Below are positions 1 to 64,000 of a DNA stretch of 64,000 bases, piece after piece (within the stretch, counting starts at the first letter, position 1; every line of letters begins with the position of its first letter). Position numbers and translations under genes: made by a program. This DNA is from Burkholderiaceae bacterium (GTDB taxonomy: Bacteria > Pseudomonadota > Gammaproteobacteria > Burkholderiales > Burkholderiaceae_B). Under the pieces are notes generated by a model. The model saw nothing but the letters and a program-made list of their open reading frames with translations, was not told the DNA's origin and ran no database searches. The stretch is from assembly GCA_004322135.1 (NCBI GenBank), contig SCSG01000008.1:124001-188000 (forward strand), written 5' to 3'.

Positions 1-348
1 GGAATGAGGATTGTAGCGGGCGTCGAACTGCTCATCGGTCCGCAGGCAAATGACCAGCGCATCGATATAACCTGCCGTCAACGGGATGCTCAACAGCAGA
101 AATGGCGTATTGTCCCACCAGACCGGATAGAGCCGCGACAGAACAATCAGGGCACCCGATACCGCGGTCGCCAGCCACGCCTTGGGCCTGCCGATATACC
201 ACCAATGGGCGCACACTCCGCCCAAAAGCGCAGCCAACAACGCCGCCACCACCTTGCTGCGGTGTGGCGCGATACCGCCGACCTGACCGCCAGTTACCGC
301 ACCTGCGGGGCCGGTCACCGGATTTACGGAAACTTCCATCGGGTCCAT
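1..348 (-). CDS. TM2-domain-like membrane protein (3' end cut by window edge)
   Basis: The reverse strand reads from an ATG at 348 to the window edge without a stop, giving the first 116 residues. A glycine-rich N-terminus is followed by a helix and a turn of the form KVVAALLAALLGG-HWWYIGR, which resembles the TM2 domain (two short transmembrane helices around a conserved turn). Further hydrophobic stretches follow (roughly residues 60-70 and 78-92). A possible ribosome binding site (GGCAGGCG) precedes the start. It is divergent from the UbiH-family gene. TM2 proteins are small membrane proteins of mostly unknown function. The C-terminus is outside the window, so the full length is unknown. 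Confidence 0.6.
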   Translation of the reverse strand, partial: MDPMEVSVNPVTGPAGAVTGGQVGGIAPHRSKVVAALLAALLGGVCAHWWYIGRPKAWLATAVSGALIVLSRLYPVWWDNTPFLLLSIPLTAGYIDALVICLRTDEQFDARYNPHS

Positions 349-449
349 GAGAACGCCTGCCAAAATAAAATCAAAGGGGCACAGAAACAAAGGTCGAGCG
401 AAAACAACCTACAATTAATTCCGACTATTGTAGTTGAGCTGGCAAACCC

Positions 450-1619
450 ATGGACAATCCCGAATTCGATGTTGCCATAGCCGGAGCGGGCCCCGCCGGC
501 AGCGCGCTGGCACTGCTGCTGGCACGCAAGGCACCTGACCCGAGGCGAATCGCCCTACTTGGCAAGCGCTTCTACAACGCAACCTTCCCCGCCACTGCTG
601 CGGTGGACAGCACGCCCGATCCGCGATCACTGGCGCTCAACCACGGCAGCAGGGCACTGCTGGAACAGCTCGGCGCCTGGCCGCAGACTGCCGCCAGTAT
701 AGAAACCGTGCATGTTTCACAGCGTGGTCGGCTGGGACGCACGCTGATCCGCCACGAAGAGATGGGCGTACCGCGCCTTGGCAGCGTTGTCGCCTACCCG
801 GACCTGCTCACCGCATTGCACAAGGCCGTCGCCACCGGCGGCGTCACGACCATCGTAACGCCGTACACGCGGCCACTTGCCGCCAAACTGGCGCACATCG
901 ACGCAGGTGGGCGCGACATCCGCAGTCTGCTCGCCGTTCAGGCCGATGGACACCGGCCGGCTGGGCTGCGACGCGACTACGGCCAGCACGCGGTTCTTGC
1001 CACGGTGCACGCCAGCCAGCCCAAGGCGCGCTGGGCGTACGAACGCTTCACCAAGGAAGGCCCCCTTGCCCTGCTGCCACATCCCCAAGGCGCGGATCTA
1101 TATAGCGTCGTATGGTGCTGTACCCCTAAAAGGGCTGAACAATTGCGCCGTCTGGACGGCCCCGCCTTCAGTGCGGCGCTTACCGCCATGTTCGGCGACC
1201 GCTTAGGTATTCTCTCCAGTGTGGGGATACGCCATGTTTTTCCGCTATCGCTGCACGCGGGGCCGCTGCTGATCAACGCGTGCACCATTGCCATTGGCAA
1301 TGCGGCGCAAACGTTGCATCCGGTCGCCGGCCAGGGGCTCAACCTGGGCCTGCGCGACGCTGCACAGCTTGCCCAGACTCTGGCACCATGGCTTTGCCAA
1401 CCACGCGAAGACCCACGGGCCCTGCTCGAAGAGTTTGCCCGACGCCGCCGACCGGACCGCTGGGTGACGGCTGGCATCACCGACTTTCTGCCACGAATCT
1501 TTTCAACCCACAACCCATTCGTCGAGCACACCAGCGGTGCCAGTCTCCTGACCCTGGATCTGGTCGCCGGCCTGCGTGCACCACTGGCGCGGCACCTGCT
1601 GCAAGGGCTGCGAACTTAA
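450..1619 (+). CDS. UbiH/UbiF/VisC-family FAD-dependent hydroxylase
   Basis: A 389-residue flavoprotein monooxygenase. Residues 12-17 (GAGPAG) form the dinucleotide-binding turn. A DPRSLALNH segment near residue 56 and the GNAAQTLHPVAGQGLNLGL motif near residue 283 are hallmarks of the ubiquinone-ring hydroxylases UbiH, UbiF, UbiI and Coq6. The family adds a hydroxyl group to the polyprenyl-phenol ring in ubiquinone synthesis, using NAD(P)H and O2, with the enzyme peripheral to the inner membrane. Which ring position this paralogue modifies cannot be decided from sequence, so no symbol is given. It lies 53 nt upstream of dusB in the same direction and may be co-transcribed with it. Confidence 0.85.
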   Translation: MDNPEFDVAIAGAGPAGSALALLLARKAPDPRRIALLGKRFYNATFPATAAVDSTPDPRSLALNHGSRALLEQLGAWPQTAASIETVHVSQRGRLGRTLIRHEEMGVPRLGSVVAYPDLLTALHKAVATGGVTTIVTPYTRPLAAKLAHIDAGGRDIRSLLAVQADGHRPAGLRRDYGQHAVLATVHASQPKARWAYERFTKEGPLALLPHPQGADLYSVVWCCTPKRAEQLRRLDGPAFSAALTAMFGDRLGILSSVGIRHVFPLSLHAGPLLINACTIAIGNAAQTLHPVAGQGLNLGLRDAAQLAQTLAPWLCQPREDPRALLEEFARRRRPDRWVTAGITDFLPRIFSTHNPFVEHTSGASLLTLDLVAGLRAPLARHLLQGLRT

Positions 1620-1672
1620 GCGCCTTGGCAACCTTGTCGGCACGATCCGGTCGGCACGGTTAAAATCTCCGG

Positions 1673-2692
1673 ATGCACATTGGCCCCTGGCTCCTTCCAA
1701 ACCCGATTTTCATCGCCCCCATGGCTGGGGTGACCGACCGCCCGTACCGGCAGCTGTGCAAACGCCTCGGAGCCGGCTATGCGGTATCTGAAATGGCCGC
1801 CAGCAATCCCCAGCTATGGGACAGCGTCAAGACGTCCCGCCGCCTGGACCACAAGGGCGAAGTGGACCCCATTGCCGTGCAGATCGCAGGAGCCGACCCC
1901 GACATGATGGCGGAGGCCGCCGTCTTCAACATAAAAAAGGGTGCGCGCATCATCGACATCAACATGGGTTGCCCGGTAAAGAAGGTATGCAATGTGGCGT
2001 CGGGTTCAGCACTGCTGCGTGACGAGGACAGGGTTGCCCGGATACTGGAAAGTGTAGTGCGGGCCTGCAGGCCCTACGAAGTGCCCGTCACGCTGAAGAC
2101 CCGCACGGGGTGGGACGCGCAGTCGCGCAATGCCGTACGTATTGCACTTCTTGCCGAACAGGCGGGTGTCGCGGCCATCGCCCTGCACGGCAGGACTCGT
2201 GCAGACCTCTACAAGGGCGAGGCCGAATACGACACCATCAAGGCCGTGAAACACGCCATCAATATCCCGGTGATTGCAAATGGGGATATCGATAGTCCCG
2301 AAAGAGCCCGATACGTATTACAGTACACAGGGGCCGACGCAGTCATGGTCGGCCGGGCCGCACAGGGACGCCCCTGGATTTTCCGCGAAATCGCCCACTT
2401 TCTTGAAACCGGTACACATCTGGCACCGCCCACTCTGGGCGAATTGCGAGAGTGCCTGCTAGAGCATCTGGAAGACCATTACCGGTTTTACGGCGAATTC
2501 ATCGGCGTACGTTCCGCGCGCAAGCATATTGGCTGGTACTTTGCCAATATTCCCGACAATAAAGCGCTTTTAGACTGCATCAACACCACAACAACCACGG
2601 CGAACCAAACCCTTGCACTGAAGCAATGGTTCGATCGCCATGAATCCGCAAGTTTTTTTGCAACCTCGCTAGCGCCTGCGCTGGCAGCCTGA
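1673..2692 (+). CDS. dusB: tRNA-dihydrouridine synthase B
   Basis: A 339-residue FMN-dependent TIM-barrel enzyme that reduces uridine to dihydrouridine in the D-loop of tRNA. The N-terminal PIFIAPMAGVTDRPYR motif is typical of the Dus family. The catalytic cysteine is C100 in INMGCPVKKV. HGRTR near residue 178 and GRAAQGRPWIF near residue 226 line the FMN and phosphate site. It is followed after 31 nt by fis, the classic dusB-fis operon of proteobacteria, which favours DusB over DusA or DusC. The length matches the family norm. Confidence 0.95.
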   Translation: MHIGPWLLPNPIFIAPMAGVTDRPYRQLCKRLGAGYAVSEMAASNPQLWDSVKTSRRLDHKGEVDPIAVQIAGADPDMMAEAAVFNIKKGARIIDINMGCPVKKVCNVASGSALLRDEDRVARILESVVRACRPYEVPVTLKTRTGWDAQSRNAVRIALLAEQAGVAAIALHGRTRADLYKGEAEYDTIKAVKHAINIPVIANGDIDSPERARYVLQYTGADAVMVGRAAQGRPWIFREIAHFLETGTHLAPPTLGELRECLLEHLEDHYRFYGEFIGVRSARKHIGWYFANIPDNKALLDCINTTTTTANQTLALKQWFDRHESASFFATSLAPALAA

Positions 2693-2723
2693 ATCCGCGC
2701 ACTATAGCCAACACCCATCCATT

Positions 2724-2963
2724 ATGAGCAAAGCCAACCTCCTGGAACAATGCGTACGCGAGAACCTTGAACGCTATTTCGAAGACCTGGGCGACTCGCA
2801 ACCGCACGACATTCTGGACATGGTCATCCACTGCGTGGAAAAGCCGGTATTTGAAGTCGTCCTTGCAAAAGTCAAGGGAAACCAATCCAGAGCAGCCGAA
2901 ATGCTGGGTATTACGCGCAGCACCCTGCGCAAGAAACTTCACGCTCACAACATACAACCTTAA
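2724..2963 (+). CDS. fis: Fis-family nucleoid-associated DNA-binding protein
   Basis: A 79-residue protein with a C-terminal helix-turn-helix ([21 protein letters not shown]) nearly identical to Fis. Fis is a homodimeric nucleoid protein that bends DNA, activates rRNA promoters and stimulates some recombinases. This version is shorter than E. coli Fis (98 residues) and lacks most of the N-terminal beta-hairpin arm used for recombinase activation, as is usual in betaproteobacteria. It lies between dusB and purH, all in the same direction. Confidence 0.95.
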
Positions 2964-2986
2964 CCTTCCCCTCCCCGCTTCCCAAC

Positions 2987-4582
2987 ATGAAAATCAAAAC
3001 AGCTTTGCTCTCGGTTTCTGACAAAACCGGTATTGTTGAACTTGCCCAGGCCCTTGCCAAACGAGGCGTGCGCCTGCTTTCTACCGGCGGTACTGCCAAA
3101 ATGCTGGCCCAGGCCGGCCTGGACGTCACCGAAGTCGCCGACTTCACCGGCTCACCTGAAATTCTGGACGGTCGAGTCAAAACCTTGCATCCGCGCATCC
3201 ACGGGGGCCTGCTGGCCCGCCGCGACAGCGCCGAGCACCTGGCCACGCTCAAGGAACAATCCATCGACCTGATCGATCTGCTGGTCGTCAACCTCTATCC
3301 TTTTCGCGAAACCATCGCCAAGCCCGACAGCACGTTTGCGCAGGCCATCGAAAACATCGACATCGGCGGACCGGCCATGCTGCGTGCTGCCGCCAAAAAC
3401 CATGGCACGGTCGAGGGCGGAGTAACCTGCCTCATCGACCCTGCCGACTATGCTCGCGTCCTTGCCGACATGGATGGCCCGGCAGGCCAGCCTTCCTACG
3501 CCCTGCGCCTGGAACTTGCTACAAAGGTGTATGCCCACACCGCCGCGTACGATGGCGCCATTGCCACGTATCTAAGCAGCCTCGTGGCGGCCGAACCTGC
3601 TCAGGAAGCACCTCCGGAGCGCGCCGCATGGCCGCGCACAATTACCGTACAGATGCAGCAGCACCAGGTTCTACGCTATGGCGAAAACCCGCACCAGGGC
3701 GCGGCGTTCTATCTTGACCAGCCATCCGGAAAAGGCCTGCTGGGCAGCTACCGACAACGTCAGGGCAAAGAGCTTTCGTACAACAACATTGCTGACGCCG
3801 ACGCCGCCTGGGAATGCGCCCGCAGCTTCAACAGTTGCGCCTGCATCATTGTCAAGCACGCCAACCCCTGCGGCGTCGCCATCGGCGACACCCCGCTGCT
3901 TGCCTACCAGCAGGCCTTCAAAACCGACCCCACTTCGGCCTTTGGCGGCATCATCGCCTTCAACCATGCCGTCGACGCCGAAACGGCTCAGGCCATCACG
4001 GCCCAACAATTTGTCGAAGTCCTGCTCGCGCCGTCGTATTCGGCTGACGCGCTGGCCATCTTCGCTGCCAAGAAAAATGTGCGCGTGCTCGAAATCCCGC
4101 AAGGCGACGCGCACAACGACTTCGACGTCAAACGCGTGGGCGGCGGCTGGCTGGTGCAAAACCCCGACGATCGCAAGGCCGTACCCGACAACTTCAAAAT
4201 CGTGACCAACAAGGCGCCCACCGAGCTACAGATGCGCGATCTCCTGTTCGCCTGGAAGGTAGCCAAGTACGTCAAATCCAATGCCATCGTCTTCGTATCC
4301 AACGGCATGACGGTAGGTGTCGGCGCGGGGCAAATGAGCCGCATCGATTCCGCGCGCATCGCGTCCATAAAGGCCGAAAACGCAGGACTTAGCCTGGCCG
4401 GATCGGCAGTGGCTTCCGATGCATTTTTCCCATTCCGTGATGGGCTGGACGTCGTTGCGCAGGCTGGTGCCACCTGTGTCATTCAACCCGGCGGCAGCAT
4501 ACGCGACAATGAAGTCATCGCCGCCGCCAACGAACGCGACATTGCCATGGTCTTCACAGGCGCACGGCATTTTCGCCACTAG
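2987..4582 (+). CDS. purH: Bifunctional AICAR formyltransferase / IMP cyclohydrolase
   Basis: A 531-residue enzyme for the last two steps of purine synthesis: formyl transfer from 10-formyl-THF to AICAR, then ring closure to IMP. The N-terminal MGS-like cyclohydrolase domain (about residues 1-150) has STGGTAKML and [17 protein letters not shown]. The C-terminal transformylase domain has the catalytic segment [13 protein letters not shown] and ends with the usual [12 protein letters not shown]. Length agrees with the family (about 525-530). It starts 23 nt after fis and ends 15 nt before ruvC. Four more purine genes (purU, purK, purE, purC) lie elsewhere in the window. Confidence 0.97.
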
Positions 4583-4597
4583 TGCAACGGCGCGGCG

Positions 4598-5143
4598 ATG
4601 CGAATTCTAGGCATAGATCCAGGATTGCGCCGCACGGGCTTCGGCGTGATCGACGCGCGTGGTGCTCAGCTGCAGTACGTCACCAGCGGTACCATTGTCG
4701 TACCGGCCGACCTGCCGCTGGCACAGCGCCTTAAAGTCATACTGGACAATATCCGCGAAGTCGTCCTGGCCAATGCGCCCAACGTCTCCGCACTGGAAAA
4801 GGTCTTCGTCAACGCCAACCCTGCGTCCACCCTTTTACTGGGGCAAGCACGGGGCGCGGCGCTATGCGCGCTGGCCGACAGTGACCTGCTGGTGCACGAA
4901 TACACAGCGCTACAGATAAAAAAATCGGTAGTAGGCAACGGCCACGCTGCCAAAGGACAAGTGCAGCGCATGGTGCAAACCCTGCTCAGCCTGAATGGCC
5001 TGCCGGCGGCCGACTCGGCCGATGCACTCGCCTGTGCCATCTGCCACGCCCACATCAGCCCCATGGCCGAACGCCTGGCCCGAAGCGGCGACCTGCGGGC
5101 CGGCCGAACGGCACGCATGCACAATGGACGCCTGACAGGCTAG
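4598..5143 (+). CDS. ruvC: Holliday junction resolvase RuvC
   Basis: A 181-residue endonuclease with the RNase H-like fold. The start [14 protein letters not shown] supplies the first catalytic aspartate (D7). ALEKVFVN carries the catalytic glutamate, and the C-terminal [12 protein letters not shown] carries the last acidic residues. RuvC dimers cut four-way junctions symmetrically at the end of recombination repair, guided by RuvAB. The gene is followed after 21 nt by ruvA and then ruvB, so all three parts of the resolvasome are encoded together. Confidence 0.97.
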
Positions 5144-5164
5144 CCCCCACAAAAGGATGGACTA

Positions 5165-5740
5165 ATGATAGGACGGATCACCGGCACCCTGCTGGAAAAA
5201 ACTCCACCTACGGTATGCATTGACGTGGGCGGTGTGGGCTACGAAATCGACGTACCCGTGAGCACCCTGTACAACCTGCCCGAAACCGGCGCGCAAGCCA
5301 CCCTGTTCACGCATCTCGCCGTACGTGAAGATGCCCACATCCTTTATGGCTTCTCGTCCGCTCGGGAACGCAGCGCCTTTCGGTCCCTGATCAAGGTAAC
5401 GGGCATTGGCGCGCGTACCGCGCTGGCTGTGCTGTCAGGCATGACCGTCGACGAACTGGCCAGTGCCATCACCCAACAGGAAACGGGCCGCCTGACCCGT
5501 GTTCCGGGGATCGGCAAGAAAACCGCCGAACGGCTTCTGCTGGAACTGCGCGGCAAGCTGGGTGCCGACCTGGGCGGCACGGCGGACGGCATCCCTTCAG
5601 GCCGGGAAGACATCATCAACGCGCTGCTCTCATTGGGCTACTCACAAAACGAGTCGCAGGCCGCACTCAAGAGCCTGCCACCAGACATCGACGTTGCCGA
5701 AGGCATACGCCAGGCACTCAAATCCCTGGCCCGGGGATGA
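5165..5740 (+). CDS. ruvA: Holliday junction branch migration protein RuvA
   Basis: A 191-residue junction-binding protein. The N-terminal OB-fold ([17 protein letters not shown]) is followed by two helix-hairpin-helix motifs ([15 protein letters not shown] and [16 protein letters not shown], residues about 77-125) that grip junction DNA. A flexible linker leads to a C-terminal three-helix domain that contacts RuvB. A strong AAGGATGG ribosome binding site precedes the ATG. RuvA tetramers hold the junction and load RuvB. Confidence 0.97.
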
Positions 5741-5782
5741 TAGTGTACGATTGCCCTAACTTCCGCCGCACGCGACACCACT

Positions 5783-6850
5783 ATGGCCATACACTCCGAC
5801 CCGCTGTCCAGCGTCACTCCCGACGATGCCCGCCTAGTCAGCCCTGAAAGCACATCACCGAATGAAGATTCCATAGAGCGCTCGTTGCGGCCACGCGTGC
5901 TGTCCGATTACGTCGGTCAGAACCGTGTTCGTGAGCAGCTTGAAATCTTCATCACAGCAGCCAAGATGCGCCACGAGGCCCTTGATCATGTCCTGCTGTT
6001 CGGCCCGCCAGGCCTGGGTAAAACAACACTGGCCCATATTGTGGCGCACGAGCTGGGCGTGCAGCTGCGTCAAACCTCCGGCCCGGTACTCGAGCGGCCC
6101 GGCGACTTGGCGGCACTGCTCACCAATCTGGAAAAAAACGACGTCCTGTTCATTGACGAGATTCACCGCCTCTCTCCAGTGGTCGAAGAAATTCTGTACC
6201 CGGCACTGGAAGACTTCCAGATCGACATCCTCATCGGCGAAGGTCCGGGCGCGCGAAGCGTGAAGATCGACCTGCAGCCTTTCACGCTGGTGGGCGCCAC
6301 CACGCGCGCCGGCATGCTTACCAATCCACTGCGTGATCGTTTTGGCATTGTGTCGCGGCTGGAGTTCTACAACGCGGACGACCTGACCCACATCGTCACA
6401 CGCAGCGCGCACCTGCTCAATGTGGACATCACGCAGGAGGGTGCCCGCGAAATCGCCCGACGTGCGCGTGGTACCCCGCGCATTGCCAACCGCCTGCTGC
6501 GCCGCGTACGCGACTACGCTGACGTGAAAAATGGCGGCATCGTCAGCATCGAAGTCGCCAATGCCGCCCTGACCATGCTTGATGTGGACCCACTGGGGCT
6601 GGACCTCATGGACCGCAAGCTGCTTGAAGCCATCATCCACAAGTTCGACGGCGGGCCCGTCGGAGTGGACAGCCTGGCAGCCGCCATCGGCGAGGAACGC
6701 GACACAATCGAAGACGTGATCGAGCCGTACTTAATTCAGCACGGTTACCTGCAACGCACTCCGCGCGGCCGCATGGCCACGCAAACCACCTGGCGCCACT
6801 TAGGCCTTACGCCGCCCAAAGCCACCGGCGCCGGAGAACTGTTCGGGTAG
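5783..6850 (+). CDS. ruvB: Holliday junction branch migration ATPase RuvB
   Basis: A 355-residue AAA+ motor. Walker A is [12 protein letters not shown] near residue 75 and Walker B is LFIDEIHRL near residue 122. The sensor and arginine-finger region [19 protein letters not shown] follows, and a winged-helix DNA-binding domain ends with RTPRGRMAT. RuvB hexamers pump DNA through the RuvA-held junction. Its stop codon lies only 8 nt from the stop of convergent recQ, and I see no clear terminator between them. Confidence 0.97.
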
Positions 6851-6858
6851 TGCGGACA

Positions 6859-8691
6859 TCAAACGCCCGCGGTCTGTACACACAGCAGCAGACCCTCGCC
6901 ATACGCGTCGAGCTTGCGTACGCCCACGCCGCTGATCTGCCCAAGTTCGGCCAACGACTGCGGGCAGCGCTGCGCCACGTCACGCAATGTGGAATCGTGA
7001 AAAATGACGTAGGCTGGCACGCCATGCCCCTTGGCGACGCTGGCACGCCACGCGCGCAAGGCTTCGAAACGCTGCCGGGCGTCGGGCGACAAGGCAACAT
7101 CGGCGGCCTTTGAACGCGCTGTGCTGCGCGACGCACGCGTTTTCTTCTCGGGCTCGCGTCGAAACATCAGTGTAGTTTCGCCGCGCAGCACAGCACGACT
7201 GCCCTCGGTCAGGGCCAACGTACCATAGCCTTCGTGATCCACCGCCAGCAAGCTTTGTGCCAGCAGCTGCCGCAATACACCGCGCCACGCCTGTTCGGAA
7301 AGGTCGGCGCCAATGCCAAAGACTGTCAGACTTTCATGGTTGTACTGCTTGATGCGCTCGGTAATTTTGCCGCGCAAAATATCAATGAGGTGCCCCGCCC
7401 CAAAGCGCTGCCCCCGTTCGCGCCAAAGCCGGTACACCGCGGAAAGTATTTTCTGGGCTGCCACGGTGCCGTCCCACGCCTCCGGGGGGTCAAGACACGT
7501 ATCGCAATTACCGCAAGGCTCGATAGACTGCTCGAAATACGCCAGCAAACGCTGGCGCCGGCAACCCACAGTTTCACACAGCCCCAGCATGGCATCCAGC
7601 TGCGCACCCAGGCGGCGCCTGAAGATATCGTCCCCCGGAGACTCATCAATCATGCGGCGCTGCTGCACAACGTCCTGCAGTCCGTAGGCGAGCCATGCCG
7701 TGGCCGGTTCGCCGTCGCGGCCCGCCCGGCCCGTCTCCTGGTAATACCCCTCCACCGATTTGGGCAAGTCTATATGCGCCACGAAGCGCACATCCGGCTT
7801 GTCGATACCCATGCCAAAAGCGATGGTTGCCACCATGACTACGCCGTCCTCGCGCAAAAAGCGCGACTGGTTGGACGCCCGGGTGGCGGCGCTCAGCCCC
7901 GCATGGTAGGGCAAAGCCTCAATACCATGGCCACACAAAAATTCCGCTGTTTCCTCGGCCCTGGCGCGCGACAGGCAATACACAATGCCGCAATCATTCG
8001 CGTGTTCAGCCTGAATGAACTGCAGCAGTTGGCGCTTTACATCGCTTTTCTCGACAATGCGATAGCAAATGTTGGGGCGGTCGAAACTGGCCACAAAATG
8101 CCGCGCGTTGGTCAAACCCAGCCGCTGTGCAATTTCGCGCCGCGTAACCGTGGTAGCTGTGGCAGTCAGGGCGATGCGCGGCACGTGCGGCCAGCGTTCC
8201 GACAAAATCGAGAGCCCCAGATATTCCGGTCGAAAATCATGCCCCCACTGTGACACGCAATGAGCCTCGTCAATGGCAAACAGTGCAACGTCGCCGCGCA
8301 ACAGCATGTCCAGGCAATGTTCGGTGAGAAGACGTTCAGGCGCCACGTACAGCAGATCAAGCTGCCCCGACATAAACGCCTGCTCGACCTCGCGCGACGT
8401 GCGCCAATCCTGCGTGGAATTCAGAAAAGCCGCACGCACCCCGAGTTCGAGCAGCGTATCGACCTGATCCTGCATAAGCGCAATGAGCGGTGACACCACC
8501 ACGCCACAGCCTTTGCGGGCCAACGCGGGGATCTGGTAGCAGAGCGATTTGCCTCCCCCCGTGGGCATGAGCACCAGGGCATCTCCCCCCTGCACCAGAT
8601 GTTCAATAATGGCTTGTTGATCGCCCCGAAACGAGTCATAACCAAAAACTTGCCGCAGAATATCCAGAGGAGAGTTGTTAGAAGAAGACAT
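6859..8691 (-). CDS. recQ: ATP-dependent DNA helicase RecQ
   Basis: A 610-residue 3'-5' helicase. Domains in order: the RecA-like core with Walker A ([12 protein letters not shown], about residue 42) and the DEAH box ([19 protein letters not shown], about residue 136); a second core domain ending at the motif VI arginines ([12 protein letters not shown]); a zinc-binding segment CGNCDTC with RQC winged helix; and a C-terminal HRDC domain ending in the [13 protein letters not shown] motif. RecQ unwinds forks and recombination intermediates in RecF-pathway repair. It is convergent with the ruvCAB operon. Confidence 0.96.
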
Positions 8692-8804
8692 TCAGCCAGG
8701 TAATTGAAAATAATAAAGCGGAACGCCCGCGCGAAATGGCTCGAGCACCCCGCGCCGCGCCGACATGGCATTTTAGCCCTCACGCCACCAGCGGCAAGCT
8801 GATA

Positions 8805-9998
8805 TTAGTACAGAGGCACGGCAAAGTTTACGTTGACGTCATAATCCCCTGTGACAAACTCGTGCCGGGCACCCAGCGAGATACGCAGGTTCTGGCTATA
8901 CCAGAACTGTTGAGTCAGCCCGAACTGCTGCTGCAAGGGACCTGAGGCGGAATATATTTGCTCGTAGGAACCAATCAGATTACCCCAGCGCCCGAGTGCA
9001 AGGGTGGCGGTCCATTGTTGACGACTGCGCGCCGAATCGAGGGCCGAATTCTGATAGCTGGACAGGTCGGAAAACCCTTCGCTACGCGTTTCATGCGTCC
9101 AGCCAAGCTTAAGCGAATCGAGCACCCTGGCCTCGTAGCCAATACGATAACGCCATCCCTGGTTGAAGTCGCGCGTTGCCCGTGCCACTGCCACCTGCCA
9201 TGCGCCCCAATCGCGGGTTGAGTACTTGCCCCCCACGCCGTTCACAGCAAGATTCGGTGCCCACTGCGTCTGTGTTTCCAGGGAAAGCTGTGGATCAACC
9301 CCATAGCTCAGCACACTTTCTCCTGCTGTCGGCCCGTATGTCAGTCCGCCAGGTTTGAGCGTCTCACCCGAATAGTCCAACGCCCCAAGCACGACGGAAT
9401 ACTGCAGGCTTCCTTGCGTCTGGCCGTCACCCGCCGCGGAGTGCGACAACGCAATGCCACCCAGACGTGCCCGATTACCCTGTATGGAATTTCCAGACCA
9501 GCTGTTGCCCAGCACGAGACTCGTGCCATCATCCCGGGAGTAGGTCCAGTTCTGGCTGCCCAACACCCAGGTGTCCGTCTTGCCGGCTGAAACCAGCGAT
9601 AGCCGGGTTTGTCCGCCATCAGGCTTGAAACCTGTGACGCCCGCGTCAGACCGCAGCGGGGTCAATCCCCTGCTGTAAGCAGGATCGACCAGCAGAACTT
9701 GAGCAGGAGCTGGTAAAAATGAATTGCCCGTGCCCGGCCCATCGATGGGGCCCGATCCATCAAACGGCAGCGGTTCGGGTAACGGTACGGGCGCAGCCAC
9801 ATCGTCATGCGGCACAGCGTAAGGCTGCACAGGTGCCAGATCTTTCAGGGTAGGGCTGACAGACAGATCGTTCACAGCCCACGGATCGGCGACGGATTGC
9901 GCCCGCGACACCGTCGCCGCACAGAGGCAGGCCGCGACGAAAACCAGCGCCCCACCGGACGGGAAACATATTTTTCCATGCAACGAACAAAAAGCCAT
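8805..9998 (-). CDS. Usher-like outer-membrane beta-barrel protein, function unknown
   Basis: About 397 residues from the ATG at 9998. The frame extends upstream to a GTG at 10046, but that start would bury the signal peptide. Residues about 14-34 (GGALVFVAACLCAATVSRAQ) look like a Sec signal peptide. A proline-rich segment follows, then a C-terminal half of alternating polar and aromatic strands ending in NVNFAVPLY with a terminal aromatic residue, as in BAM-inserted barrels. Segments such as SEGFSDLSSYQNS recall the second half of chaperone-usher barrels. However, the length is half that of an usher, the plug and N-terminal domains are absent, and no chaperone or pilin gene is nearby. The usher relationship is an inference. 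Confidence 0.6.
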   Translation of the reverse strand: MAFCSLHGKICFPSGGALVFVAACLCAATVSRAQSVADPWAVNDLSVSPTLKDLAPVQPYAVPHDDVAAPVPLPEPLPFDGSGPIDGPGTGNSFLPAPAQVLLVDPAYSRGLTPLRSDAGVTGFKPDGGQTRLSLVSAGKTDTWVLGSQNWTYSRDDGTSLVLGNSWSGNSIQGNRARLGGIALSHSAAGDGQTQGSLQYSVVLGALDYSGETLKPGGLTYGPTAGESVLSYGVDPQLSLETQTQWAPNLAVNGVGGKYSTRDWGAWQVAVARATRDFNQGWRYRIGYEARVLDSLKLGWTHETRSEGFSDLSSYQNSALDSARSRQQWTATLALGRWGNLIGSYEQIYSASGPLQQQFGLTQQFWYSQNLRISLGARHEFVTGDYDVNVNFAVPLY

Positions 9999-10097
9999 AT
10001 CCACAGCGACTACTTTGTCACAACGACCATATTGAACTGATGCCACTGCCGCCAGACCTTTCTGCCTATGGCGGCCCGGCCAGCCATCCGCCCGCGC

Positions 10098-11879
10098 CTA
10101 CGGCCTTCGGGATGAAGCGTCAAGCAGAGCTTCCCCACTTTGATCCAGTGATTTCTTCAGGGCCGAATATCTTTCCAGTAATGATGATTTATACACCACG
10201 CCCAGCAATACCGGGCTATCGCCACGGCTGACGACCGGCAAACGCTCACCCGGGAAATTGACGAATTGTTCCTGTGCCTCGTCCAGGCTCGTATCGGGGT
10301 GCAAGGCCTTGACGAAATCCAAGCGTAACACGTCGCCGGCGCGCCGCTCCTGCACATCGCCATGCACCAGCAGCATGCTGGTTAAATCCTGTTGCGCAAT
10401 GACACCCTGGAACACATTGTTCTCATCCACCACATAGAGATATTTGACCGGATATTCCACGAACATCCGCGAGGCTTCCTTCAGCGGCGTCACCGTCCGC
10501 ACGACCGTCTGAGCGGGACGCACCAGCTCGGCCAGCTTTGTATGGCGCAGCCTGCGACGCACAGCAACATCACGTTCGCGCACCAGCATCACGTCATACA
10601 TGCCTACTTGCGCAATGACTCGCGACACGAAGTGCGCCAGCACGCAAGCCAGCATCAGCGGCACAACCGCCTGAAAATTGAGCGTCATCTCAAAAATCAT
10701 GAGAATGGCCATCAGTGGCGCCCCGGTTGCCGCCCCCAGAAAGGATCCCATCCCCACCAACGTGAACAGATACGGCGACACAGCCATGTTCGGCCAGATC
10801 AGCAAAACGGCCTGGCCGAACAACGAACCAAACGCCGCCCCCACGAAGATGGTTGGAGTAAAAATCCCGCCAATCGCCCCCGAGCCCACCGTAAACGCGG
10901 TCGCAGCCACCTTTGCCACCAGCATCAGCAACAAGGCCTGCCACGCCCACTGTTCGTGTACGAGAGACACCACGACACTGTACCCGTTGCCTCCTACCCG
11001 TGGCATAAACACAAGCAATACGCCCAGCAGCAGGCCGCCCAGCCCAAGACGCAACGGCAACGGCAAGTGCAAGCTGCGAAACCCGCGCCGGGTGGCATCC
11101 AGCAACTTGAGGAACTGGGGCGCAAGAACCCCCGAAACCATACCCAGCACCAAAAATGGCAACACATGATTCGCACCCGGCACCGTCCCCGTCATATTCA
11201 CCGGGTATGTCACGTAATAGTGCCCCGTCCAGCGCATGGTGATATTGGATAATGCCGCCGCGACAAGCAAAGGGCCAACGTTTTGTATGGCCACGGTGCC
11301 CAGTACTATCTCGGCAATGAAAAGCGCACCGGCTATGGGCGCACCGTATGCCGCGGCAACGCCTGCCGCCGCGCCGCAAGCCACCAGCAGGCGCAGCCGA
11401 ACCGTGTCAAAGCCGGCAAAGCGTCCAATGGCCGACGCGGCAAGGGAACCCAGGTGGACCATGGCGCCTTCTCGTCCGATGGAACCACCCGACGCCACGG
11501 ACGAAAGCGAGGACAAGGACCGAAGTAGACCCTGGCGAAGCGACAAGCGCCCGTCGCCAATGGCCACGGCCTCCATATAATCGGAATTACTGCTTGCCTT
11601 TATTTTTGACGCCCACCACAGCAGCGCCCCGGCGACCACGCCACCCAGCATGGGAAACACAATGCGGCCCCACGGCGGCAAGCTGTGCATGACACGCCCC
11701 ACCGAGCCGGATTCTCCGGTAAGCAGGTGCTGCACGAGCGAAATGCTTTCGCGAAACCCGATGGTTGCCAATGCTCCGAGGATTCCCGCGATCGCCGCCC
11801 ACACCAGCATTGCCGGAGGTGCCGACAACCATTCCCAATCCTTCAGGCGCTGACGCAGGGTGCGCAACACTTCACTCAT
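10098..11879 (-). CDS. clcB: ClC-family chloride channel or exchanger with C-terminal CBS domains (ClcB-like)
   Basis: A 593-residue membrane protein. The ClC core (about residues 20-440) shows SGGSIGREGAMVHLG, where the glutamate of GREG is the gating and proton-coupling residue, and GSGAIGGIFTPTIFVG, part of the anion pathway. The first selectivity motif (GSGIP in ClcA) is replaced by a DYMEA-type segment as in E. coli ClcB. The last 150 or so residues form two CBS domains, which ClcB of E. coli lacks. These usually bind adenine nucleotides and gate the channel. Transport of chloride is a family inference. It is divergent from the response regulator gene. Confidence 0.88.
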   Translation of the reverse strand: MSEVLRTLRQRLKDWEWLSAPPAMLVWAAIAGILGALATIGFRESISLVQHLLTGESGSVGRVMHSLPPWGRIVFPMLGGVVAGALLWWASKIKASSNSDYMEAVAIGDGRLSLRQGLLRSLSSLSSVASGGSIGREGAMVHLGSLAASAIGRFAGFDTVRLRLLVACGAAAGVAAAYGAPIAGALFIAEIVLGTVAIQNVGPLLVAAALSNITMRWTGHYYVTYPVNMTGTVPGANHVLPFLVLGMVSGVLAPQFLKLLDATRRGFRSLHLPLPLRLGLGGLLLGVLLVFMPRVGGNGYSVVVSLVHEQWAWQALLLMLVAKVAATAFTVGSGAIGGIFTPTIFVGAAFGSLFGQAVLLIWPNMAVSPYLFTLVGMGSFLGAATGAPLMAILMIFEMTLNFQAVVPLMLACVLAHFVSRVIAQVGMYDVMLVRERDVAVRRRLRHTKLAELVRPAQTVVRTVTPLKEASRMFVEYPVKYLYVVDENNVFQGVIAQQDLTSMLLVHGDVQERRAGDVLRLDFVKALHPDTSLDEAQEQFVNFPGERLPVVSRGDSPVLLGVVYKSSLLERYSALKKSLDQSGEALLDASSRRP

Positions 11880-11983
11880 TCATGCCCCATGTGGCGAGCG
11901 CAAACCGAAGTTCGCGGATCACAGGTATTTCAGTTTATTTCGTACGGCTTGCAAGCAGCGGCGCGGATAGGCACACTTGCACT

Positions 11984-12682
11984 ATGGACGAAACCCTTAT
12001 CAAAGTGCTGGTCGTGGATGACGACCCGGCGTTACGGCAGCTGCTGGCCGACTATCTTAACCGACACGGCTATGATACGCTTTTGGCCCCCGATGCCAGC
12101 GACCTCGAATCGCGCATCCAGCGCTTTAACCCCGACCTTGTCGTGCTGGACCGCATGCTGCCTGACTGCGACGGCGCCGATGCCTGCCGTCGTCTGCGCC
12201 AGCTGGGCGAAGACATCCCCATCATTCTGCTGACTGCACGCGACGAAACTGTAGACCGCGTCATTGGGCTTGAGGCCGGAGCCGACGACTACCTGGGAAA
12301 GCCTTTCGATCCACGCGAACTCCTGGCGCGGGTCGAAACTGTTCTGCGGCGCAAAAAGGGCGCTTCCGCACTAATCAAGGAAAAGCAGGTTGCCTTCGGA
12401 CCATTTGTCTTCGACCCGGCGACACGCATGCTTTTCCGAAGCGGCGAACCCATAAAACTTACCGGCGGCGAAGTCAATCTGCTCGAAGCGCTGGTCAACA
12501 ACGCCGGCAAGCCACTGTCACGCGACCGGCTGCTTGCCCTGGCGCGCGACGACGAAGGCGAACGCAATGACCGCGCCATCGACATCGCCATCCTGCGCCT
12601 GCGGCGGGCTATCGAAGACGACCCCAAGCAGCCACGCTGGATACAAACGGTCTGGGGCATTGGCTATCGTTTCTCGCCTTAA
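11984..12682 (+). CDS. OmpR-family DNA-binding response regulator
   Basis: A 232-residue two-domain regulator. The receiver domain has the acidic pocket DDD (residues 12-14), the phosphorylation site D56 in LVVLDRMLP, a conserved threonine in LLTARDE, and a lysine in GKPFDPRELLAR. The C-terminal winged-helix domain carries LTGGEVNLLEALV and ends with WIQTVWGIGYRF. The receiver is closest in wording to OmpR (VDRVIGLEAGADDY). A longer reading frame extends upstream to 11765, but the family alignment starts at the ATG at 11984. It is followed after 9 nt by its histidine kinase. The regulated genes are not evident. Confidence 0.92.
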   Translation: MDETLIKVLVVDDDPALRQLLADYLNRHGYDTLLAPDASDLESRIQRFNPDLVVLDRMLPDCDGADACRRLRQLGEDIPIILLTARDETVDRVIGLEAGADDYLGKPFDPRELLARVETVLRRKKGASALIKEKQVAFGPFVFDPATRMLFRSGEPIKLTGGEVNLLEALVNNAGKPLSRDRLLALARDDEGERNDRAIDIAILRLRRAIEDDPKQPRWIQTVWGIGYRFSP

Positions 12683-12691
12683 TCACCCTTC

Positions 12692-14197
12692 ATGCGGCGT
12701 CTTCTCCTATCTTTGCAATCCCTGCATGCCCGGCTCATCCTGCTGACGCTGGGCACGATTCTTCTCGTGCAGGCGGCCACACTGGCCACCGTCAACTACT
12801 ACCGGGAGAAACTCACACAGGACGTGACTGTTCAGGTAGTTGCCACCACAATACGCACCGTGCGTGCCGCACTGGCCACGGTACCTGCCGACGAACGTGC
12901 AGAATTCGTACGCCAGGCCTCGCATAACGAGTGGCACCTATGGTCGCGAGCCATCGCCCGAGAGCGCCGGGAAGCGCGGCTCGCCGGAGGGGGACACCAA
13001 GGGCAACCCGGCCGGCCCGCATCACTTCACGATGCACGCACCGAACTGCCTCCATCACCACTACCCCGCGACATGCGGCGCGACCTGAGGCTCTTCATCA
13101 ACGAACTGAACGCCAGGCTGAACGACGGTACCCGGGTCGGTCTGTCACGCGGACCAGTACCGCGACTGTACATTTCGCTCATCCCCGATTCACCGACGGC
13201 CAGCGCCGACCCCATCGACGAAGAACAAGCCCGGGACAACCGGGAGTGGCTGGTCATCCCCCTGGACCGCATCACACCGCCTGTGGCCACACCCATCATC
13301 CTCGTGTGGCTCTCGGGAATGGGCCTGCTGCTGCTGATTTCCGCTGCCTTTTCCTGGCATATCACGCGACCCATCACGAGGCTGGTCAAAGCCACCGATC
13401 AGCTGGCGGCAGGCCAGCCGCAGCGCGTCGTTCCATCAGGGCCATCGGAAATCCGCGCACTGGGCGAGCGCTTCAACGCCATGCTCGACACCATGGCCGA
13501 ATCCAACGCGGTGCGCCATACGCTGCTGGCTGGCCTGCCGCACGACCTGAAGGGACCGCTTTCGCGCATGTGGCTGCGCATCGAAATGATTGACGACTCG
13601 AACTTCAAAGAGGGAATACGCCAGGACATCCAGGACATGCAGCGCATGGTTGACCAGTTCATTGGGTTCGTGCGTGGCACCGACCCGACGACCTATCGGT
13701 TTGTACCCATAGACCTGGCAACGTGGCTGGACGAGCGCGTCGGAGCCTGGGAAAGCGCGGGCAGCGAAGTGCGGCTGGTCAAAACGCTACCGCCTCCACT
13801 GCCGGTAAACGCGGATCGCATTGCGCTGGGTCGGCTGCTTGACAACCTGATCACCAATGCCTTGAACCACGCAGTTCCTCCGGTTGAAATCGCCCTGGAC
13901 GCCGACAGCGAAAACGCCATCATCGTCATCGAAGACCACGGACCCGGCATTCCGGCAGACCGGCGCGCCGAGGCCTTGCGGCCATTCTCGCGCCTTGATA
14001 CCGCACGTACACGCACCGGATCGGTCGGCCTGGGGCTTGCACTGGCCAATGCCATTGCCGGCGCCCACGGTGGCACGCTGGCGCTGGGCGATTCACCCTC
14101 GGGCGGCCTGAAAATCACCATCACATTACCGCGAGCGGATCAGCCGCGGAATCGGGGCGGCGACGGTGGTTTGGACAAGCCGAACATGCGCCAGTAA
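12692..14197 (+). CDS. EnvZ-like sensor histidine kinase
   Basis: A 501-residue inner-membrane kinase. It has a first membrane helix at residues 12-34, a periplasmic sensor region of about 165 residues rich in basic and acidic residues, and a second helix at about 199-221. A HAMP domain (ITRPITRLV) follows, then the H-box with phospho-acceptor H284 in GLPHDLKGPLSR, the N-box LLDNLITNALNH (about 382-393), and G-boxes EDHGPGIP and GSVGLGLALAN. The H-box matches EnvZ more than other kinases. The gene partners the upstream response regulator. Its last 58 nt overlap, on the opposite strand, the end of cydB. Confidence 0.92.
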   Translation: MRRLLLSLQSLHARLILLTLGTILLVQAATLATVNYYREKLTQDVTVQVVATTIRTVRAALATVPADERAEFVRQASHNEWHLWSRAIARERREARLAGGGHQGQPGRPASLHDARTELPPSPLPRDMRRDLRLFINELNARLNDGTRVGLSRGPVPRLYISLIPDSPTASADPIDEEQARDNREWLVIPLDRITPPVATPIILVWLSGMGLLLLISAAFSWHITRPITRLVKATDQLAAGQPQRVVPSGPSEIRALGERFNAMLDTMAESNAVRHTLLAGLPHDLKGPLSRMWLRIEMIDDSNFKEGIRQDIQDMQRMVDQFIGFVRGTDPTTYRFVPIDLATWLDERVGAWESAGSEVRLVKTLPPPLPVNADRIALGRLLDNLITNALNHAVPPVEIALDADSENAIIVIEDHGPGIPADRRAEALRPFSRLDTARTRTGSVGLGLALANAIAGAHGGTLALGDSPSGGLKITITLPRADQPRNRGGDGGLDKPNMRQ

Positions 14198-15189
14198 ACC
14201 CAGATATTGAAAATCAGCACCACTGGCAAGGCCACGACCGACGCGGCAAGAATGAAGCGCAGCGAATCCACCGAAGCGGCCGCGTCCCAGATGGTAATGT
14301 CGTCGAGCACCAGGTACGGGAAAAAGCTGTAGCCCAGCCCGCCCAACGTTGCCAGAAATACCAACAGTGTCATGGCAAATGGCAGCGCCGTTGTGCGGTA
14401 GCTGCGATTAATCATGCGCTGCAAGCACATTTCTATTGTCACGAAACAAATCAGCAGCCCGCCCCACAGACTCACGACCAGCGGCCACTGCGGACCATCG
14501 CTCCATTTGAGGAACACGCCGGTGTTGGCAAAGGCCAGGACCACCGAAAGCCCCACTGTTCCGGCCGCCGCCCAGCGCACCACATGCCTGCCCCACATGA
14601 CCGCACGCACGCGCAGCTCGCCTCCCACGCGCATGATCAGCCACGAGGCTCCAAGCAGGCAATAGCCCAGCAGCACGCAAACACCAAGGAAAAGGGAGAA
14701 CCACACATAACCAATGTCGGTCTGATACGACACCACCAACTGCGCCAGCAGAATGCCATGGGCAACAGCCGTAACGAGCGACCCCACCGCAAAGCCCGCG
14801 AGCCAGTGCTTCTGCATTTCAATCGGTGCGCGCAGTCTCAGCTCAAACGATACGGAGCGCAACATCACTCCCAGAGCCAGCAGGCTCAAGGGCAGGTACA
14901 GCTGGCCCATGATGCTGCCCCAGGCATGTGGAAATACCGATACGAACAGCCCCATCCCGAGGAACAGCCAGAACTCGTTGGCATCGCGCCAGGGACTCAG
15001 CAGCGAGAGCATCCGCGGGCGCAACGGCGCCGGCGCAAACAATACGAGGCAGCCAACACCTATGTCGAAGCCGTCCAGTACCGTGCCGGCGACGATAGTC
15101 GCAAACAGCAAGCCCATGAATACCAAAGGCATCCAGAACGCTGGATCCTGCGCGCTGAACCCCAGAAGGCTGACGAGTGTGTCTATCAT
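14140..15189 (-). CDS. cydB: Cytochrome bd-type quinol oxidase subunit II-like protein (CydB)
   Basis: A 349-residue multi-pass membrane protein. The conserved TVLDGFDIGVG segment (about residues 36-46) and the SPWRDANEFW segment match the GFDMGVG and HWDGNQVW motifs of CydB. The C-terminus VYWRMFG also matches. The ATG at 15189 overlaps the cydA stop by four bases (ATGA), indicating translational coupling. The frame stays open upstream but runs inside cydA, so that extension was discarded. It is about 30 residues shorter than E. coli CydB. The partner CydA lacks heme ligands, so the pair may not be a functional oxidase. No cydX-like small gene is visible. Confidence 0.82.
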   Translation of the reverse strand: MIDTLVSLLGFSAQDPAFWMPLVFMGLLFATIVAGTVLDGFDIGVGCLVLFAPAPLRPRMLSLLSPWRDANEFWLFLGMGLFVSVFPHAWGSIMGQLYLPLSLLALGVMLRSVSFELRLRAPIEMQKHWLAGFAVGSLVTAVAHGILLAQLVVSYQTDIGYVWFSLFLGVCVLLGYCLLGASWLIMRVGGELRVRAVMWGRHVVRWAAAGTVGLSVVLAFANTGVFLKWSDGPQWPLVVSLWGGLLICFVTIEMCLQRMINRSYRTTALPFAMTLLVFLATLGGLGYSFFPYLVLDDITIWDAAASVDSLRFILAASVVALPVVLIFNIWVYWRMFGLSKPPSPPRFRG

Positions 15190-16526
15190 GCACGCCCCCG
15201 GCGCCGGGCGATCGGCACTACGCCGTAGCGCACGATATGTCCCAGCATCAAGAAGAAGCCATACAGCAACGCCGCATAAACCAACGTATAAACCACCAGT
15301 GCGCCAGCCAGTACATCTGAACTGGTGTCTCCCGTGATCTCGGCCAGCGTTATGGTTCCATTGACCGCGTACGGAGACAGGCCAAACAACGCATGACAGA
15401 TCATCTCCAGACTGAGAGCCCAACCCGAAAACGTCATGAACGCAATGGTGTGACGCCACCAGGCGGGCAACATCCCCGGATCAAACCCTTTTTTATACAG
15501 GCGGAAAAATGTCATCCACGCCAGAACGGCCATGAACAGGCCTGTTGCCAGCAACAGGCGAAATGACCAGAATGTCAGAGCAACCGGCGGAGCCATGCCC
15601 GAAAGCCGATCCAGCCCTATCAATTTTCCGCGGGCGTCCCGCGCCACCCAACGCTCACCCGTGTCATGCCATGCCACGGGGGCCAGATTCCGGCCGTCAG
15701 CCGCGTCCGGCCAGGCAAACATCACGAGATCGGGCGGTGCACCGCTGTGCCAGTAAGCCGCGGTTGCCGCTGCCTTGGAGGGTTGATGTCGAACCACCTG
15801 GTTGCCATAGCCTGCCACCATGAAAGCCAGCACAATGACCGCACCCATGGACAGAAACAGTCCAGTACGGAACGCCAGTTGCTCGCTCTCGTCCAGCGGG
15901 TGGCGCAGCGTCCAGCGCGCACTCACGCCCATCAGCAAAAAGGCCACGGTCAATGCGGCAATGGTCAGCAGCAGACCGAACATCCAGCCCCCGAACGGGT
16001 TGAAGATCACGTCATGCCAGTCGGACACCAAGTAGCGTCCTTCGAACAACGACGCGCCGGTGGGAGCCTGCATCCAGCCCTGCAACACCATCATCCAGGC
16101 GGCGGCGAACGTCACACCGAGGGCCACCATGAAAACCAGAACCGTATGAATGCGCTCGGAAACATAGCGTTGCCCGAACAGCATGGCTCCAAGAAAACAT
16201 GATTTGAAGATAAAGGTGGTCAGGATGGCGCCGGCCAGCAACGGCCCGCCCACGTCACCGATCTTGTCCATGAGCAGTGGCCACAGACTGCCCACCTGGA
16301 TCAGCACAGGCATGCTGGAAGCCAGCGTCAGCACCACAGCCAGGGCAAACACCCGGACCCAGAACCGGTATGCAGCGGTCCACCCCGGGTTATCGCTTAG
16401 CGACGCGCCGATCTTGAAAAACAGCAGTACCCAAGCCAACCCCAACTCTATAACGAGAAAGACCGAAAAAAAGCCTAGGCTCAGGAAAAACTGCGTCTGG
16501 GACAACCAGAGAGTCGCATTCGTCAT
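15186..16526 (-). CDS. CydA-like membrane protein lacking the heme ligands of cytochrome bd
   Basis: A 446-residue homologue of cytochrome bd subunit I, recognised from ungapped blocks: the TM1 segment starting LSQTQF, NGWMQ-like QGWMQAP, NPFGG, a degenerate Q-loop (RHQPSKAAATAAYW), and the FR (R323) before the C-terminal helices. My manual alignment places E. coli heme ligands H19, E99, E107, H186 and M393 at F20, A100, K108, L185 and L325. All are lost, and the GRQPW motif reads GLSPY. The start at 16526 was chosen because upstream codons lack family similarity. The membrane fold and pairing with CydB are clear. Oxidase activity is doubtful. Divergent from glnS. Confidence 0.75.
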   Translation of the reverse strand: MTNATLWLSQTQFFLSLGFFSVFLVIELGLAWVLLFFKIGASLSDNPGWTAAYRFWVRVFALAVVLTLASSMPVLIQVGSLWPLLMDKIGDVGGPLLAGAILTTFIFKSCFLGAMLFGQRYVSERIHTVLVFMVALGVTFAAAWMMVLQGWMQAPTGASLFEGRYLVSDWHDVIFNPFGGWMFGLLLTIAALTVAFLLMGVSARWTLRHPLDESEQLAFRTGLFLSMGAVIVLAFMVAGYGNQVVRHQPSKAAATAAYWHSGAPPDLVMFAWPDAADGRNLAPVAWHDTGERWVARDARGKLIGLDRLSGMAPPVALTFWSFRLLLATGLFMAVLAWMTFFRLYKKGFDPGMLPAWWRHTIAFMTFSGWALSLEMICHALFGLSPYAVNGTITLAEITGDTSSDVLAGALVVYTLVYAALLYGFFLMLGHIVRYGVVPIARRRGRA

Positions 16527-16701
16527 AATGTGCGCTAGTTTAAAGCGACTTTTGCCGCTGTGGACAGCCAGACTCTCAATCTTTTGATCGCCGGTTGACT
16601 TCAGGCAAGTTGCGCCACGCCAGGCACCCTGCCGGGGCAAGTGGTGCCGAACGTGGCAAAATGCTTACTTCACTGAAATTTTCAGCTTTTTCCGGCTTTG
16701 T

Positions 16702-18459
16702 ATGACATCCACCACCTCCACACCCCCAGCGTCCAATTTTTTGCGCACCATTATCGAGCAGGACCTGGCCAACGGCACGTACTCTGACAAGCGCTGGGCC
16801 GGCAAACCGGGCCCGGCCTCGGTGCAGAAGCAAGGCGCCCTGGACACGGCCAGAATACGCACACGCTTTCCACCCGAACCCAATGGCCACCTGCATATCG
16901 GCCATGCCAAGAGCATCTGCCTGAACTTCGGTCTGGCCCGCGATTACGGCGGCGCGTGCCATTTGCGCTTCGACGATACGAACCCTGAAAAAGAAAACGA
17001 CGAATACGTCAACGCCATCATCGACACGGTAAAGTGGCTGGGTTTCAGCTGGGAATTCCAGACCGAGACCAACCTCTACTACGCCAGCGACTACTTCGAT
17101 TACCTCTATGAGTTTGCGCAGGCACTTATCCGGTCGGGCGACGCCTACGTGGATGAGCAGACCTCCGAGCAAGTCCGCGCCACGCGCGGAACCCTGAAAG
17201 AAAAAGGCGTCAATTCGCCATGGCGCGACCGCCCCGCCGAAGAATCGTTGGCCCTGCTGGACGAAATGCGTGGGGGCAAACACCCCGACGGCAGCCTGAT
17301 CCTGCGCGCCAAGATCGACATGGGCTCACCCAACATGAATCTGCGCGACCCGGCGCTGTACCGCATCCGGCATGCTGAACACCACCGTACGGGCAGCAAA
17401 TGGTGCATCTATCCCATGTACACCTGGGCACACCCCGTCGAAGACGCGCTGGAGGGCATTACGCACAGCATCTGCACGCTTGAATTCGAAGACCAGCGCC
17501 CTTTCTACGACTGGATACTGGAAAAGCTGGCCGCGCTGGGGCAGCTGAATCACCCCCTGCCCCATCAATACGAATTCGCACGACTCAACCTCAGCTATGT
17601 AGTCACCAGCAAACGCAAGCTGCTCATGCTCGTGCAGGAAGGCTATGTAAGCGGCTGGGACGACCCACGGCTACCCACACTCGTGGGGTTGCGTCGACGT
17701 GGCTATACCCCTGAAGCCATTCGTCTGTTCTGCGAACGGCTGGGAGTGTCCAAGTCCAGTTCGCACATCAACCACAACATGCTTGAACAGGCGTTGCGCG
17801 ACGATCTGGACCCAAAAGCTGACCGACGGATCGCCGTGCTCGATCCCGTGAAGCTAGTCATCACTAACTACCCCGAAGGCCAAACCGAGCGCTGTGTTGC
17901 CCCCAGCAATCCGCACAACCCGGATAGCACGTCACGGGAATTTCCGTTCTCGCGCGAATTGTGGATTGAACGCGACGATTTCCTGGAAAACCCGCCCAAA
18001 AAGTATTTTCGCCTCTTTCCCGGCAACACAGTCCGCCTGAAGTATGGCTATACCGTCAAATGCACCGGCTGCCTCAAGGACGAAAACGGTCGCGTCACTG
18101 AAGTCCATGCCGAATACCTGGCGGATACCAAAAGCGGCTCGGCGGGAGCCAACGCCGTCAAAGTCAAGGGTACGATCACGTGGGTCAGTGCCGCGCACGC
18201 CATCAGGGCGGAAGTCCGACTCTACGACCGGTTGTTCACCGATCCGCACCCCGACAGCGGCAACAAGAACTTCCTGGACTCGCTCAACCCCAACTCGATC
18301 CAGACGGTCCAGGGATGGCTCGAACCGGGGACCCATGCGGATCCGGGTTCACTCTGGCAGTTCGAACGGTTGGGCTATTTTATTGCCGACACCATCGATT
18401 CGACGCGCGAACGGCCAGTCATCAACCGCGCCGTCACCTTGCGGGACGCCTGGATCTGA
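16702..18459 (+). CDS. glnS: Glutaminyl-tRNA synthetase
   Basis: A 585-residue class I aminoacyl-tRNA synthetase that charges tRNA-Gln. RTRFPPEPNGHLHIGHAKS (about residues 55-73) contains the HIGH signature, and VVTSKRKLL (about 296-304) is the KMSKS-type loop. The C-terminal part forms the two anticodon-binding beta-barrels (CTGCLKDENGRV, NRAVTLRDAW). Presence of GlnRS implies direct glutaminylation rather than sole use of the amidotransferase route. The length is slightly above that of E. coli (554) because of an N-terminal extension of about 20 residues. It is followed by the min operon. Confidence 0.97.
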   Translation: MTSTTSTPPASNFLRTIIEQDLANGTYSDKRWAGKPGPASVQKQGALDTARIRTRFPPEPNGHLHIGHAKSICLNFGLARDYGGACHLRFDDTNPEKENDEYVNAIIDTVKWLGFSWEFQTETNLYYASDYFDYLYEFAQALIRSGDAYVDEQTSEQVRATRGTLKEKGVNSPWRDRPAEESLALLDEMRGGKHPDGSLILRAKIDMGSPNMNLRDPALYRIRHAEHHRTGSKWCIYPMYTWAHPVEDALEGITHSICTLEFEDQRPFYDWILEKLAALGQLNHPLPHQYEFARLNLSYVVTSKRKLLMLVQEGYVSGWDDPRLPTLVGLRRRGYTPEAIRLFCERLGVSKSSSHINHNMLEQALRDDLDPKADRRIAVLDPVKLVITNYPEGQTERCVAPSNPHNPDSTSREFPFSRELWIERDDFLENPPKKYFRLFPGNTVRLKYGYTVKCTGCLKDENGRVTEVHAEYLADTKSGSAGANAVKVKGTITWVSAAHAIRAEVRLYDRLFTDPHPDSGNKNFLDSLNPNSIQTVQGWLEPGTHADPGSLWQFERLGYFIADTIDSTRERPVINRAVTLRDAWI

Positions 18460-18566
18460 AGCCCATGTCCGTGCTCATTTGCTCCATACCACAAATACAC
18501 TCCGCTTTACCCCGCCTTTCTGGTATTTTGTCGGGGATGGAAACCCAAACAAAATAAAGAAACCCC

Positions 18567-19340
18567 GTGAGTAAATCTAATCCACCCAAAAGCCCGGCGG
18601 CCCTGGACTTTAAAAGCGCCACACTTTACACCGTGCGCGTCGTGCTGCATGACCACAATCTTCCGGCGCTCGTGGCTGCGCTTGACCAACGCATGAGCGA
18701 CGCCGGTTCGTTGTTCGAAAACGAACCTGTGGTCATAGACGCCGCGGGCGTGGACGGCCTGGTCGAATGGGACGCCCTGATTCAGGCCTTGCGCGGGCAC
18801 GCCCTGCACCCCATCGGAGTCATCGCATCCCTCGACAACCTGGAAGCGGCACAGGCTTGCGGCCTGCCAGCTGTCGACCTTTCGGCAGCTCCCGTACGGC
18901 CAGTCAGTACTCCAGCACCAGACAAAGACGTTCCGGTCGTTGCCCCGATGGCGCCACCGCAATTAGCTACTCAGGATGTCACCTCCCCCATGGTGGCTCC
19001 TGCGGCCATGGTGGTCCATCACCAGTTGCGTTCAGGCCAGCGCATCTACGCGCGCAATACCGACCTGATCGTCATCGGCGTCGTGAACCGCGGCGCGGAA
19101 GTCATCGCAGACGGCAACATTCACGTGTACGGGGCCCTGCGTGGCAAGGCCATGGCCGGTGCGCGCGGCGATGCCAGCGCCCGCATCTTCACCACAAGTC
19201 TCGACCCCGAGCTGCTGGCCATCGCAGGGGTATACCGCGTCATAGAAACTCAACTGGATAAAAGCCTGCACAAGCAGGCGGCCATCGTGCGTCTTGAAGG
19301 CGACAGCCTGCACATCGCCAGCCTGGACTCACGCATATAG
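18567..19340 (+). CDS. minC: Septum site-determining protein MinC
   Basis: A 257-residue inhibitor of FtsZ ring formation, starting with GTG. The N-terminal domain (about 1-115) blocks FtsZ assembly. A proline- and valine-rich linker (about 113-150) follows. The C-terminal beta-helix domain carries the diagnostic segments [33 protein letters not shown] and [21 protein letters not shown], which bind MinD. MinD recruits it to the polar membrane. The ribosome binding site is weak. It is separated from minD by 122 nt, which may hold a second promoter (TTGATG and TACAAT at 15-nt spacing, weak evidence). Confidence 0.96.
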
Positions 19341-19462
19341 GCCACGCGAAAGACGACAAGTTTTGTTGCCAACGCACGACTAATTGATGGCTTTCCAAGC
19401 CCAGTACAATGCCTTTTTGCATTACGATTACGTGATTTATCAAAACTAGGGGATTCAATCAC

Positions 19463-20278
19463 ATGGCGCGAATTGTTGTGGTGACTTCGGGAAAGGGCGG
19501 CGTGGGCAAAACAACCACCAGTGCCAGTTTCTCTGCCGGACTGGCAATGCGCGGGTTCAAAACCGCCGTCATCGACTTCGACGTCGGTTTGCGCAATCTG
19601 GACCTGATCATGGGCTGCGAACGTCGGGTAGTCTACGACTTCGTCAATGTCATCCAGGGCGAAGCTACCCTGAACCAGGCCCTTATTCGCGACAAGCAGC
19701 TCGAAAATCTCTACATCCTGCCGGCATCGCAAACACGCGACAAAGACGCGCTGACCAAAGAGGGCGTTGAAAAAGTCCTCAACGATATCAAGGCCATGGA
19801 GTTCGAGTATATTGTCTGCGACTCGCCTGCCGGCATCGAAACAGGCGCGCTCATGGCGTCCTACTTCGCCGATGACGCCGTCGTCGTCACAAACCCGGAG
19901 GTCTCGTCGGTACGAGACTCGGACCGCATCCTGGGCATTCTGGCAGCCAAATCGCACCGCGCCGTCAACAACGAAGAGCCCATCAAAGAGCACCTGCTGC
20001 TCACCCGCTACAACGCCAAGCGCGTCGCCGACGGCGAAATGCTCTCGCTGCAAGACATCGAAGACATCCTGCGCATCAAATTGATCGGGGTCATCCCCGA
20101 GTCTGAAGACGTGCTACAAGCATCCAACCAGGGGATACCCGCCATTCACATCCGCGAAAGCGATGTCGCCAAGGCCTATCAGGATGTGGTGGCGCGCTAC
20201 CTGGGCGAAGAAGTACCGCTACGCTTTGTCGACTACGACAAACCTGGCCTGTTCAAACGCTTATTCGGAGGGAAATAA
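19463..20278 (+). CDS. minD: Septum site-determining ATPase MinD
   Basis: A 271-residue ParA-type ATPase. The deviant Walker [10 protein letters not shown] lies at residues 10-18. [17 protein letters not shown] and CDSPAGIE carry switch residues. The C-terminal [12 protein letters not shown] forms the amphipathic membrane-targeting helix. In the ATP form it binds the membrane and recruits MinC, and MinE triggers hydrolysis, giving pole-to-pole oscillation that places the septum at mid-cell. An AGGGGA ribosome binding site precedes the ATG. It is followed after 2 nt by minE. Confidence 0.98.
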
Positions 20279-20280
20279 CC

Positions 20281-20547
20281 ATGTCCTTCCTCACCTTCCT
20301 GCTCGGCGAGAAAAAGACCTCGGCAAGTGTCGCCAAAGACCGGCTCCAGCTTATTCTCATCAACGAACGCGGCGACGGTGTCACCCCTGACTACCTCCCG
20401 CGCCTGCAAAAAGAACTGGTGGAAGTCATTTCCCGCTACGTCAAGATCAATCCCAAGGACATCAAGGTAAACCTCGAGCGTCAGGACTCGCTGGAAATAC
20501 TGGAAGTCAAGATCGAAATGCCTCAGGTCGAAGCGCCGCAAGCCTAA
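20281..20547 (+). CDS. minE: Cell division topological specificity factor MinE
   Basis: An 88-residue protein. The N-terminal part (residues 1-9, then [20 protein letters not shown]) contains the MinD-activating and membrane-binding region. The C-terminal part ([15 protein letters not shown]) is the dimeric topological-specificity domain. The start lies 2 nt after the minD stop with a GGAGGG ribosome binding site, so the two are co-translated. Length matches E. coli MinE. Confidence 0.97.
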
Positions 20548-20589
20548 ACAAAGTGGCTGGCAGCCTTCGCCGATAGGTACGCCGTCCGG

Positions 20590-20817
20590 CTACCTGTTCT
20601 TGCCAATCTGGTCGCCGATCACGCCGCCAATCGCGGCGCCGCCGACCGTACCCAGAATACCTCCGCCCGTCACCACCGCTCCAGCCAAACCGCCCAACCC
20701 CGCGCCAGTTACCGCGCCTTTCTGGCGATGACTCATGCTGTCCCACGACGAGCAGCCCGCAATCGACAACGCAAAAAACCCTACGGCCACCCATTTACCG
20801 CAAGTCGCCAGTGTCAT
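20590..20817 (-). CDS. Small glycine-zipper lipoprotein (OsmB-like)
   Basis: A 75-residue exported lipoprotein. A short charged start and hydrophobic stretch lead to a lipobox LSIAGC (C at about residue 20). The mature part is a glycine-zipper repeat (GAVTGAGLGGLAGAVV, GTVGGAAIGGVIGDQIG) like that of OsmB and related stress-linked envelope lipoproteins. The ATG at 20817 is preceded by GAGGA at good spacing. The frame stays open further upstream but has no signal there. Its exact role is unknown. It is convergent with minE. Confidence 0.8.
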   Translation of the reverse strand: MTLATCGKWVAVGFFALSIAGCSSWDSMSHRQKGAVTGAGLGGLAGAVVTGGGILGTVGGAAIGGVIGDQIGKNR

Positions 20818-21054
20818 AGTTTTATTCCTCTGTAGAACCATCTTGTAACCAACCATACCTGATTCGACAGATCGCAGCCAGCTCACAACGTAGCCGATTG
20901 TTAACTTCACTAAAAACTGTATCGGTGGCGCGCTGCGCCGCCAACACAAATTTCCATGAAGTGCCTGCGGACACTGGAGTCCAATTACGTAGGGCTGAAT
21001 ATTGGCTCGAACACTGCTCGTAGTTCGTAACACATACAACAGCGCCCAATTCGC

Positions 21055-22728
21055 CTACTTCAAGGCTTTGTAGCGCAACCTCCTGGGTTTTGCCCCCTCT
21101 TCACCGAGCCGGGATTTTTTGTCCGCTTCGTATTCCTGGTAATTGCCGTCAAAAAACACCAGTTGGGAATCGCCTTCGAAAGCAAGGATATGAGTGGCTA
21201 TACGGTCCAGAAACCAGCGATCATGGCTGACGACCAGAACGCTGCCGGCGAATTCGAGCAGCGCGTCTTCGAGCGCGCGCAGTGTCTCCACGTCCAGATC
21301 ATTGGACGGCTCGTCGAGCAGCAAAACATTGCCTCCTGCGATCAGCGTCTTGGCCAGGTGGAAACGGCCTCGCTCTCCGCCTGACAGATTGCCGACCAGC
21401 TTGTTCTGGTCGGCGCCCTTGAAGTTGAATCGCCCGAGATAGGCCCGGGAAGACATTTCAAACTTACCGATGGTAATCAGGTCGGCCCCATCCGAAAGTG
21501 CCATGAACACTGTCTTGTCGTCGGGCAACGCCTCGCGCGACTGATCCACATAAGCGAGCCTGACCGTCTTGCCGATTTTGATTGTGCCGTTATCGGGCTT
21601 GGCCTGCCCTGCAATCATGCGGAACAGCGTGGACTTGCCCGCGCCGTTGGCGCCAATGATGCCCACAATGGCTCCAGCCGGAATCTTGAAGCTGAGGTTG
21701 TCGATAAGCAGGCGGTCGCCAAACGCCTTGTTGACTCCGTCGAACTCGATCACGTCGTTGCCCAGGCGCTCTGCGACGGGAATGAAAATTTCCTGGGTCT
21801 CATTGCGCTTCTGGTAATCGTGCGACGACAGCTCTTCAAAGCGGGCCAGACGCGCCTTGGCTTTGGCCTGCCGGCCCTTGGGGCTTTGCCGTACCCACTC
21901 AAGCTCTTTGGTAATAGTGCGTTGACGTGCCGACTCGGAAGCCTCTTCGTGCTTCAAGCGCTCGTCTTTCTGTTCAAGCCAGGAGCTGTAGTTACCCTTC
22001 CACGGAATGCCGTGTCCACGGTCCAGTTCGAGTATCCACTCTGCTGCGTTATCCAGGAAATAGCGATCATGTGTGACCGCAACCACCGTGCCCGGAAACC
22101 GGCGCAAAAAGAGTTCCAGCCATTCGACACTCTCCGCATCAAGGTGATTTGTGGGTTCGTCCAGCAAGAGCATGTCGGGTTTGGACAATAGCAGGCGACA
22201 CAGGGCAACACGGCGCTTTTCACCGCCCGACAACTTGCCGATGATTGCGTCCCACGGTGGAAGGCGCAAGGCGTCCGCAGCAATTTCAAGCTGAAGCTCG
22301 ATATCGTCGGAACCACTCGATGCGGCCGCCGCAATCACGGCTTCGAGCTGCGCCTGCTCGGTAGCCAGCGCGTCAAAGTCTGCGTCCGGCTCGGAGTACG
22401 CCGCATACACTTCATCAAGGCGTTTGCGAGCCGTAAACAAATCGCCCAGCCCTTCTTCGACCGACTCGCGCACCGTATTCGCTGGATCCAGCAACGGCTC
22501 CTGGGGGAGGTAGCCAACCTTAATGCCGGGCATGGGTACGGCTTCGCCTTCAATGTCCTTGTCCACACCGGCCATAATTTTGAGCAGCGTCGACTTGCCT
22601 GCGCCATTCAAACCCAACACGCCAATCTTTGCGCCCGGAAAAAACGAAAGGGAGATGTCGCGCAGTATCTGCCTTTTTGGAGGCACGATCTTGCCGACGC
22701 GATTCATCGTATAAACATATTGAGCCAT
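21055..22728 (-). CDS. ettA: Energy-dependent translational throttle ABC-F protein EttA
   Basis: A 557-residue ABC-F protein with two nucleotide-binding domains and no membrane segment. The first Walker A is GLNGAGKST (about residue 40) with LSGGEKRRVALC and LLLDEPTNHLDAESVEWLE. The second is GANGAGKST with LSGGERGRFHLAKT and LLLDEPSNDLDVETL. The start MAQYVYTMNRVGK and near-identical length to E. coli EttA (555) favour EttA over Uup or YheS. EttA binds the ribosomal E site and gates elongation according to the ATP/ADP ratio. Codons upstream of the ATG at 22728 were not included because homology starts there. Confidence 0.94.
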   Translation of the reverse strand: MAQYVYTMNRVGKIVPPKRQILRDISLSFFPGAKIGVLGLNGAGKSTLLKIMAGVDKDIEGEAVPMPGIKVGYLPQEPLLDPANTVRESVEEGLGDLFTARKRLDEVYAAYSEPDADFDALATEQAQLEAVIAAAASSGSDDIELQLEIAADALRLPPWDAIIGKLSGGEKRRVALCRLLLSKPDMLLLDEPTNHLDAESVEWLELFLRRFPGTVVAVTHDRYFLDNAAEWILELDRGHGIPWKGNYSSWLEQKDERLKHEEASESARQRTITKELEWVRQSPKGRQAKAKARLARFEELSSHDYQKRNETQEIFIPVAERLGNDVIEFDGVNKAFGDRLLIDNLSFKIPAGAIVGIIGANGAGKSTLFRMIAGQAKPDNGTIKIGKTVRLAYVDQSREALPDDKTVFMALSDGADLITIGKFEMSSRAYLGRFNFKGADQNKLVGNLSGGERGRFHLAKTLIAGGNVLLLDEPSNDLDVETLRALEDALLEFAGSVLVVSHDRWFLDRIATHILAFEGDSQLVFFDGNYQEYEADKKSRLGEEGAKPRRLRYKALK

Positions 22729-22975
22729 GACAACCTGCTGAAAAAAAATCGGAAAGCTTCGATTGTAGGCCGGCAGGGAAAATAAAACTTCCGGCCAACA
22801 ACACGATACGCGGCTGTTCACAAGACCGTATGAAAAGCAGGAGAAGGCACTTTCGGATATAACAGTGCAAAGGCCTTACGCGAGCAGCATCGCATGCTTT
22901 AAAATGGGGCTCCAGCCTCTGCCCATTGCACCACCTGCAACAACGGGCGTCATCCACTGCCGTCGAGCCTCTTCC

Positions 22976-23503
22976 ATGCCATCCGCGACCAGCCCTGATC
23001 TGACCTTCACCCCCGACGAACTCGATCTGCTCGGTCGCACCGCGGACGCGCTGAGCGCCTACCTGGGCAAGGCCGTGCTGGCCGAGGTCGTGGACGCGAG
23101 CGAAACCGGTTTCGAATGGGTCATATTCGCCGTCCCGCTCGATACCAACGACTCCGATGAAGACAAGGTCACCGTCCAGATCGGCGGCCACGGTGCGCGC
23201 CTCGTCGGTGGCAGAGGCGGTCTTGAATCCGGCACCAACACCTACACCTGCGAATACCTCTGGGCAATTCAGCTCTCCGACATCGAAAACATCCGATTCA
23301 TCAAGGTGAACCAGGATGGGGACGAAGTCGCCTGGAGCGACGACTTGCGCAATGTCCTGCCTTTCGAAATCAGCGAACCGCCCGAGCCCGACGATGACGC
23401 CGACGATGGCTCAAGCGAAGACGGCGACACGGGCGACGATCGGGACACGGATCCGGACGACGATAGCCGTCCCGATGATCCCCCGCAGCGCACGCTGCAC
23501 TAG
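22976..23503 (+). CDS. Hypothetical protein with strongly acidic C-terminal tail
   Basis: A 175-residue protein I do not recognise. Residues 1-140 or so look like a compact mixed alpha/beta domain (TFTPDELDLLGRTADAL, then beta-rich segments). The last 40 residues are almost entirely Asp, Glu, Pro, Gly and Ser, giving a very acidic disordered tail. There is no signal peptide or membrane segment, so it is probably cytoplasmic. The ATG at 22976 starts a plausible domain. The frame stays open upstream to 22865, but codons there look non-coding and no ribosome binding site is evident for either start. It is divergent from ettA and convergent with the glycosyltransferase. Confidence 0.6.
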   Translation: MPSATSPDLTFTPDELDLLGRTADALSAYLGKAVLAEVVDASETGFEWVIFAVPLDTNDSDEDKVTVQIGGHGARLVGGRGGLESGTNTYTCEYLWAIQLSDIENIRFIKVNQDGDEVAWSDDLRNVLPFEISEPPEPDDDADDGSSEDGDTGDDRDTDPDDDSRPDDPPQRTLH

Positions 23504-23540
23504 CGTGCGCACAACGTTTCGGCAAGCGTCACACCCGCCA

Positions 23541-24479
23541 TCAGGCCCGGCGCCGATCGCGCCAATACAATAGTGCACCTACCGGCCACATCAGCCCCAC
23601 CAGCAAACACGCCCCCCAGCTTCGCCGCCCTTGCCCGACCGCAGGCAGCGGCTTGCCGGCGTGCCTTAAATGCATGGCAAACCGCGTATAGCGCGCCGCG
23701 GCCTTGAAAAACTCCATCGGCATATAGCGAAACCACGGCAAGCAATCCACGACGGTATCGCGGGCCAGCAGCCAAAGCCCTTCGGCGTGTTGCGCGCCAT
23801 TCGCCCGGCCCTGCGCTGACAGGGAATCAGCACTGTCCTCATAGACTCGAAATACCTGGTTCACAAAACGTGTCAGATACCCTGCCCGGGCCATGGCGCG
23901 CCACACCAGGCTCTCCGGAACGAATCCGGGTACGTCTTCACGAAAGGGAAACTGGCGCAGAACGTCGACACGCATGCAGCCGAATTTCTCACCAGCCACA
24001 TGGTATTTGAACGACATATCAATAGCCGTTGCATCGATTTCGTCACGGGCAAACATGTCGCCCACGATGCTGCCGTCAGGCCGGGCGCACAACCCTGTAA
24101 TGGCCACGTACTTATTCCTGTCCTGTGTGGGAATCGTAGCCCAGACGCGTGCCATGGTGTCCAGTGCATTCACGTCCAGGCTGTCGTCACTGTCAAGCGC
24201 CACAAGCAGCTCACCGCGGGACTCGCCAACCCCGCGGTTGAACGCCGCCTTTTTGTGCTGATTGGTCTGCCAGACATAGCGGATGGGGAAAGAAGCCTGC
24301 TGCTGCCAGGCTTCGACCCGCTGACGGGTGTCGTCGGTCGAGCCATCATCAACCACTATCCACTCGAAGTCCTGAAAGGTCTGTTCACACAACGACACAT
24401 ACACCCGATGCAACGTGTGGGCACGGTTGTATGTGGGTGTAAGCACGGTGAATAGATGCGAGGGACGCCTGGCCGACAT
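23541..24479 (-). CDS. Family 2 glycosyltransferase
   Basis: A 312-residue GT-A fold enzyme. The start FTVLTPTYNRAHTL, the WIVVDDGSTDDT nucleotide-binding motif (about residue 41), and the metal-binding VALDSDDSLD (about residue 94) are characteristic of GT2. A hydrophobic C-terminal segment (WGACLLVGLMWPVGALLYW) followed by arginines suggests membrane anchoring at the inner face. It probably adds a sugar to a surface glycan, but donor and acceptor are unknown. It stands alone, without other polysaccharide genes nearby. An intrinsic terminator separates it from the small ORF upstream. Confidence 0.85.
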   Translation of the reverse strand: MSARRPSHLFTVLTPTYNRAHTLHRVYVSLCEQTFQDFEWIVVDDGSTDDTRQRVEAWQQQASFPIRYVWQTNQHKKAAFNRGVGESRGELLVALDSDDSLDVNALDTMARVWATIPTQDRNKYVAITGLCARPDGSIVGDMFARDEIDATAIDMSFKYHVAGEKFGCMRVDVLRQFPFREDVPGFVPESLVWRAMARAGYLTRFVNQVFRVYEDSADSLSAQGRANGAQHAEGLWLLARDTVVDCLPWFRYMPMEFFKAAARYTRFAMHLRHAGKPLPAVGQGRRSWGACLLVGLMWPVGALLYWRDRRRA

Positions 24480-24517
24480 TTTTGCGCTATGCCTTGTTTC
24501 GTTTACGTATGACAGGC

Positions 24518-24554
24518 AAAAAAAGCCACAAGTCGGAAAACCTGTGGCTTTTTT
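24518..24554 (-). terminator. Intrinsic terminator, probably usable in both directions
   Basis: An A-run followed by GCCACA, a loop of 12 nt and TGTGGC followed by a T-run. The stem is six GC-rich pairs, extended to about 12 by A-T pairing of the flanking runs. On the reverse strand it follows the 42-residue ORF by about 75 nt and precedes the glycosyltransferase, so it would end the small transcript. Confidence 0.85.
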
Positions 24555-24628
24555 GTATTCGGGCGAAAGTGCCAGAGGACTTGCGTGCGATCTTGTCTTT
24601 GCACGCTGCCTTGGCCCGGCACGTAGCT

Positions 24629-24757
24629 TTACGCGCGTTTCACTTTTTCAAGCATCTTGAATACGCCCTTGGGCGACTTGACGAAAAGACGCTTGAATGC
24701 CTTGCCCAGGCAACGGCGCTCGAGGGTGTTACGACGCGTGCGTTTGATTTCTGCCAC
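24629..24757 (-). CDS. 42-residue highly basic small protein, unknown
   Basis: A short ORF with a GTG start at 24757, preceded by CGGAG at seven-base spacing and followed by an intrinsic terminator about 75 nt after the stop. The product begins MAEIKRTRRNTLERRCLGKA and ends MLEKVKRA. About 15 of 42 residues are Lys or Arg, there is a single cysteine, and the latter half could form an amphipathic helix. I do not recognise the family, and it is not ribosomal protein bS21, bS20 or bL34. The upstream region (24758-24959) is AT-richer than the neighbours and would hold its promoter and that of the divergent uvrA-like gene. Nucleic-acid binding is only a guess from the charge. Confidence 0.55.
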   Translation of the reverse strand: MAEIKRTRRNTLERRCLGKAFKRLFVKSPKGVFKMLEKVKRA

Positions 24758-24959
24758 AATAAACTCCGAAACGGTTAATTGGTTACCCGCTATAGAAAGC
24801 AACCACAATTACCAGCGAAAACCCAAACCCAGATTAAAGGTAACGGTGCGCCAGAACACTTAAACTTTAGCTTAACTTGCTATCTTACCCTAACAGGCGC
24901 CCTGCTCAAAATGCAGCTTGCTCGTCCGATCCGGAAAAATCGCTGCCCACACTGTCGTC

Positions 24960-27900
24960 ATGAACTCTAAAATTCGCATATTCGGCGCACGCCAGAACAA
25001 TCTCAAGAATCTCGATGTTTCAATCAATACCGGCGAACTGCTGGTGCTTACCGGAGTCTCGGGGTCAGGCAAAAGTTCGCTGGCCTTCGACACCTTGTAC
25101 GCAGAGGGCCAGCGCCGCTACGTGGAAACCTTCTCGCCATACGCGCGACAATTCCTCGACCGCATGGACAAGCCCCAGGTCGATCGCATAGAAGGCATTT
25201 TGCCGGCCATCGCCATCGACCAGGTCAACCCGGTGCGCAACTCGCGCAGCACCGTCGGCACCATGACAGAGCTCAACGATCACCTGAAACTGCTCTACGC
25301 CCGCGTAGGCAAGTTATATTGCCAATGCTGCGGGCAGCACATCCAGCGTGACAGTGCGGAATCCATCGGTCAGCAGCTCGCACTGCGCACCCGGGCTGGC
25401 GACCCGCGCCTGGTGGTGACGTTTCCGGTAACCATTCCGGCCAATTTCACTGAAGACGAAGTACGCGGCTTTCTGGATCAGCAAGGCTACACTCGCGTCC
25501 ACCACGAGGAAACCGTTACCGTAGCACCACCGGCCGCGCCCTCCAAAAAAGGCAAGGGCAAACACGCGTCCAAACCAGAACAGCGGCGCGTGCTGTACGT
25601 GGTGCAGGATCGGTTCCGCTACACCAGCGCGGAAACCTCTCGTGTCATGGAAGCGCTGGACACGGCGCTGAAACAGGGGGGCGGCAACATCGCCATCTAT
25701 GCCTCATCCGAAACGTCGGCCACAGAACAGGTCTGGCGCTTCAGCAACCGCCTGCACTGTGCGCATTGCGACATTGAATACAGCAACGCACTGCCCAGCA
25801 CATTCTCATTCAACTCTCCGCTTGGTGCCTGCGAAACATGCCGGGGCTTCGGCCGGGTAGTCGGCATCGACTACGGCCTGGTCATCCCGGACGAAAGGAA
25901 GACACTGCGCGAAGGCGCGATCAAGCCGTGGCAGACCCAAAGCTACAAAGAATGCCAGGCTGATCTGGAAAAATACGCTGGGCCAATGAACGTGCGGCTG
26001 GACACACCGTGGTCAGAGCTTGGCGATGAAGAGAAAAAGTGGGTCATCGACGGTGCGCCCGACTGGAAAGGCGGCATGCACGCCTGGAAGACCCAGTGGT
26101 ACGGACTCCAGCATTTTTTCGCGTGGATGGAATCACGTGCATACCGAATGCACGTACGCGTGCTGCTGTCCAAATACCGCTCATACACGGCCTGTCCGGC
26201 CTGCGGCGGCGCGCGGCTTAAACCCGAAGCCACGCTATGGCGCCTGGGCGACGTCACTGCCAAAGCGGATGACACCTACCCGCGCTTCATGCCGGTGCAC
26301 GCCAAATGGAGCCGCGAACAGCTCGACAACCTGCCCGGTCTTGGCCTGCACGACCTCATGCGCCTGCCCATTTCGCAGGTACGCGGCTTTTTCGCCGGCC
26401 TGAGTTTTGGCAACGCGCTGGATTCCGCGCTTGAAATGTTGCTGGACGAGGTTCGCGCGCGCCTGAAATTTCTCTGCGACGTGGGGCTGGGCTATTTATC
26501 GCTGGACAGACAAAGCCGCACGCTGTCGGGCGGTGAGGTTCAGCGCATCAACCTGACCACGGCGCTGGGCACATCACTGGTCAATACACTGTTCGTGCTG
26601 GACGAACCCTCCATCGGCCTGCACCCGCGCGACATGCACCGCATCGTGGAAGTCATGCAGCGTCTGCGTACCAACGGCAATACGCTGGTCGTGGTCGAGC
26701 ACGACCCGCAGGTCATGGTGGCGGCCGACCGCATCATGGACTTCGGTCCGGGCCCCGGCGAGCGCGGCGGCCAGATCGTCTTCGACGGCACCCCCGACGA
26801 GCTGCGCAACAGCAACACACTTACCGGCCAATATCTTAGCGGGCGCCTGAGCGTCGAAGCCCCGCGTCCCATGCCTGTCGCCGACAACACGCCGCGCCTG
26901 CTTCTGGAAGGGGTTACCGCCAACAACCTAAAAAACGTATCCGTGTCCATCCCGCTCGGACGCCTGGTCTGCATCAGCGGCGTGTCGGGTTCGGGCAAAT
27001 CCACGCTTATCCAGGACGTGCTCTATCCCGCGATACTGAAGCGTCAGGGCCGGCCCACCGAAGCGCCGGGACCCTATACGCACCTGCTTGGTGTCGAACA
27101 GATTGCCGACGTGATCCTGGTGGATCAGACCCCTGTCGGAAAGACGGCAAGATCCAACCCGGCAAGCTACGTGGGCGCATTCGACGCCATACGCAAGTTG
27201 TTTGCACAGGCCCCTGTTGCGCGGGAGCGCGGCTACACCGCGGGCACATTCAGCTTCAATACGGGGGACGGCCGTTGCCCGACGTGCGGCGGCACTGGCT
27301 TCGAACACGTGGAAATGCAGTTTCTGTCCGACGTGTACCTACGCTGTCCGGACTGCGACGGCAAACGCTATCGTCCTGAAATTCTTGAGATACGCGTCGA
27401 ACACCTTGGCCGCAGCGCTTCCATCGACGAAGTGCTGAACATGACGGTTAGTGAAGCCCGAGTGTTTTTCAATGGCCTGCGCGACGTGCAATACGGCCTC
27501 GCGCCGTTGGCCGATGTAGGCCTGGAATACGTACGGCTGGGGCAGCCCGTACCCACACTGTCTGGCGGCGAGGCGCAGCGACTCAAGCTGGCCGGCCATC
27601 TGGCCACGGCAGCGCGCAGTGGCATCTCTACCCAACGGGTCGCCAAGAAGGGCAGCCTTTTCCTGTTCGACGAGCCAACCACCGGCCTGCACTTCGACGA
27701 CGTGGCGCGCCTGATGCGCGCCTTCAGGAAGCTGCTTGCCGCAGGGCACTCGCTGCTGATCATCGAACACAACCTGGACGTGCTGCGTGCCGCCGACTGG
27801 ATCATAGACCTGGGGCCCGAAGGCGGCGATGCGGGCGGAACTGTCGTAGGCGCGGGCACACCCGCCGACCTTGCCGCGAACAGCGCCTCGCACACTGGCC

Positions 27901-30716
27901 AGGCGCTGGCTGAATACACCACGGTCTTCGTGCACGAAGACCGCTCGCACCAGCCCGCCCTGGCGGCCGAACCCACAGCAGCCTATGGCGGCCGGGGCAC
28001 GCCACTGCAATCGGTCATCCACCGCCAGCGCCAGACGCACAGCATCGATATCCTTAACGCGCGAGAGCACAATCTCAAAGGCATCAACGTATCGATCCCG
28101 CGCGATACGTTCACCGTCATCACCGGGGTGTCGGGTTCGGGCAAATCAACCCTGGCTTTCGACATTCTGTTCAACGAAGGCCAGCGCCGTTACCTGGAAT
28201 CGCTGAATGCCTACGCGCGAGCCATTGTTCAGCCTGCCGGCAAACCCGATGTCGATACCATCTACGGCATACCACCGACCGTCGCCATAGAGCAGCGCAC
28301 GAGTCGCGGTGGACGCAAGTCAACCGTGGCTACCATGACGGAGATCCACCATTTTCTACGCCTGCTCTATGTCAAGCTTGGCACACAAACGTGCCCGAAC
28401 TGCCACGTGCCCGTTGTGCCGCAGACGGCCGATCAGATCACCGCACAACTGTTGCGCGACCACAAGGGGCGGCACATTGGCGTTCTGGCGCCACTGGTCA
28501 GTGCACGCAAGGGCTACTACACCGATCTGGCCAAATGGGCGGGGGGCAAAGGGTATTCGCACCTGCGGGTCGACGGCGAATTCATCCCCATCGCGCCATG
28601 GCCACGCCTCGATCGCTACAAAGAGCACACCATAGAACTGCCCATCGCCGATCTGCTGGTCGACCCTGCGCAAGAGCCGGCCTTGCGTGAAGTCGTCCGC
28701 TCTGCGCTGGAGCACGGCCACGGTACGCTGAGCGTGCTGCTCGACCTGACCGGCACCGCACAGGCTTCATCGCTGGCCGACAGGCGCCAGGCTGGCCTGG
28801 CCGAGGCGCCGAAACAACTACACTTCTCGGTCAAACGCGCCTGCCCAAATTGCGGCACCAGTTTCCCCGAGCCCGACCCGCGCATGTTCTCGTACAACTC
28901 CAAACACGGCTGGTGCCCGAGCTGCTTTGGCACGGGATTGCGGCTGCAGGGCTTCGATGCCGAGCAAACCGGTGAAGAAGCCGAGTGGAACGCGCGATAT
29001 GACGGTAACGCATCGGTCTGTCAAAGCTGTCATGGCGAACGGCTCAACCCCGTGGCGCTTGCGTTCCTGTGGCGCGATCGTTCCATTGCCGAACTGGCCC
29101 ACCTGTCAGTGTCGGAAGCACAGACGTTCTTTACCGGTCTGGTCAGCCGCGGCCGCGAAGTAGAAATCGCACGCGACATCCTGACCGAAATTCGCGGGCG
29201 CCTGGACTTCATGCAGGAAGTGGGGCTTGGCTACCTGGCCCTGGATCGTTCGGCGCCAACCCTCTCGGGCGGTGAGGCGCAGCGTATTCGTCTGGCGGCG
29301 CAACTCGGTTCAAATCTGCAAGGGGTCTGCTATGTGCTGGACGAGCCCACCATCGGGCTGCATTCGCGCGACAACCAAATCCTGCTCAACGCCCTTGACC
29401 GACTGGAAAGAAACGGCAACACGCTGGTGGTGGTCGAACACGATGAAGACACCATACGCCGTGCCTCACACGTCATTGACTTCGGCCCAGGTGCGGGCAT
29501 ACGCGGCGGCCGGGTCGTGGCACAGGGAACCGTGCAGGACATCATGAACAGCCCCGCCTCGCTGACAGGCAAATACCTCAGGCACCCGCTGATCCACCCC
29601 CTGCAGGAGCGACTTGCCGTGAACGATTCAACACCATCGCTGGAAATCCAGGGAGCCAGGCTGCACAACTTGCACGATGTGGATGTACGCATCCCCATTG
29701 GCCGGCTCAGCGTGGTAACGGGCGTCTCGGGCTCAGGCAAGTCCACACTGGCCCGTGAGGTGTTGCTGCACAACCTGGCACGCGCCATTGCCAATCGCAC
29801 TGCACCTTCCTGGAAAGGCTGCGACATCATCACGGGCTGGGAGGCCATAGACCGCGTGCTCGAAGTGGATCAGACTCCCATCGGCAAGACACCACGCTCG
29901 TGCCCCGCAACGTACGTGGGGTTCTGGGACGACGTGCGCAAGCTCTTCGCAAGTACGCACGAAGCCCGCGTGCGCGGCTGGTCGCAGGCCCGCTTCTCGT
30001 TCAACACCGGCGAAGGGCGCTGCCCCTTGTGTGAAGGCCAGGGCATGCGCACCATCGAGATGAGCTTCTTGCCCGACGTCAAGGTGCCGTGCGACGCCTG
30101 TGGCGGAGAGCGCTTCAACCGCGACACGTTGAACGTGAAATGGCGTGAAAAAAGCGCCGGCGAAGTGCTCAAAATGGAAGTCGATGACGCGGTCGACTAC
30201 TTTGCCGCCCACTCGAAAATCTCGCGCACGCTCAAGCTCATGCAGGATGTGGGCCTGGGCTACCTGACATTGGGTCAGCCGTCGCCAACCCTGTCGGGCG
30301 GCGAAGCACAGCGCATCAAACTGGTTACGGAGCTGACCAAGGCAAGACTCACCGATGGCGTCATCACGACCGGCCGAGCCTCACGGATTCCGCATACGCT
30401 TTACGTACTGGACGAGCCCACGGTCGGACTCTCCATGGCGGACGTGGAAAAACTGATCCGGGTACTCCACCGGCTCGTCCAGGCGGGCAATACCGTCGTG
30501 GTCATCGAACACAATCTTGACATCATCGCTGAAGCAGACTGGGTTGTAGACATGGGTCCCGAGGGTGGTGCGCAGGGCGGGCGCCTGGTCGCGGCCGGGT
30601 CACCCGAGTCGGTGATGCGGCACTACGCTACTTCGCACACTGGCACCGCACTCCGGAATTTCATGCAAGCGGCGGCAGACGACGTTCGTGCCAGTGCGGG
30701 AGCCAGCCACCTTTAA
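24960..30716 (+). CDS. uvrA: Tandem-duplicated UvrA-like ABC ATPase
   Basis: A 1918-residue protein, twice the length of UvrA (about 940-970). Four Walker A motifs GVSGSGKS lie near residues 32, 674, 1056 and 1587. Four LSGGE signatures and four DEPSIGLH-type Walker B segments follow in matching order. Cysteine pairs of the UvrA zinc modules are visible (CQCCG, CETCRG, CPTCGG, CPNCG, CPLCEG). Residues 1-960 and 1030-1918 are thus two complete UvrA units joined by a linker rich in Ala and His. UvrA recognises helix-distorting damage and loads UvrB. Such fused paralogues are known from betaproteobacteria, but to my knowledge without assigned function. A canonical UvrA is not in this window. The start is at the first codon with homology. 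Confidence 0.9.
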   Translation: MNSKIRIFGARQNNLKNLDVSINTGELLVLTGVSGSGKSSLAFDTLYAEGQRRYVETFSPYARQFLDRMDKPQVDRIEGILPAIAIDQVNPVRNSRSTVGTMTELNDHLKLLYARVGKLYCQCCGQHIQRDSAESIGQQLALRTRAGDPRLVVTFPVTIPANFTEDEVRGFLDQQGYTRVHHEETVTVAPPAAPSKKGKGKHASKPEQRRVLYVVQDRFRYTSAETSRVMEALDTALKQGGGNIAIYASSETSATEQVWRFSNRLHCAHCDIEYSNALPSTFSFNSPLGACETCRGFGRVVGIDYGLVIPDERKTLREGAIKPWQTQSYKECQADLEKYAGPMNVRLDTPWSELGDEEKKWVIDGAPDWKGGMHAWKTQWYGLQHFFAWMESRAYRMHVRVLLSKYRSYTACPACGGARLKPEATLWRLGDVTAKADDTYPRFMPVHAKWSREQLDNLPGLGLHDLMRLPISQVRGFFAGLSFGNALDSALEMLLDEVRARLKFLCDVGLGYLSLDRQSRTLSGGEVQRINLTTALGTSLVNTLFVLDEPSIGLHPRDMHRIVEVMQRLRTNGNTLVVVEHDPQVMVAADRIMDFGPGPGERGGQIVFDGTPDELRNSNTLTGQYLSGRLSVEAPRPMPVADNTPRLLLEGVTANNLKNVSVSIPLGRLVCISGVSGSGKSTLIQDVLYPAILKRQGRPTEAPGPYTHLLGVEQIADVILVDQTPVGKTARSNPASYVGAFDAIRKLFAQAPVARERGYTAGTFSFNTGDGRCPTCGGTGFEHVEMQFLSDVYLRCPDCDGKRYRPEILEIRVEHLGRSASIDEVLNMTVSEARVFFNGLRDVQYGLAPLADVGLEYVRLGQPVPTLSGGEAQRLKLAGHLATAARSGISTQRVAKKGSLFLFDEPTTGLHFDDVARLMRAFRKLLAAGHSLLIIEHNLDVLRAADWIIDLGPEGGDAGGTVVGAGTPADLAANSASHTGQALAEYTTVFVHEDRSHQPALAAEPTAAYGGRGTPLQSVIHRQRQTHSIDILNAREHNLKGINVSIPRDTFTVITGVSGSGKSTLAFDILFNEGQRRYLESLNAYARAIVQPAGKPDVDTIYGIPPTVAIEQRTSRGGRKSTVATMTEIHHFLRLLYVKLGTQTCPNCHVPVVPQTADQITAQLLRDHKGRHIGVLAPLVSARKGYYTDLAKWAGGKGYSHLRVDGEFIPIAPWPRLDRYKEHTIELPIADLLVDPAQEPALREVVRSALEHGHGTLSVLLDLTGTAQASSLADRRQAGLAEAPKQLHFSVKRACPNCGTSFPEPDPRMFSYNSKHGWCPSCFGTGLRLQGFDAEQTGEEAEWNARYDGNASVCQSCHGERLNPVALAFLWRDRSIAELAHLSVSEAQTFFTGLVSRGREVEIARDILTEIRGRLDFMQEVGLGYLALDRSAPTLSGGEAQRIRLAAQLGSNLQGVCYVLDEPTIGLHSRDNQILLNALDRLERNGNTLVVVEHDEDTIRRASHVIDFGPGAGIRGGRVVAQGTVQDIMNSPASLTGKYLRHPLIHPLQERLAVNDSTPSLEIQGARLHNLHDVDVRIPIGRLSVVTGVSGSGKSTLAREVLLHNLARAIANRTAPSWKGCDIITGWEAIDRVLEVDQTPIGKTPRSCPATYVGFWDDVRKLFASTHEARVRGWSQARFSFNTGEGRCPLCEGQGMRTIEMSFLPDVKVPCDACGGERFNRDTLNVKWREKSAGEVLKMEVDDAVDYFAAHSKISRTLKLMQDVGLGYLTLGQPSPTLSGGEAQRIKLVTELTKARLTDGVITTGRASRIPHTLYVLDEPTVGLSMADVEKLIRVLHRLVQAGNTVVVIEHNLDIIAEADWVVDMGPEGGAQGGRLVAAGSPESVMRHYATSHTGTALRNFMQAAADDVRASAGASHL

Positions 30717-30764
30717 TCCGCACTGGCCACGTACAAGCACCCACGACATTTCAACCCCGCGCGT

Positions 30765-31613
30765 CTATCGCCGTGCAGGACCGGGCTTCGTGTGTGGCAC
30801 GGTAAAGTGACCGTCCAGCAGCCATTGAAGCCCCTCGTTGGCCGCAGCCATCCCCATGGTTGCCGTAACGGTTACCGACGAGCCATAACCAGCACATGAA
30901 AGTCCCTGCGGCGCTTCGGCTGGCACGACAGATTCCTGCGGGTCACGCCACAAGTCGGGCAAAAGCGCGGGCTGATCGAACCATACGACATGCACACCCA
31001 TCTTGGGTACCCGCCGACGCACCTTGCCGGCCTGATCGGCGGCCTTGGGATAGCCGTGCCGGCGGCGCAATGTACTGCGCACCTTGGCCAATAAAGCATC
31101 ATTCAACGCCGCTGACAAATCACTGACGCGCAGGCTAAGACTGCTGGTCTTGCCGCCCGCACCGCCACACACCACGATCGGGTGCATTTGGCCACGACAG
31201 GCCAGTATCATGGCAACCTTCGCATTGACCTGATCCGTGCAATCCACGAGCAAAGACATATCGCGCGGCAGCACCTGGCCGACGTTCTCGGGGGTAACGA
31301 AATCGTCAACGAGACCAAGACGGCAGTTCGGGTTGATGCCACGCACACGCTGCGCCATGGCCTCAACCTTGGACTGGCCCAGGGTCTCGGTCAAGGCGTG
31401 AATCTGGCGGTTGATATTCGATTCAGCCACCTGATCCAGATCCACCAGCGTCAAGGCGCCCACGCCGCTGCGCGCCAGCGCCTCGACGCACCACGACCCC
31501 ACGCCTCCTATCCCGGCCACCACGACATGCGCCTGCGCCAGCCGCTCCAGACCCTGCGCGCCATATAAACGCGCCAGGCCGCCGAAACGGCGCTCCATAT
31601 CCGCTGTTTCCAT
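30765..31613 (-). CDS. tcdA: tRNA threonylcarbamoyladenosine dehydratase (TcdA/CsdL)
   Basis: A 282-residue E1-like enzyme that cyclises t6A at position 37 of tRNAs to ct6A, using ATP. The nucleotide-binding VVVAGIGGVGSWCVEAL (about residues 30-46), LVDLDQVAESNINRQ and LVDCTDQVNAKV are characteristic. A C-terminal SSVTVTATMGMAAAN segment completes the fold. The ATG at 31613 gives the family length, although an internal ATG five codons on is possible. It is convergent with uvrA and divergent from petA. The sua5 gene for the first step of t6A synthesis is also in this window. Confidence 0.92.
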   Translation of the reverse strand: METADMERRFGGLARLYGAQGLERLAQAHVVVAGIGGVGSWCVEALARSGVGALTLVDLDQVAESNINRQIHALTETLGQSKVEAMAQRVRGINPNCRLGLVDDFVTPENVGQVLPRDMSLLVDCTDQVNAKVAMILACRGQMHPIVVCGGAGGKTSSLSLRVSDLSAALNDALLAKVRSTLRRRHGYPKAADQAGKVRRRVPKMGVHVVWFDQPALLPDLWRDPQESVVPAEAPQGLSCAGYGSSVTVTATMGMAAANEGLQWLLDGHFTVPHTKPGPARR

Positions 31614-31887
31614 TTTTCCCACAAATTTGTTGTTGTACTGCGTGCCAAGGGGCTCCGCCTCCTGCTCAGCCAGGCAATCCAGCCTGAATGGCATGACCCC
31701 ACGCACAGGTAGTCATCATACAGTCAGGTGCGGCCCTGATTTAGCGCTGCCCTCTCCCATCACGCAATCGGAACTTTTCAATGCCGCCAACTGTCATCAT
31801 AATAAGAGCCTGAGCACGCACAATGAACGCGACACGGTTGCCCCGTCATGCACGCGCCCCGACAAAAATCAACACAAGGTACCAGTC

Positions 31888-32541
31888 ATGAGCGAAAGCA
31901 CTCAAGAATTGTCCGAAAACCCATCCGCAGACCTGAACAGCCGCCGTCTCCTGCTGAAGACCACCGTAACGGTGGGGACCATCGGCGTCGTGGCAACAGC
32001 CGTCCCATTCGTCGAGTCCATGCTTCCCAGCGAAAAAGCCAAAGCTGCGGCCGGGCCGGTGGATGTGGACATCAGCAAACTCGCCCCTGGGCAGCTCATG
32101 ACCACAGCGTGGCGCGGCAGGCCCATCTGGGTCCTGCACCGTACCAAGGAAGAGCTTGCGGCACTACCCAAAATGGAGCATCTGCTGGCCGATCCCTATT
32201 CCAAACAGCCACAACAACCTCCCGAAATGAAGGACCTTGATCTGAAAGGCGGGACGCGATCAATCAAGCCCGAATATCTGGTGCTGGTAAGTATCTGCAC
32301 CCATCTTGGCTGTATCCCCAGCTATATGCCCGAACCTGGCTCGCTGGACTCGAGCTGGCCAGGCGGCTTCCTGTGCCCCTGTCACGGTTCGCGTTACGAC
32401 CTTTCAGGGCGGGTGCTGGCCAACTTCCCCGCACCGCTGAACCTGCCGGTCCCCCCGCACTATTACGAATCCGACACGATGATCAAGGTAGGCACACTCA
32501 AGGACGGTGACGACCAGAACTGGGAGCCCAACACATGGTAG
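31888..32541 (+). CDS. petA: Ubiquinol-cytochrome c reductase Rieske iron-sulfur subunit
   Basis: A 217-residue [2Fe-2S] protein of the cytochrome bc1 complex. A twin-arginine motif (SRRLLL) precedes a single N-terminal membrane anchor (residues about 24-42). The cluster is bound by C137 and H139 in CTHLGC and by C163 and H166 in CPCHGS, with C142-C165 as the stabilising disulfide. It carries electrons from ubiquinol to cytochrome c1. In most relatives petA is followed by petB and petC, but here the next gene is chaC, so the gene is orphaned or petBC lie elsewhere. A longer frame to 31627 lacks signal features. Confidence 0.94.
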   Translation: MSESTQELSENPSADLNSRRLLLKTTVTVGTIGVVATAVPFVESMLPSEKAKAAAGPVDVDISKLAPGQLMTTAWRGRPIWVLHRTKEELAALPKMEHLLADPYSKQPQQPPEMKDLDLKGGTRSIKPEYLVLVSICTHLGCIPSYMPEPGSLDSSWPGGFLCPCHGSRYDLSGRVLANFPAPLNLPVPPHYYESDTMIKVGTLKDGDDQNWEPNTW

Positions 32542-32756
32542 ACAACACCTGACTGCCAACGGCAGTGCCTGGGGCTTCACCACCACGGCAGAAGGGGAAT
32601 CAAGGCAGCGGCCGGCAAACACCGAGTGGCCCGCCAACGTGATGCCACGGTAGGCAGCGAAAAAAAGCACAACGGCCGCAGACGTAATATCATAGTTGCA
32701 GTGCCGGGTTGATGACTTGCATCCAGCCCGCATTGTTGCTTGCCAGAATTACCGTG

Positions 32757-33443
32757 ATGACCCAGCCTGCCAACCTCGAATCCCTCATTTCCAGCAGTAG
32801 AGCCAGTTTCAGGCTCCTTACCGACGAAGAGCGCCAAGCGTCACTTGAAGCGTTTCTCGCGCCCTGGCGACCCCACACCGACCTCTGGGTCTTCGGCTAT
32901 GGCTCGCTGGTCTGGCGGCCCGAGTTCGACTATCTTGAACAGCGCCAAGCCCATGTCAACGGCTACCACCGCTCGTTATGCCTCTGGTCGCGCCGGAACC
33001 GCGGCACACCGGAACAACCCGGCCTGGTCTTCGGGCTGGACGCGGGGGGATCATGCCGCGGCATGGCCTACCGCATTGCTTCGCGCAGGGTGCGGGACAC
33101 GCTGTACGAGCTGTGGAAGCGCGAAATGCCAAGCGGTGCTTATATCCCGAAATGGCTGAACTGCCGCACCCGACAAGGCAACATCCGCGCCCTGGTCTTT
33201 ACGATGGATCGCAGTACGGACGCCTACGTGCCCGGCCTGACCAAAGAGCAATTGATATCCATCGTGCAAAACGCCCACGGCATATACGGCCCTTGCACCG
33301 AGTACGTGCTCGAAACTGCCCATGCCCTCAAGCAAGTTGGAATACAGGACAGCAAGCTGGAAACGCTGGTATCGGGTCTGCAGGACAAGTCCGCGCTGTC
33401 GCGGGAAGGTAAACTTGCCGCACAACGTACACCCAAAGGTTAA
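32757..33443 (+). CDS. chaC: ChaC-like gamma-glutamylcyclotransferase
   Basis: A 228-residue cytoplasmic enzyme. WVFGYGSLVWRPEFDY (about residue 43) is the substrate-binding YGSL motif of the family. RGTPEQPGLVFGL and CRGMAYRIA carry the catalytic region, and the C-terminal SKLETLVSGL is typical of bacterial ChaC. These enzymes cleave glutathione to 5-oxoproline and Cys-Gly. The start at 32757 was taken because the codons before it have no similarity to the family. It is not related in function to the preceding petA as far as I can see. Confidence 0.88.
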   Translation: MTQPANLESLISSSRASFRLLTDEERQASLEAFLAPWRPHTDLWVFGYGSLVWRPEFDYLEQRQAHVNGYHRSLCLWSRRNRGTPEQPGLVFGLDAGGSCRGMAYRIASRRVRDTLYELWKREMPSGAYIPKWLNCRTRQGNIRALVFTMDRSTDAYVPGLTKEQLISIVQNAHGIYGPCTEYVLETAHALKQVGIQDSKLETLVSGLQDKSALSREGKLAAQRTPKG

Positions 33444-33561
33444 AATGGTTGGCGTCATCACACTGACGGATGGCGTTCGCCTTGCGGCGTGCACGACGTA
33501 ATGTGCCAGCAACCGCGTGCCCCGTTTTCCTGTCACCCCACGCAACACTTTCCCAAGAGCC

Positions 33562-34191
33562 ATGACCTTAGCCGATTTGCGCCAGAAATACGAAAAAGAC
33601 GTCCTGCTCGAATCGTCGCTTGCCGCGACGCCACTCAAGCAATTCTCGAAGTGGTTCGACGAAGCCATGCACGCGGGAGTGCCCGAACCCAACACCATGA
33701 CCCTGGCCACCGCCGACGCAAACGGACGCCCCTCGGCGCGCATCGTCCTGCTTAAAGGCCTGAGCGACGAGGGGATTACCTTTTTCACCAACTACGACTC
33801 CCGCAAAGGTCGAGATCTGGCGGTCAACCCACAAGCCAGCCTGCTGTTTTTCTGGGAACCCATGGAACGCCAGGTGCGCATCGAAGGCCGTGTGGAAAAA
33901 ATCTCCGCCGAGAAGTCGGACGAGTACTACAAAAGTCGCCCTTTAGGCTCACGCATCGGTGCGTGGGCATCACCGCAAAGCCAGCCCATCACGCACGAAG
34001 AACTCGAAAAGCGCAACGAAGAGCTGACTCGATCGCTGGGCACGGAACCCGCGCGTCCGCCCTATTGGGGCGGGTACCTGCTCAAACCCGACTATGTGGA
34101 GTTCTGGCAGGGCCGGCCCTCACGCCTTCACGACAGGCTGGCCTACACGCGCAACGGCTCAGCATGGATCCAGTCTCGCCTTGCGCCATAA
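33562..34191 (+). CDS. pdxH: Pyridoxamine/pyridoxine 5'-phosphate oxidase
   Basis: A 209-residue FMN enzyme that oxidises PNP or PMP to pyridoxal 5'-phosphate. The core motifs are [21 protein letters not shown] (split beta-barrel), [13 protein letters not shown] (FMN phosphate site), and the C-terminal [27 protein letters not shown], which binds PLP. The start [12 protein letters not shown] at 33562 has an AAGAG ribosome binding site. It is followed after 10 nt by purU, probably in one transcript. Confidence 0.96.
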
Positions 34192-34201
34192 CAACACCAA
34201 A

Positions 34202-35050
34202 ATGAATCATTACATCCTCACCCTTTCCTGCCCTGACCGCATCGGCATCGTCCATGGTGTCACCGGCTGGCTGCTCAACCTGCACGGCAACATCGTCGAT
34301 GCACAACAGTTTGGCGACATTGAAGAAGAACGCTTCTTCCTGCGTGTCAACTTCAAGCTGCCTCAGCCTGTCCCCATCGACGAACTCAACGAAAAATTCA
34401 CGCCTGTTGCAAGCAAGTTCGACATGCAGGCCCGAATTCACGACGCTCAGCGCAAAGCCCGCCTGCTCATCCTGGTCAGCCGCCAGGGCCATTGCCTGAA
34501 CGACCTGCTGTTCCGTACGCAAAGCGGGCAGCTTCCCGCCGAGATCGCTGGCGTCGTGTCGAATCACGACGACTACGCAAGCCTGGCCGCCTCATACCAG
34601 ATACCGTTCCACCACCTGCCCGTAACGCCCGCAACGCGGCAGCAGCAAGAGGCGCAGATCCTGGATCTCGTCGACAGGGAAAAGATTGATCTGGTGGTTC
34701 TGGCGCGCTACATGCAGATCCTGTCGCCCAGTCTGTGCGAGCAACTCTCGGGGCGAGCCATCAATATTCACCACAGCTTTCTACCCAGCTTCAAGGGCGC
34801 GCGCCCATACCTCCAGGCCTATGCTCGCGGCGTCAAGATTATTGGAGCCACCGCGCACTACGTAACTTCAGACCTGGATGAGGGCCCTATCATCGAGCAG
34901 GACGTCGAACGCGTCGATCATTCATTCACCGTCCACGACCTAGCGCGAATGGGCAGCGACATCGAATCGCTGGTGCTGGCGCGGGCCGTGCGCCGCCACA
35001 TCGAGCACCGCATTCTACTTAACGGCAAACGCACAGTCGTATTTCGATAG
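34202..35050 (+). CDS. purU: Formyltetrahydrofolate deformylase
   Basis: A 282-residue enzyme that hydrolyses 10-formyl-THF to formate and THF, balancing one-carbon pools for purine synthesis. An N-terminal ACT domain (YILTLSCPDRIGIVHGVT, residues 3-80) senses ligands. The C-terminal formyltransferase domain has VLARYMQILSP, INIHHSFLPSFKGA with the catalytic Asn-His, and TSDLDEGPIIEQD with the catalytic Asp. The ATG at 34202 follows pdxH closely. The length is that of the family (about 280). Confidence 0.95.
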   Translation: MNHYILTLSCPDRIGIVHGVTGWLLNLHGNIVDAQQFGDIEEERFFLRVNFKLPQPVPIDELNEKFTPVASKFDMQARIHDAQRKARLLILVSRQGHCLNDLLFRTQSGQLPAEIAGVVSNHDDYASLAASYQIPFHHLPVTPATRQQQEAQILDLVDREKIDLVVLARYMQILSPSLCEQLSGRAINIHHSFLPSFKGARPYLQAYARGVKIIGATAHYVTSDLDEGPIIEQDVERVDHSFTVHDLARMGSDIESLVLARAVRRHIEHRILLNGKRTVVFR

Positions 35051-35071
35051 GACGGCAGAAGGGCAACACGC

Positions 35072-35971
35072 TCAGGCGGGGCCCCGGCTGGCAACACCCT
35101 CAAGCCAGGCCTCAAACGCGAGCAGTGCTTCGCCGTGTTCTGCGTGCGCCGGGTAGCTGAAAAAATACGACTCGCGCACCGACAGGCCCCGCTCGAATGG
35201 CGTCACCAGTTGCCCCCCTGCCGCGAGGCTGCGAACCAGGAAGCGCGGAATCAGCGCCATGCCCAGTCCCGCCGTTGCGGCGGCCAGCAGCATGGTGAAC
35301 AGTTCATAGCGCGGCCCGGCACCCACCGTCGGCAGATACTCACGCCCCTGCTCGCGATACCAATCGCGCCACGCATCGGGGCGCGACAGCATATGCAAAT
35401 GGGTGACGCGGGCCAGGGCGTCGGGGCCGCTTTGAATGAACGCCGCCATCTCAGCCGTGCACACGGGGATCAGTTCCTGTTCTTCAAACAATTTAATACC
35501 TTGCGTTCCGGGCCACATTTGTGGCGCGTGATAAATGGCTGCATCAAAAGGATGATCGTTGAACTGAAACGGGCGGGTGCGTATGGACAAGTTCACGGCG
35601 ATATCGCTGCGATAATCCCTGAACCCCGGCAGCAGTGGTATCAGCCAGGTCGTCGCCAATGTTGGCAGGACCGCAACGTGCAGGCTGCGCCCCATTCCCG
35701 CCCCCGACATCAGGCCCAGCGTGTCCTTTTCCAACTGCTCCAGATGGTGTCGCACCCGCGCCGCATACTGGATTCCGGCCTCGGTCAGTGCAATGCGCCG
35801 CCGGACCCGGGTGAAAAGCTGCACCCCAAGGCGTTCCTCCAGGTTGCTTACCTGTCGGAATACCGCGCTATGCGTCAACGACAGCTCTTCGGCAGCGCGC
35901 GAAAACGACCCCAACCGTGCCGTCGCCTCGAACGCCTGCAACCCCCCAAGATTGGGAATACCGTGTCTCAT
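35072..35971 (-). CDS. LysR-type regulator divergent from gcdH (GcdR/GcvA-like)
   Basis: A 299-residue activator-type regulator. The N-terminal winged helix-turn-helix LQAFEATARLGSFSRAAEELSLTHSAVFRQVSNLEERLG (residues about 9-48) is of the GcvA clade. The C-terminal half is the periplasmic-binding-protein-like effector domain. The ATG at 35971 has a GAGG ribosome binding site, and an earlier in-frame start at 36001 is less well supported. Its position 253 nt from gcdH, with paired repeats between them, suggests control of glutaryl-CoA dehydrogenase in response to glutarate or its CoA ester, as for GcdR of pseudomonads. That link is inference. Confidence 0.85.
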   Translation of the reverse strand: MRHGIPNLGGLQAFEATARLGSFSRAAEELSLTHSAVFRQVSNLEERLGVQLFTRVRRRIALTEAGIQYAARVRHHLEQLEKDTLGLMSGAGMGRSLHVAVLPTLATTWLIPLLPGFRDYRSDIAVNLSIRTRPFQFNDHPFDAAIYHAPQMWPGTQGIKLFEEQELIPVCTAEMAAFIQSGPDALARVTHLHMLSRPDAWRDWYREQGREYLPTVGAGPRYELFTMLLAAATAGLGMALIPRFLVRSLAAGGQLVTPFERGLSVRESYFFSYPAHAEHGEALLAFEAWLEGVASRGPA

Positions 35972-36022
35972 GATGAACCTCGAGAAAATGCCGGGAATCA
36001 AAAAAGTGCGCTACACGCACTA

Positions 36023-36053
36023 CATTGTGCATTTTTATCAATTGCATTGTGCA
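36023..36053. promoter_or_regulatory. Direct-repeat site for the LysR regulator in the gcdH promoter region
   Basis: Two perfect copies of CATTGTGCA start at 36023 and 36045, 22 bp apart, which is two helical turns on the same face. A GTGCG-N5-CGCAC inverted repeat precedes them at 36006-36020. The second copy overlaps a possible minus-35 TTGCAT (36042) paired with TATTCT (36065) at 17 bp. The spacing suits a LysR tetramer, but protein binding is inferred. Confidence 0.5.
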
Positions 36054-36224
36054 CTAAATTCACATATTCTTGGCGCGTGGTCCTTTCTTTCGTAATTCCG
36101 CCGTGGCGTCCTGCCTGCCACGCTATGCCGGCCAAGCTCATCGTTGCAAAGCAATACTTGATAAGCACAGCATTTTCGGCAAAAATACTTTAGACCTAAA
36201 CTTATTACATCACGGAGCATCGCC

Positions 36225-37418
36225 ATGTCCTCGGCCCCCTCATTCCATTGGGAAGATCCCCTACTCCTGGATTCACAACTAACCGACGAAGAGCGCATGG
36301 TGCGTGACGCGGCCCGCGCCTACGCCCAGGACAAACTGCAGCCCCGCGTACTTGAAGCCTTCCGCCACGAAAAAACCGATGTCGCCATTTTCAAGGAAAT
36401 GGGCGAACTAGGCCTGCTGGGACCCACTATTCCTACCGAATATGGCGGCTCGGGCCTGAACTACGTCAGCTATGGGCTCATTGCTCGCGAAGTCGAACGC
36501 ATCGACTCCGGCTACCGCTCGATGATGAGCGTGCAGTCCTCACTGGTCATGGTGCCCATCAACGAATTTGCCAGCGAAGAGCAAAAGAAAAAATACCTGC
36601 CCAAGCTTGCCAGCGGTGAATGGATAGGCTGCTTTGGCCTGACCGAGCCCAATCACGGTTCCGATCCCGGCAGCATGGAAACACGCGCCGTCAAGACCGC
36701 CAAAGGCTACAAGCTTACGGGCAGCAAGATGTGGATCACCAATTCACCCATCGCCGATGTATTCGTCGTCTGGGCCAAGTGTGTCGGGGGCGACTACGAT
36801 GGCAAGATCCGCGGTTTCATTCTTGAAAAAGGCGTAAAAGGACTGTCCGCGCCTGCCATCCACGGCAAGGTCGGTCTGCGCGCTTCCATTACCGGCGAAA
36901 TCGTTATGGACGAAGTCGAAGTGGACGAAGCGCAGATGATGCCTGGTGTTTCCGGCCTGCGCGGTCCCTTCACCTGCCTCAACTCCGCGCGCTACGGTAT
37001 TGCCTGGGGCGCACTTGGCGCCGCCGAATTCTGCTGGCACACCGCCCGTCAATACACGCTTGACCGCAAGCAGTTCGGTCGCCCTCTTGCCCAGAATCAG
37101 CTTATCCAGAAAAAGCTGGCCGATATGCAAACGGAAATTACGCTGGCCCTGCAAGGGTGCCTGCGCTTGGGCCGCATGAAAGACGACGGCACAGCGGCGG
37201 TTGAAATCACGTCCATCATGAAGCGCAACTCCTGCGGCAAGGCGCTGGACGTTGCACGCCTGGCCCGCGACATGCTGGGCGGCAACGGCATTTCCGACGA
37301 ATTCGGTGTGGCTCGCCATCTGGTGAACCTGGAAGTCGTGAACACCTACGAAGGCACGCACGACGTGCATGCCTTGATCCTCGGACGCGCACAAACGGGG
37401 CTGCAGGCCTTCTATTGA
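36225..37418 (+). CDS. gcdH: Glutaryl-CoA dehydrogenase
   Basis: A 397-residue acyl-CoA dehydrogenase. The N-terminal helical domain contains [18 protein letters not shown]. The FAD-binding middle domain has [19 protein letters not shown] and [16 protein letters not shown], typical of GcdH. The C-terminal domain carries the catalytic glutamate in [16 protein letters not shown]. It oxidises and decarboxylates glutaryl-CoA to crotonyl-CoA in lysine, tryptophan and aromatic degradation, passing electrons to electron-transfer flavoprotein. A GGAG ribosome binding site precedes the ATG. It lies next to the box cluster and is divergent from a LysR regulator. No glutarate CoA-transferase gene is adjacent. 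Confidence 0.93.
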
Positions 37419-37870
37419 TCTGGCTGCGGCGCGTCTCCACTCAGATCAAAAAAGCTGGTGGCCTCGAGCTCCAGCACTTGCTCGTCGCGCTGGTTGTACA
37501 TGCGCCACAGCCAGCACACGATGCCCAGATCGGTACGCGATGACGAAACGCGTACCGATACGATGTTGATCTCGAGGCGCAAGGCATCGCCCTCGAACAC
37601 GGGCCGCATCCAGCGTAATTTATCGACCCCCGGCGAGCCATAGGATTCCGAGCCGGCAAGCGCCACGTCAACGACCATGCGCATGGCAAGACTGCACGTA
37701 AACCAGCCGCTGGCAATGAGACCGCCCCAACGGCTTGATCTGGCGCCTTCAGGGCTGGTATGAAACCATTGCGGGTCATACTGCCGGGCAAACGCGATCA
37801 TGGCTTCTCTTTCGACGGTGATCGGCGGATGCCTGATGACCATGCCGGCGTGATACTCGTTGAATTTCAT
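37412..37870 (-). CDS. MaoC-like hot-dog fold dehydratase
   Basis: A 152-residue single hot-dog domain protein. [17 protein letters not shown] (about residues 28-44) corresponds to the catalytic Asp-His hydratase motif (D-x(4)-H) of MaoC-type (R)-enoyl-CoA hydratases. [17 protein letters not shown] and [16 protein letters not shown] are also typical. It probably hydrates a medium or aromatic-derived enoyl-CoA, but the substrate is unknown. It overlaps the gcdH end by 7 nt on the opposite strand. It reads in the same direction as boxCBA with a hairpin between, so it may be transcribed by readthrough from the box operon. Confidence 0.82.
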
Positions 37871-37942
37871 AGCTGCCCTACGATTTCAATGAACAAGTCG
37901 CAAAGTGTAGCCGAACCGAATCGGCACGCCACCATGCTGATG

Positions 37943-37965
37943 GGTGGCCTGGCTGACAGGCCACC
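37943..37965 (-). terminator. Hairpin downstream of boxA, no U-tract
   Basis: A perfect 9-bp stem (GGTGGCCTG pairing with CAGGCCACC) around a 5-nt loop lies 12 nt beyond the boxA stop. No T-run follows on either strand, so it may be a weak or Rho-assisted terminator or a 3'-end stabiliser of the box mRNA. Confidence 0.45.
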
Positions 37966-37977
37966 ACACCTAACGGA

Positions 37978-39255
37978 TCAGTAAGTTTCGAAGTGCAGCC
38001 GTCCCTGAGACTTCAGTTGCGTATGAACGTCGGTCCAGGTGTTGCCACCATCATTGACGACATCTTTCAACGCCTCGAGCACCCCGGCCTCCATGCCCTT
38101 GAGTCCGCAGACGTAGATATAAGTGTCGGGGTCTTCGAGCAGCTTGCGGATGTCAGTGCTCCGTTCGCGGATCCGGTCCTGCACATAGCGCTTGGGCTGA
38201 TCAGGTTCGCGTGACAGCGCAAGATTGATGTCAATGAAGTCCTTGGGCAGGTTCATGAGCGGCCCAAAATACGGCAGTTCGCGCTGTGTGCGTGCGCCAA
38301 AGAACAGCATGAGGTTGCCGTTGTATTCGCGATTCTTGGTCAGGCGGCGACAGCGCTCGGTCATGGCCCGCATTGGCGCCGATCCGGTGCCGGTACAGAT
38401 CATGATGAGGTTGGCTTCTGCCAGGTTTGGCATCAGGAACGTGCTGCCGAACGGCCCGATGACGCGAACCGTATCGCCCCGCTTCAAATCACACAAATAG
38501 TTGGAACACACACCCTTGACGGGCTTGTGATCGTAGTCTTCCACAACCCGCTTCACGGTTATGGACAGGTTGTTGTATTGCGGACGTTCGCCGTCACGCG
38601 GGCTGGCAATGGAATATTGGCGAGCATGGTACGGGCGACCATTGGCGTCGTTTCCGGGAGGGAAGATGGCAATGGACTGCCCTTCCAGAACGGGGAACGG
38701 CAGCTCTCCAAAATCGAGCACCACATGATGAATGTCGCTTTCGGTGTCTTCGGCGGTAACGCGATAATTGCCTGCCACCTTTGCCACCGCAACATCCTTG
38801 TGGGTGTACATGTTTACATAGGCATGAGACGCCGTGGGAGGAGGGATGCTCGCCCCCGAATCGGTCGACGGCACGCCTTCGAGACCTTCTTCATCTTCAT
38901 CAACGGGCGCTGGTTCGCGCCCCGCGTTCGCCTGAGCGTCACCCATCTCGGAAAGCTGCAGCAGATTGGCAGGCAATTCTTTCTGCTCGGGGAGGGAATC
39001 CCAGCTGAACTGCTCTTCCTTCGAATAGGCCTCTTTGGTCAGGACCTGGATCCAGTTGTCGATGGCGCCCGTCGGACAGGGCGGCACGCACTTCATGCAG
39101 TAATTGCAGATATCGGGATCCACGACATAGTTGTTGTCGTCGTGAGAAATGGCATCAATCGGGCAGGCCTCCTCGCAAGTATTGCATCGTATGCACACCT
39201 CGGGATCTATCAGGTGCTGCTTCATTACCGGTGTTGTCGTGTTGCTAACAGTCAT
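37978..39255 (-). CDS. boxA: Benzoyl-CoA 2,3-epoxidase reductase component BoxA
   Basis: A 425-residue iron-sulfur flavoprotein. Two [4Fe-4S] ferredoxin motifs, [12 protein letters not shown] and [12 protein letters not shown], lie in the first 60 residues. A linker with an acidic segment follows. A ferredoxin-NADP reductase module then contains the FAD motif RQYSIASP and the NADP motifs [11 protein letters not shown] and [11 protein letters not shown]. It takes electrons from NADPH to the BoxB oxygenase. The ATG at 39255 has an ideal AAGGAG ribosome binding site. The gene is last in boxC-boxB-boxA. Confidence 0.95.
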
Positions 39256-39328
39256 TTGTAATCTCCTTGCCGCCTGAATGGCCAATCCAGGCCCACCTGC
39301 CCGGACAGCGACATGCGCTGACGCTTCC

Positions 39329-39350
39329 GGCCCCCACTAAGGTGGGAGCC
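39329..39350 (-). other. Hairpin between boxB and boxA
   Basis: GGC-C-CCCAC pairs with GTGGG-A-GCC around TAAG, eight base pairs with one mismatch, inside the 118-nt boxB-boxA gap. No T-run follows. It could set the relative levels of the two subunits, but this is speculation. Confidence 0.35.
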
Positions 39351-39373
39351 GCGCCCGTTACAGCGTACCAAAC

Positions 39374-40801
39374 TTAATTGAATCGAACATACTCGAAGTT
39401 GACCGGCTGACGATTGATGCCGATGACCGGCGCCGAGATCCAGTTGGCAAACTTGCCAGGCTCGACCACGCGGCCCATCAGCGAAGCGACAAAGGCACGG
39501 TCCTCAGCAGTCGGCAACCATTCGTTCTCATGTGCCTTCCACTGTTCCTCGGTCAGCACGTCGCCTTCGGGCGAAACCTTGATGCCCGCCAGTGTACCGA
39601 CCTTGCGGTTGAACGCCTTGTGTGGAACCTTCAGACGGAAGGAAACACCACGCTTGTCGAGCACCTTGTTCCAACGACCCACGCCAGCCACCGAATCGTG
39701 GATGAAGTCGTCGCGCAGCACCTCATTCAGCGCGTTGAGCATGGGAACTTCCGTCTCGCGGAACTTGCCGTCAACCACTTCAAGGACGCGGTAGGTCTGA
39801 TCCTTGAGCTGATGATCGTCGGTGCGCTTTCCTTCTTCGTAGCGACCCTTGAGTCCCGAACTATAGAAGATGGCGGCGTTTGACGACTGGTCGGCGCCGA
39901 AGAGATCAATCGTGACACTGTAATGGAAATTCAAATAGCGCTGAATCGTAGGCAGGTCGATGACGCCCGCAGCACGCAACACGGCCGGATCTTCAGTCTG
40001 GAGTTCCTTCATGACGTCGGCCGTGCGCTGCACGATACGCGAAATGCCCGATTCACCCACAAACATGTGATGGGCTTCTTCCGTGAGCATGAATTTGGTC
40101 GTGCGGGCCAGCGGGTCAAAGCCCGACTCGGCCAGCGCGCTGAGCTGGAACTTGCCATCGCGATCGGTGAAATACGTGAACATGTAAAAGGCCAGCCAGT
40201 CCGGCGTCTTTTCGTTGAAAGCACCCAGAATGCGCGGGCTGTCCTGGCTACCCGAATTACGCTGCAGCAATGCATCGGCTTCTTCACGGCCGTCGCGGCC
40301 AAAGTAGCGGTGCAACAGGTAAACCATCGCCCACAAGTGGCGGCCTTCTTCAACATTAACCTGGAACAAATTGCGCAAATCGTACAACGACGGGGCTGTG
40401 TGCCCCAGATGGCGTTGCTGCTCGACCGAAGCCGGCTCGGTATCGCCCTGCGTGACGATAATGCGGCGCAAGTTGGCACGATGCTCGCCGGGAGCCTCTT
40501 GCCAGACATCTTTGCCAAGATTTTCGCCAAAGTGCATCTTGCGGTCACCCGTCTGCGGAGCAAGGAAAATGCCCCAGCGATAGTCGGGCATCTTGACATA
40601 GCCGAAATTGGCCCAGCCGTCAGCCTGGACACTGATCGCGGTGCGCAGGTAGACATCCAGGGTCTGCGAGGCTTCGGGACCCATGTCCTGCCACCACTTC
40701 AGATAGTTGGGCTGCCAGTGTTCCAAGGCCCGCTGCAGGGTGCGGTCGCCGGACAGGTCGACGTTGTTTGGGATTTTCTCTGCATAATTGATACCGGACA
40801 T
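39374..40801 (-). CDS. boxB: Benzoyl-CoA 2,3-epoxidase oxygenase component BoxB
   Basis: A 475-residue di-iron oxygenase that inserts one oxygen atom of O2 into the ring of benzoyl-CoA, forming the 2,3-epoxide. Two ExxH iron-binding motifs are visible, VEEGRHLWA (about residue 150) and LTEEAHHMFVG (about residue 240), as in ferritin-like carboxylate di-iron enzymes. The start MSGINYAEKIPNNVDL is typical of BoxB. AAGGAG precedes the ATG at nine-base spacing. The length equals that of characterised BoxB proteins. It works with BoxA, which donates electrons. Confidence 0.96.
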   Translation of the reverse strand: MSGINYAEKIPNNVDLSGDRTLQRALEHWQPNYLKWWQDMGPEASQTLDVYLRTAISVQADGWANFGYVKMPDYRWGIFLAPQTGDRKMHFGENLGKDVWQEAPGEHRANLRRIIVTQGDTEPASVEQQRHLGHTAPSLYDLRNLFQVNVEEGRHLWAMVYLLHRYFGRDGREEADALLQRNSGSQDSPRILGAFNEKTPDWLAFYMFTYFTDRDGKFQLSALAESGFDPLARTTKFMLTEEAHHMFVGESGISRIVQRTADVMKELQTEDPAVLRAAGVIDLPTIQRYLNFHYSVTIDLFGADQSSNAAIFYSSGLKGRYEEGKRTDDHQLKDQTYRVLEVVDGKFRETEVPMLNALNEVLRDDFIHDSVAGVGRWNKVLDKRGVSFRLKVPHKAFNRKVGTLAGIKVSPEGDVLTEEQWKAHENEWLPTAEDRAFVASLMGRVVEPGKFANWISAPVIGINRQPVNFEYVRFN

Positions 40802-40846
40802 CTTCGTGACTCCTTAGGTAAATTCTGTGTGGTCAGAACCAGCGTG

Positions 40847-42520
40847 CTACACGCGATTCAAATCGAAATCGGCCTTTTCACCCTTGCCGTACAGTTTAAG
40901 CGCACCCTTCGCACCCGAGGCGTTGGGACGATAGAAAATCCAGTTCTGCCATGCCGTCAGGCGGCCGAACACGCGGGTTTCCATGGACTCTTTCGGACCG
41001 AAGCGCAGATTGGCCTCAAGCCCTGTCAGAGCATCAGGCGAGAGTGCCGAACGCTCTTCGAGCGCAATGCGAACCTCATCATCCCAATCCAGACTGTCGA
41101 CGGCGAACGTTACCAGGCCGACTTCCTCGGCTTCGACCGCACTCAGCGACTTGCCAGCGGCGGATCGCACTGCTTCGATGGCAAGTGTCTCTTCGTAGAA
41201 ACGGCTTTGAATGCGGCTTTGGCCGTTGACCATCGGGTACGCACCAAAGTTCAGTTCGCCCACAGCGATTTGCGCGGGGTGATCCGCCTCCGGGTCATCA
41301 AGCATGTAGGCGCGGTCGCACGCCAGCGCCACTTCAAGCAAGGTACCAACAAAGCACGAACCGGGTTCAATCAGTGCAAACAGCGACCGTGAGGTAACGT
41401 CCAGACGTGCCAGCGTACGACGCAGCATGCCCAGGGTTTCACGCACAAACCAGTTGTCACCGAATTTTTGCAACGTGGCGTCGGCAGCCAGTACCTTGGC
41501 CGCATCGCCCTGCGTCCTGAATACCCAGGAGCCAATGACGAGTTCGTTCGTGCGCATGTGCAGAATGGCATCGTCGAGTTCACGCGCCATCTGCAAAGGC
41601 CACCACGCCGCACCCTGAGCCAGAATGGCATCGAGGCTATCGGGTACTGCTTCGTGCGGCGCGCGTACCGTCCAGTTCGCCAGGCGGCGTTCGCGATCGA
41701 TCTGCACGTCAACATATTTGTAAGCCACGCCGTTTTCGGAATCGGTGCGCTGAATGCGGGGCAGCTCCACACCCTTGGCATTCGCAGGCCGATCACTGCC
41801 CGCGGCCAATTCAATGGCACGCTTTTTCACGTCTTCAGCATAATGAGCCGGCTTGACCAGATCATCGACCAGCCGCCAGTCTTTGGCACGTTGACCACGT
41901 ATTCCTTCAACCAGTGTGCAGAAGATATCGGCGCGATCATGGCGCACCTTGCGCTTGTCGATGACGCGAGTCAGGCCGCCTGTACCCGGCAACACGCCCA
42001 GCAGTGGCACTTCGGGCAGCGACACCGCCGACGACCTGTCGTCGATCAAAAGGATTTCGTCACACGACAAGGCCAGTTCGTACCCGCCGCCAGCACAGGC
42101 ACCATTGACTGCTGCAACGAATTTCAGGCCGCTATGGCGGCTGGAATCTTCGATGCCATTACGGGTTTCGTTGGTGAACTTGCAGAAATTGACTTTCCAC
42201 GGGTGGGTGGACAGGCCCAGCATGAAGATGTTGGCGCCCGAGCAAAATATGCGCTCTTTCAGGCTGGTGACGATTACAGTACGTACTTCCGGATGTTCAA
42301 AGCGTATGCGCTGAAGGGCATCATGCAGTTCAATGTCGACGCCAAGGTCGTAGGAATTGAGCTTGAGCTTGTAGCCCGGACGCAAACCGCCGTCTTCAGA
42401 GACGTCCATGGCAAGCGTGGCGATCTGGCCGTCAAACGATAGGGCCCAATGTTTGTACTGACTGGGGGTGGTACGAAAATCAACGCGAGCGGTGACTTCG
42501 TGGGTGGCGACTTGATTCAT
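40847..42520 (-). CDS. boxC: 2,3-epoxybenzoyl-CoA dihydrolase BoxC
   Basis: A 557-residue crotonase-superfamily enzyme that opens the 2,3-epoxide of benzoyl-CoA by hydrolytic ring cleavage, releasing formate and 3,4-dehydroadipyl-CoA semialdehyde. The first half holds the crotonase core with the oxyanion-hole segment VNGACAGGGYELALSCDEI (about residues 137-155) and LPEVPLLGVLPGTGG. The second half is a related helical domain peculiar to BoxC. The ATG at 42520 has a GGAG site, and codons upstream lie in the promoter. First gene of the boxCBA operon, with a promoter and two operators just upstream. Confidence 0.95.
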   Translation of the reverse strand: MNQVATHEVTARVDFRTTPSQYKHWALSFDGQIATLAMDVSEDGGLRPGYKLKLNSYDLGVDIELHDALQRIRFEHPEVRTVIVTSLKERIFCSGANIFMLGLSTHPWKVNFCKFTNETRNGIEDSSRHSGLKFVAAVNGACAGGGYELALSCDEILLIDDRSSAVSLPEVPLLGVLPGTGGLTRVIDKRKVRHDRADIFCTLVEGIRGQRAKDWRLVDDLVKPAHYAEDVKKRAIELAAGSDRPANAKGVELPRIQRTDSENGVAYKYVDVQIDRERRLANWTVRAPHEAVPDSLDAILAQGAAWWPLQMARELDDAILHMRTNELVIGSWVFRTQGDAAKVLAADATLQKFGDNWFVRETLGMLRRTLARLDVTSRSLFALIEPGSCFVGTLLEVALACDRAYMLDDPEADHPAQIAVGELNFGAYPMVNGQSRIQSRFYEETLAIEAVRSAAGKSLSAVEAEEVGLVTFAVDSLDWDDEVRIALEERSALSPDALTGLEANLRFGPKESMETRVFGRLTAWQNWIFYRPNASGAKGALKLYGKGEKADFDLNRV

Positions 42521-42579
42521 GGCAGGTGGCTCCGGAAAGATTCTTTTATCTGAATAATAGTGCATCTAATCAGTGATCA

Positions 42580-42593
42580 TGCATAATACTGCA
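42580..42593. promoter_or_regulatory. BoxR-type operator O1, TGCA-N6-TGCA
   Basis: TGCATAATACTGCA, a tetramer palindrome repeated with six bases between. Sites of this pattern are recognised by BzdR and BoxR regulators of benzoyl-CoA pathways. It covers the minus-10 box of the boxC promoter, consistent with repression. Confidence 0.75.
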
Positions 42594-42611
42594 TGAAAAT
42601 TGTAGGGTCAA
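42583..42611 (-). promoter_or_regulatory. Promoter of the boxCBA operon
   Basis: Reading on the reverse strand, TTGACC (42611-42606), a 17-nt spacer and TATTAT (42588-42583) form a good sigma-70 promoter. Transcription would start near 42576, about 55 nt before boxC. The minus-10 lies inside operator O1 and the minus-35 sits between the two operators. Confidence 0.7.
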
Positions 42612-42619
42612 TCAAAAAA

Positions 42620-42633
42620 TGCATTTTTATGCA
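42620..42633. promoter_or_regulatory. BoxR-type operator O2, TGCA-N6-TGCA
   Basis: TGCATTTTTATGCA, the same pattern as the site at 42580 and exactly 40 bp from it, so both lie on the same helix face. It sits just upstream of the minus-35 box. Confidence 0.75.
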
Positions 42634-42669
42634 TTTTCTTGGCGGCATGGCGACCGGCACCACTGAAGA

Positions 42670-43635
42670 CTAGGCAGCCTGCTCGGCCATCTGACGAATG
42701 TGGCCACTTAACTCTTCAAGACAGGCCTCCAGGCTGCGATTGCTGGTAAAGCAGACGTAATCGGCCTTGGAGTAAAAGGCTTCACGACTGGCCAGGATGC
42801 GCTTGAGGTCGGCCATGGCCTCTTTGCTGCCGACCATCGGGCGCAAATCGCCCTGCGCTACAACACGCGCCATGTGGTCTTCGGGCGTAGCCCTTACCCA
42901 CACGGTAAAACAGTGCGCCAGCATGACATTCATGGTGGCAGGTTCGGAAACCAGACCGCCCGGCGTGGCCAACACCATTTCCGGGTATAGCTGCAGAGCT
43001 TCTTCAAGGGCCCTGCGCTCGTAGCGACGGTACGCCGTGGAGCCGTACAGGCTGTGTATCTCTAATATGCCGCAGCCCGCAACCCGCTCGATTTCCTTGC
43101 TCAGTTCAACGAAAGGGTAACCGATTTCCGCCGCCAGCAACCGCCCCAGCGTAGACTTGCCCGCGCCGCGCAGGCCAATCAGTGCAATCTGTTTGGTCTT
43201 ATTTCTGGAGCTACCGGCGATGCCGTTGCCAACGAACAGACTGGACAGTGCCTCACGTGCCCGCTGCAGATCTGCTTCCGAGCGCTGCTCCAGCAGTTCG
43301 CGGATAAGCAGCCATTCGGGGCTGGACGTAGTGACGTCGCCAACCAGTTCGGCCAGCACGCAGTTGAACGCACGCGCTATCTGCAGCAACACGAGAATGG
43401 AGGCGTTGCCGACTCCGTGCTCGAGATTGGCCAAATGGCGCTCGGACACGCGGGCCGCACCGGCCAGTTCCTTGCGGGTCATTCCGCGTCTCGCGCGCAG
43501 GCGCCGGACCCGCTCACCGAGAGCCACAAGGAACGGATCCCGGCCAGCTTCCGCATCGACAGCCGCAATGACGGCCTTTGTATCCAGTGCTCTGTTCACT
43601 GCCAAAGAAAGCTCCAAAACCCATTGAACATGCAT
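42670..43635 (-). CDS. boxR: BoxR transcriptional regulator (HTH fused to shikimate kinase-like domain)
   Basis: Up to 321 residues. An XRE-type helix-turn-helix (RRGMTRKELAGAARVSERHLANLEHG, about residues 50-75) is joined to a shikimate-kinase-like domain with the P-loop GLRGAGKSTLGRLLA (about 153-167). Its kinase fold serves as a benzoyl-CoA-sensing effector domain in BzdR and BoxR proteins. BoxR represses box genes until benzoyl-CoA binds. The ATG at 43635 overlaps an operator and a TATAAT and has no ribosome binding site. Translation more likely begins at TTG 43605 (GGAG six bases upstream) or GTG 43599. It is convergent with nothing and divergent from the DUF4863 operon. Confidence 0.9.
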   Translation of the reverse strand: MHVQWVLELSLAVNRALDTKAVIAAVDAEAGRDPFLVALGERVRRLRARRGMTRKELAGAARVSERHLANLEHGVGNASILVLLQIARAFNCVLAELVGDVTTSSPEWLLIRELLEQRSEADLQRAREALSSLFVGNGIAGSSRNKTKQIALIGLRGAGKSTLGRLLAAEIGYPFVELSKEIERVAGCGILEIHSLYGSTAYRRYERRALEEALQLYPEMVLATPGGLVSEPATMNVMLAHCFTVWVRATPEDHMARVVAQGDLRPMVGSKEAMADLKRILASREAFYSKADYVCFTSNRSLEACLEELSGHIRQMAEQAA

Positions 43636-43644
43636 TATAATGCT
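43631..43644. promoter_or_regulatory. Near-perfect BoxR operator between boxR and the boxD operon
   Basis: TGCATTATAATGCT matches TGCA-N6-TGCA except for the last base, and contains a TATAAT on both strands. It could be the minus-10 and operator of boxR (autoregulation), of the rightward operon, or of both. No convincing minus-35 is seen on either side. Confidence 0.5.
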
Positions 43645-43770
43645 TGACTATTGGAAACAGAACAACTAATTTTCAGGTTCGCCTAATTAGTTTTTACTTC
43701 TCCTCAGTAAGTGTTTACTTATTGGCAAAATGACTTGTCGTCAGACTTTCAGACCCACGGGACTCTCGGG

Positions 43771-43880
43771 CCGGCGTGGATGAAAGTCGGGCGGGCGGCG
43801 ACGACGCACCAGCGCCGGGACCGACGACGGGTCCGCGACTCACCCCGGCATTCAAGGCCGGTGCAAGTCCGACACGCCGG
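43771..43880 (+). ncRNA. Candidate structured leader RNA of the DUF4863-boxD operon
   Basis: A 110-nt GC-rich segment closed by a perfect 8-bp stem P1 (CCGGCGTG at 43771-43778 with CACGCCGG at 43873-43880). Inside are a hairpin P2 (GGACC 43818-43822 with GGTCC 43830-43834, 7-nt loop), a hairpin P3 (CCGGC 43845-43849 with GCCGG 43857-43861, 7-nt loop) and a possible GGCG/CGCC hairpin at 43797-43816. GTCGG at 43786-43790 can pair instead with CCGAC at 43821, breaking P2, so two folds are conceivable. P1 ends 16 nt before the AGGA ribosome binding site of the next gene. I cannot match it to a known riboswitch class. Function, ligand and even expression are inference. Confidence 0.4.
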
Positions 43881-43909
43881 ATGAAAATTCAAACACAGGA
43901 CAAATAGCC

Positions 43910-44389
43910 GTGACTATCGAAACTTTTCAGAGCCTCATCCGGAACGTCACCGATTTCATCGGCGGCCGCGCCGTTGACAAGGCGTTGCAGACGGCGCTGA
44001 ACGAGCAATTCCCGGCTGACGGCCCCGTCTACACACAACTGTTTCATGCCTGCAAAACTGGCGTCCACGAAGGCTGGATGTGCCAGTACGAAGGCGGCGG
44101 CGTGCGCTACGGCAGGGTCATCAAACCCACGCCCGATCTCCACGATTACTCGGTCGATGTCGTCCAGATGCAGAACATCGCAGGCGCCCACCATCGCCAC
44201 CCTGCTGGCGAAATCGATCTCATCATGCCGCTGGACGCCGGCGCACAGTTCGACGGCCACGCAGGCGGCTGGTTGGTATACGAGCCCGACACGTCCCACA
44301 ACCCCACGGTAGCTGGTGGCAACGCGCTGATCCTTTACCTTCTGCCAAAAGGGCAAATCGAATTCACCCGCTCAGCGCCGAAAGCTTAA
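43910..44389 (+). CDS. DUF4863-type protein of box benzoate clusters
   Basis: A 159-residue soluble protein starting with GTG (AGGA nine bases before). The N-terminal part (TIETFQSLIRNVTDFIGG) is helical. The rest is cupin-like, with histidine- and glutamate-containing strands (HHRHPAGEIDLIMPLD, GWLVYEPDTSHNPTV, then a final strand LILYLLPKGQIEF) that could bind a metal. It belongs to the small family usually found beside boxD and the benzoate-CoA ligase gene. Its reaction is unknown to me. It might isomerise or hydrate a pathway intermediate, but nothing in the sequence proves this. It is first in the rightward operon, behind the candidate leader RNA. Confidence 0.72.
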   Translation: MTIETFQSLIRNVTDFIGGRAVDKALQTALNEQFPADGPVYTQLFHACKTGVHEGWMCQYEGGGVRYGRVIKPTPDLHDYSVDVVQMQNIAGAHHRHPAGEIDLIMPLDAGAQFDGHAGGWLVYEPDTSHNPTVAGGNALILYLLPKGQIEFTRSAPKA

Positions 44390-44506
44390 GCACTGCGCCA
44401 ACACTCATGCAAACATCACGGGCCCGCACACCTCACGCCCGGCGCCGGCAGACTGCCGTTGCCGGGTCAAGCGGATGGTTCACCTCACCACATCAAGACA
44501 GACATC

Positions 44507-46054
44507 ATGATCAAACTTGCTAATTACAGCCAGGGCCGGTGGCAGGAAGGAAAAGGTTCGGGTTCGACGCTGTACGACCCGGTTCTGGGCACGGCGCTCG
44601 CCAGCGTAAACGCGGATGGACTGGACATCGCCGCATGCTACGACTTCGCCCGCACGCAGGGTGGGACCGCGCTGCGCGCCCTGACCTACGCCGAGCGGGC
44701 AGCCCTGCTCAAACAAGTGGTGCAGGTGCTGCAGGACAATCGCGACAAGTACTACGACATCTCCACGCGCAATTCAGGCACGGTGAAAAACGACACAGCC
44801 GTCGATGTCGACGGGGCCATCTACACACTTTCCTACTACGCCAAACTTGGCAGCAAGCTGACCGACCAGTCGCTGCGCCTGGACGGCGAGCCGGAGTCCC
44901 TGGCCAAGGAAAATGCCTTTGCAAGCCAGCACATCCACGTGCCCTTGCGCGGCGTGGCACTGCTGATCAACGCCTTCAACTTCCCGGCCTGGGGCCTGTG
45001 GGAAAAGGCCGCACCGGCCCTGTTGTCGGGCGTTCCCATTGTGGTCAAGCCGGCCAGCGCCACGGCATGGCTGACGCACGAAATGGTCAAGGACGTCATC
45101 GCGGCAAACATATTGCCGGCCGGCGCCCTGAACATCATCTGCGGCCGACCAGAGGGCTTGCTCGACGCCCTGAACGCGCTTGACATCGTTTCGTTCACAG
45201 GCTCGGCCGACACCGCTGCCACACTGCGCAATCATCCGCGCCTGCGCCACGACGGAGTTCGCTTCAATGCTGAAACCGACAGCGTGAACAGTGCCATCCT
45301 TGGCCCGGACAACACTGACGCCGCCGCTGACCTTCTCGTCCGCGAAGTGGTGCGCGAAATGACCATAAAATCCGGCCAGAAATGCACCGCGATCCGACGC
45401 ATTTTCGTGCCGGAAGCACGCTACGAAAGCATTGGCAAAGCCATCGCGTCCAAGCTCAAAACCATTACGGTAGGCGACCCCCGCAATCCCGAAGTGCGCA
45501 TGGGCAGCCTCGTCAGTCGCCAACAAAAAGATGCCATCATTGCCGGTATAGAACAGCTTGCCGCCAACAGCGAAATCCTTTTCGACGGACGTAAGGAAAC
45601 TACCATCCAGGCCGCGCCCGAAAGTGCATGCGTGGCGCCAGTTCTCTTCGGTGTCACGAAACCCGATACGCATCCGCTGGCACACAAGATTGAAGTATTC
45701 GGTCCGGTGGCCACCATCATGCCCTACCGCGACGCCGAACATGCATTCGAACTGGCCCGGCGCGGCATGGGTTCACTGGTCGCCTCGGTTTACAGCGAAG
45801 ACCCACAATTCATGGCACAAGCTGCCGTACGCCTGGCGGAAAGCCATGGCCGTGTCCTACTTGTCAATCCGGAAGTCGCCAAGACGCAGACCGGGCACGG
45901 TAACGCCATGCCCCAATCCAACCACGGCGGACCCGGCAGAGCCGGCGGCGGCGAAGAACTCGGCGGCCTGCGCGCGCTCAGGTTCTACCACCGCACGGCG
46001 GCGGTTCAAGGCGCGCCCGATGTTCTGGGCCATCTCGCCCCGAGCGCACCATAA
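44507..46054 (+). CDS. boxD: 3,4-dehydroadipyl-CoA semialdehyde dehydrogenase BoxD
   Basis: A 515-residue aldehyde dehydrogenase that oxidises the semialdehyde made by BoxC to 3,4-dehydroadipyl-CoA with NADP+. The cofactor region INAFNFPAWGLWEKAAPALLSG, the glutamate motif FNAETDSVNSA and the catalytic cysteine in SGQKCTAIRRIFVP are visible. The C-terminal part resembles the PaaZ-type ALDH family. The ATG at 44507 begins MIKLANYSQGRWQEG, and the frame open before it looks non-coding. It lies between DUF4863 and the ligase gene, fully consistent with BoxD. Confidence 0.93.
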   Translation: MIKLANYSQGRWQEGKGSGSTLYDPVLGTALASVNADGLDIAACYDFARTQGGTALRALTYAERAALLKQVVQVLQDNRDKYYDISTRNSGTVKNDTAVDVDGAIYTLSYYAKLGSKLTDQSLRLDGEPESLAKENAFASQHIHVPLRGVALLINAFNFPAWGLWEKAAPALLSGVPIVVKPASATAWLTHEMVKDVIAANILPAGALNIICGRPEGLLDALNALDIVSFTGSADTAATLRNHPRLRHDGVRFNAETDSVNSAILGPDNTDAAADLLVREVVREMTIKSGQKCTAIRRIFVPEARYESIGKAIASKLKTITVGDPRNPEVRMGSLVSRQQKDAIIAGIEQLAANSEILFDGRKETTIQAAPESACVAPVLFGVTKPDTHPLAHKIEVFGPVATIMPYRDAEHAFELARRGMGSLVASVYSEDPQFMAQAAVRLAESHGRVLLVNPEVAKTQTGHGNAMPQSNHGGPGRAGGGEELGGLRALRFYHRTAAVQGAPDVLGHLAPSAP

Positions 46055-46115
46055 CAACAATGCGCAACGCGACAAGAACTGACAATACGAAATTCATTCC
46101 TCCCTGGAGACTCAA

Positions 46116-47669
46116 ATGCAAACCTGCCCGGCAGAACTCAATTACGCCACGTACCTGGCGGACCTCAACAGCAAACACGCAAGCAAGCTGGCCTACATCG
46201 ACGACCAGCGCACCCTGACCTACGGCCAACTGACTCAACGCGTCGCTCAATTCGCAGGCCTTCTAACGAAACTGGGCATACGACGTGAAGAACGCATCCT
46301 GCTGCTCATGCACGATACCGTGGACTGGCCCGTCGTCTTTCTGGGCGCACTGCACGCGGGAGTCATCCCGGTTGCCATCAACACCCTGCTGACTCCCGAC
46401 GACTATGCCTACATCATGGAACATAGCCGCTGCCAGGCCGCCTTCATTTCAGCCCCACTGCTACCCAGCCTGCAAACTGCCATGGCGAAGGTCAAGCACG
46501 AAATCAAGCACATCGCCGTCGCGCAGCCGAACGGCCCGTTGCCTGATGGCATGCAGGAATTCGAAAGCCTGCTCACTCAGGCCGAACCAGTTGCCGCCGT
46601 GCACACCCTGGCCGACGAGATCGCATTTTGGCTGTACTCGTCGGGTTCTACGGGGCAGCCCAAAGGGGTCGTCCATACCCATGGCAATCTTTGGTACACG
46701 TACGAGCTTTATGCCAAACCCATACTGGGAATCCGGGAAAACGACATTGTGTTCTCGGCCGCGAAACTGTTCTTCGCCTACGGCCTCGGTAATGGACTGA
46801 CCTTCCCGCTTACTGCGGGCGCAACCACCGTACTGATGGGTGAACGCCCGACACCAGGCGCCGTCTTCAAACGTCTCGTCGACCACAAGCCCACCGTGTT
46901 CTATGGTGTGCCTACTCTTTACGCGAGCATGCTGGCTTCCCCCGACCTGCCGGCCAAAGCACAGGTTGCGTTGCGCGTGTGCACCTCGGCTGGCGAGGCT
47001 CTTCCCCGCGATCTGGGCGACCGCTTCACCGAGCACTTCGGCTGCCAGATCCTTGATGGCATCGGCTCGACCGAAATGCTGCACATCTTCCTTTCCAACC
47101 AGCCTGGCAGCGTGCGCTACGGCACCACCGGCAAGCCGGTTCCCGGCTACGAGGTAGAGCTGCGCGATGACCACGGCGAGGCCGTGCCGACGGGCATGAT
47201 CGGTGACCTGTACATCAAAGGACCAAGTACCGCTCTCATGTACTGGAACAATCGCGCAAAAACACGCAGCACATTCCTGGGCCCCTGGTTGAAAAGCGGC
47301 GACAAGTATGAATGCGACGCCGACGGCTACTACACGTATGCGGGCCGCAGCGACGACATGATCAAAGTCAGCGGCCAATATGTTTCGCCTGTCGAAGTCG
47401 AAAACATCCTCATCCAGCATGAATCCGTGCTGGAAGCTGCCGTTATTGGCGTGCCCGATGCCGACGGCCTGGTCAAGACCACGGCCTACGTCGTACTGAA
47501 ATCAGGCAATGAGCCCAGCGAAGAAATCCAGGCCGAGCTCAAGAATTTCGTCAAGTCACAGCTGGCTCCGTTCAAGTACCCGCGCACCATCCATTTCATC
47601 GAAGACCTTCCGAAAACAGCCACCGGCAAAATTCAGCGCTTCCGCTTGCGGATGCTTGAAGGAGATTGA
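46116..47669 (+). CDS. bclA: Benzoate-CoA ligase
   Basis: A 517-residue adenylate-forming enzyme. The AMP-binding loop is LYSSGSTGQPKGVVHTHG (about residue 172). Core motifs are DGIGSTEMLHIFLSN and YAGRSDDMIKVSGQYVSPVEVE, and the C-terminal lysine for adenylation lies in PKTATGKIQRFRLR. The length and sequence style match benzoate- and 4-hydroxybenzoate-CoA ligases. It activates benzoate to benzoyl-CoA, the inducer of BoxR and substrate of BoxB. A GGAG site precedes the ATG. It is followed after 5 nt by the hydrolase gene. Confidence 0.94.
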   Translation: MQTCPAELNYATYLADLNSKHASKLAYIDDQRTLTYGQLTQRVAQFAGLLTKLGIRREERILLLMHDTVDWPVVFLGALHAGVIPVAINTLLTPDDYAYIMEHSRCQAAFISAPLLPSLQTAMAKVKHEIKHIAVAQPNGPLPDGMQEFESLLTQAEPVAAVHTLADEIAFWLYSSGSTGQPKGVVHTHGNLWYTYELYAKPILGIRENDIVFSAAKLFFAYGLGNGLTFPLTAGATTVLMGERPTPGAVFKRLVDHKPTVFYGVPTLYASMLASPDLPAKAQVALRVCTSAGEALPRDLGDRFTEHFGCQILDGIGSTEMLHIFLSNQPGSVRYGTTGKPVPGYEVELRDDHGEAVPTGMIGDLYIKGPSTALMYWNNRAKTRSTFLGPWLKSGDKYECDADGYYTYAGRSDDMIKVSGQYVSPVEVENILIQHESVLEAAVIGVPDADGLVKTTAYVVLKSGNEPSEEIQAELKNFVKSQLAPFKYPRTIHFIEDLPKTATGKIQRFRLRMLEGD

Positions 47670-47674
47670 TCGAC

Positions 47675-48481
47675 ATGACGCAAGGGCAAACCATTAGCAC
47701 ACGGATCGTCCCTGTCCATTCTCTGGTGCGCGACCTGGAAATCGAGTGCCAGTTCATCTCCGAAGAAAAAACCTCGGCCGACCTCATTGTGTTTCTGCAC
47801 GAGGGACTCGGTTCTGTTGGCCTGTGGAAAGATTGGCCGGCACAGCTGTGTGCCGCCGCCAATTGTCGCGGTCTGGTGTTTTCACGCTATGGCTATGGTG
47901 CCAGCACCTTGCGGCCCAAAACCGAAAAATGGCCCGCCAACTACATGCATGAACAGGCCCGCGAGTTTCTGCCAGCGTTATTCAACGCGCTGGGCATGGC
48001 CAACGAAAAGCCCATCATCCTTGGGCACAGCGATGGCGGTTCGATCGCCCTGATTTACGCGGGGATGTACCCCGACAAAGTCAAGGCGGTCATCTCCATG
48101 GCATCGCACATCATGGTCGAAGATGTAACCATCGAAAGCATTCAAAAAGCACGCGAAGCCTTCCTGAATACCGACCTTCCCAAGAAAATGGCGCGTTATC
48201 ACAAAGACTCCGATTCAGCGTTCTGGGGTTGGAACGATGCCTGGCTAAGCCCCGAATTCCGGGACTGGAACATCGAATCGTTCGTTGCCACCATACGCTG
48301 TCCGATCCTGGCGATACAGGGCCGGGAAGACGAATACAGTACGCTTGCCCAAATCCAAGGGATTAAACGGATTGCAACACAAAGCAAGCTATGTATCATG
48401 GACGACTGCCATCATTCACCTCACAAGGAAAAACCTCAGGTGACGATTGACGCGGTAGTCAGCTTTCTTAAAAACCTATAA
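47675..48481 (+). CDS. Alpha/beta hydrolase of the box operon
   Basis: A 268-residue alpha/beta-fold hydrolase. The nucleophile elbow GHSDGGS (Ser about residue 117), an acid in QGREDEY, and a histidine in DDCHHSPHKEKP complete the triad. The upstream ORF start in the frame is not ATG, so the ATG at 47675 with GGAG ten bases before was chosen. It resembles enol-lactone hydrolases and other aromatic-pathway hydrolases. In this position it could hydrolyse a CoA thioester or lactone that would otherwise accumulate, but the substrate is not known. Confidence 0.82.
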   Translation: MTQGQTISTRIVPVHSLVRDLEIECQFISEEKTSADLIVFLHEGLGSVGLWKDWPAQLCAAANCRGLVFSRYGYGASTLRPKTEKWPANYMHEQAREFLPALFNALGMANEKPIILGHSDGGSIALIYAGMYPDKVKAVISMASHIMVEDVTIESIQKAREAFLNTDLPKKMARYHKDSDSAFWGWNDAWLSPEFRDWNIESFVATIRCPILAIQGREDEYSTLAQIQGIKRIATQSKLCIMDDCHHSPHKEKPQVTIDAVVSFLKNL

Positions 48482-48546
48482 GCAACCCCAACCGCGCCCC
48501 GGCGCACCATCTGCAGCACCCTTTCTAGAAATCAAGGAGTAGACAC

Positions 48547-49704
48547 ATGAAACACGTATTCACCGGCACCGTCCTTGCCTCGGCGCTACTACTTTGCGCG
48601 GGCACCGCATCGGCCACTGTAAAAATCGGCTTCATGCTGCCATATAGCGGAACCTACGCCAAACTGGGTGAAGCCATCGAAAACGGCTTCAAGCTTTATG
48701 TCAAGGAACAGGGCGGCAAACTCGCCGGCCAGGACCTCGAATACTTCCAGGTCGATGACGAATCGAACCCCGCCAAGGCCACTGACAACGCCAACCGCCT
48801 GATCCAGCGCGACAAGGTCGATATTCTGGTCGGTACCGTGCACTCGGGCGTGGCCGTGGCCCTTGCCAAGGCCGCCGACGATTCCGACACCACACTCATC
48901 ATCCCCAACGCAGGCGCCGACGTCATCACCGGCCCACTGTGCAGCAAAAACGTCTTCCGCAGCTCGTTCTCCAATTCGCAGCCCGGTATCGCCATGGGCA
49001 TGGTCGCAGCCAAAAAGGGCTACAAGACCGCCGTTACCATCACCTGGAATTACGCGGCTGGCAAAGAATCCACCAGCGGCTTTGCGCAATCATTTGAAAA
49101 GGGCGGCGGCAAGGTCCTTAAAAACCTCACCCTGCCATTCCCGAACGTGGAATTCCAGCCGCTGCTGACTGAAATCGCCTCCATCAAGCCCGACGTCGTC
49201 TACACCTTCTTCGCGGGTGGCGGTGCGGTCAAGTTCGTCAAAGACTACTACGCTGCGGGTCTGCGCAAAACCATTCCGCTCGTGGGTGCCGGGTTCCTTA
49301 CCGACGGCACACTGCAAGCTCAGGGTGAAGCCGCTCAAGGCCTGCTTACCACACTGCATTACGCCGACAACCTGAATACGCCACGCGATAACGCCTTCCG
49401 CGCGGATTACACCAAAACCTACCCAAAAATTGAACCGGACGTCTACGCGGTTCAGGGTTACGATGCTGCCCAGATCCTGGCTGCGGGCATGAACGCCGTC
49501 AAGGGCGACGTCTCCAAGAAGGCCGAAATGCGCGCTGCCATGAGCGGTGCCACCATCGACAGCCCGCGCGGCACTTTCAAGCTGTCCAAGGCTGGCAACC
49601 CCATCCAGGACTTCTATCTGCGTGAAGTCAAGGGCGACAAGAACGTGTCCATCGGCATTGCCGTCAAGGACCTGGCCGACCCCGCCCGCGGCTGCAAGCT
49701 GTAA
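48547..49704 (+). CDS. Branched-chain-type ABC transporter substrate-binding protein
   Basis: A 385-residue periplasmic binding protein of the LivK family. A signal peptide (residues 1-23, ending AGTASA) precedes VKIGFMLPYSGTYAKLG. The rest shows the two-lobe type I fold (LVGTVHSGVAVALAKAADD, FFAGGGAVKFVKDY). The ribosome binding site is AAGGAG. It is first of five transporter genes reading with the box operon. Family members in such clusters bind aromatic acids such as benzoate, and that specificity is inferred here. Confidence 0.9.
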   Translation: MKHVFTGTVLASALLLCAGTASATVKIGFMLPYSGTYAKLGEAIENGFKLYVKEQGGKLAGQDLEYFQVDDESNPAKATDNANRLIQRDKVDILVGTVHSGVAVALAKAADDSDTTLIIPNAGADVITGPLCSKNVFRSSFSNSQPGIAMGMVAAKKGYKTAVTITWNYAAGKESTSGFAQSFEKGGGKVLKNLTLPFPNVEFQPLLTEIASIKPDVVYTFFAGGGAVKFVKDYYAAGLRKTIPLVGAGFLTDGTLQAQGEAAQGLLTTLHYADNLNTPRDNAFRADYTKTYPKIEPDVYAVQGYDAAQILAAGMNAVKGDVSKKAEMRAAMSGATIDSPRGTFKLSKAGNPIQDFYLREVKGDKNVSIGIAVKDLADPARGCKL

Positions 49705-49725
49705 CGCGCTACAGAAGGACTATTC

Positions 49726-50607
49726 GTGGACCCGATCATTCTTCTGATCCAGTGCCTGAACGCCGTGCAATACGGGTTGTTGTTATTCCTGGTTGCCAGC
49801 GGGTTGACGCTTATTTTCGGCATCATGCGCATCATCAACCTGGCACATGGCAGTTTCTACATGATCGGGGCCTACATGGCCTTCGCCCTGCAACCCCTCA
49901 TCGCCCAGCATCTGGGCGGAGGGTTTGTCGTTACCGTGGCGGCCTGCATTGTGCTCGCCACGCTATTGGGCTATTTCCTGGAATGGGCCTTCTTCAGTTT
50001 CCTCTACACGCGCGAACATCTGCAGCAGGTGCTCATGACCTATGGGCTCATCCTGGTGTTCGAAGAGTTGCGCAGCATCATTATCGGTAACGATGTACAC
50101 GGGGTAACACCACCGCACTGGTTGGCCGGCACCATCCAGCTCAGTGACGTCATGACTTACCCCATCTACCGCCTGTTCATTTCAGCGGTCTGCCTGCTGG
50201 TAGCCGGGCTTCTATACTGGGTGCTCAGCCGCACACGGCTTGGCATGACCATCCGCGCGGGCGCAAGCAACCGCGAAATGGTCAGTTCGTTGGGTATCGA
50301 CATTACCCGCCTCTTTCGTATCGTGTTCGCCATTGGCGTCGCGCTGGCCGCACTGGCCGGAGCCATTGCGGCACCCGTGTCATCGGTATACCCGGGCATG
50401 GGCAATGCGGTGCTTATCATTTGCTTCGTGGTCGTCGTCATCGGCGGAATCGGCTCCATCAAGGGCGCATTCCTTGCCGCCATGCTGGTGGGCTTCGTTG
50501 ATACGTTCGGCCAAATCTTCTTTCCGGCCGCCGCCGGGGTCATGGTCTACGTGCTGATGGCCGTCATACTCTTATTCAAGCCCGAAGGGCTATTCAAGCA
50601 AGGCTGA
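49726..50607 (+). CDS. livH: Branched-chain-type ABC transporter permease LivH
   Basis: A 293-residue inner-membrane permease, GTG start with GAAGGA before it. About eight membrane helices are visible, starting LIQCLNAVQYGLLLFLVASGLTLIFGIMRIINLAHG, the diagnostic LivH segment. The cytoplasmic coupling loop (GMTIRAGASNREMVSSLGID) is typical. It pairs with LivM and the LivG and LivF ATPases. Probable substrate benzoate or a related aromatic acid. Confidence 0.9.
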   Translation: MDPIILLIQCLNAVQYGLLLFLVASGLTLIFGIMRIINLAHGSFYMIGAYMAFALQPLIAQHLGGGFVVTVAACIVLATLLGYFLEWAFFSFLYTREHLQQVLMTYGLILVFEELRSIIIGNDVHGVTPPHWLAGTIQLSDVMTYPIYRLFISAVCLLVAGLLYWVLSRTRLGMTIRAGASNREMVSSLGIDITRLFRIVFAIGVALAALAGAIAAPVSSVYPGMGNAVLIICFVVVVIGGIGSIKGAFLAAMLVGFVDTFGQIFFPAAAGVMVYVLMAVILLFKPEGLFKQG

Positions 50608-50610
50608 CGT

Positions 50611-51612
50611 ATGCGATTTTTAATGCGCGCAGTAATACTGCTGGTGCTCGTGTGCGCGGTTGCGCTGCTGCCACTGGTTGCCAGCGATTACTACACGGGA
50701 CTTGCGGTCAAGGTCATGATTTACGCGCTGTTCGCGCTCAGCCTGCAATTGCTGGTGGGCGGCACGGGCCTGGTCAGCTTTGGACACGCCGCCTTCTTCG
50801 GCATCGGAGCCTACGCCGTCACGCTGCTCTCACCCGAATCGGGCGCGGGCAATTTCTTTTTCCTGCTGCCCGGCGCCATTGTGGCGGCCATGGTATTTGC
50901 CGCCATCACGGGTATATTGTGCCTGCGCACCAAGGGCATTTACTTCATTATGGTGACGCTGGCCTTTGCGCAAATGGCCTACTACGTTTTCCACGACACC
51001 AAGCTGGGAGGCGGCAGCGACGGTATTTATATGTATTTCCGTCCTGAGTGGCGTATCGGCGACTTTGTGGTGCTCGACATCAGCAAACCGTACCCATTCT
51101 ATCTGTTCACCCTGGCCTGCCTGCTGCTGGGCTGGGGCTTCCTGGCGCTGCTCATGCGCTCGCGCTTTGGCGCCGCGTTAACCGGCATACGCGTAAATGA
51201 GCAGCGCATGCGTGCCGCGGGTTTCTCCACACTCAGCTACAAACTTGTGGCCTATATCATTGCCGGTGCCATGGGTGGCGTTGCCGGTGTGCTGTTCGCA
51301 GCCAAAGACGGCTACGTCAACCCCGAACTTCTCGCTTGGGAACAATCCGGCGTGGTGCTGCTCATGGTCATTCTGGGCGGCATTGGGCCGCTATGGGGCG
51401 CCATCATCGGCGCCGCGGCGCTCACACTCCTCGAAGAGGTCTTTCAATCACAGGCGCTGTTTGGCGACTTCGCCACCCACTGGCACCTTCCGTTCGGCCT
51501 GGCCATCATTGCGCTGGTTGCCGTCATGCCAAAGGGGCTTGCTGGCCTGCCCGAGCAGTGGCGCAACCATCGCACCAAGCGCGCGGTCAACGCGGCGCAG
51601 ACACAGCATTAG
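50611..51612 (+). CDS. livM: Branched-chain-type ABC transporter permease LivM
   Basis: A 333-residue permease with about ten hydrophobic segments. The ALFALSLQLLVGGTGLVSFGHAAFFGIGAYA segment and the coupling loop GAALTGIRVNEQRMRAAGFS are LivM hallmarks. The start lies 3 nt after the livH stop. Together they form the membrane pore of the putative aromatic-acid importer. Confidence 0.9.
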   Translation: MRFLMRAVILLVLVCAVALLPLVASDYYTGLAVKVMIYALFALSLQLLVGGTGLVSFGHAAFFGIGAYAVTLLSPESGAGNFFFLLPGAIVAAMVFAAITGILCLRTKGIYFIMVTLAFAQMAYYVFHDTKLGGGSDGIYMYFRPEWRIGDFVVLDISKPYPFYLFTLACLLLGWGFLALLMRSRFGAALTGIRVNEQRMRAAGFSTLSYKLVAYIIAGAMGGVAGVLFAAKDGYVNPELLAWEQSGVVLLMVILGGIGPLWGAIIGAAALTLLEEVFQSQALFGDFATHWHLPFGLAIIALVAVMPKGLAGLPEQWRNHRTKRAVNAAQTQH

Positions 51613-51620
51613 GTAGCCGC

Positions 51621-52367
51621 ATGAGCAAAATCCTTTTATCCGCCAGAAACATCACGCGCCGCTTCGGCGGGCTGACCGCCATCGACAACGTGTCCATCAA
51701 CCTGGCCAAGGGCGCGGTTCATGCCGTCATCGGAACCAATGGCGCAGGCAAATCCACGCTGATCAGCATTCTTTCAGGCGAACTCCCCCCCAATGAAGGC
51801 ACCATTCTCATGAACGATGCCAACATTACCGACTGGTCCCAGCCACGGCGCGCGCGCGCGGGGCTGGGCCGCAGTTACCAACGCACCACCATTTTTCCAA
51901 GCCTCACTGTCCACGAAAACTGCCGTCTGGCCGCGCAGGCCAATCATCAGAAATTCTGGAGTCTGAGTGCCTCGCGCCACTGCGCATTCAGCAACAAGGC
52001 TGCGGCCGAGGCGCTCGATCTTGCGGGGTTGGCCGCCGAAAGCACACGCGTTGCCGGCCTGCTTTCGCACGGCGGTAAACGCCAGCTCGAAATCGCCATG
52101 GGCCTGGCCACGCACCCCAAGGTTCTTTTGCTGGACGAACCCCTGGCCGGCATGGGACCCGAAGAGACAGACCGCATGCTGGGTCTGCTTGGCTCACTGA
52201 AGTCCGACCTTGCCATCCTCCTGGTCGAGCACGACATGGATGCCGTGTTCCGAATCTCCGACTCCATCACCGTCATGGTCAACGGCGGGGTCATCGCTCA
52301 GGGCAACCCGGACACCATACGCAACGATCCCCAGGTTCAAATCGCCTACCTCGGAGAAGAAGAATGA
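51621..52367 (+). CDS. livG: Branched-chain-type ABC transporter ATP-binding protein LivG
   Basis: A 248-residue ATPase. Walker A is GTNGAGKST (about residue 38), the signature is LSHGGKRQLEIA and Walker B is VLLLDEPLAGM, with H-loop LLVEHDMDAVF. The signature LSHGG deviates slightly from LSGG, as often in LivG. The stop overlaps the livF start by 4 nt (ATGA). A longer frame from 51336 overlaps livM and was rejected. Confidence 0.9.
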   Translation: MSKILLSARNITRRFGGLTAIDNVSINLAKGAVHAVIGTNGAGKSTLISILSGELPPNEGTILMNDANITDWSQPRRARAGLGRSYQRTTIFPSLTVHENCRLAAQANHQKFWSLSASRHCAFSNKAAAEALDLAGLAAESTRVAGLLSHGGKRQLEIAMGLATHPKVLLLDEPLAGMGPEETDRMLGLLGSLKSDLAILLVEHDMDAVFRISDSITVMVNGGVIAQGNPDTIRNDPQVQIAYLGEEE

Positions 52368-53074
52368 GCGCGCTGGTATTGGCCGACGCCCTGCACACAT
52401 ACTACGGCGAAAGCCACATCCTGTACGGGGTCAGCCTGCAAATCGAAGCCGGCGAATCCATCGGGCTGCTGGGCCGCAACGGCATGGGCAAGACCACATT
52501 GATCCGCACGATTCTGGGGCATATCAGGCCAGCAAATGGCCGTGTCTTCGTACGTGGCAAAAACTGCACGCACGCTGCACCCTACCAGGTGTCGCGGCTG
52601 GGCGTCGCCTACGTGCCCGAAGGGCGTGGCATCTTCCCCAATCTGGACGTGCGCGAGAACCTGATGATGGCGGCCCGGCCCGGCTACGGAGGACGCAACG
52701 AATGGACCTACGACCGCGTGCTCGAATCGTTTCCACGCCTGGCCGAAAGACTGTCGCACGGCGGACAGCAGCTTTCAGGCGGCGAACAGCAGATGCTGGC
52801 CATCGGGAGGGCGCTCATGACCAATCCCGACGTGCTCATCCTGGACGAGGCCACCGAGGGCCTGGCCCCACTCATCATCACCGAAATCTGGCGCATCATC
52901 AGCGCCATACGCAGCACTGGCGTTTCCACCCTTATCGTGGACCGCAATTACCGCAAGGTTCTGGCACACACCGACCGCTGCATCGTACTGGAAAAAGGCA
53001 ATGTGGTCGAAGCCAAGGACAGCGCTACGCTGTCAAAGCAGACCGAACTGCTGACACGCTATCTGGGCGTATAA
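52364..53074 (+). CDS. livF: Branched-chain-type ABC transporter ATP-binding protein LivF
   Basis: A 236-residue ATPase. Walker A is GRNGMGKTTLIR, the signature is LSGGEQQMLAIGRAL and Walker B is VLILDEATEGLAP. The H-loop position reads VDRNY rather than the usual VEQN, as in some LivF clades. It closes the five-gene transporter set. About 140 bp of sequence without recognisable features follow before the convergent sua5. Confidence 0.9.
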   Translation: MSALVLADALHTYYGESHILYGVSLQIEAGESIGLLGRNGMGKTTLIRTILGHIRPANGRVFVRGKNCTHAAPYQVSRLGVAYVPEGRGIFPNLDVRENLMMAARPGYGGRNEWTYDRVLESFPRLAERLSHGGQQLSGGEQQMLAIGRALMTNPDVLILDEATEGLAPLIITEIWRIISAIRSTGVSTLIVDRNYRKVLAHTDRCIVLEKGNVVEAKDSATLSKQTELLTRYLGV

Positions 53075-53214
53075 AGCGAACGACAAAACCAGGTCGCGCA
53101 TCCGGGCATCGTGGGGCGAAGTGCAGGACGGTGTGTCCCGCACAAAACGTTCACTGCAAACGTGGACGGCCGCCAGGAATTCGCCATTGGCTGCCAAAGA
53201 GCACATTGCCGCAA

Positions 53215-54252
53215 TTACAGAAAAGCCGCCGCCGCGCGCCCGATGCGGTCATTCACGGCCTGCCATTCACTATTTCGCGGTGGCTGCTCAACGAGAATCC
53301 GCGCGTAACCGCCGCGGTCAAGCCTGCGCAACAGCGCGTAGAGCTCACCAGCATAAACATGTGCATCCAGCGCTGCCGGTACCCAATCAACATTCGGCAA
53401 GGCGTCCGGGCCGGCATCGCCACCAAATATTACGACTGCCACACGCGTGCCCTTATTGCTGGCTTTTCTGGCCTGTTCAAGCAGGCTTTCACGCGACAGC
53501 AACACCAGTGGCGTACGCGGCGCATAGTGTGCCTTGAGCGAACCCGACACACGAGGCGCTGCATCATCACGGCCGCCAACGTCAACGCCAAGCACGTGCT
53601 CCAGCTGCGCCACCGAAATATGTCCCGGACGCAACAGTACTGGCCCGACGCCCTGCTCTACACGTGACAGATCCAGTATGGTCGACTCAATGCCGATTCC
53701 GGATTGCCCACCATCCAGCACCAACAACTCACCACTGCGCAATAGCTCCGGAAACTCGGTACGCACGTGCTCGGCTCGAGTGGGCGATACCTGGCCGAAC
53801 TTATTGGCCGAAGGTGCCGCGACGCCACCTCGGCTGTTCGGCTTGAGGCGTGAAAATTCCCTCAGCAATGCCTGTGCCACCGGGTGCGAGGGGCAACGCA
53901 GGCCAATGCTGTCCTGACCACCACTTACCGCCTCGGGGATATGTAGCGCACGCGGCAGAATCAGGGTAAGCGGGCCCGGCCAGAAGGCATCGATCAGCAC
54001 ACGCGCCTGAGGCGGAACCTGACGAGCCCAATAATCCACATCGGCTCCGGGGGCCAGATGAACAATGACGGGATGATTGGCCGGGCGGCCCTTGGCCGCG
54101 TAAATGCGGGCGATAGCCGCCGGATTTTCCGCATCGCCACCCAATCCATAGACAGTTTCGGTGGGAAATGCGACGAGACCGCCCGCAAGCAGGTAGCGCG
54201 CAGCCTGCTCCAAGTCGTCAGCCTGCGGCACCACATTATCTTTGCTCTTCAT
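53215..54252 (-). CDS. sua5: L-threonylcarbamoyladenylate synthase, long (Sua5) type
   Basis: A 345-residue enzyme that makes threonylcarbamoyl-AMP from threonine, bicarbonate and ATP for tRNA t6A. The YrdC domain (about 1-200) holds LVAFPTETVYGLGGDA, YAAKGRPANHPVIVHLA and RCPSHPVAQALL. The C-terminal third is the Sua5 domain. The ATG at 54252 overlaps the purK stop (ATGA), so the longer start at 54276 was not used. Last gene of the purC-purE-purK-sua5 series. Confidence 0.93.
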   Translation of the reverse strand: MKSKDNVVPQADDLEQAARYLLAGGLVAFPTETVYGLGGDAENPAAIARIYAAKGRPANHPVIVHLAPGADVDYWARQVPPQARVLIDAFWPGPLTLILPRALHIPEAVSGGQDSIGLRCPSHPVAQALLREFSRLKPNSRGGVAAPSANKFGQVSPTRAEHVRTEFPELLRSGELLVLDGGQSGIGIESTILDLSRVEQGVGPVLLRPGHISVAQLEHVLGVDVGGRDDAAPRVSGSLKAHYAPRTPLVLLSRESLLEQARKASNKGTRVAVVIFGGDAGPDALPNVDWVPAALDAHVYAGELYALLRRLDRGGYARILVEQPPRNSEWQAVNDRIGRAAAAFL

Positions 54253-55433
54253 GGCCTGAACCGAATACCCAGGCATTCCGCCACGCGGGCAGCACCCTGT
54301 CGGGCTTCCTTCAACGTTGGGCCGAGCACGTTTACATGGCCCATCTTGCGTCCGTGCCGCGCTTCGAGCTTGCCATACAAATGCAGCTTGGCATTGGGCA
54401 CCATCAGCACTCCCGCCCAGTCTGGTTCCCGCTGCGCTCCCGACGCGTCGAACCAGACATCACCCAGTATGTTCAACATGACGCATGCGCAAACGTTGGT
54501 ACTACCGCCCAGCGGCAGGCCTGCCATGGCGCGGACCTGCTGTTCGAACTGGCCGCTTATACTGGCATCCATCGTGTAATGGCCGCTATTGTGCGGCCGT
54601 GGCGCAATTTCGTTGACAACCAGATCGCCATCCCTTAGCACAAAAAATTCGACGCCCAGCACACCGCAATAGTTGAGCCCCTCTGCTATATGCAGAGCCG
54701 CTTGAGTCGCGCGGCTATACAACACCTTACGGTTGTAGGGCACGTGTAACGGCGCGGTGGAAACCGCCAGAATGCCATCACGATGCTCGTTCACGGCAGG
54801 CACATAAACCACTGTCTCGCCATCCTGGCCACGCGCCATAACGACCGAAATTTCAAAATCCAGCGACAGGTTGGCTTCAAGCACACAATCCACCCCGCCA
54901 AGCCCTGTGAACGCCCGCAACGCGTCGTCGCGCGATGCTACCCTTACCTGCCCCTTGCCGTCATAGCCCAGGCGGGCCGCCTTGAGGATGCCCGGAAACA
55001 AGGTATCCGGTGCACGAACCAGATCGTCTGCAGAAAGTATGGGCGCATACGGCGCAACGGGAATACCCAGGCCCTGGATGAATGCCTTTTCACAAATACG
55101 ATCCTGTGCGACGGCCACCGCACTCGCCGACGGGCTGACGTGGCTTTGTTGAGCCAAACGCTCCAGGCTTTTAGCCGGCACATTCTCGAATTCAGTGGTA
55201 ACGGCGGGGCACAACTGCGACAGGCGATCCAGAGCCTGGACATCATCGTAGTCGGCCTGGATATGCAGATCGGCCACCATGCCAGCTGGACACGACGACC
55301 CAGGGTGAAGCACTGCCACCCTGTACCCGAGGCTTTGCGCGGCGTGACAGAACATGCGCCCCAGCTGCCCACCTCCCATGATCCCCAGCCACCCCCCCGG
55401 CGCAATGCAAAGTGAGGCTGAGGATGATTTCAT
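54249..55433 (-). CDS. purK: N5-carboxyaminoimidazole ribonucleotide synthase PurK
   Basis: A 394-residue ATP-grasp enzyme. LGIMGGGQLGRMFCHAAQSLGYRV starts the fold, followed by TTEFENVPAKSLERLA, KAARLGYDGKGQVRV and NEIAPRPHNSGHYTMDAS with the Mg-binding residues. It converts AIR, ATP and bicarbonate to N5-CAIR. The ATG at 55433 was preferred to an upstream TTG at 55448. It overlaps sua5 and follows purE in the same direction. Confidence 0.95.
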   Translation of the reverse strand: MKSSSASLCIAPGGWLGIMGGGQLGRMFCHAAQSLGYRVAVLHPGSSCPAGMVADLHIQADYDDVQALDRLSQLCPAVTTEFENVPAKSLERLAQQSHVSPSASAVAVAQDRICEKAFIQGLGIPVAPYAPILSADDLVRAPDTLFPGILKAARLGYDGKGQVRVASRDDALRAFTGLGGVDCVLEANLSLDFEISVVMARGQDGETVVYVPAVNEHRDGILAVSTAPLHVPYNRKVLYSRATQAALHIAEGLNYCGVLGVEFFVLRDGDLVVNEIAPRPHNSGHYTMDASISGQFEQQVRAMAGLPLGGSTNVCACVMLNILGDVWFDASGAQREPDWAGVLMVPNAKLHLYGKLEARHGRKMGHVNVLGPTLKEARQGAARVAECLGIRFRP

Positions 55434-55513
55434 GGGTGATCTCGACAAGTTCAGGTAAAGGTAATGAAGTGGTGCAACCGCGCACGGGCAGTGGCGCAGG
55501 AATTACCGCCGTG

Positions 55514-56032
55514 TCAGGTGGCAGCGTGCGGCGGAACCACCATGGCGCGCGCCGCTTCCGTCTGGCGGGCGCGAAAGGCTTCGAGCCTGCTGCGCAACGG
55601 CGCATCGGTGGTAGCCAGGCACGCCACGACGTGCAATGCAGCATTGGCCGCACCCGACTCGCCAATGGCGAACGTGGCCACGGGCACTCCTTTGGGCATT
55701 TGCACAATGGACAACAGCGAATCTTCGCCGCGCAAATACCGGGAAGGCACTGGCACGCCAAAAACCGGCACGGTAGTCAGCGCCGCCATCATGCCAGGCA
55801 AATGCGCCGCACCTCCTGCCCCCGCGATAATGGCCCGCAGACCGCGACCGGCTGCAGCAGAACCGTATTCAGCCATATCGTGCGGCATGCGATGCGCCGA
55901 TATGACGCGCACTTCGTGCGGCACGCCAAAATCGTCAAGCATGGCCGCGGCATTTTTCATGATGTCCCAGTCGCTGGACGAACCCATGATAATGCCCACC
56001 ACAGGGTCGGTTTGCGTGTTGGTTTGTGTCAT
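55514..56032 (-). CDS. purE: N5-carboxyaminoimidazole ribonucleotide mutase PurE
   Basis: A 172-residue octameric enzyme that converts N5-CAIR to [36 protein letters not shown] and [16 protein letters not shown] are the diagnostic segments, with the catalytic histidine in SAHR. AGAGG precedes the ATG. Class I PurE together with PurK, as expected. Confidence 0.97.
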
Positions 56033-56040
56033 GCGGCCTC

Positions 56041-56919
56041 TCAGGTAGTCAGGCGTGTGACGGCCTCGCGATATTTGGCGGCGGTTTTTTCCAGAACACT
56101 GGCGGGCAGCCGTGGTGCCGGGGGCTTTTTATTCCATACCTGGGTCTCCAGCCAGTCGCGCACAAACTGCTTGTCAAAGGACGGCGGACTAATGCCTTCC
56201 GCATAGTCAGAAGCCGGCCAGAAACGTGATGAATCGGGCGTAAGCACTTCGTCCATGAGATGCAGTCGCCCATCGCCGTCAAGTCCGAATTCGAACTTGG
56301 TGTCGGCAATGATGATGCCCTTGGTCGCCGCGAACGCGGCAGCCTCGGTGTACAGGCGCAATGTCGCGGAACGGATGGCCTCGGCCATTTCCTGGCCGAC
56401 CTGCGCAACCACATAGGCGAAATCCACGTTTTCGTCGTGCGAGCCGAACTCGGCCTTGGCGGCCGGAGTGAAGATGGGCTCGGGCAGGCGGCTGGCCTGA
56501 CGAAGCCCAGCAGGCAATGCAACGCCGCACACCGAACCGTGCGCCTGATAGTCTTTCCAGCCCGAGCCAATAAGATAGCCTCGCGCCACCGCTTCAACCA
56601 GTACAGGCTTCAGACGCTTGACCACCATGGCACGCCCGCGCACCTGATCGCGTTCGTTGGGTGCAACGACATCGCAGGGGTCGATGCCGGTGGCATGATT
56701 CGGCAACACATGGGACAGCTTTCGAAGCCAAAACTCGGTAAGCTCGGTCAGCACGATCCCCTTGCCGGGAATCGGATCGCCAAGAATGACGTCGAACGCC
56801 GAAATGCGGTCCGAGGCAACGATAAGCAACTTGTCATCGCCCACGGCATACATGTCACGAACCTTACCGCGCGCCAGCAAAGGCAGTGACGTGATGCTCG
56901 ACTGATCCATCACCTGCAT
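56041..56919 (-). CDS. purC: SAICAR synthetase PurC
   Basis: A 292-residue enzyme joining aspartate to CAIR with [44 protein letters not shown] and [11 protein letters not shown] are diagnostic. The first ATG at 56919 directly abuts the fba stop, with a second ATG three codons later. Both are plausible. Long-form PurC (about 290) as in yeast and betaproteobacteria. Confidence 0.96.
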
Positions 56920-57984
56920 TTAGTGCACCACCTGCGCGAGCTTGCCGGACGCGTACTTGCGTGCAATATCGTCAAGAGGCACGGGCTTGATCTTGTCGGC
57001 GTTACCGGCGGTGCCGAATTGCTCGTAGCGTTGCCTGCACACCTCTTTGGCCGCCAGACGCGCGGGCTTGAGGTATTCACGCGGGTCGAACCTGGACGGG
57101 TTCTCGGCCAGAAAACGTCGAATGGCACCCGTCATGGCAAGACGAATGTCCGTATCGATGTTGACCTTGCGCACGCCGTGCTTGATGGCTTCCTGAATCT
57201 CTTCAACCGGCACGCCGTAGGTTTCTTTCATGTCGCCGCCGAACTGACGGATTTCAGCAAGCAGCTCTTGCGGCACGCTGGAACTGCCGTGCATGACAAG
57301 ATGCGTATTGGGCAAGCGCTTGTGGATTTCCTTGATGCGCGAAATAGACAGGATGTCGCCCGTGGGCCGCCGCGAAAACTTGTAGGCGCCGTGGCTGGTG
57401 CCAATGGCAATCGCCAGAGCATCCAGTTGCGTCCGATGGACGAAATCGGCCGCCTGCTCAGGATCGGTGAGCAGTTGTTCGGTGGTAAGCGTGGTTTCGG
57501 CACCGTGCCCGTCCTCTTTATCGCCGCGCATGGTTTCCAGCGAACCCAGGCAGCCAAGCTCGCCTTCGACAGTCACGCCCACCTTGTGCGCCATTTGAAC
57601 AACGCGAGTCGTGACATCCAGATTGTATTCATAGTCGGCAACGGTTTTGCCGTCTTCTTTCAACGAGCCGTCCATCATGACGCTGGAAAAACCCAGATCA
57701 ATGGCGCCCTGACAAACCGAAGGCGACTGGCCGTGGTCCTGATGCATGACGACGGGCAGATGGGGGTAAGTCTTGACGGCAGCCTGAATAAGCAGCTTCA
57801 GGAAGGCTTCTCCGGCGTACTTGCGTGCACCCGCCGAAGCCTGCATGATGACTGGGCTGTTGGTTTCGGACGCCGCTTCCATAATGGCCTGGACCTGTTC
57901 CAGGTTATTGACATTAAAGGCCGGAATACCATATCCGTTCTCGGCAGCGTGATCTAGCAACTGGCGCATGGAAACGAGGGCCAT
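56920..57984 (-). CDS. fba: Class II fructose-1,6-bisphosphate aldolase
   Basis: A 354-residue zinc aldolase. [22 protein letters not shown] carries a zinc-binding histidine and DHG motif, and [13 protein letters not shown] and [13 protein letters not shown] further metal and substrate residues. The C-terminal [18 protein letters not shown] matches the CbbA-type subclass. An AGGAG site precedes the ATG. It links glycolysis with the downstream purine genes. Confidence 0.96.
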
Positions 57985-58109
57985 GGGAAACTCCTGAAAT
58001 CAGTGAATAAGGGATTAGTGCCATTTTACCCGAATGGGCAAAGGGCCTTGCCGCGCAAGTATTTGACACAACATGCATAAATTCCTGGGCGGCGCCACAC
58101 GAAAAGTGC

Positions 58110-58742
58110 TTACGTCCCCCGTGCGCGAATGGCCGATTTGGGCCGAAACGACTTGACGACTTCTTCGCGCGTTTCCACATAGGGCCCGCCGATAAGGTCA
58201 ATGCAGTACGGCACCGCCGCGAAAATACCCGGCACCAAAGTTTTGCCGCCGGCGTCCTTCAGGCCTTCAAGGGTTTCGCGAATGGCATTGGGCTGGCCCG
58301 GCAAATTAATGATCAATGCGGCGTGGTCGGCAGTCTCGCGTATTACGGCGACCTGCCGCGACAAAATCGCCGTGGGAACAAACCGCAGGCTGATCTGACG
58401 CATCTGCTCGCCAAAGCCGGGCATTTCACGGGTTGCAACCGCCAGGGTCGCCTCGGGAGTAACGTCGCGGCGCGCCGGCCCTGTGCCGCCCGTCGTCAGC
58501 ACAAGATCACACCCGCTTTCATCCACCAGCTGAATCAGCGTCGCTGAAATGACCGGTGCCTCGTCGGGAATGAGGCGTGTCGCGAATTGCGGCGCTACCG
58601 TCAGTGCCTGCGTGAACCAACCCTGCAAGGCAGGGATGCCCTCATCCTTGTAAACCCCACTGGACGCCCGGTCTGAAACCGAAACCAGGCCCACCAGCAA
58701 TTCGTCGGGATGCCGACGAATCAGGCGCGATTGCTCTGTCAT
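58110..58742 (-). CDS. mog: Molybdopterin adenylyltransferase (Mog)
   Basis: A 210-residue protein of the MogA/MoaB family that adenylates molybdopterin before molybdenum insertion. VGLVSVSDRASSGVYKDEG, LVLTTGGTGPARRDVTPEATLAV and INLPGQPNAIRETLEG are the substrate-binding motifs. An AAAGGA site overlaps the end of pgk, nine bases away. It occupies the place between pgk and fba where pyruvate kinase often lies. Confidence 0.92.
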   Translation of the reverse strand: MTEQSRLIRRHPDELLVGLVSVSDRASSGVYKDEGIPALQGWFTQALTVAPQFATRLIPDEAPVISATLIQLVDESGCDLVLTTGGTGPARRDVTPEATLAVATREMPGFGEQMRQISLRFVPTAILSRQVAVIRETADHAALIINLPGQPNAIRETLEGLKDAGGKTLVPGIFAAVPYCIDLIGGPYVETREEVVKSFRPKSAIRARGT

Positions 58743-58751
58743 GTCGTTCCT

Positions 58752-59951
58752 TTATTCGTTGGCGCGCTGCTGAAGGATCTCGACGGCAGGCAGGACCTTG
58801 CCTTCCAGAAACGCCAGGAAAGCGCCACCACCTGTCGAGATATACCCCACGTCGTCTGCAATGCCATATTTGGCAATGGCCGCAAGGGTATCACCCCCAC
58901 CGGCAATGGAAAACGCCGGCGACTGCGCAATGGCGCGCGCCACCACCTCGGTACCATGCGAAAAGGCCTCGAATTCAAACACGCCAACGGGCCCGTTCCA
59001 TACTATGGTACCGGCTTTCGCCAGAATACCGGCGAGCATCCCGGCAGTTTTTGGACCAATGTCCAGAATCATATCGTCCTGCATCACATCCACGGCATTC
59101 TTGGTCGTGGCTACCGCGGCGGCGTCGAACGATTTGGCGCACACCACATCGACGGGAATGGGCACGTCCGCGCCGCGCTGCGCCATCCTGTCAATCACGG
59201 CGCGAGCCTGTTCCACCTGCCCCCGCTCGGCCAGTGATTTACCTATGTCCATGCCGGAGGCCAGCATGAACGTATTCGCAATGCCGCCACCCACCACAAG
59301 CTGATCCACCTTGTCGGCCAGCGCCAGCAAAAGGGACAGCTTGCTGGACACCTTGGATCCGCCCACGATGGCAACCATTGGGCGCCGTGGCTCTTCGAGC
59401 GCCCGTCCCAGCGCGGCGAGTTCGGCCTCAAGCAAAGGTCCAGCGCATGCCACCGGCGCATAGCGCGCAATCCCGTAAGTGGTGGCCTGAGCGCGATGCG
59501 CCGTTCCAAAGGCATCATTCACATACACATCGCACAGTGCCGCCATTTTCCGCGCCAGCGTGTCATCACTTATCTTCTCACCCACGTTGCAGCGGCAGTT
59601 TTCCAGCAATACCGCCTGACCCGCGTCAACGGTAAAGCCACCATCGACCCAGTCCTTGATGAGCGGCACAGGCTGCCCCAGACATTGCGACAAACGCTCT
59701 GCCACTGGAGCCAGGGTAAAAGCGGTGGCCTCCACGCCTTCGGTGGGCCGCCCAAGATGGGAGGACACCATCACGGCCGCACCCGCATCCAGTGCCATGC
59801 GGATAGCCGGCACCGATGCACGTATGCGCGTGTCCTCTGAAATCCGGCCTGAATCGTCAAACGGCACGTTCAGATCAGAGCGAATGAATACACGCTTACC
59901 GGCCAGGCAGCCTGACTTGGCAAGGGCGGTAAGAGTTTTAACAATAGGCAT
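58752..59951 (-). CDS. pgk: Phosphoglycerate kinase
   Basis: A 399-residue glycolytic enzyme. [50 protein letters not shown] and the C-terminal [11 protein letters not shown] are characteristic of both lobes. The ATG at 59951 begins at family start MPIVKTL. Upstream codons are in the intergenic hairpin region. It makes ATP from 1,3-bisphosphoglycerate produced by GapA. Confidence 0.97.
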
Positions 59952-59989
59952 AAACGGAAATCGCAACGAAATGGCTAAAGGAACAAAAT

Positions 59990-60021
59990 GAATCAAGGGC
60001 GGGTTGCCCCGCCCTTGATTC
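59990..60021 (-). terminator. Strong hairpin between gapA and pgk
   Basis: A perfect 14-bp stem (GAATCAAGGGCGGG with CCCGCCCTTGATTC) with a 4-nt loop in the 84-nt gap. On the coding strand it is followed by ATTTTGTTCC, a poor U-tract, so termination is likely partial and would lower pgk relative to gapA, or it protects the gapA mRNA end. Confidence 0.7.
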
Positions 60022-60035
60022 GCGCAGTACCAAAA

Positions 60036-61046
60036 TCATCTGGCCGACATTAAAGCCACGGTCGTGTCCAGCATACGGTTGGAGAAGCCCCACTCGTTGT
60101 CGTACCAGGAACACACCTTGACCAGACTGCCCGACACCTTGGTCAGACCCGCATCCACCGTACTCGAAACCGAAGTATGGTTGTAATCGGACGAAACCAG
60201 CGGCTCTTCGCTGTAATCCAGAATACCCTTGAGAGGACCTTCGGCGGCCGCCTTGAGAATGTCGTTGACTTCCTTGACCGAAGTTTCGCGTGCAGCCACG
60301 AAGGACAGATCGACAATGGACACGTTGATGGTGGGGACACGCATGGCGTAGCCATCAAGCTTGCCATTGAGTTCCGGAAGCACGAGACCAATGGCCGATG
60401 CGGCGCCAGTCTTGGTGGGCACCATATTATGGGTGGCCGAACGCGCGCGCCGCAGGTCAGAATGGTAAACGTCTGTCAGCACCTGATCGTTGGTATACGA
60501 GTGAATGGTGGTCATCAAGCCGTTGAGCAGCCCCAATGCCTTGTGCAAAGGCTGAACCAGCGGGACCAGGCAATTGGTCGTGCATGATGCATTGGAAATG
60601 ACCGTATCAGTGGCTTTGAGTACCTGATGGTTGACGCCATAGACGATGGTGGCGTCAACATCCTTGCCACCGGGCGCCGAAATAATGACCTTCCTGGCAC
60701 CGCCCTTGAGGTGAGCGCCGGCTTTTTCCTTGTTGGCGAACAACCCTGTGCATTCGAACACCACATCAATTCCCAGTTCGCCCCAAGGCAATTCGGCCGG
60801 GTTGCGGCTAGCCAGCACACGGATCCGATCGCCATTGACCACCATGTAGTCGCCATCAACTTCAACCGTTCCCGGAAACCGGCCATGGGCAGTGTCGTGG
60901 CGCGTCAGATGCGCGTTTGTCTTGGGATCGCCCAAGTCGTTGATGGCCACGATCTCAATATCGTGTTTCTTGCCGTCTTCGTAGTGGGCGCGCAAAATAT
61001 TGCGCCCAATGCGGCCGTAGCCGTTGATTGCCACGCGAATTGCCAT
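60036..61046 (-). CDS. gapA: Glyceraldehyde-3-phosphate dehydrogenase
   Basis: A 336-residue NAD-dependent enzyme. [18 protein letters not shown] is the nucleotide fold, and the catalytic cysteine lies in [13 protein letters not shown] (about residue 152). [22 protein letters not shown] and [11 protein letters not shown] complete the fold. An AGGAG site precedes the ATG. It is 15 nt downstream of tkt. Confidence 0.97.
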
Positions 61047-61061
61047 GGTTACTCTCCTGTT

Positions 61062-63107
61062 TTACAAAATCCGTTCTACAGCCGCAGCCACCCGCTCGGC
61101 AGTCAGGCCAAAATATTCGAAAAGCGCCCCCGCAGGCGCTGATTCCCCATAGGTATCGATGCCGACCACGGCACCATCAAGCCCAACGTATTTGTACCAG
61201 CCATCCGTGGCGCCGGCTTCGACTGCCACGCGCCGCAACCCCGCTGGCAACACCACCTCACGCCACTCGGCATCCTGGGCATCAAATATATTGGTACACG
61301 GCATGGAAACGACGCGCACAGCCACGCCGCGCGCGGCCAGTTGATCCTGGGCAGCCAGTGCCAGACTCACTTCCGAACCAGTGGCGATGATGATGGCCCG
61401 GGGTTTGGGGGCATCGCGCAGCACATAGCCCCCGCGCGCGATGGCAGCAATGGTGGCTTCGTCGCGCTTGACGAATGGCAGATTCTGGCGCGACAGCAGC
61501 AACGCAGTGGGCCCGCCCTCGTGCACCTGCATACCCAGACTGGCGGGGCGTTGAACTGCCTGCTGCCACGCGACCGCCGTTTCTGTCGTGTCGCATGGAC
61601 GCCATACCTTCAGGTTGGGAATGAGGCGCAGGCTGGCCGCGTGCTCTATGGACTGATGGGTTGGTCCATCCTCACCCAAGCCAATCGAGTCGTGCGTAAA
61701 GACATACACGACACGCTGCTTCATGAGCGCCGCCATACGAATGCCGTTGCGCGAATAATCGGAGAAAGTAAGAAAGGTGCCGCCGAAAGGCAGGTAACCA
61801 CCATGCAAGGCTATGCCACTCATGATGGTCGTCATGCCAAACTCGCGCACACCATAATTGATATAGCGGCCCGGCTGCAGGCCATCAGTCCCACCCCGCA
61901 CCGGGGTCACACCCTTCCAGTCGGTGAAGTTCGAGCCTGTAAGATCGGCCGACCCGCCCAGGAGCTCGGGCAAGAGTTGGGCGAAAGCGCCAATGACGAA
62001 TTGCGATGCCTTGCGGCTGGCCACCGTTTCGGCCTTGTCGACCGTGGCGGCAACAAAAGCGCGGGCCTGATCCGCAAACGCGGCCGGCAGCTCGCCGCGC
62101 ACGCGGCGCTGGAACTCGGCGGCCAGTTCGGGGTATTCCTTGGCATAGGCGTCAAAACGCGCCTGCCACTCGGACTGCCATAACTTACCGTTGGACCGGG
62201 CGTCCCAGCGCCGATAGATGTCTTCGGGGATTTCAAATGGCGCACTGTTCCAGCCCAAAGCCACGCGCGTGGCGGCAACCTCTTCGGCGCCCAGGGGTGA
62301 ACCATGAACTTTTTCGCTGCCAGCCGCATGGGGCGCACCCTTGCCAATGATCGTGTGGCAACAAATCAATGTGGGCCCGCCATGTGTCGCAGCCGCTTCC
62401 CTGGCCTGGCGAATGGCCCGATCCACGGCGGTGACGTTGTGACCATCGACATCGCGCACCACATTCCAGCCATAGGCTTCGAACCGGGCCGCCGTATCGT
62501 CGGCGAACCAGTTTTTAACCTTGCCGTCAATGGAAATACCATTGTCGTCGTAAAACACGATGAGTTTGGACAGCTTCAAGGTGCCGGCCAACGAACATAC
62601 TTCGTGCGAAACGCCTTCCATCAAGCCGCCATCACCCACGAAAACATAGGTAAAGTGGTTGACAATATCATGGCCTTCGCGGTTGAACTCGTGGGCAAGC
62701 AGGGCTTCGGCCAGCGCCATGCCCACCGCATTGCCCAGCCCCTGGCCCAGAGGGCCAGTCGTGGTCTCAACACCTGGCGTCACCCCCACCTCGGGGTGGC
62801 CCGGCGTGCGCGAATGCAGTTGCCGGAAATTCTTCAGTTCCTCCATGGGCAGGTCGTAGCCGCTTAAATGCAGTAACGCATAAATAAGCATGGACCCGTG
62901 GCCATTGGACAGCACGAAACGATCGCGATCCACCCAAGCCGGATCGCCCGGGTTGTGCCGCAAATGGCGCTTCCACAATGCTTGCGCAATGTCGGCCATC
63001 CCCATCGGAGCTCCGGGATGGCCGCAGTTGGCACGTTGAACCGCATCCATGGCAAGTACACGTATGGCATTCGCCAGGGAAGAATCTGGGGCGGGCGATG
63101 GGCTCAT
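61062..63107 (-). CDS. tkt: Transketolase
   Basis: A 681-residue thiamine diphosphate enzyme of the pentose phosphate or Calvin-type pathways. [38 protein letters not shown], and the ThDP motif [20 protein letters not shown] followed by [10 protein letters not shown] are present. [19 protein letters not shown] is the C-terminal active-site loop. The ATG at 63107 matches the family start; the longer frame begins in the promoter. It is divergent from rsmE. Confidence 0.97.
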
Positions 63108-63287
63108 TAAAAACTCATAAAAAAGGTTCGAACATGATGCTCGATCCGGCACTGGTGACAACCGCTGCAAAGCTAATGATTTTACCACTGGCGCGGGAAT
63201 TTTCGCGTTACCATCCCGCCATGGCGGCGGGACCCGGCAAATCGGACAAAACCCTTAAACTAACCCCAACGACACTCAAGTCCTTTT

Positions 63288-64000
63288 ATGGCCATACCGC
63301 GCTTCTTTTGTCCAATTCCCCTTGGACCCAACCAGACCCTCGAACTGCCGCAAGAGCTGGCACACCACGCCTTGCGCGTGCTGCGGCTGAAGCCGGAATC
63401 CGACATCCTGCTCTTCGATGGGCGCGGCGGCCAGTATCCCGCCAAACTTGTCGTCGAGCGAAAACAGGGGTACGCGCGAATCGGTGCGCACCAACCAACT
63501 GAAGTCGAACTACCCGGCGAAGTCACGCTTGTCCAGGGGCTGCCATCGGGCGACAAGATGGACTGGATAATAGAAAAGGCCGTTGAGCTTGGCGCCAGCC
63601 GACTGATTCCCATCGTGGCACAACGCAGCGTGTTGCAACTTAGCGGCGAGCGCGCCACCCGACGCATGGTGCGCTGGACTCATATTGCGCAGTCGGCCAG
63701 CGAGCAATGCGGACGCAACCGCATCATGGCCCTGAGTGCGCCCCGCTCACTGCAAAGCTATCTGGCCGACGCCAACCTGGCGGGGCAGCTGGCCCTGCTT
63801 TGTCACCCCGAAGCGGCGCACACACTGGCACAGGCTGTAGCCAAAAGCGGAGACCAGATCGTCCTGATGGTCGGCCCCGAAGGGGGCTGGTCCGACGAAG
63901 AACAGGCCATGGCTGCACGCAAGGGGGTAATCCCCGTCAAATTCGGCGACCGTGTCCTGCGCACAGAAACCGCCGGCCTCGCCCTGATCGCAGCCATCAC
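63288..64000 (+). CDS. rsmE: 16S rRNA m3U1498 methyltransferase RsmE (3' end cut by window edge)
   Basis: The frame opened by ATG at 63288 gives 237 residues before the edge. MAIPRFFCPIPL and LRVLRLKPESDILLFDGRGGQY form the N-terminal PUA-like RNA-binding domain. KMDWIIEKAVELGASRLIPIVAQRSV, MVGPEGGWSDEEQ and RVLRTETAGLALIAAI are the SPOUT methyltransferase motifs, with the knotted SAM site at the C-terminus. It methylates U1498 of 16S rRNA. The last few residues and stop lie outside the window. Confidence 0.95.
   Translation, partial: MAIPRFFCPIPLGPNQTLELPQELAHHALRVLRLKPESDILLFDGRGGQYPAKLVVERKQGYARIGAHQPTEVELPGEVTLVQGLPSGDKMDWIIEKAVELGASRLIPIVAQRSVLQLSGERATRRMVRWTHIAQSASEQCGRNRIMALSAPRSLQSYLADANLAGQLALLCHPEAAHTLAQAVAKSGDQIVLMVGPEGGWSDEEQAMAARKGVIPVKFGDRVLRTETAGLALIAAI

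What the first reader, a model, noticed from the sequence alone, without database searches (positions are those of the whole stretch)
14140..16526. CydAB pair whose CydA has lost all heme ligands
The CydA homologue aligns without gaps to E. coli CydA over the ligand helices, yet H19, E99, E107, H186 and M393 become F20, A100, K108, L185 and L325, and the GRQPW motif is degenerate. The gene is intact, overlaps cydB by four bases (ATGA) and keeps CydA-type membrane segments, so it is not a pseudogene. It may be a heme-free membrane complex that binds quinol without reducing oxygen, or a bd-family branch with a new role. I do not know whether this branch has been described.
Basis: partly seen in the sequence, partly recalled or inferred. 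Interest (0 to 1): 0.8.

Follow-up and report, generated by a model that had tools for sequence, protein, structure and literature searches.

The report
Heme-less CydAB pair of Alcaligenaceae
A two-gene membrane complex annotated as an oxygen-reducing cytochrome bd oxidase has lost the residues that hold its hemes, yet it is kept intact in many species of one bacterial family, so it probably does not breathe oxygen and has taken on another job.

Summary
The 446-aa CydA homologue aligns without gaps to E. coli CydA over the ligand blocks and lacks H19, E99, E107, H186, M393, and also E445, W441 and R448. It belongs to a large branch: 74 proteins read from a draw of the window's GTDB family and 80 named Alcaligenaceae loci (Achromobacter, Bordetella, Alcaligenes, Pusillimonas). 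The 36 members in the tree form one clade (100/100), sister to a ligand-bearing CydA of the same family. All 42 CydA read outside the family keep H-E-E-H-M. Selection is purifying (median dN/dS 0.14). Three near-complete genomes have it as their only CydA. B. bronchiseptica cydAB3, listed in print as a high-affinity bd oxidase, is very probably this branch. Ligand and quinol positions drift, while most positions of the former cytoplasmic proton channel are nearly invariant and more basic than in relatives (CydA R54, R58, K108; CydB R68-D69, E116, R120). I infer a heme-free non-oxidase that works through this charged channel; its substrate is unknown. Quinol binding is not supported.

The parts
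15186..16526 (-). heme-less CydA homologue (446 aa)
14140..15189 (-). CydB homologue (349 aa)
15186..15189 (-). ATGA overlap of cydA stop and cydB start
16467..16469 (-). codon F20, place of heme ligand H19
16227..16229 (-). codon A100, place of heme d ligand E99
16203..16205 (-). codon K108, place of E107 (proton donor near heme d); K in 71 and R in 3 of 74
16197..16199 (-). codon C110, signature residue of the branch (C in 67 of 74)
15972..15974 (-). codon L185, place of heme b558 ligand H186
15552..15554 (-). codon L325, place of heme b558 ligand M393
15387..15389 (-). codon L380, place of heme b595 ligand E445
15369..15383 (-). GLSPY, degenerate GRQPW motif (382-386)
16365..16367 (-). codon R54 (E. 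coli K53, H-channel); R in 73 of 74
16353..16355 (-). codon R58 (E. coli K57, H-channel); R in 74 of 74
14983..14988 (-). CydB R68-D69 (E. coli W57-D58): W->R fixed, D kept
14842..14844 (-). CydB E116 (E. coli D105, H-channel); E in 73 of 73
14830..14832 (-). CydB R120 (E. coli K109, H-channel); R in 73 of 73
16702..18459 (+). context: glnS, divergent conserved neighbour
11765..14197 (+). context: OmpR/EnvZ-like response regulator (11765-12682, longest frame) and histidine kinase (12692-14197), convergent conserved neighbours

Best explanation
It is a heme-free paralogue of a cyanide-insensitive (CIO-type) bd oxidase and no longer an oxygen reductase. SHOWN by sequence: ligand loss, one clade, purifying selection, kept CydA fold of the model. 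INFERRED: it arose by duplication within Alcaligenaceae, the complex still assembles as CydA-CydB, the heme pockets are closed by hydrophobic side chains, and its working part is the old proton channel from the cytoplasm along TM2/TM3 of both subunits. Most positions of that path are nearly invariant and more basic than in relatives (CydA R54, R58, K108; CydB R68 beside D69, E116, R120). It most likely binds or conducts a proton or a small cytoplasmic anion without redox chemistry. My odds: heme-free non-oxidase about 0.85; channel as the working site about 0.4; transported or sensed ligand unknown.
For: E99 and H186 absent in 74 of 74 branch proteins of the family draw (E107 and R391 were the sorting rule); H19, E99, E107 and H186 absent in 80 of 80 named loci. 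One clade, 36 of 36 rows, bootstrap/SH-aLRT 100/100 with ligand and quinol columns masked; sister L073 keeps all ligands (100/99). dN/dS median 0.143 over 172 pairs of 23 genes. Model pLDDT 89.5; VIA Z 49.6 to 7ose_A, rmsd 2.1, 428 aligned. Mean entropy 0.21 for the 8 scored H-channel columns, 1.95 for 8 ligand/quinol columns, 1.44 for all (Mann-Whitney p 6e-5). H-channel residues K53, K57, E74, E107, D105B, D58B are named in PMC13189123 (passages), and D119, K57, K109B, D105B, Y379B, D58B in PMC6853902 (passages). CydB W57->R in 71 of 71 letters, L058 left out. Only CydA in G006, G042 and G127, none with a CydD match over the cut-off. B. bronchiseptica strains with cyd3 as the only oxidase could not be made (PMC11257404, passages).
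Against: No measurement of heme content, transport or binding is known to me. The H-channel list comes from E. coli; of its nine positions E74 is L here (S in the CIO-B relatives) and Y379 is mostly F (not scored, too many gaps). K108, D69 and CydB R120 are no more constrained than the same columns in relatives; only R54 and CydA R120 are strongly so, R58 and E116 mildly. CydB R68 is beside D58, not itself on the published list. The most newly constrained columns are mainly CydB positions outside the channel. The model is CydA alone; the pair was not modelled and pocket closure is unmeasured. Strains with only cco or only cio could not be made either, and cyd3 transcripts were low, so that result also fits a real but unexpressed oxidase.
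Confidence: 0.45

Rival explanations
1. Pseudoenzyme partner or assembly regulator of the canonical bd oxidase: the heme-less pair mixes with or chaperones true CydAB.
For: The window genome carries a canonical CydA, as do 16 of the 20 genomes searched with PF01654 (match above 500 bits; chosen set); bd-I forms dimers (PMC13189123, passages).
Against: G006, G042 and G127 (99% complete) have the heme-less CydA as the only PF01654 match and no CydD over the cut-off. It sits at its own locus: glnS neighbour in 84 of 113 loci, in 0 of 26 ligand-bearing loci.
Confidence: 0.15
2. A changed hemoprotein: one heme remains, held by new ligands such as K108 or C110, and serves another redox or sensing task.
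For: K108-S109-C110 is a near-invariant new motif next to the old heme d site; [quoted passage not shown] coli (PMC13189123, passages); L058 keeps H19, M393, W441, E445 and GRQP.
Against: The other pocket positions are of average or higher variability (42nd-89th percentile for F20, A100, L185, L325, L380, I376, L383, S384; only G382 and P385 of the GRQPW motif stay fixed). The conserved histidines are H127, which all 17 ligand-bearing rows also have, and H430 near the C-terminus; I take neither for a ligand (inference).
Confidence: 0.15
3. Heme-free quinol-binding complex.
For: K252 is K in 76% of the branch; the fold also matches membrane subunits of alternative complex III at Z 18-21, which are heme-free quinol-site subunits (recalled).
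Against: E257, most of GRQPW and D239 are lost and free to vary.
Confidence: 0.1
4. Decaying relic of an oxidase without function.
For: cydB lies in two frames in one Bordetella genome; 9 of 151 family genomes have no match at all; low transcripts in B. bronchiseptica (PMC11257404, passages).
Against: dN/dS 0.04-0.45, median 0.14, no stops in the 23 genes used; invariant residues across many genera.
Confidence: 0.05

Closest known systems
CIO-type bd oxidase (CioAB; perhaps subtype B of Degli Esposti 2015, PMC5322542, passages)
   Same: Gene pair, no long Q-loop insert (from length), fold; sister sequence L073 and 42 outside CydA align over most of the length
   Different: Heme-ligand positions H-E-E-H-M, E445 and GRQPW are present there and lost here; CydB W57 there (34 of 34), R here. 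My sequences were not compared with that paper's own set.
E. coli bd-I / bd-II (CydAB, AppCB)
   Same: CydA fold (Z 46-50), two-subunit core
   Different: No ligands, no E257 or GRQPW; cydX was not looked for
B. bronchiseptica/B. pertussis cydAB3 (BB4012-4011)
   Same: Very probably this branch. G091 has an exact B. pertussis risA primer match, one canonical and one heme-less CydA, and cydB in two frames, as reported for cydB3 of strain 18323. The published cydAB3 deletion implies 1338 bases between the two start codons; in G091 it is 1337.
   Different: Listed in print as a high-affinity bd oxidase; RB50 itself was not available here
CydA' of CydAA' (Murali 2021, recalled; paper not held)
   Same: A CydA paralogue that changed role
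   Different: Pairs with an active CydA (recalled; OR-N types in PMC10839748, passages); here the partner is a CydB

Membership tests
Cytochrome bd oxygen reductase superfamily (by descent) | CydA fold and PF01654 match over full length | tested here: met
   268 bits, cut-off 26.2; 33 of 33 members of A2 match; Z 49.6
Cytochrome bd oxygen reductase superfamily (by descent) | CydB partner gene | tested here: met
   PF02322 186 bits, ATGA overlap
Cytochrome bd oxidase (functional) | heme b558 ligands H186, M393 | tested here: not met
   L185, L325
Cytochrome bd oxidase (functional) | heme d / b595 ligands H19, E99, E445 | tested here: not met
   F20, A100, L380
Cytochrome bd oxidase (functional) | proton donor E107 | tested here: not met
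   K108 in the window protein
Cytochrome bd oxidase (functional) | quinol site K252, E257, GRQPW | tested here: not met
   K251 kept, but A256 and GLSPY
Cytochrome bd oxidase (functional) | binds heme and reduces O2 | not testable with these tools
   needs the purified complex
CIO subtype B | Tyr at position 182 (PMC5322542, passages) | tested here: not met
   W181 here; Y in 56 of 58 ligand-bearing rows
CIO subtype B | phylogenetic place by the published reference set | not tested
   reference sequences not fetched; in my tree the branch is sister to L073 among short CydA

The most novel reading that the evidence does not exclude
A non-redox member of the bd superfamily: a heme-free CydAB, widespread in one bacterial family, whose old proton channel has become the working part of a cofactor-free proton or anion channel, carrier or sensor.
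Probability: 0.35. Interest if true: 0.85.

Novelty: new variant of a known kind. Interest (0 to 1): 0.64.

Why it matters
A gene pair counted as a terminal oxidase in Bordetella, and very probably found in many of its relatives, probably cannot reduce oxygen, so oxidase inventories for this family need correcting. If the channel reading is right, it shows how a respiratory enzyme can lose all its cofactors and keep its ion path for a new use. The first step, heme or no heme, is a simple test.

Tried and rejected
Pseudogene: rejected by dN/dS and by the frames used there. Operon partner as a clue: none found. The pair stands between divergent glnS and a convergent OmpR/EnvZ-like pair. I suspected that pair to be RisAS; two B. 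pertussis risA primers did not match the G091 locus L044, and one of them matched 1.0 Mb away in G091, so I dropped it. Promoter/terminator scan: 2 promoter-like sites against 0.8 in shuffles, 6 terminator-like against 5.0. In one search several outside CydA showed a gap and G at K252/E257; in the wider set E257 is E in 57 of 58, so I took this for misalignment. The second structure job was not used: the pair cannot be modelled and CydB alone adds little.

Rows dropped: the first alignment also held CydB frames, because the query file contained both window proteins. Of 185 rows, 74 were classed heme-less, 17 ligand-bearing and 94 set aside, among them L083 and one piece of L089. The careful tree left out the long rows L080 and L072. 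The tallies pool 74 and 80 rows that share species.

Literature: searches (two returned no papers) gave no title, abstract start or passage seen by me that states the ligand loss. Most subscription papers and Murali 2021 are not held, so prior description is not excluded. Outside the family only 42 CydA were read residue by residue, the best-scoring ones; a distant or independent heme-less branch could score low and be missed.
Full report
WHAT IS THERE. The pair lies on the minus strand: CydA homologue 15186-16526 (446 aa), CydB homologue 14140-15189 (349 aa), overlapping by ATGA. Pfam hits are full length. E445, W441 and R448 are lost too. The genome has a second, canonical CydA on another contig with all ligands.

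HOW WIDE. A search of 151 genomes of the same GTDB family gave matches in 142, canonical CydA included. From the loci fetched, 74 CydA proteins class as heme-less by the rule K/R at 107 and R at 391, and 17 as ligand-bearing, the latter including the E. coli copy and a fragment; 94 further rows, mostly CydB, were set aside. By hand count of the listing, 89 of 151 genomes have a match of 280 bits or more; not all of these were read. A scan of genome contigs found 483 relatives, of which the best 80 were kept: Achromobacter, Bordetella, Alcaligenes, Pusillimonas, Pollutimonas, Candidimonas and others named Alcaligenaceae, plus MAGs. In these 80, H19, E99, E107 (K or R) and H186 are absent; M393 is kept in 7. 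The two sets overlap in species. The closest named relative is Eoetvoesiella caeni at 75% identity, an Alcaligenaceae.

WHERE IT STOPS. In draws of 300 (order), 369 (class) and 398 (phylum) genomes, the best matches of the branch profile outside the family reach 412.8, 404.9 and 409.6 bits, against 631 or more for the six branch members. The draws overlap, and the profile was built from 30 branch members, so divergent branch members would score lower than these six. All 42 CydA read from the outside loci, the best-scoring ones, carry H-E-E-H-M. With ligand and quinol columns masked, the heme-less rows form one side of a branch (38 rows, quick tree; 36 rows, careful tree without two long rows, 100/100). 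The sister is L073, a ligand-bearing CydA of G053, which also has the heme-less pair (100/99). L058 is a partial state: it keeps H19, M393, W441, E445 and GRQP but has E99A, E107K, H186S and E257A. Its place inside the clade is unsupported (36/1), so the order of losses is suggested, not shown.

SELECTION. Among 23 genes chosen from the 80 named loci, 172 pairs with dS between 0.05 and 1 give a median dN/dS of 0.143, range 0.04-0.45. Gene order is also kept: glnS in 84 of 113 loci, minC 67, minD 59, histidine kinase 55, response regulator 50. Clusters were named by likeness to the window's own neighbours (minD by eye). The 113 were taken by score alone and include at least one ligand-bearing locus (L071); some have short flanks, and misses were not examined. 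None of 26 ligand-bearing loci has glnS, minC, minD or the kinase within 5-7 kb (one weak regulator match in L081). The pair is therefore a separate gene set at its own place.

WHAT REPLACED THE HEMES. Eight ligand and quinol positions have mean entropy 1.95 in the branch, against 1.44 for all columns. The E. coli H-channel positions named in PMC13189123 and PMC6853902 (passages) average 0.21 in the 8 of 9 that could be scored. E107 is K in 71 and R in 3 of 74. K57 is R in 74 of 74. Position 53, variable in relatives, is R in 73 of 74; position 119, variable in relatives, is R in 68 of 74. In CydB, D58 is kept in 70 of 71 letters, its neighbour W57 is R in 71 of 71, D105 is E and K109 is R in all 73. 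Against this: E74 is L, Y379 mostly F; K108, D69 and CydB R120 are no more constrained than in relatives; and most newly fixed columns lie in CydB outside the channel. I chose to test this set after seeing K108 and CydB R68, so the p value of 6e-5 is a guide only.

STRUCTURE. The AlphaFold2 model of CydA alone is confident (pLDDT 89.5) and has the CydA fold (Z 42-50 to ten bd structures). Next come subunits of alternative complex III (Z 18-21). Pocket closure could not be measured.

INDEPENDENCE. In 20 chosen genomes searched with PF01654, G006, G042 and G127 (99% complete) have only the heme-less CydA; 16 have a match above 500 bits as well. In 6 genomes searched for CydD, G006, G042, G127 and G018 have no match over the curated cut-off, though weaker ABC-transporter matches abound; G018 keeps a canonical CydA. 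An obligate role beside canonical bd is thus unlikely.

LINK TO A NAMED GENE. PMC11257404 (passages) lists cydAB1, cydAB3 and cioAB in B. bronchiseptica and calls cydAB3 high-affinity bd. Its deletion grew like wild type in ambient air and no single oxidase was needed for persistence in mice; cyd3 transcripts were low; strains with cyd3 alone could not be made, nor with cco or cio alone; cydB3 is broken in strain 18323. Genome G091 shares a genus code with G112, whose contig length equals that of a B. trematum contig. It has an exact risA primer match, one canonical and one heme-less CydA, and cydB in two frames. The published deletion (2373 bases, from 41 upstream of cydA3 to base 994 of cydB3) implies 1338 bases between the start codons; G091 has 1337. 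I conclude that cydAB3 is this branch; RB50 was not available to prove it. A 2026 review (PMC13367067, passages) still lists it as bd-type and says these oxidases have not been biochemically characterised.

JUDGEMENT. Heme-free and non-oxidase: strong inference from sequence. Channel role: moderate inference. Substrate: open.

Noticed in passing
L083 (393-aa frame) and G070:C1:1607949-1608647 (402-aa frame): Short, divergent CydA-like frames in family genomes, left out of both classes.
   Followed up: no
L089: A ligand-bearing CydA read in two frames (260 and 252 aa).
   Followed up: no
window 11765-14197: OmpR/EnvZ-like pair below NCBIfam cut-offs, kept beside the pair in about half of 113 loci; not RisAS in the Bordetella genome tested.
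   Followed up: partly
window 8805-10046 (-): 413-aa protein with no NCBIfam match at E 0.001.
   Followed up: no
model m350aa497be1d: CydA model matches alternative complex III membrane subunits at Z 18-21 and cytochrome b561 at Z 8.
   Followed up: no
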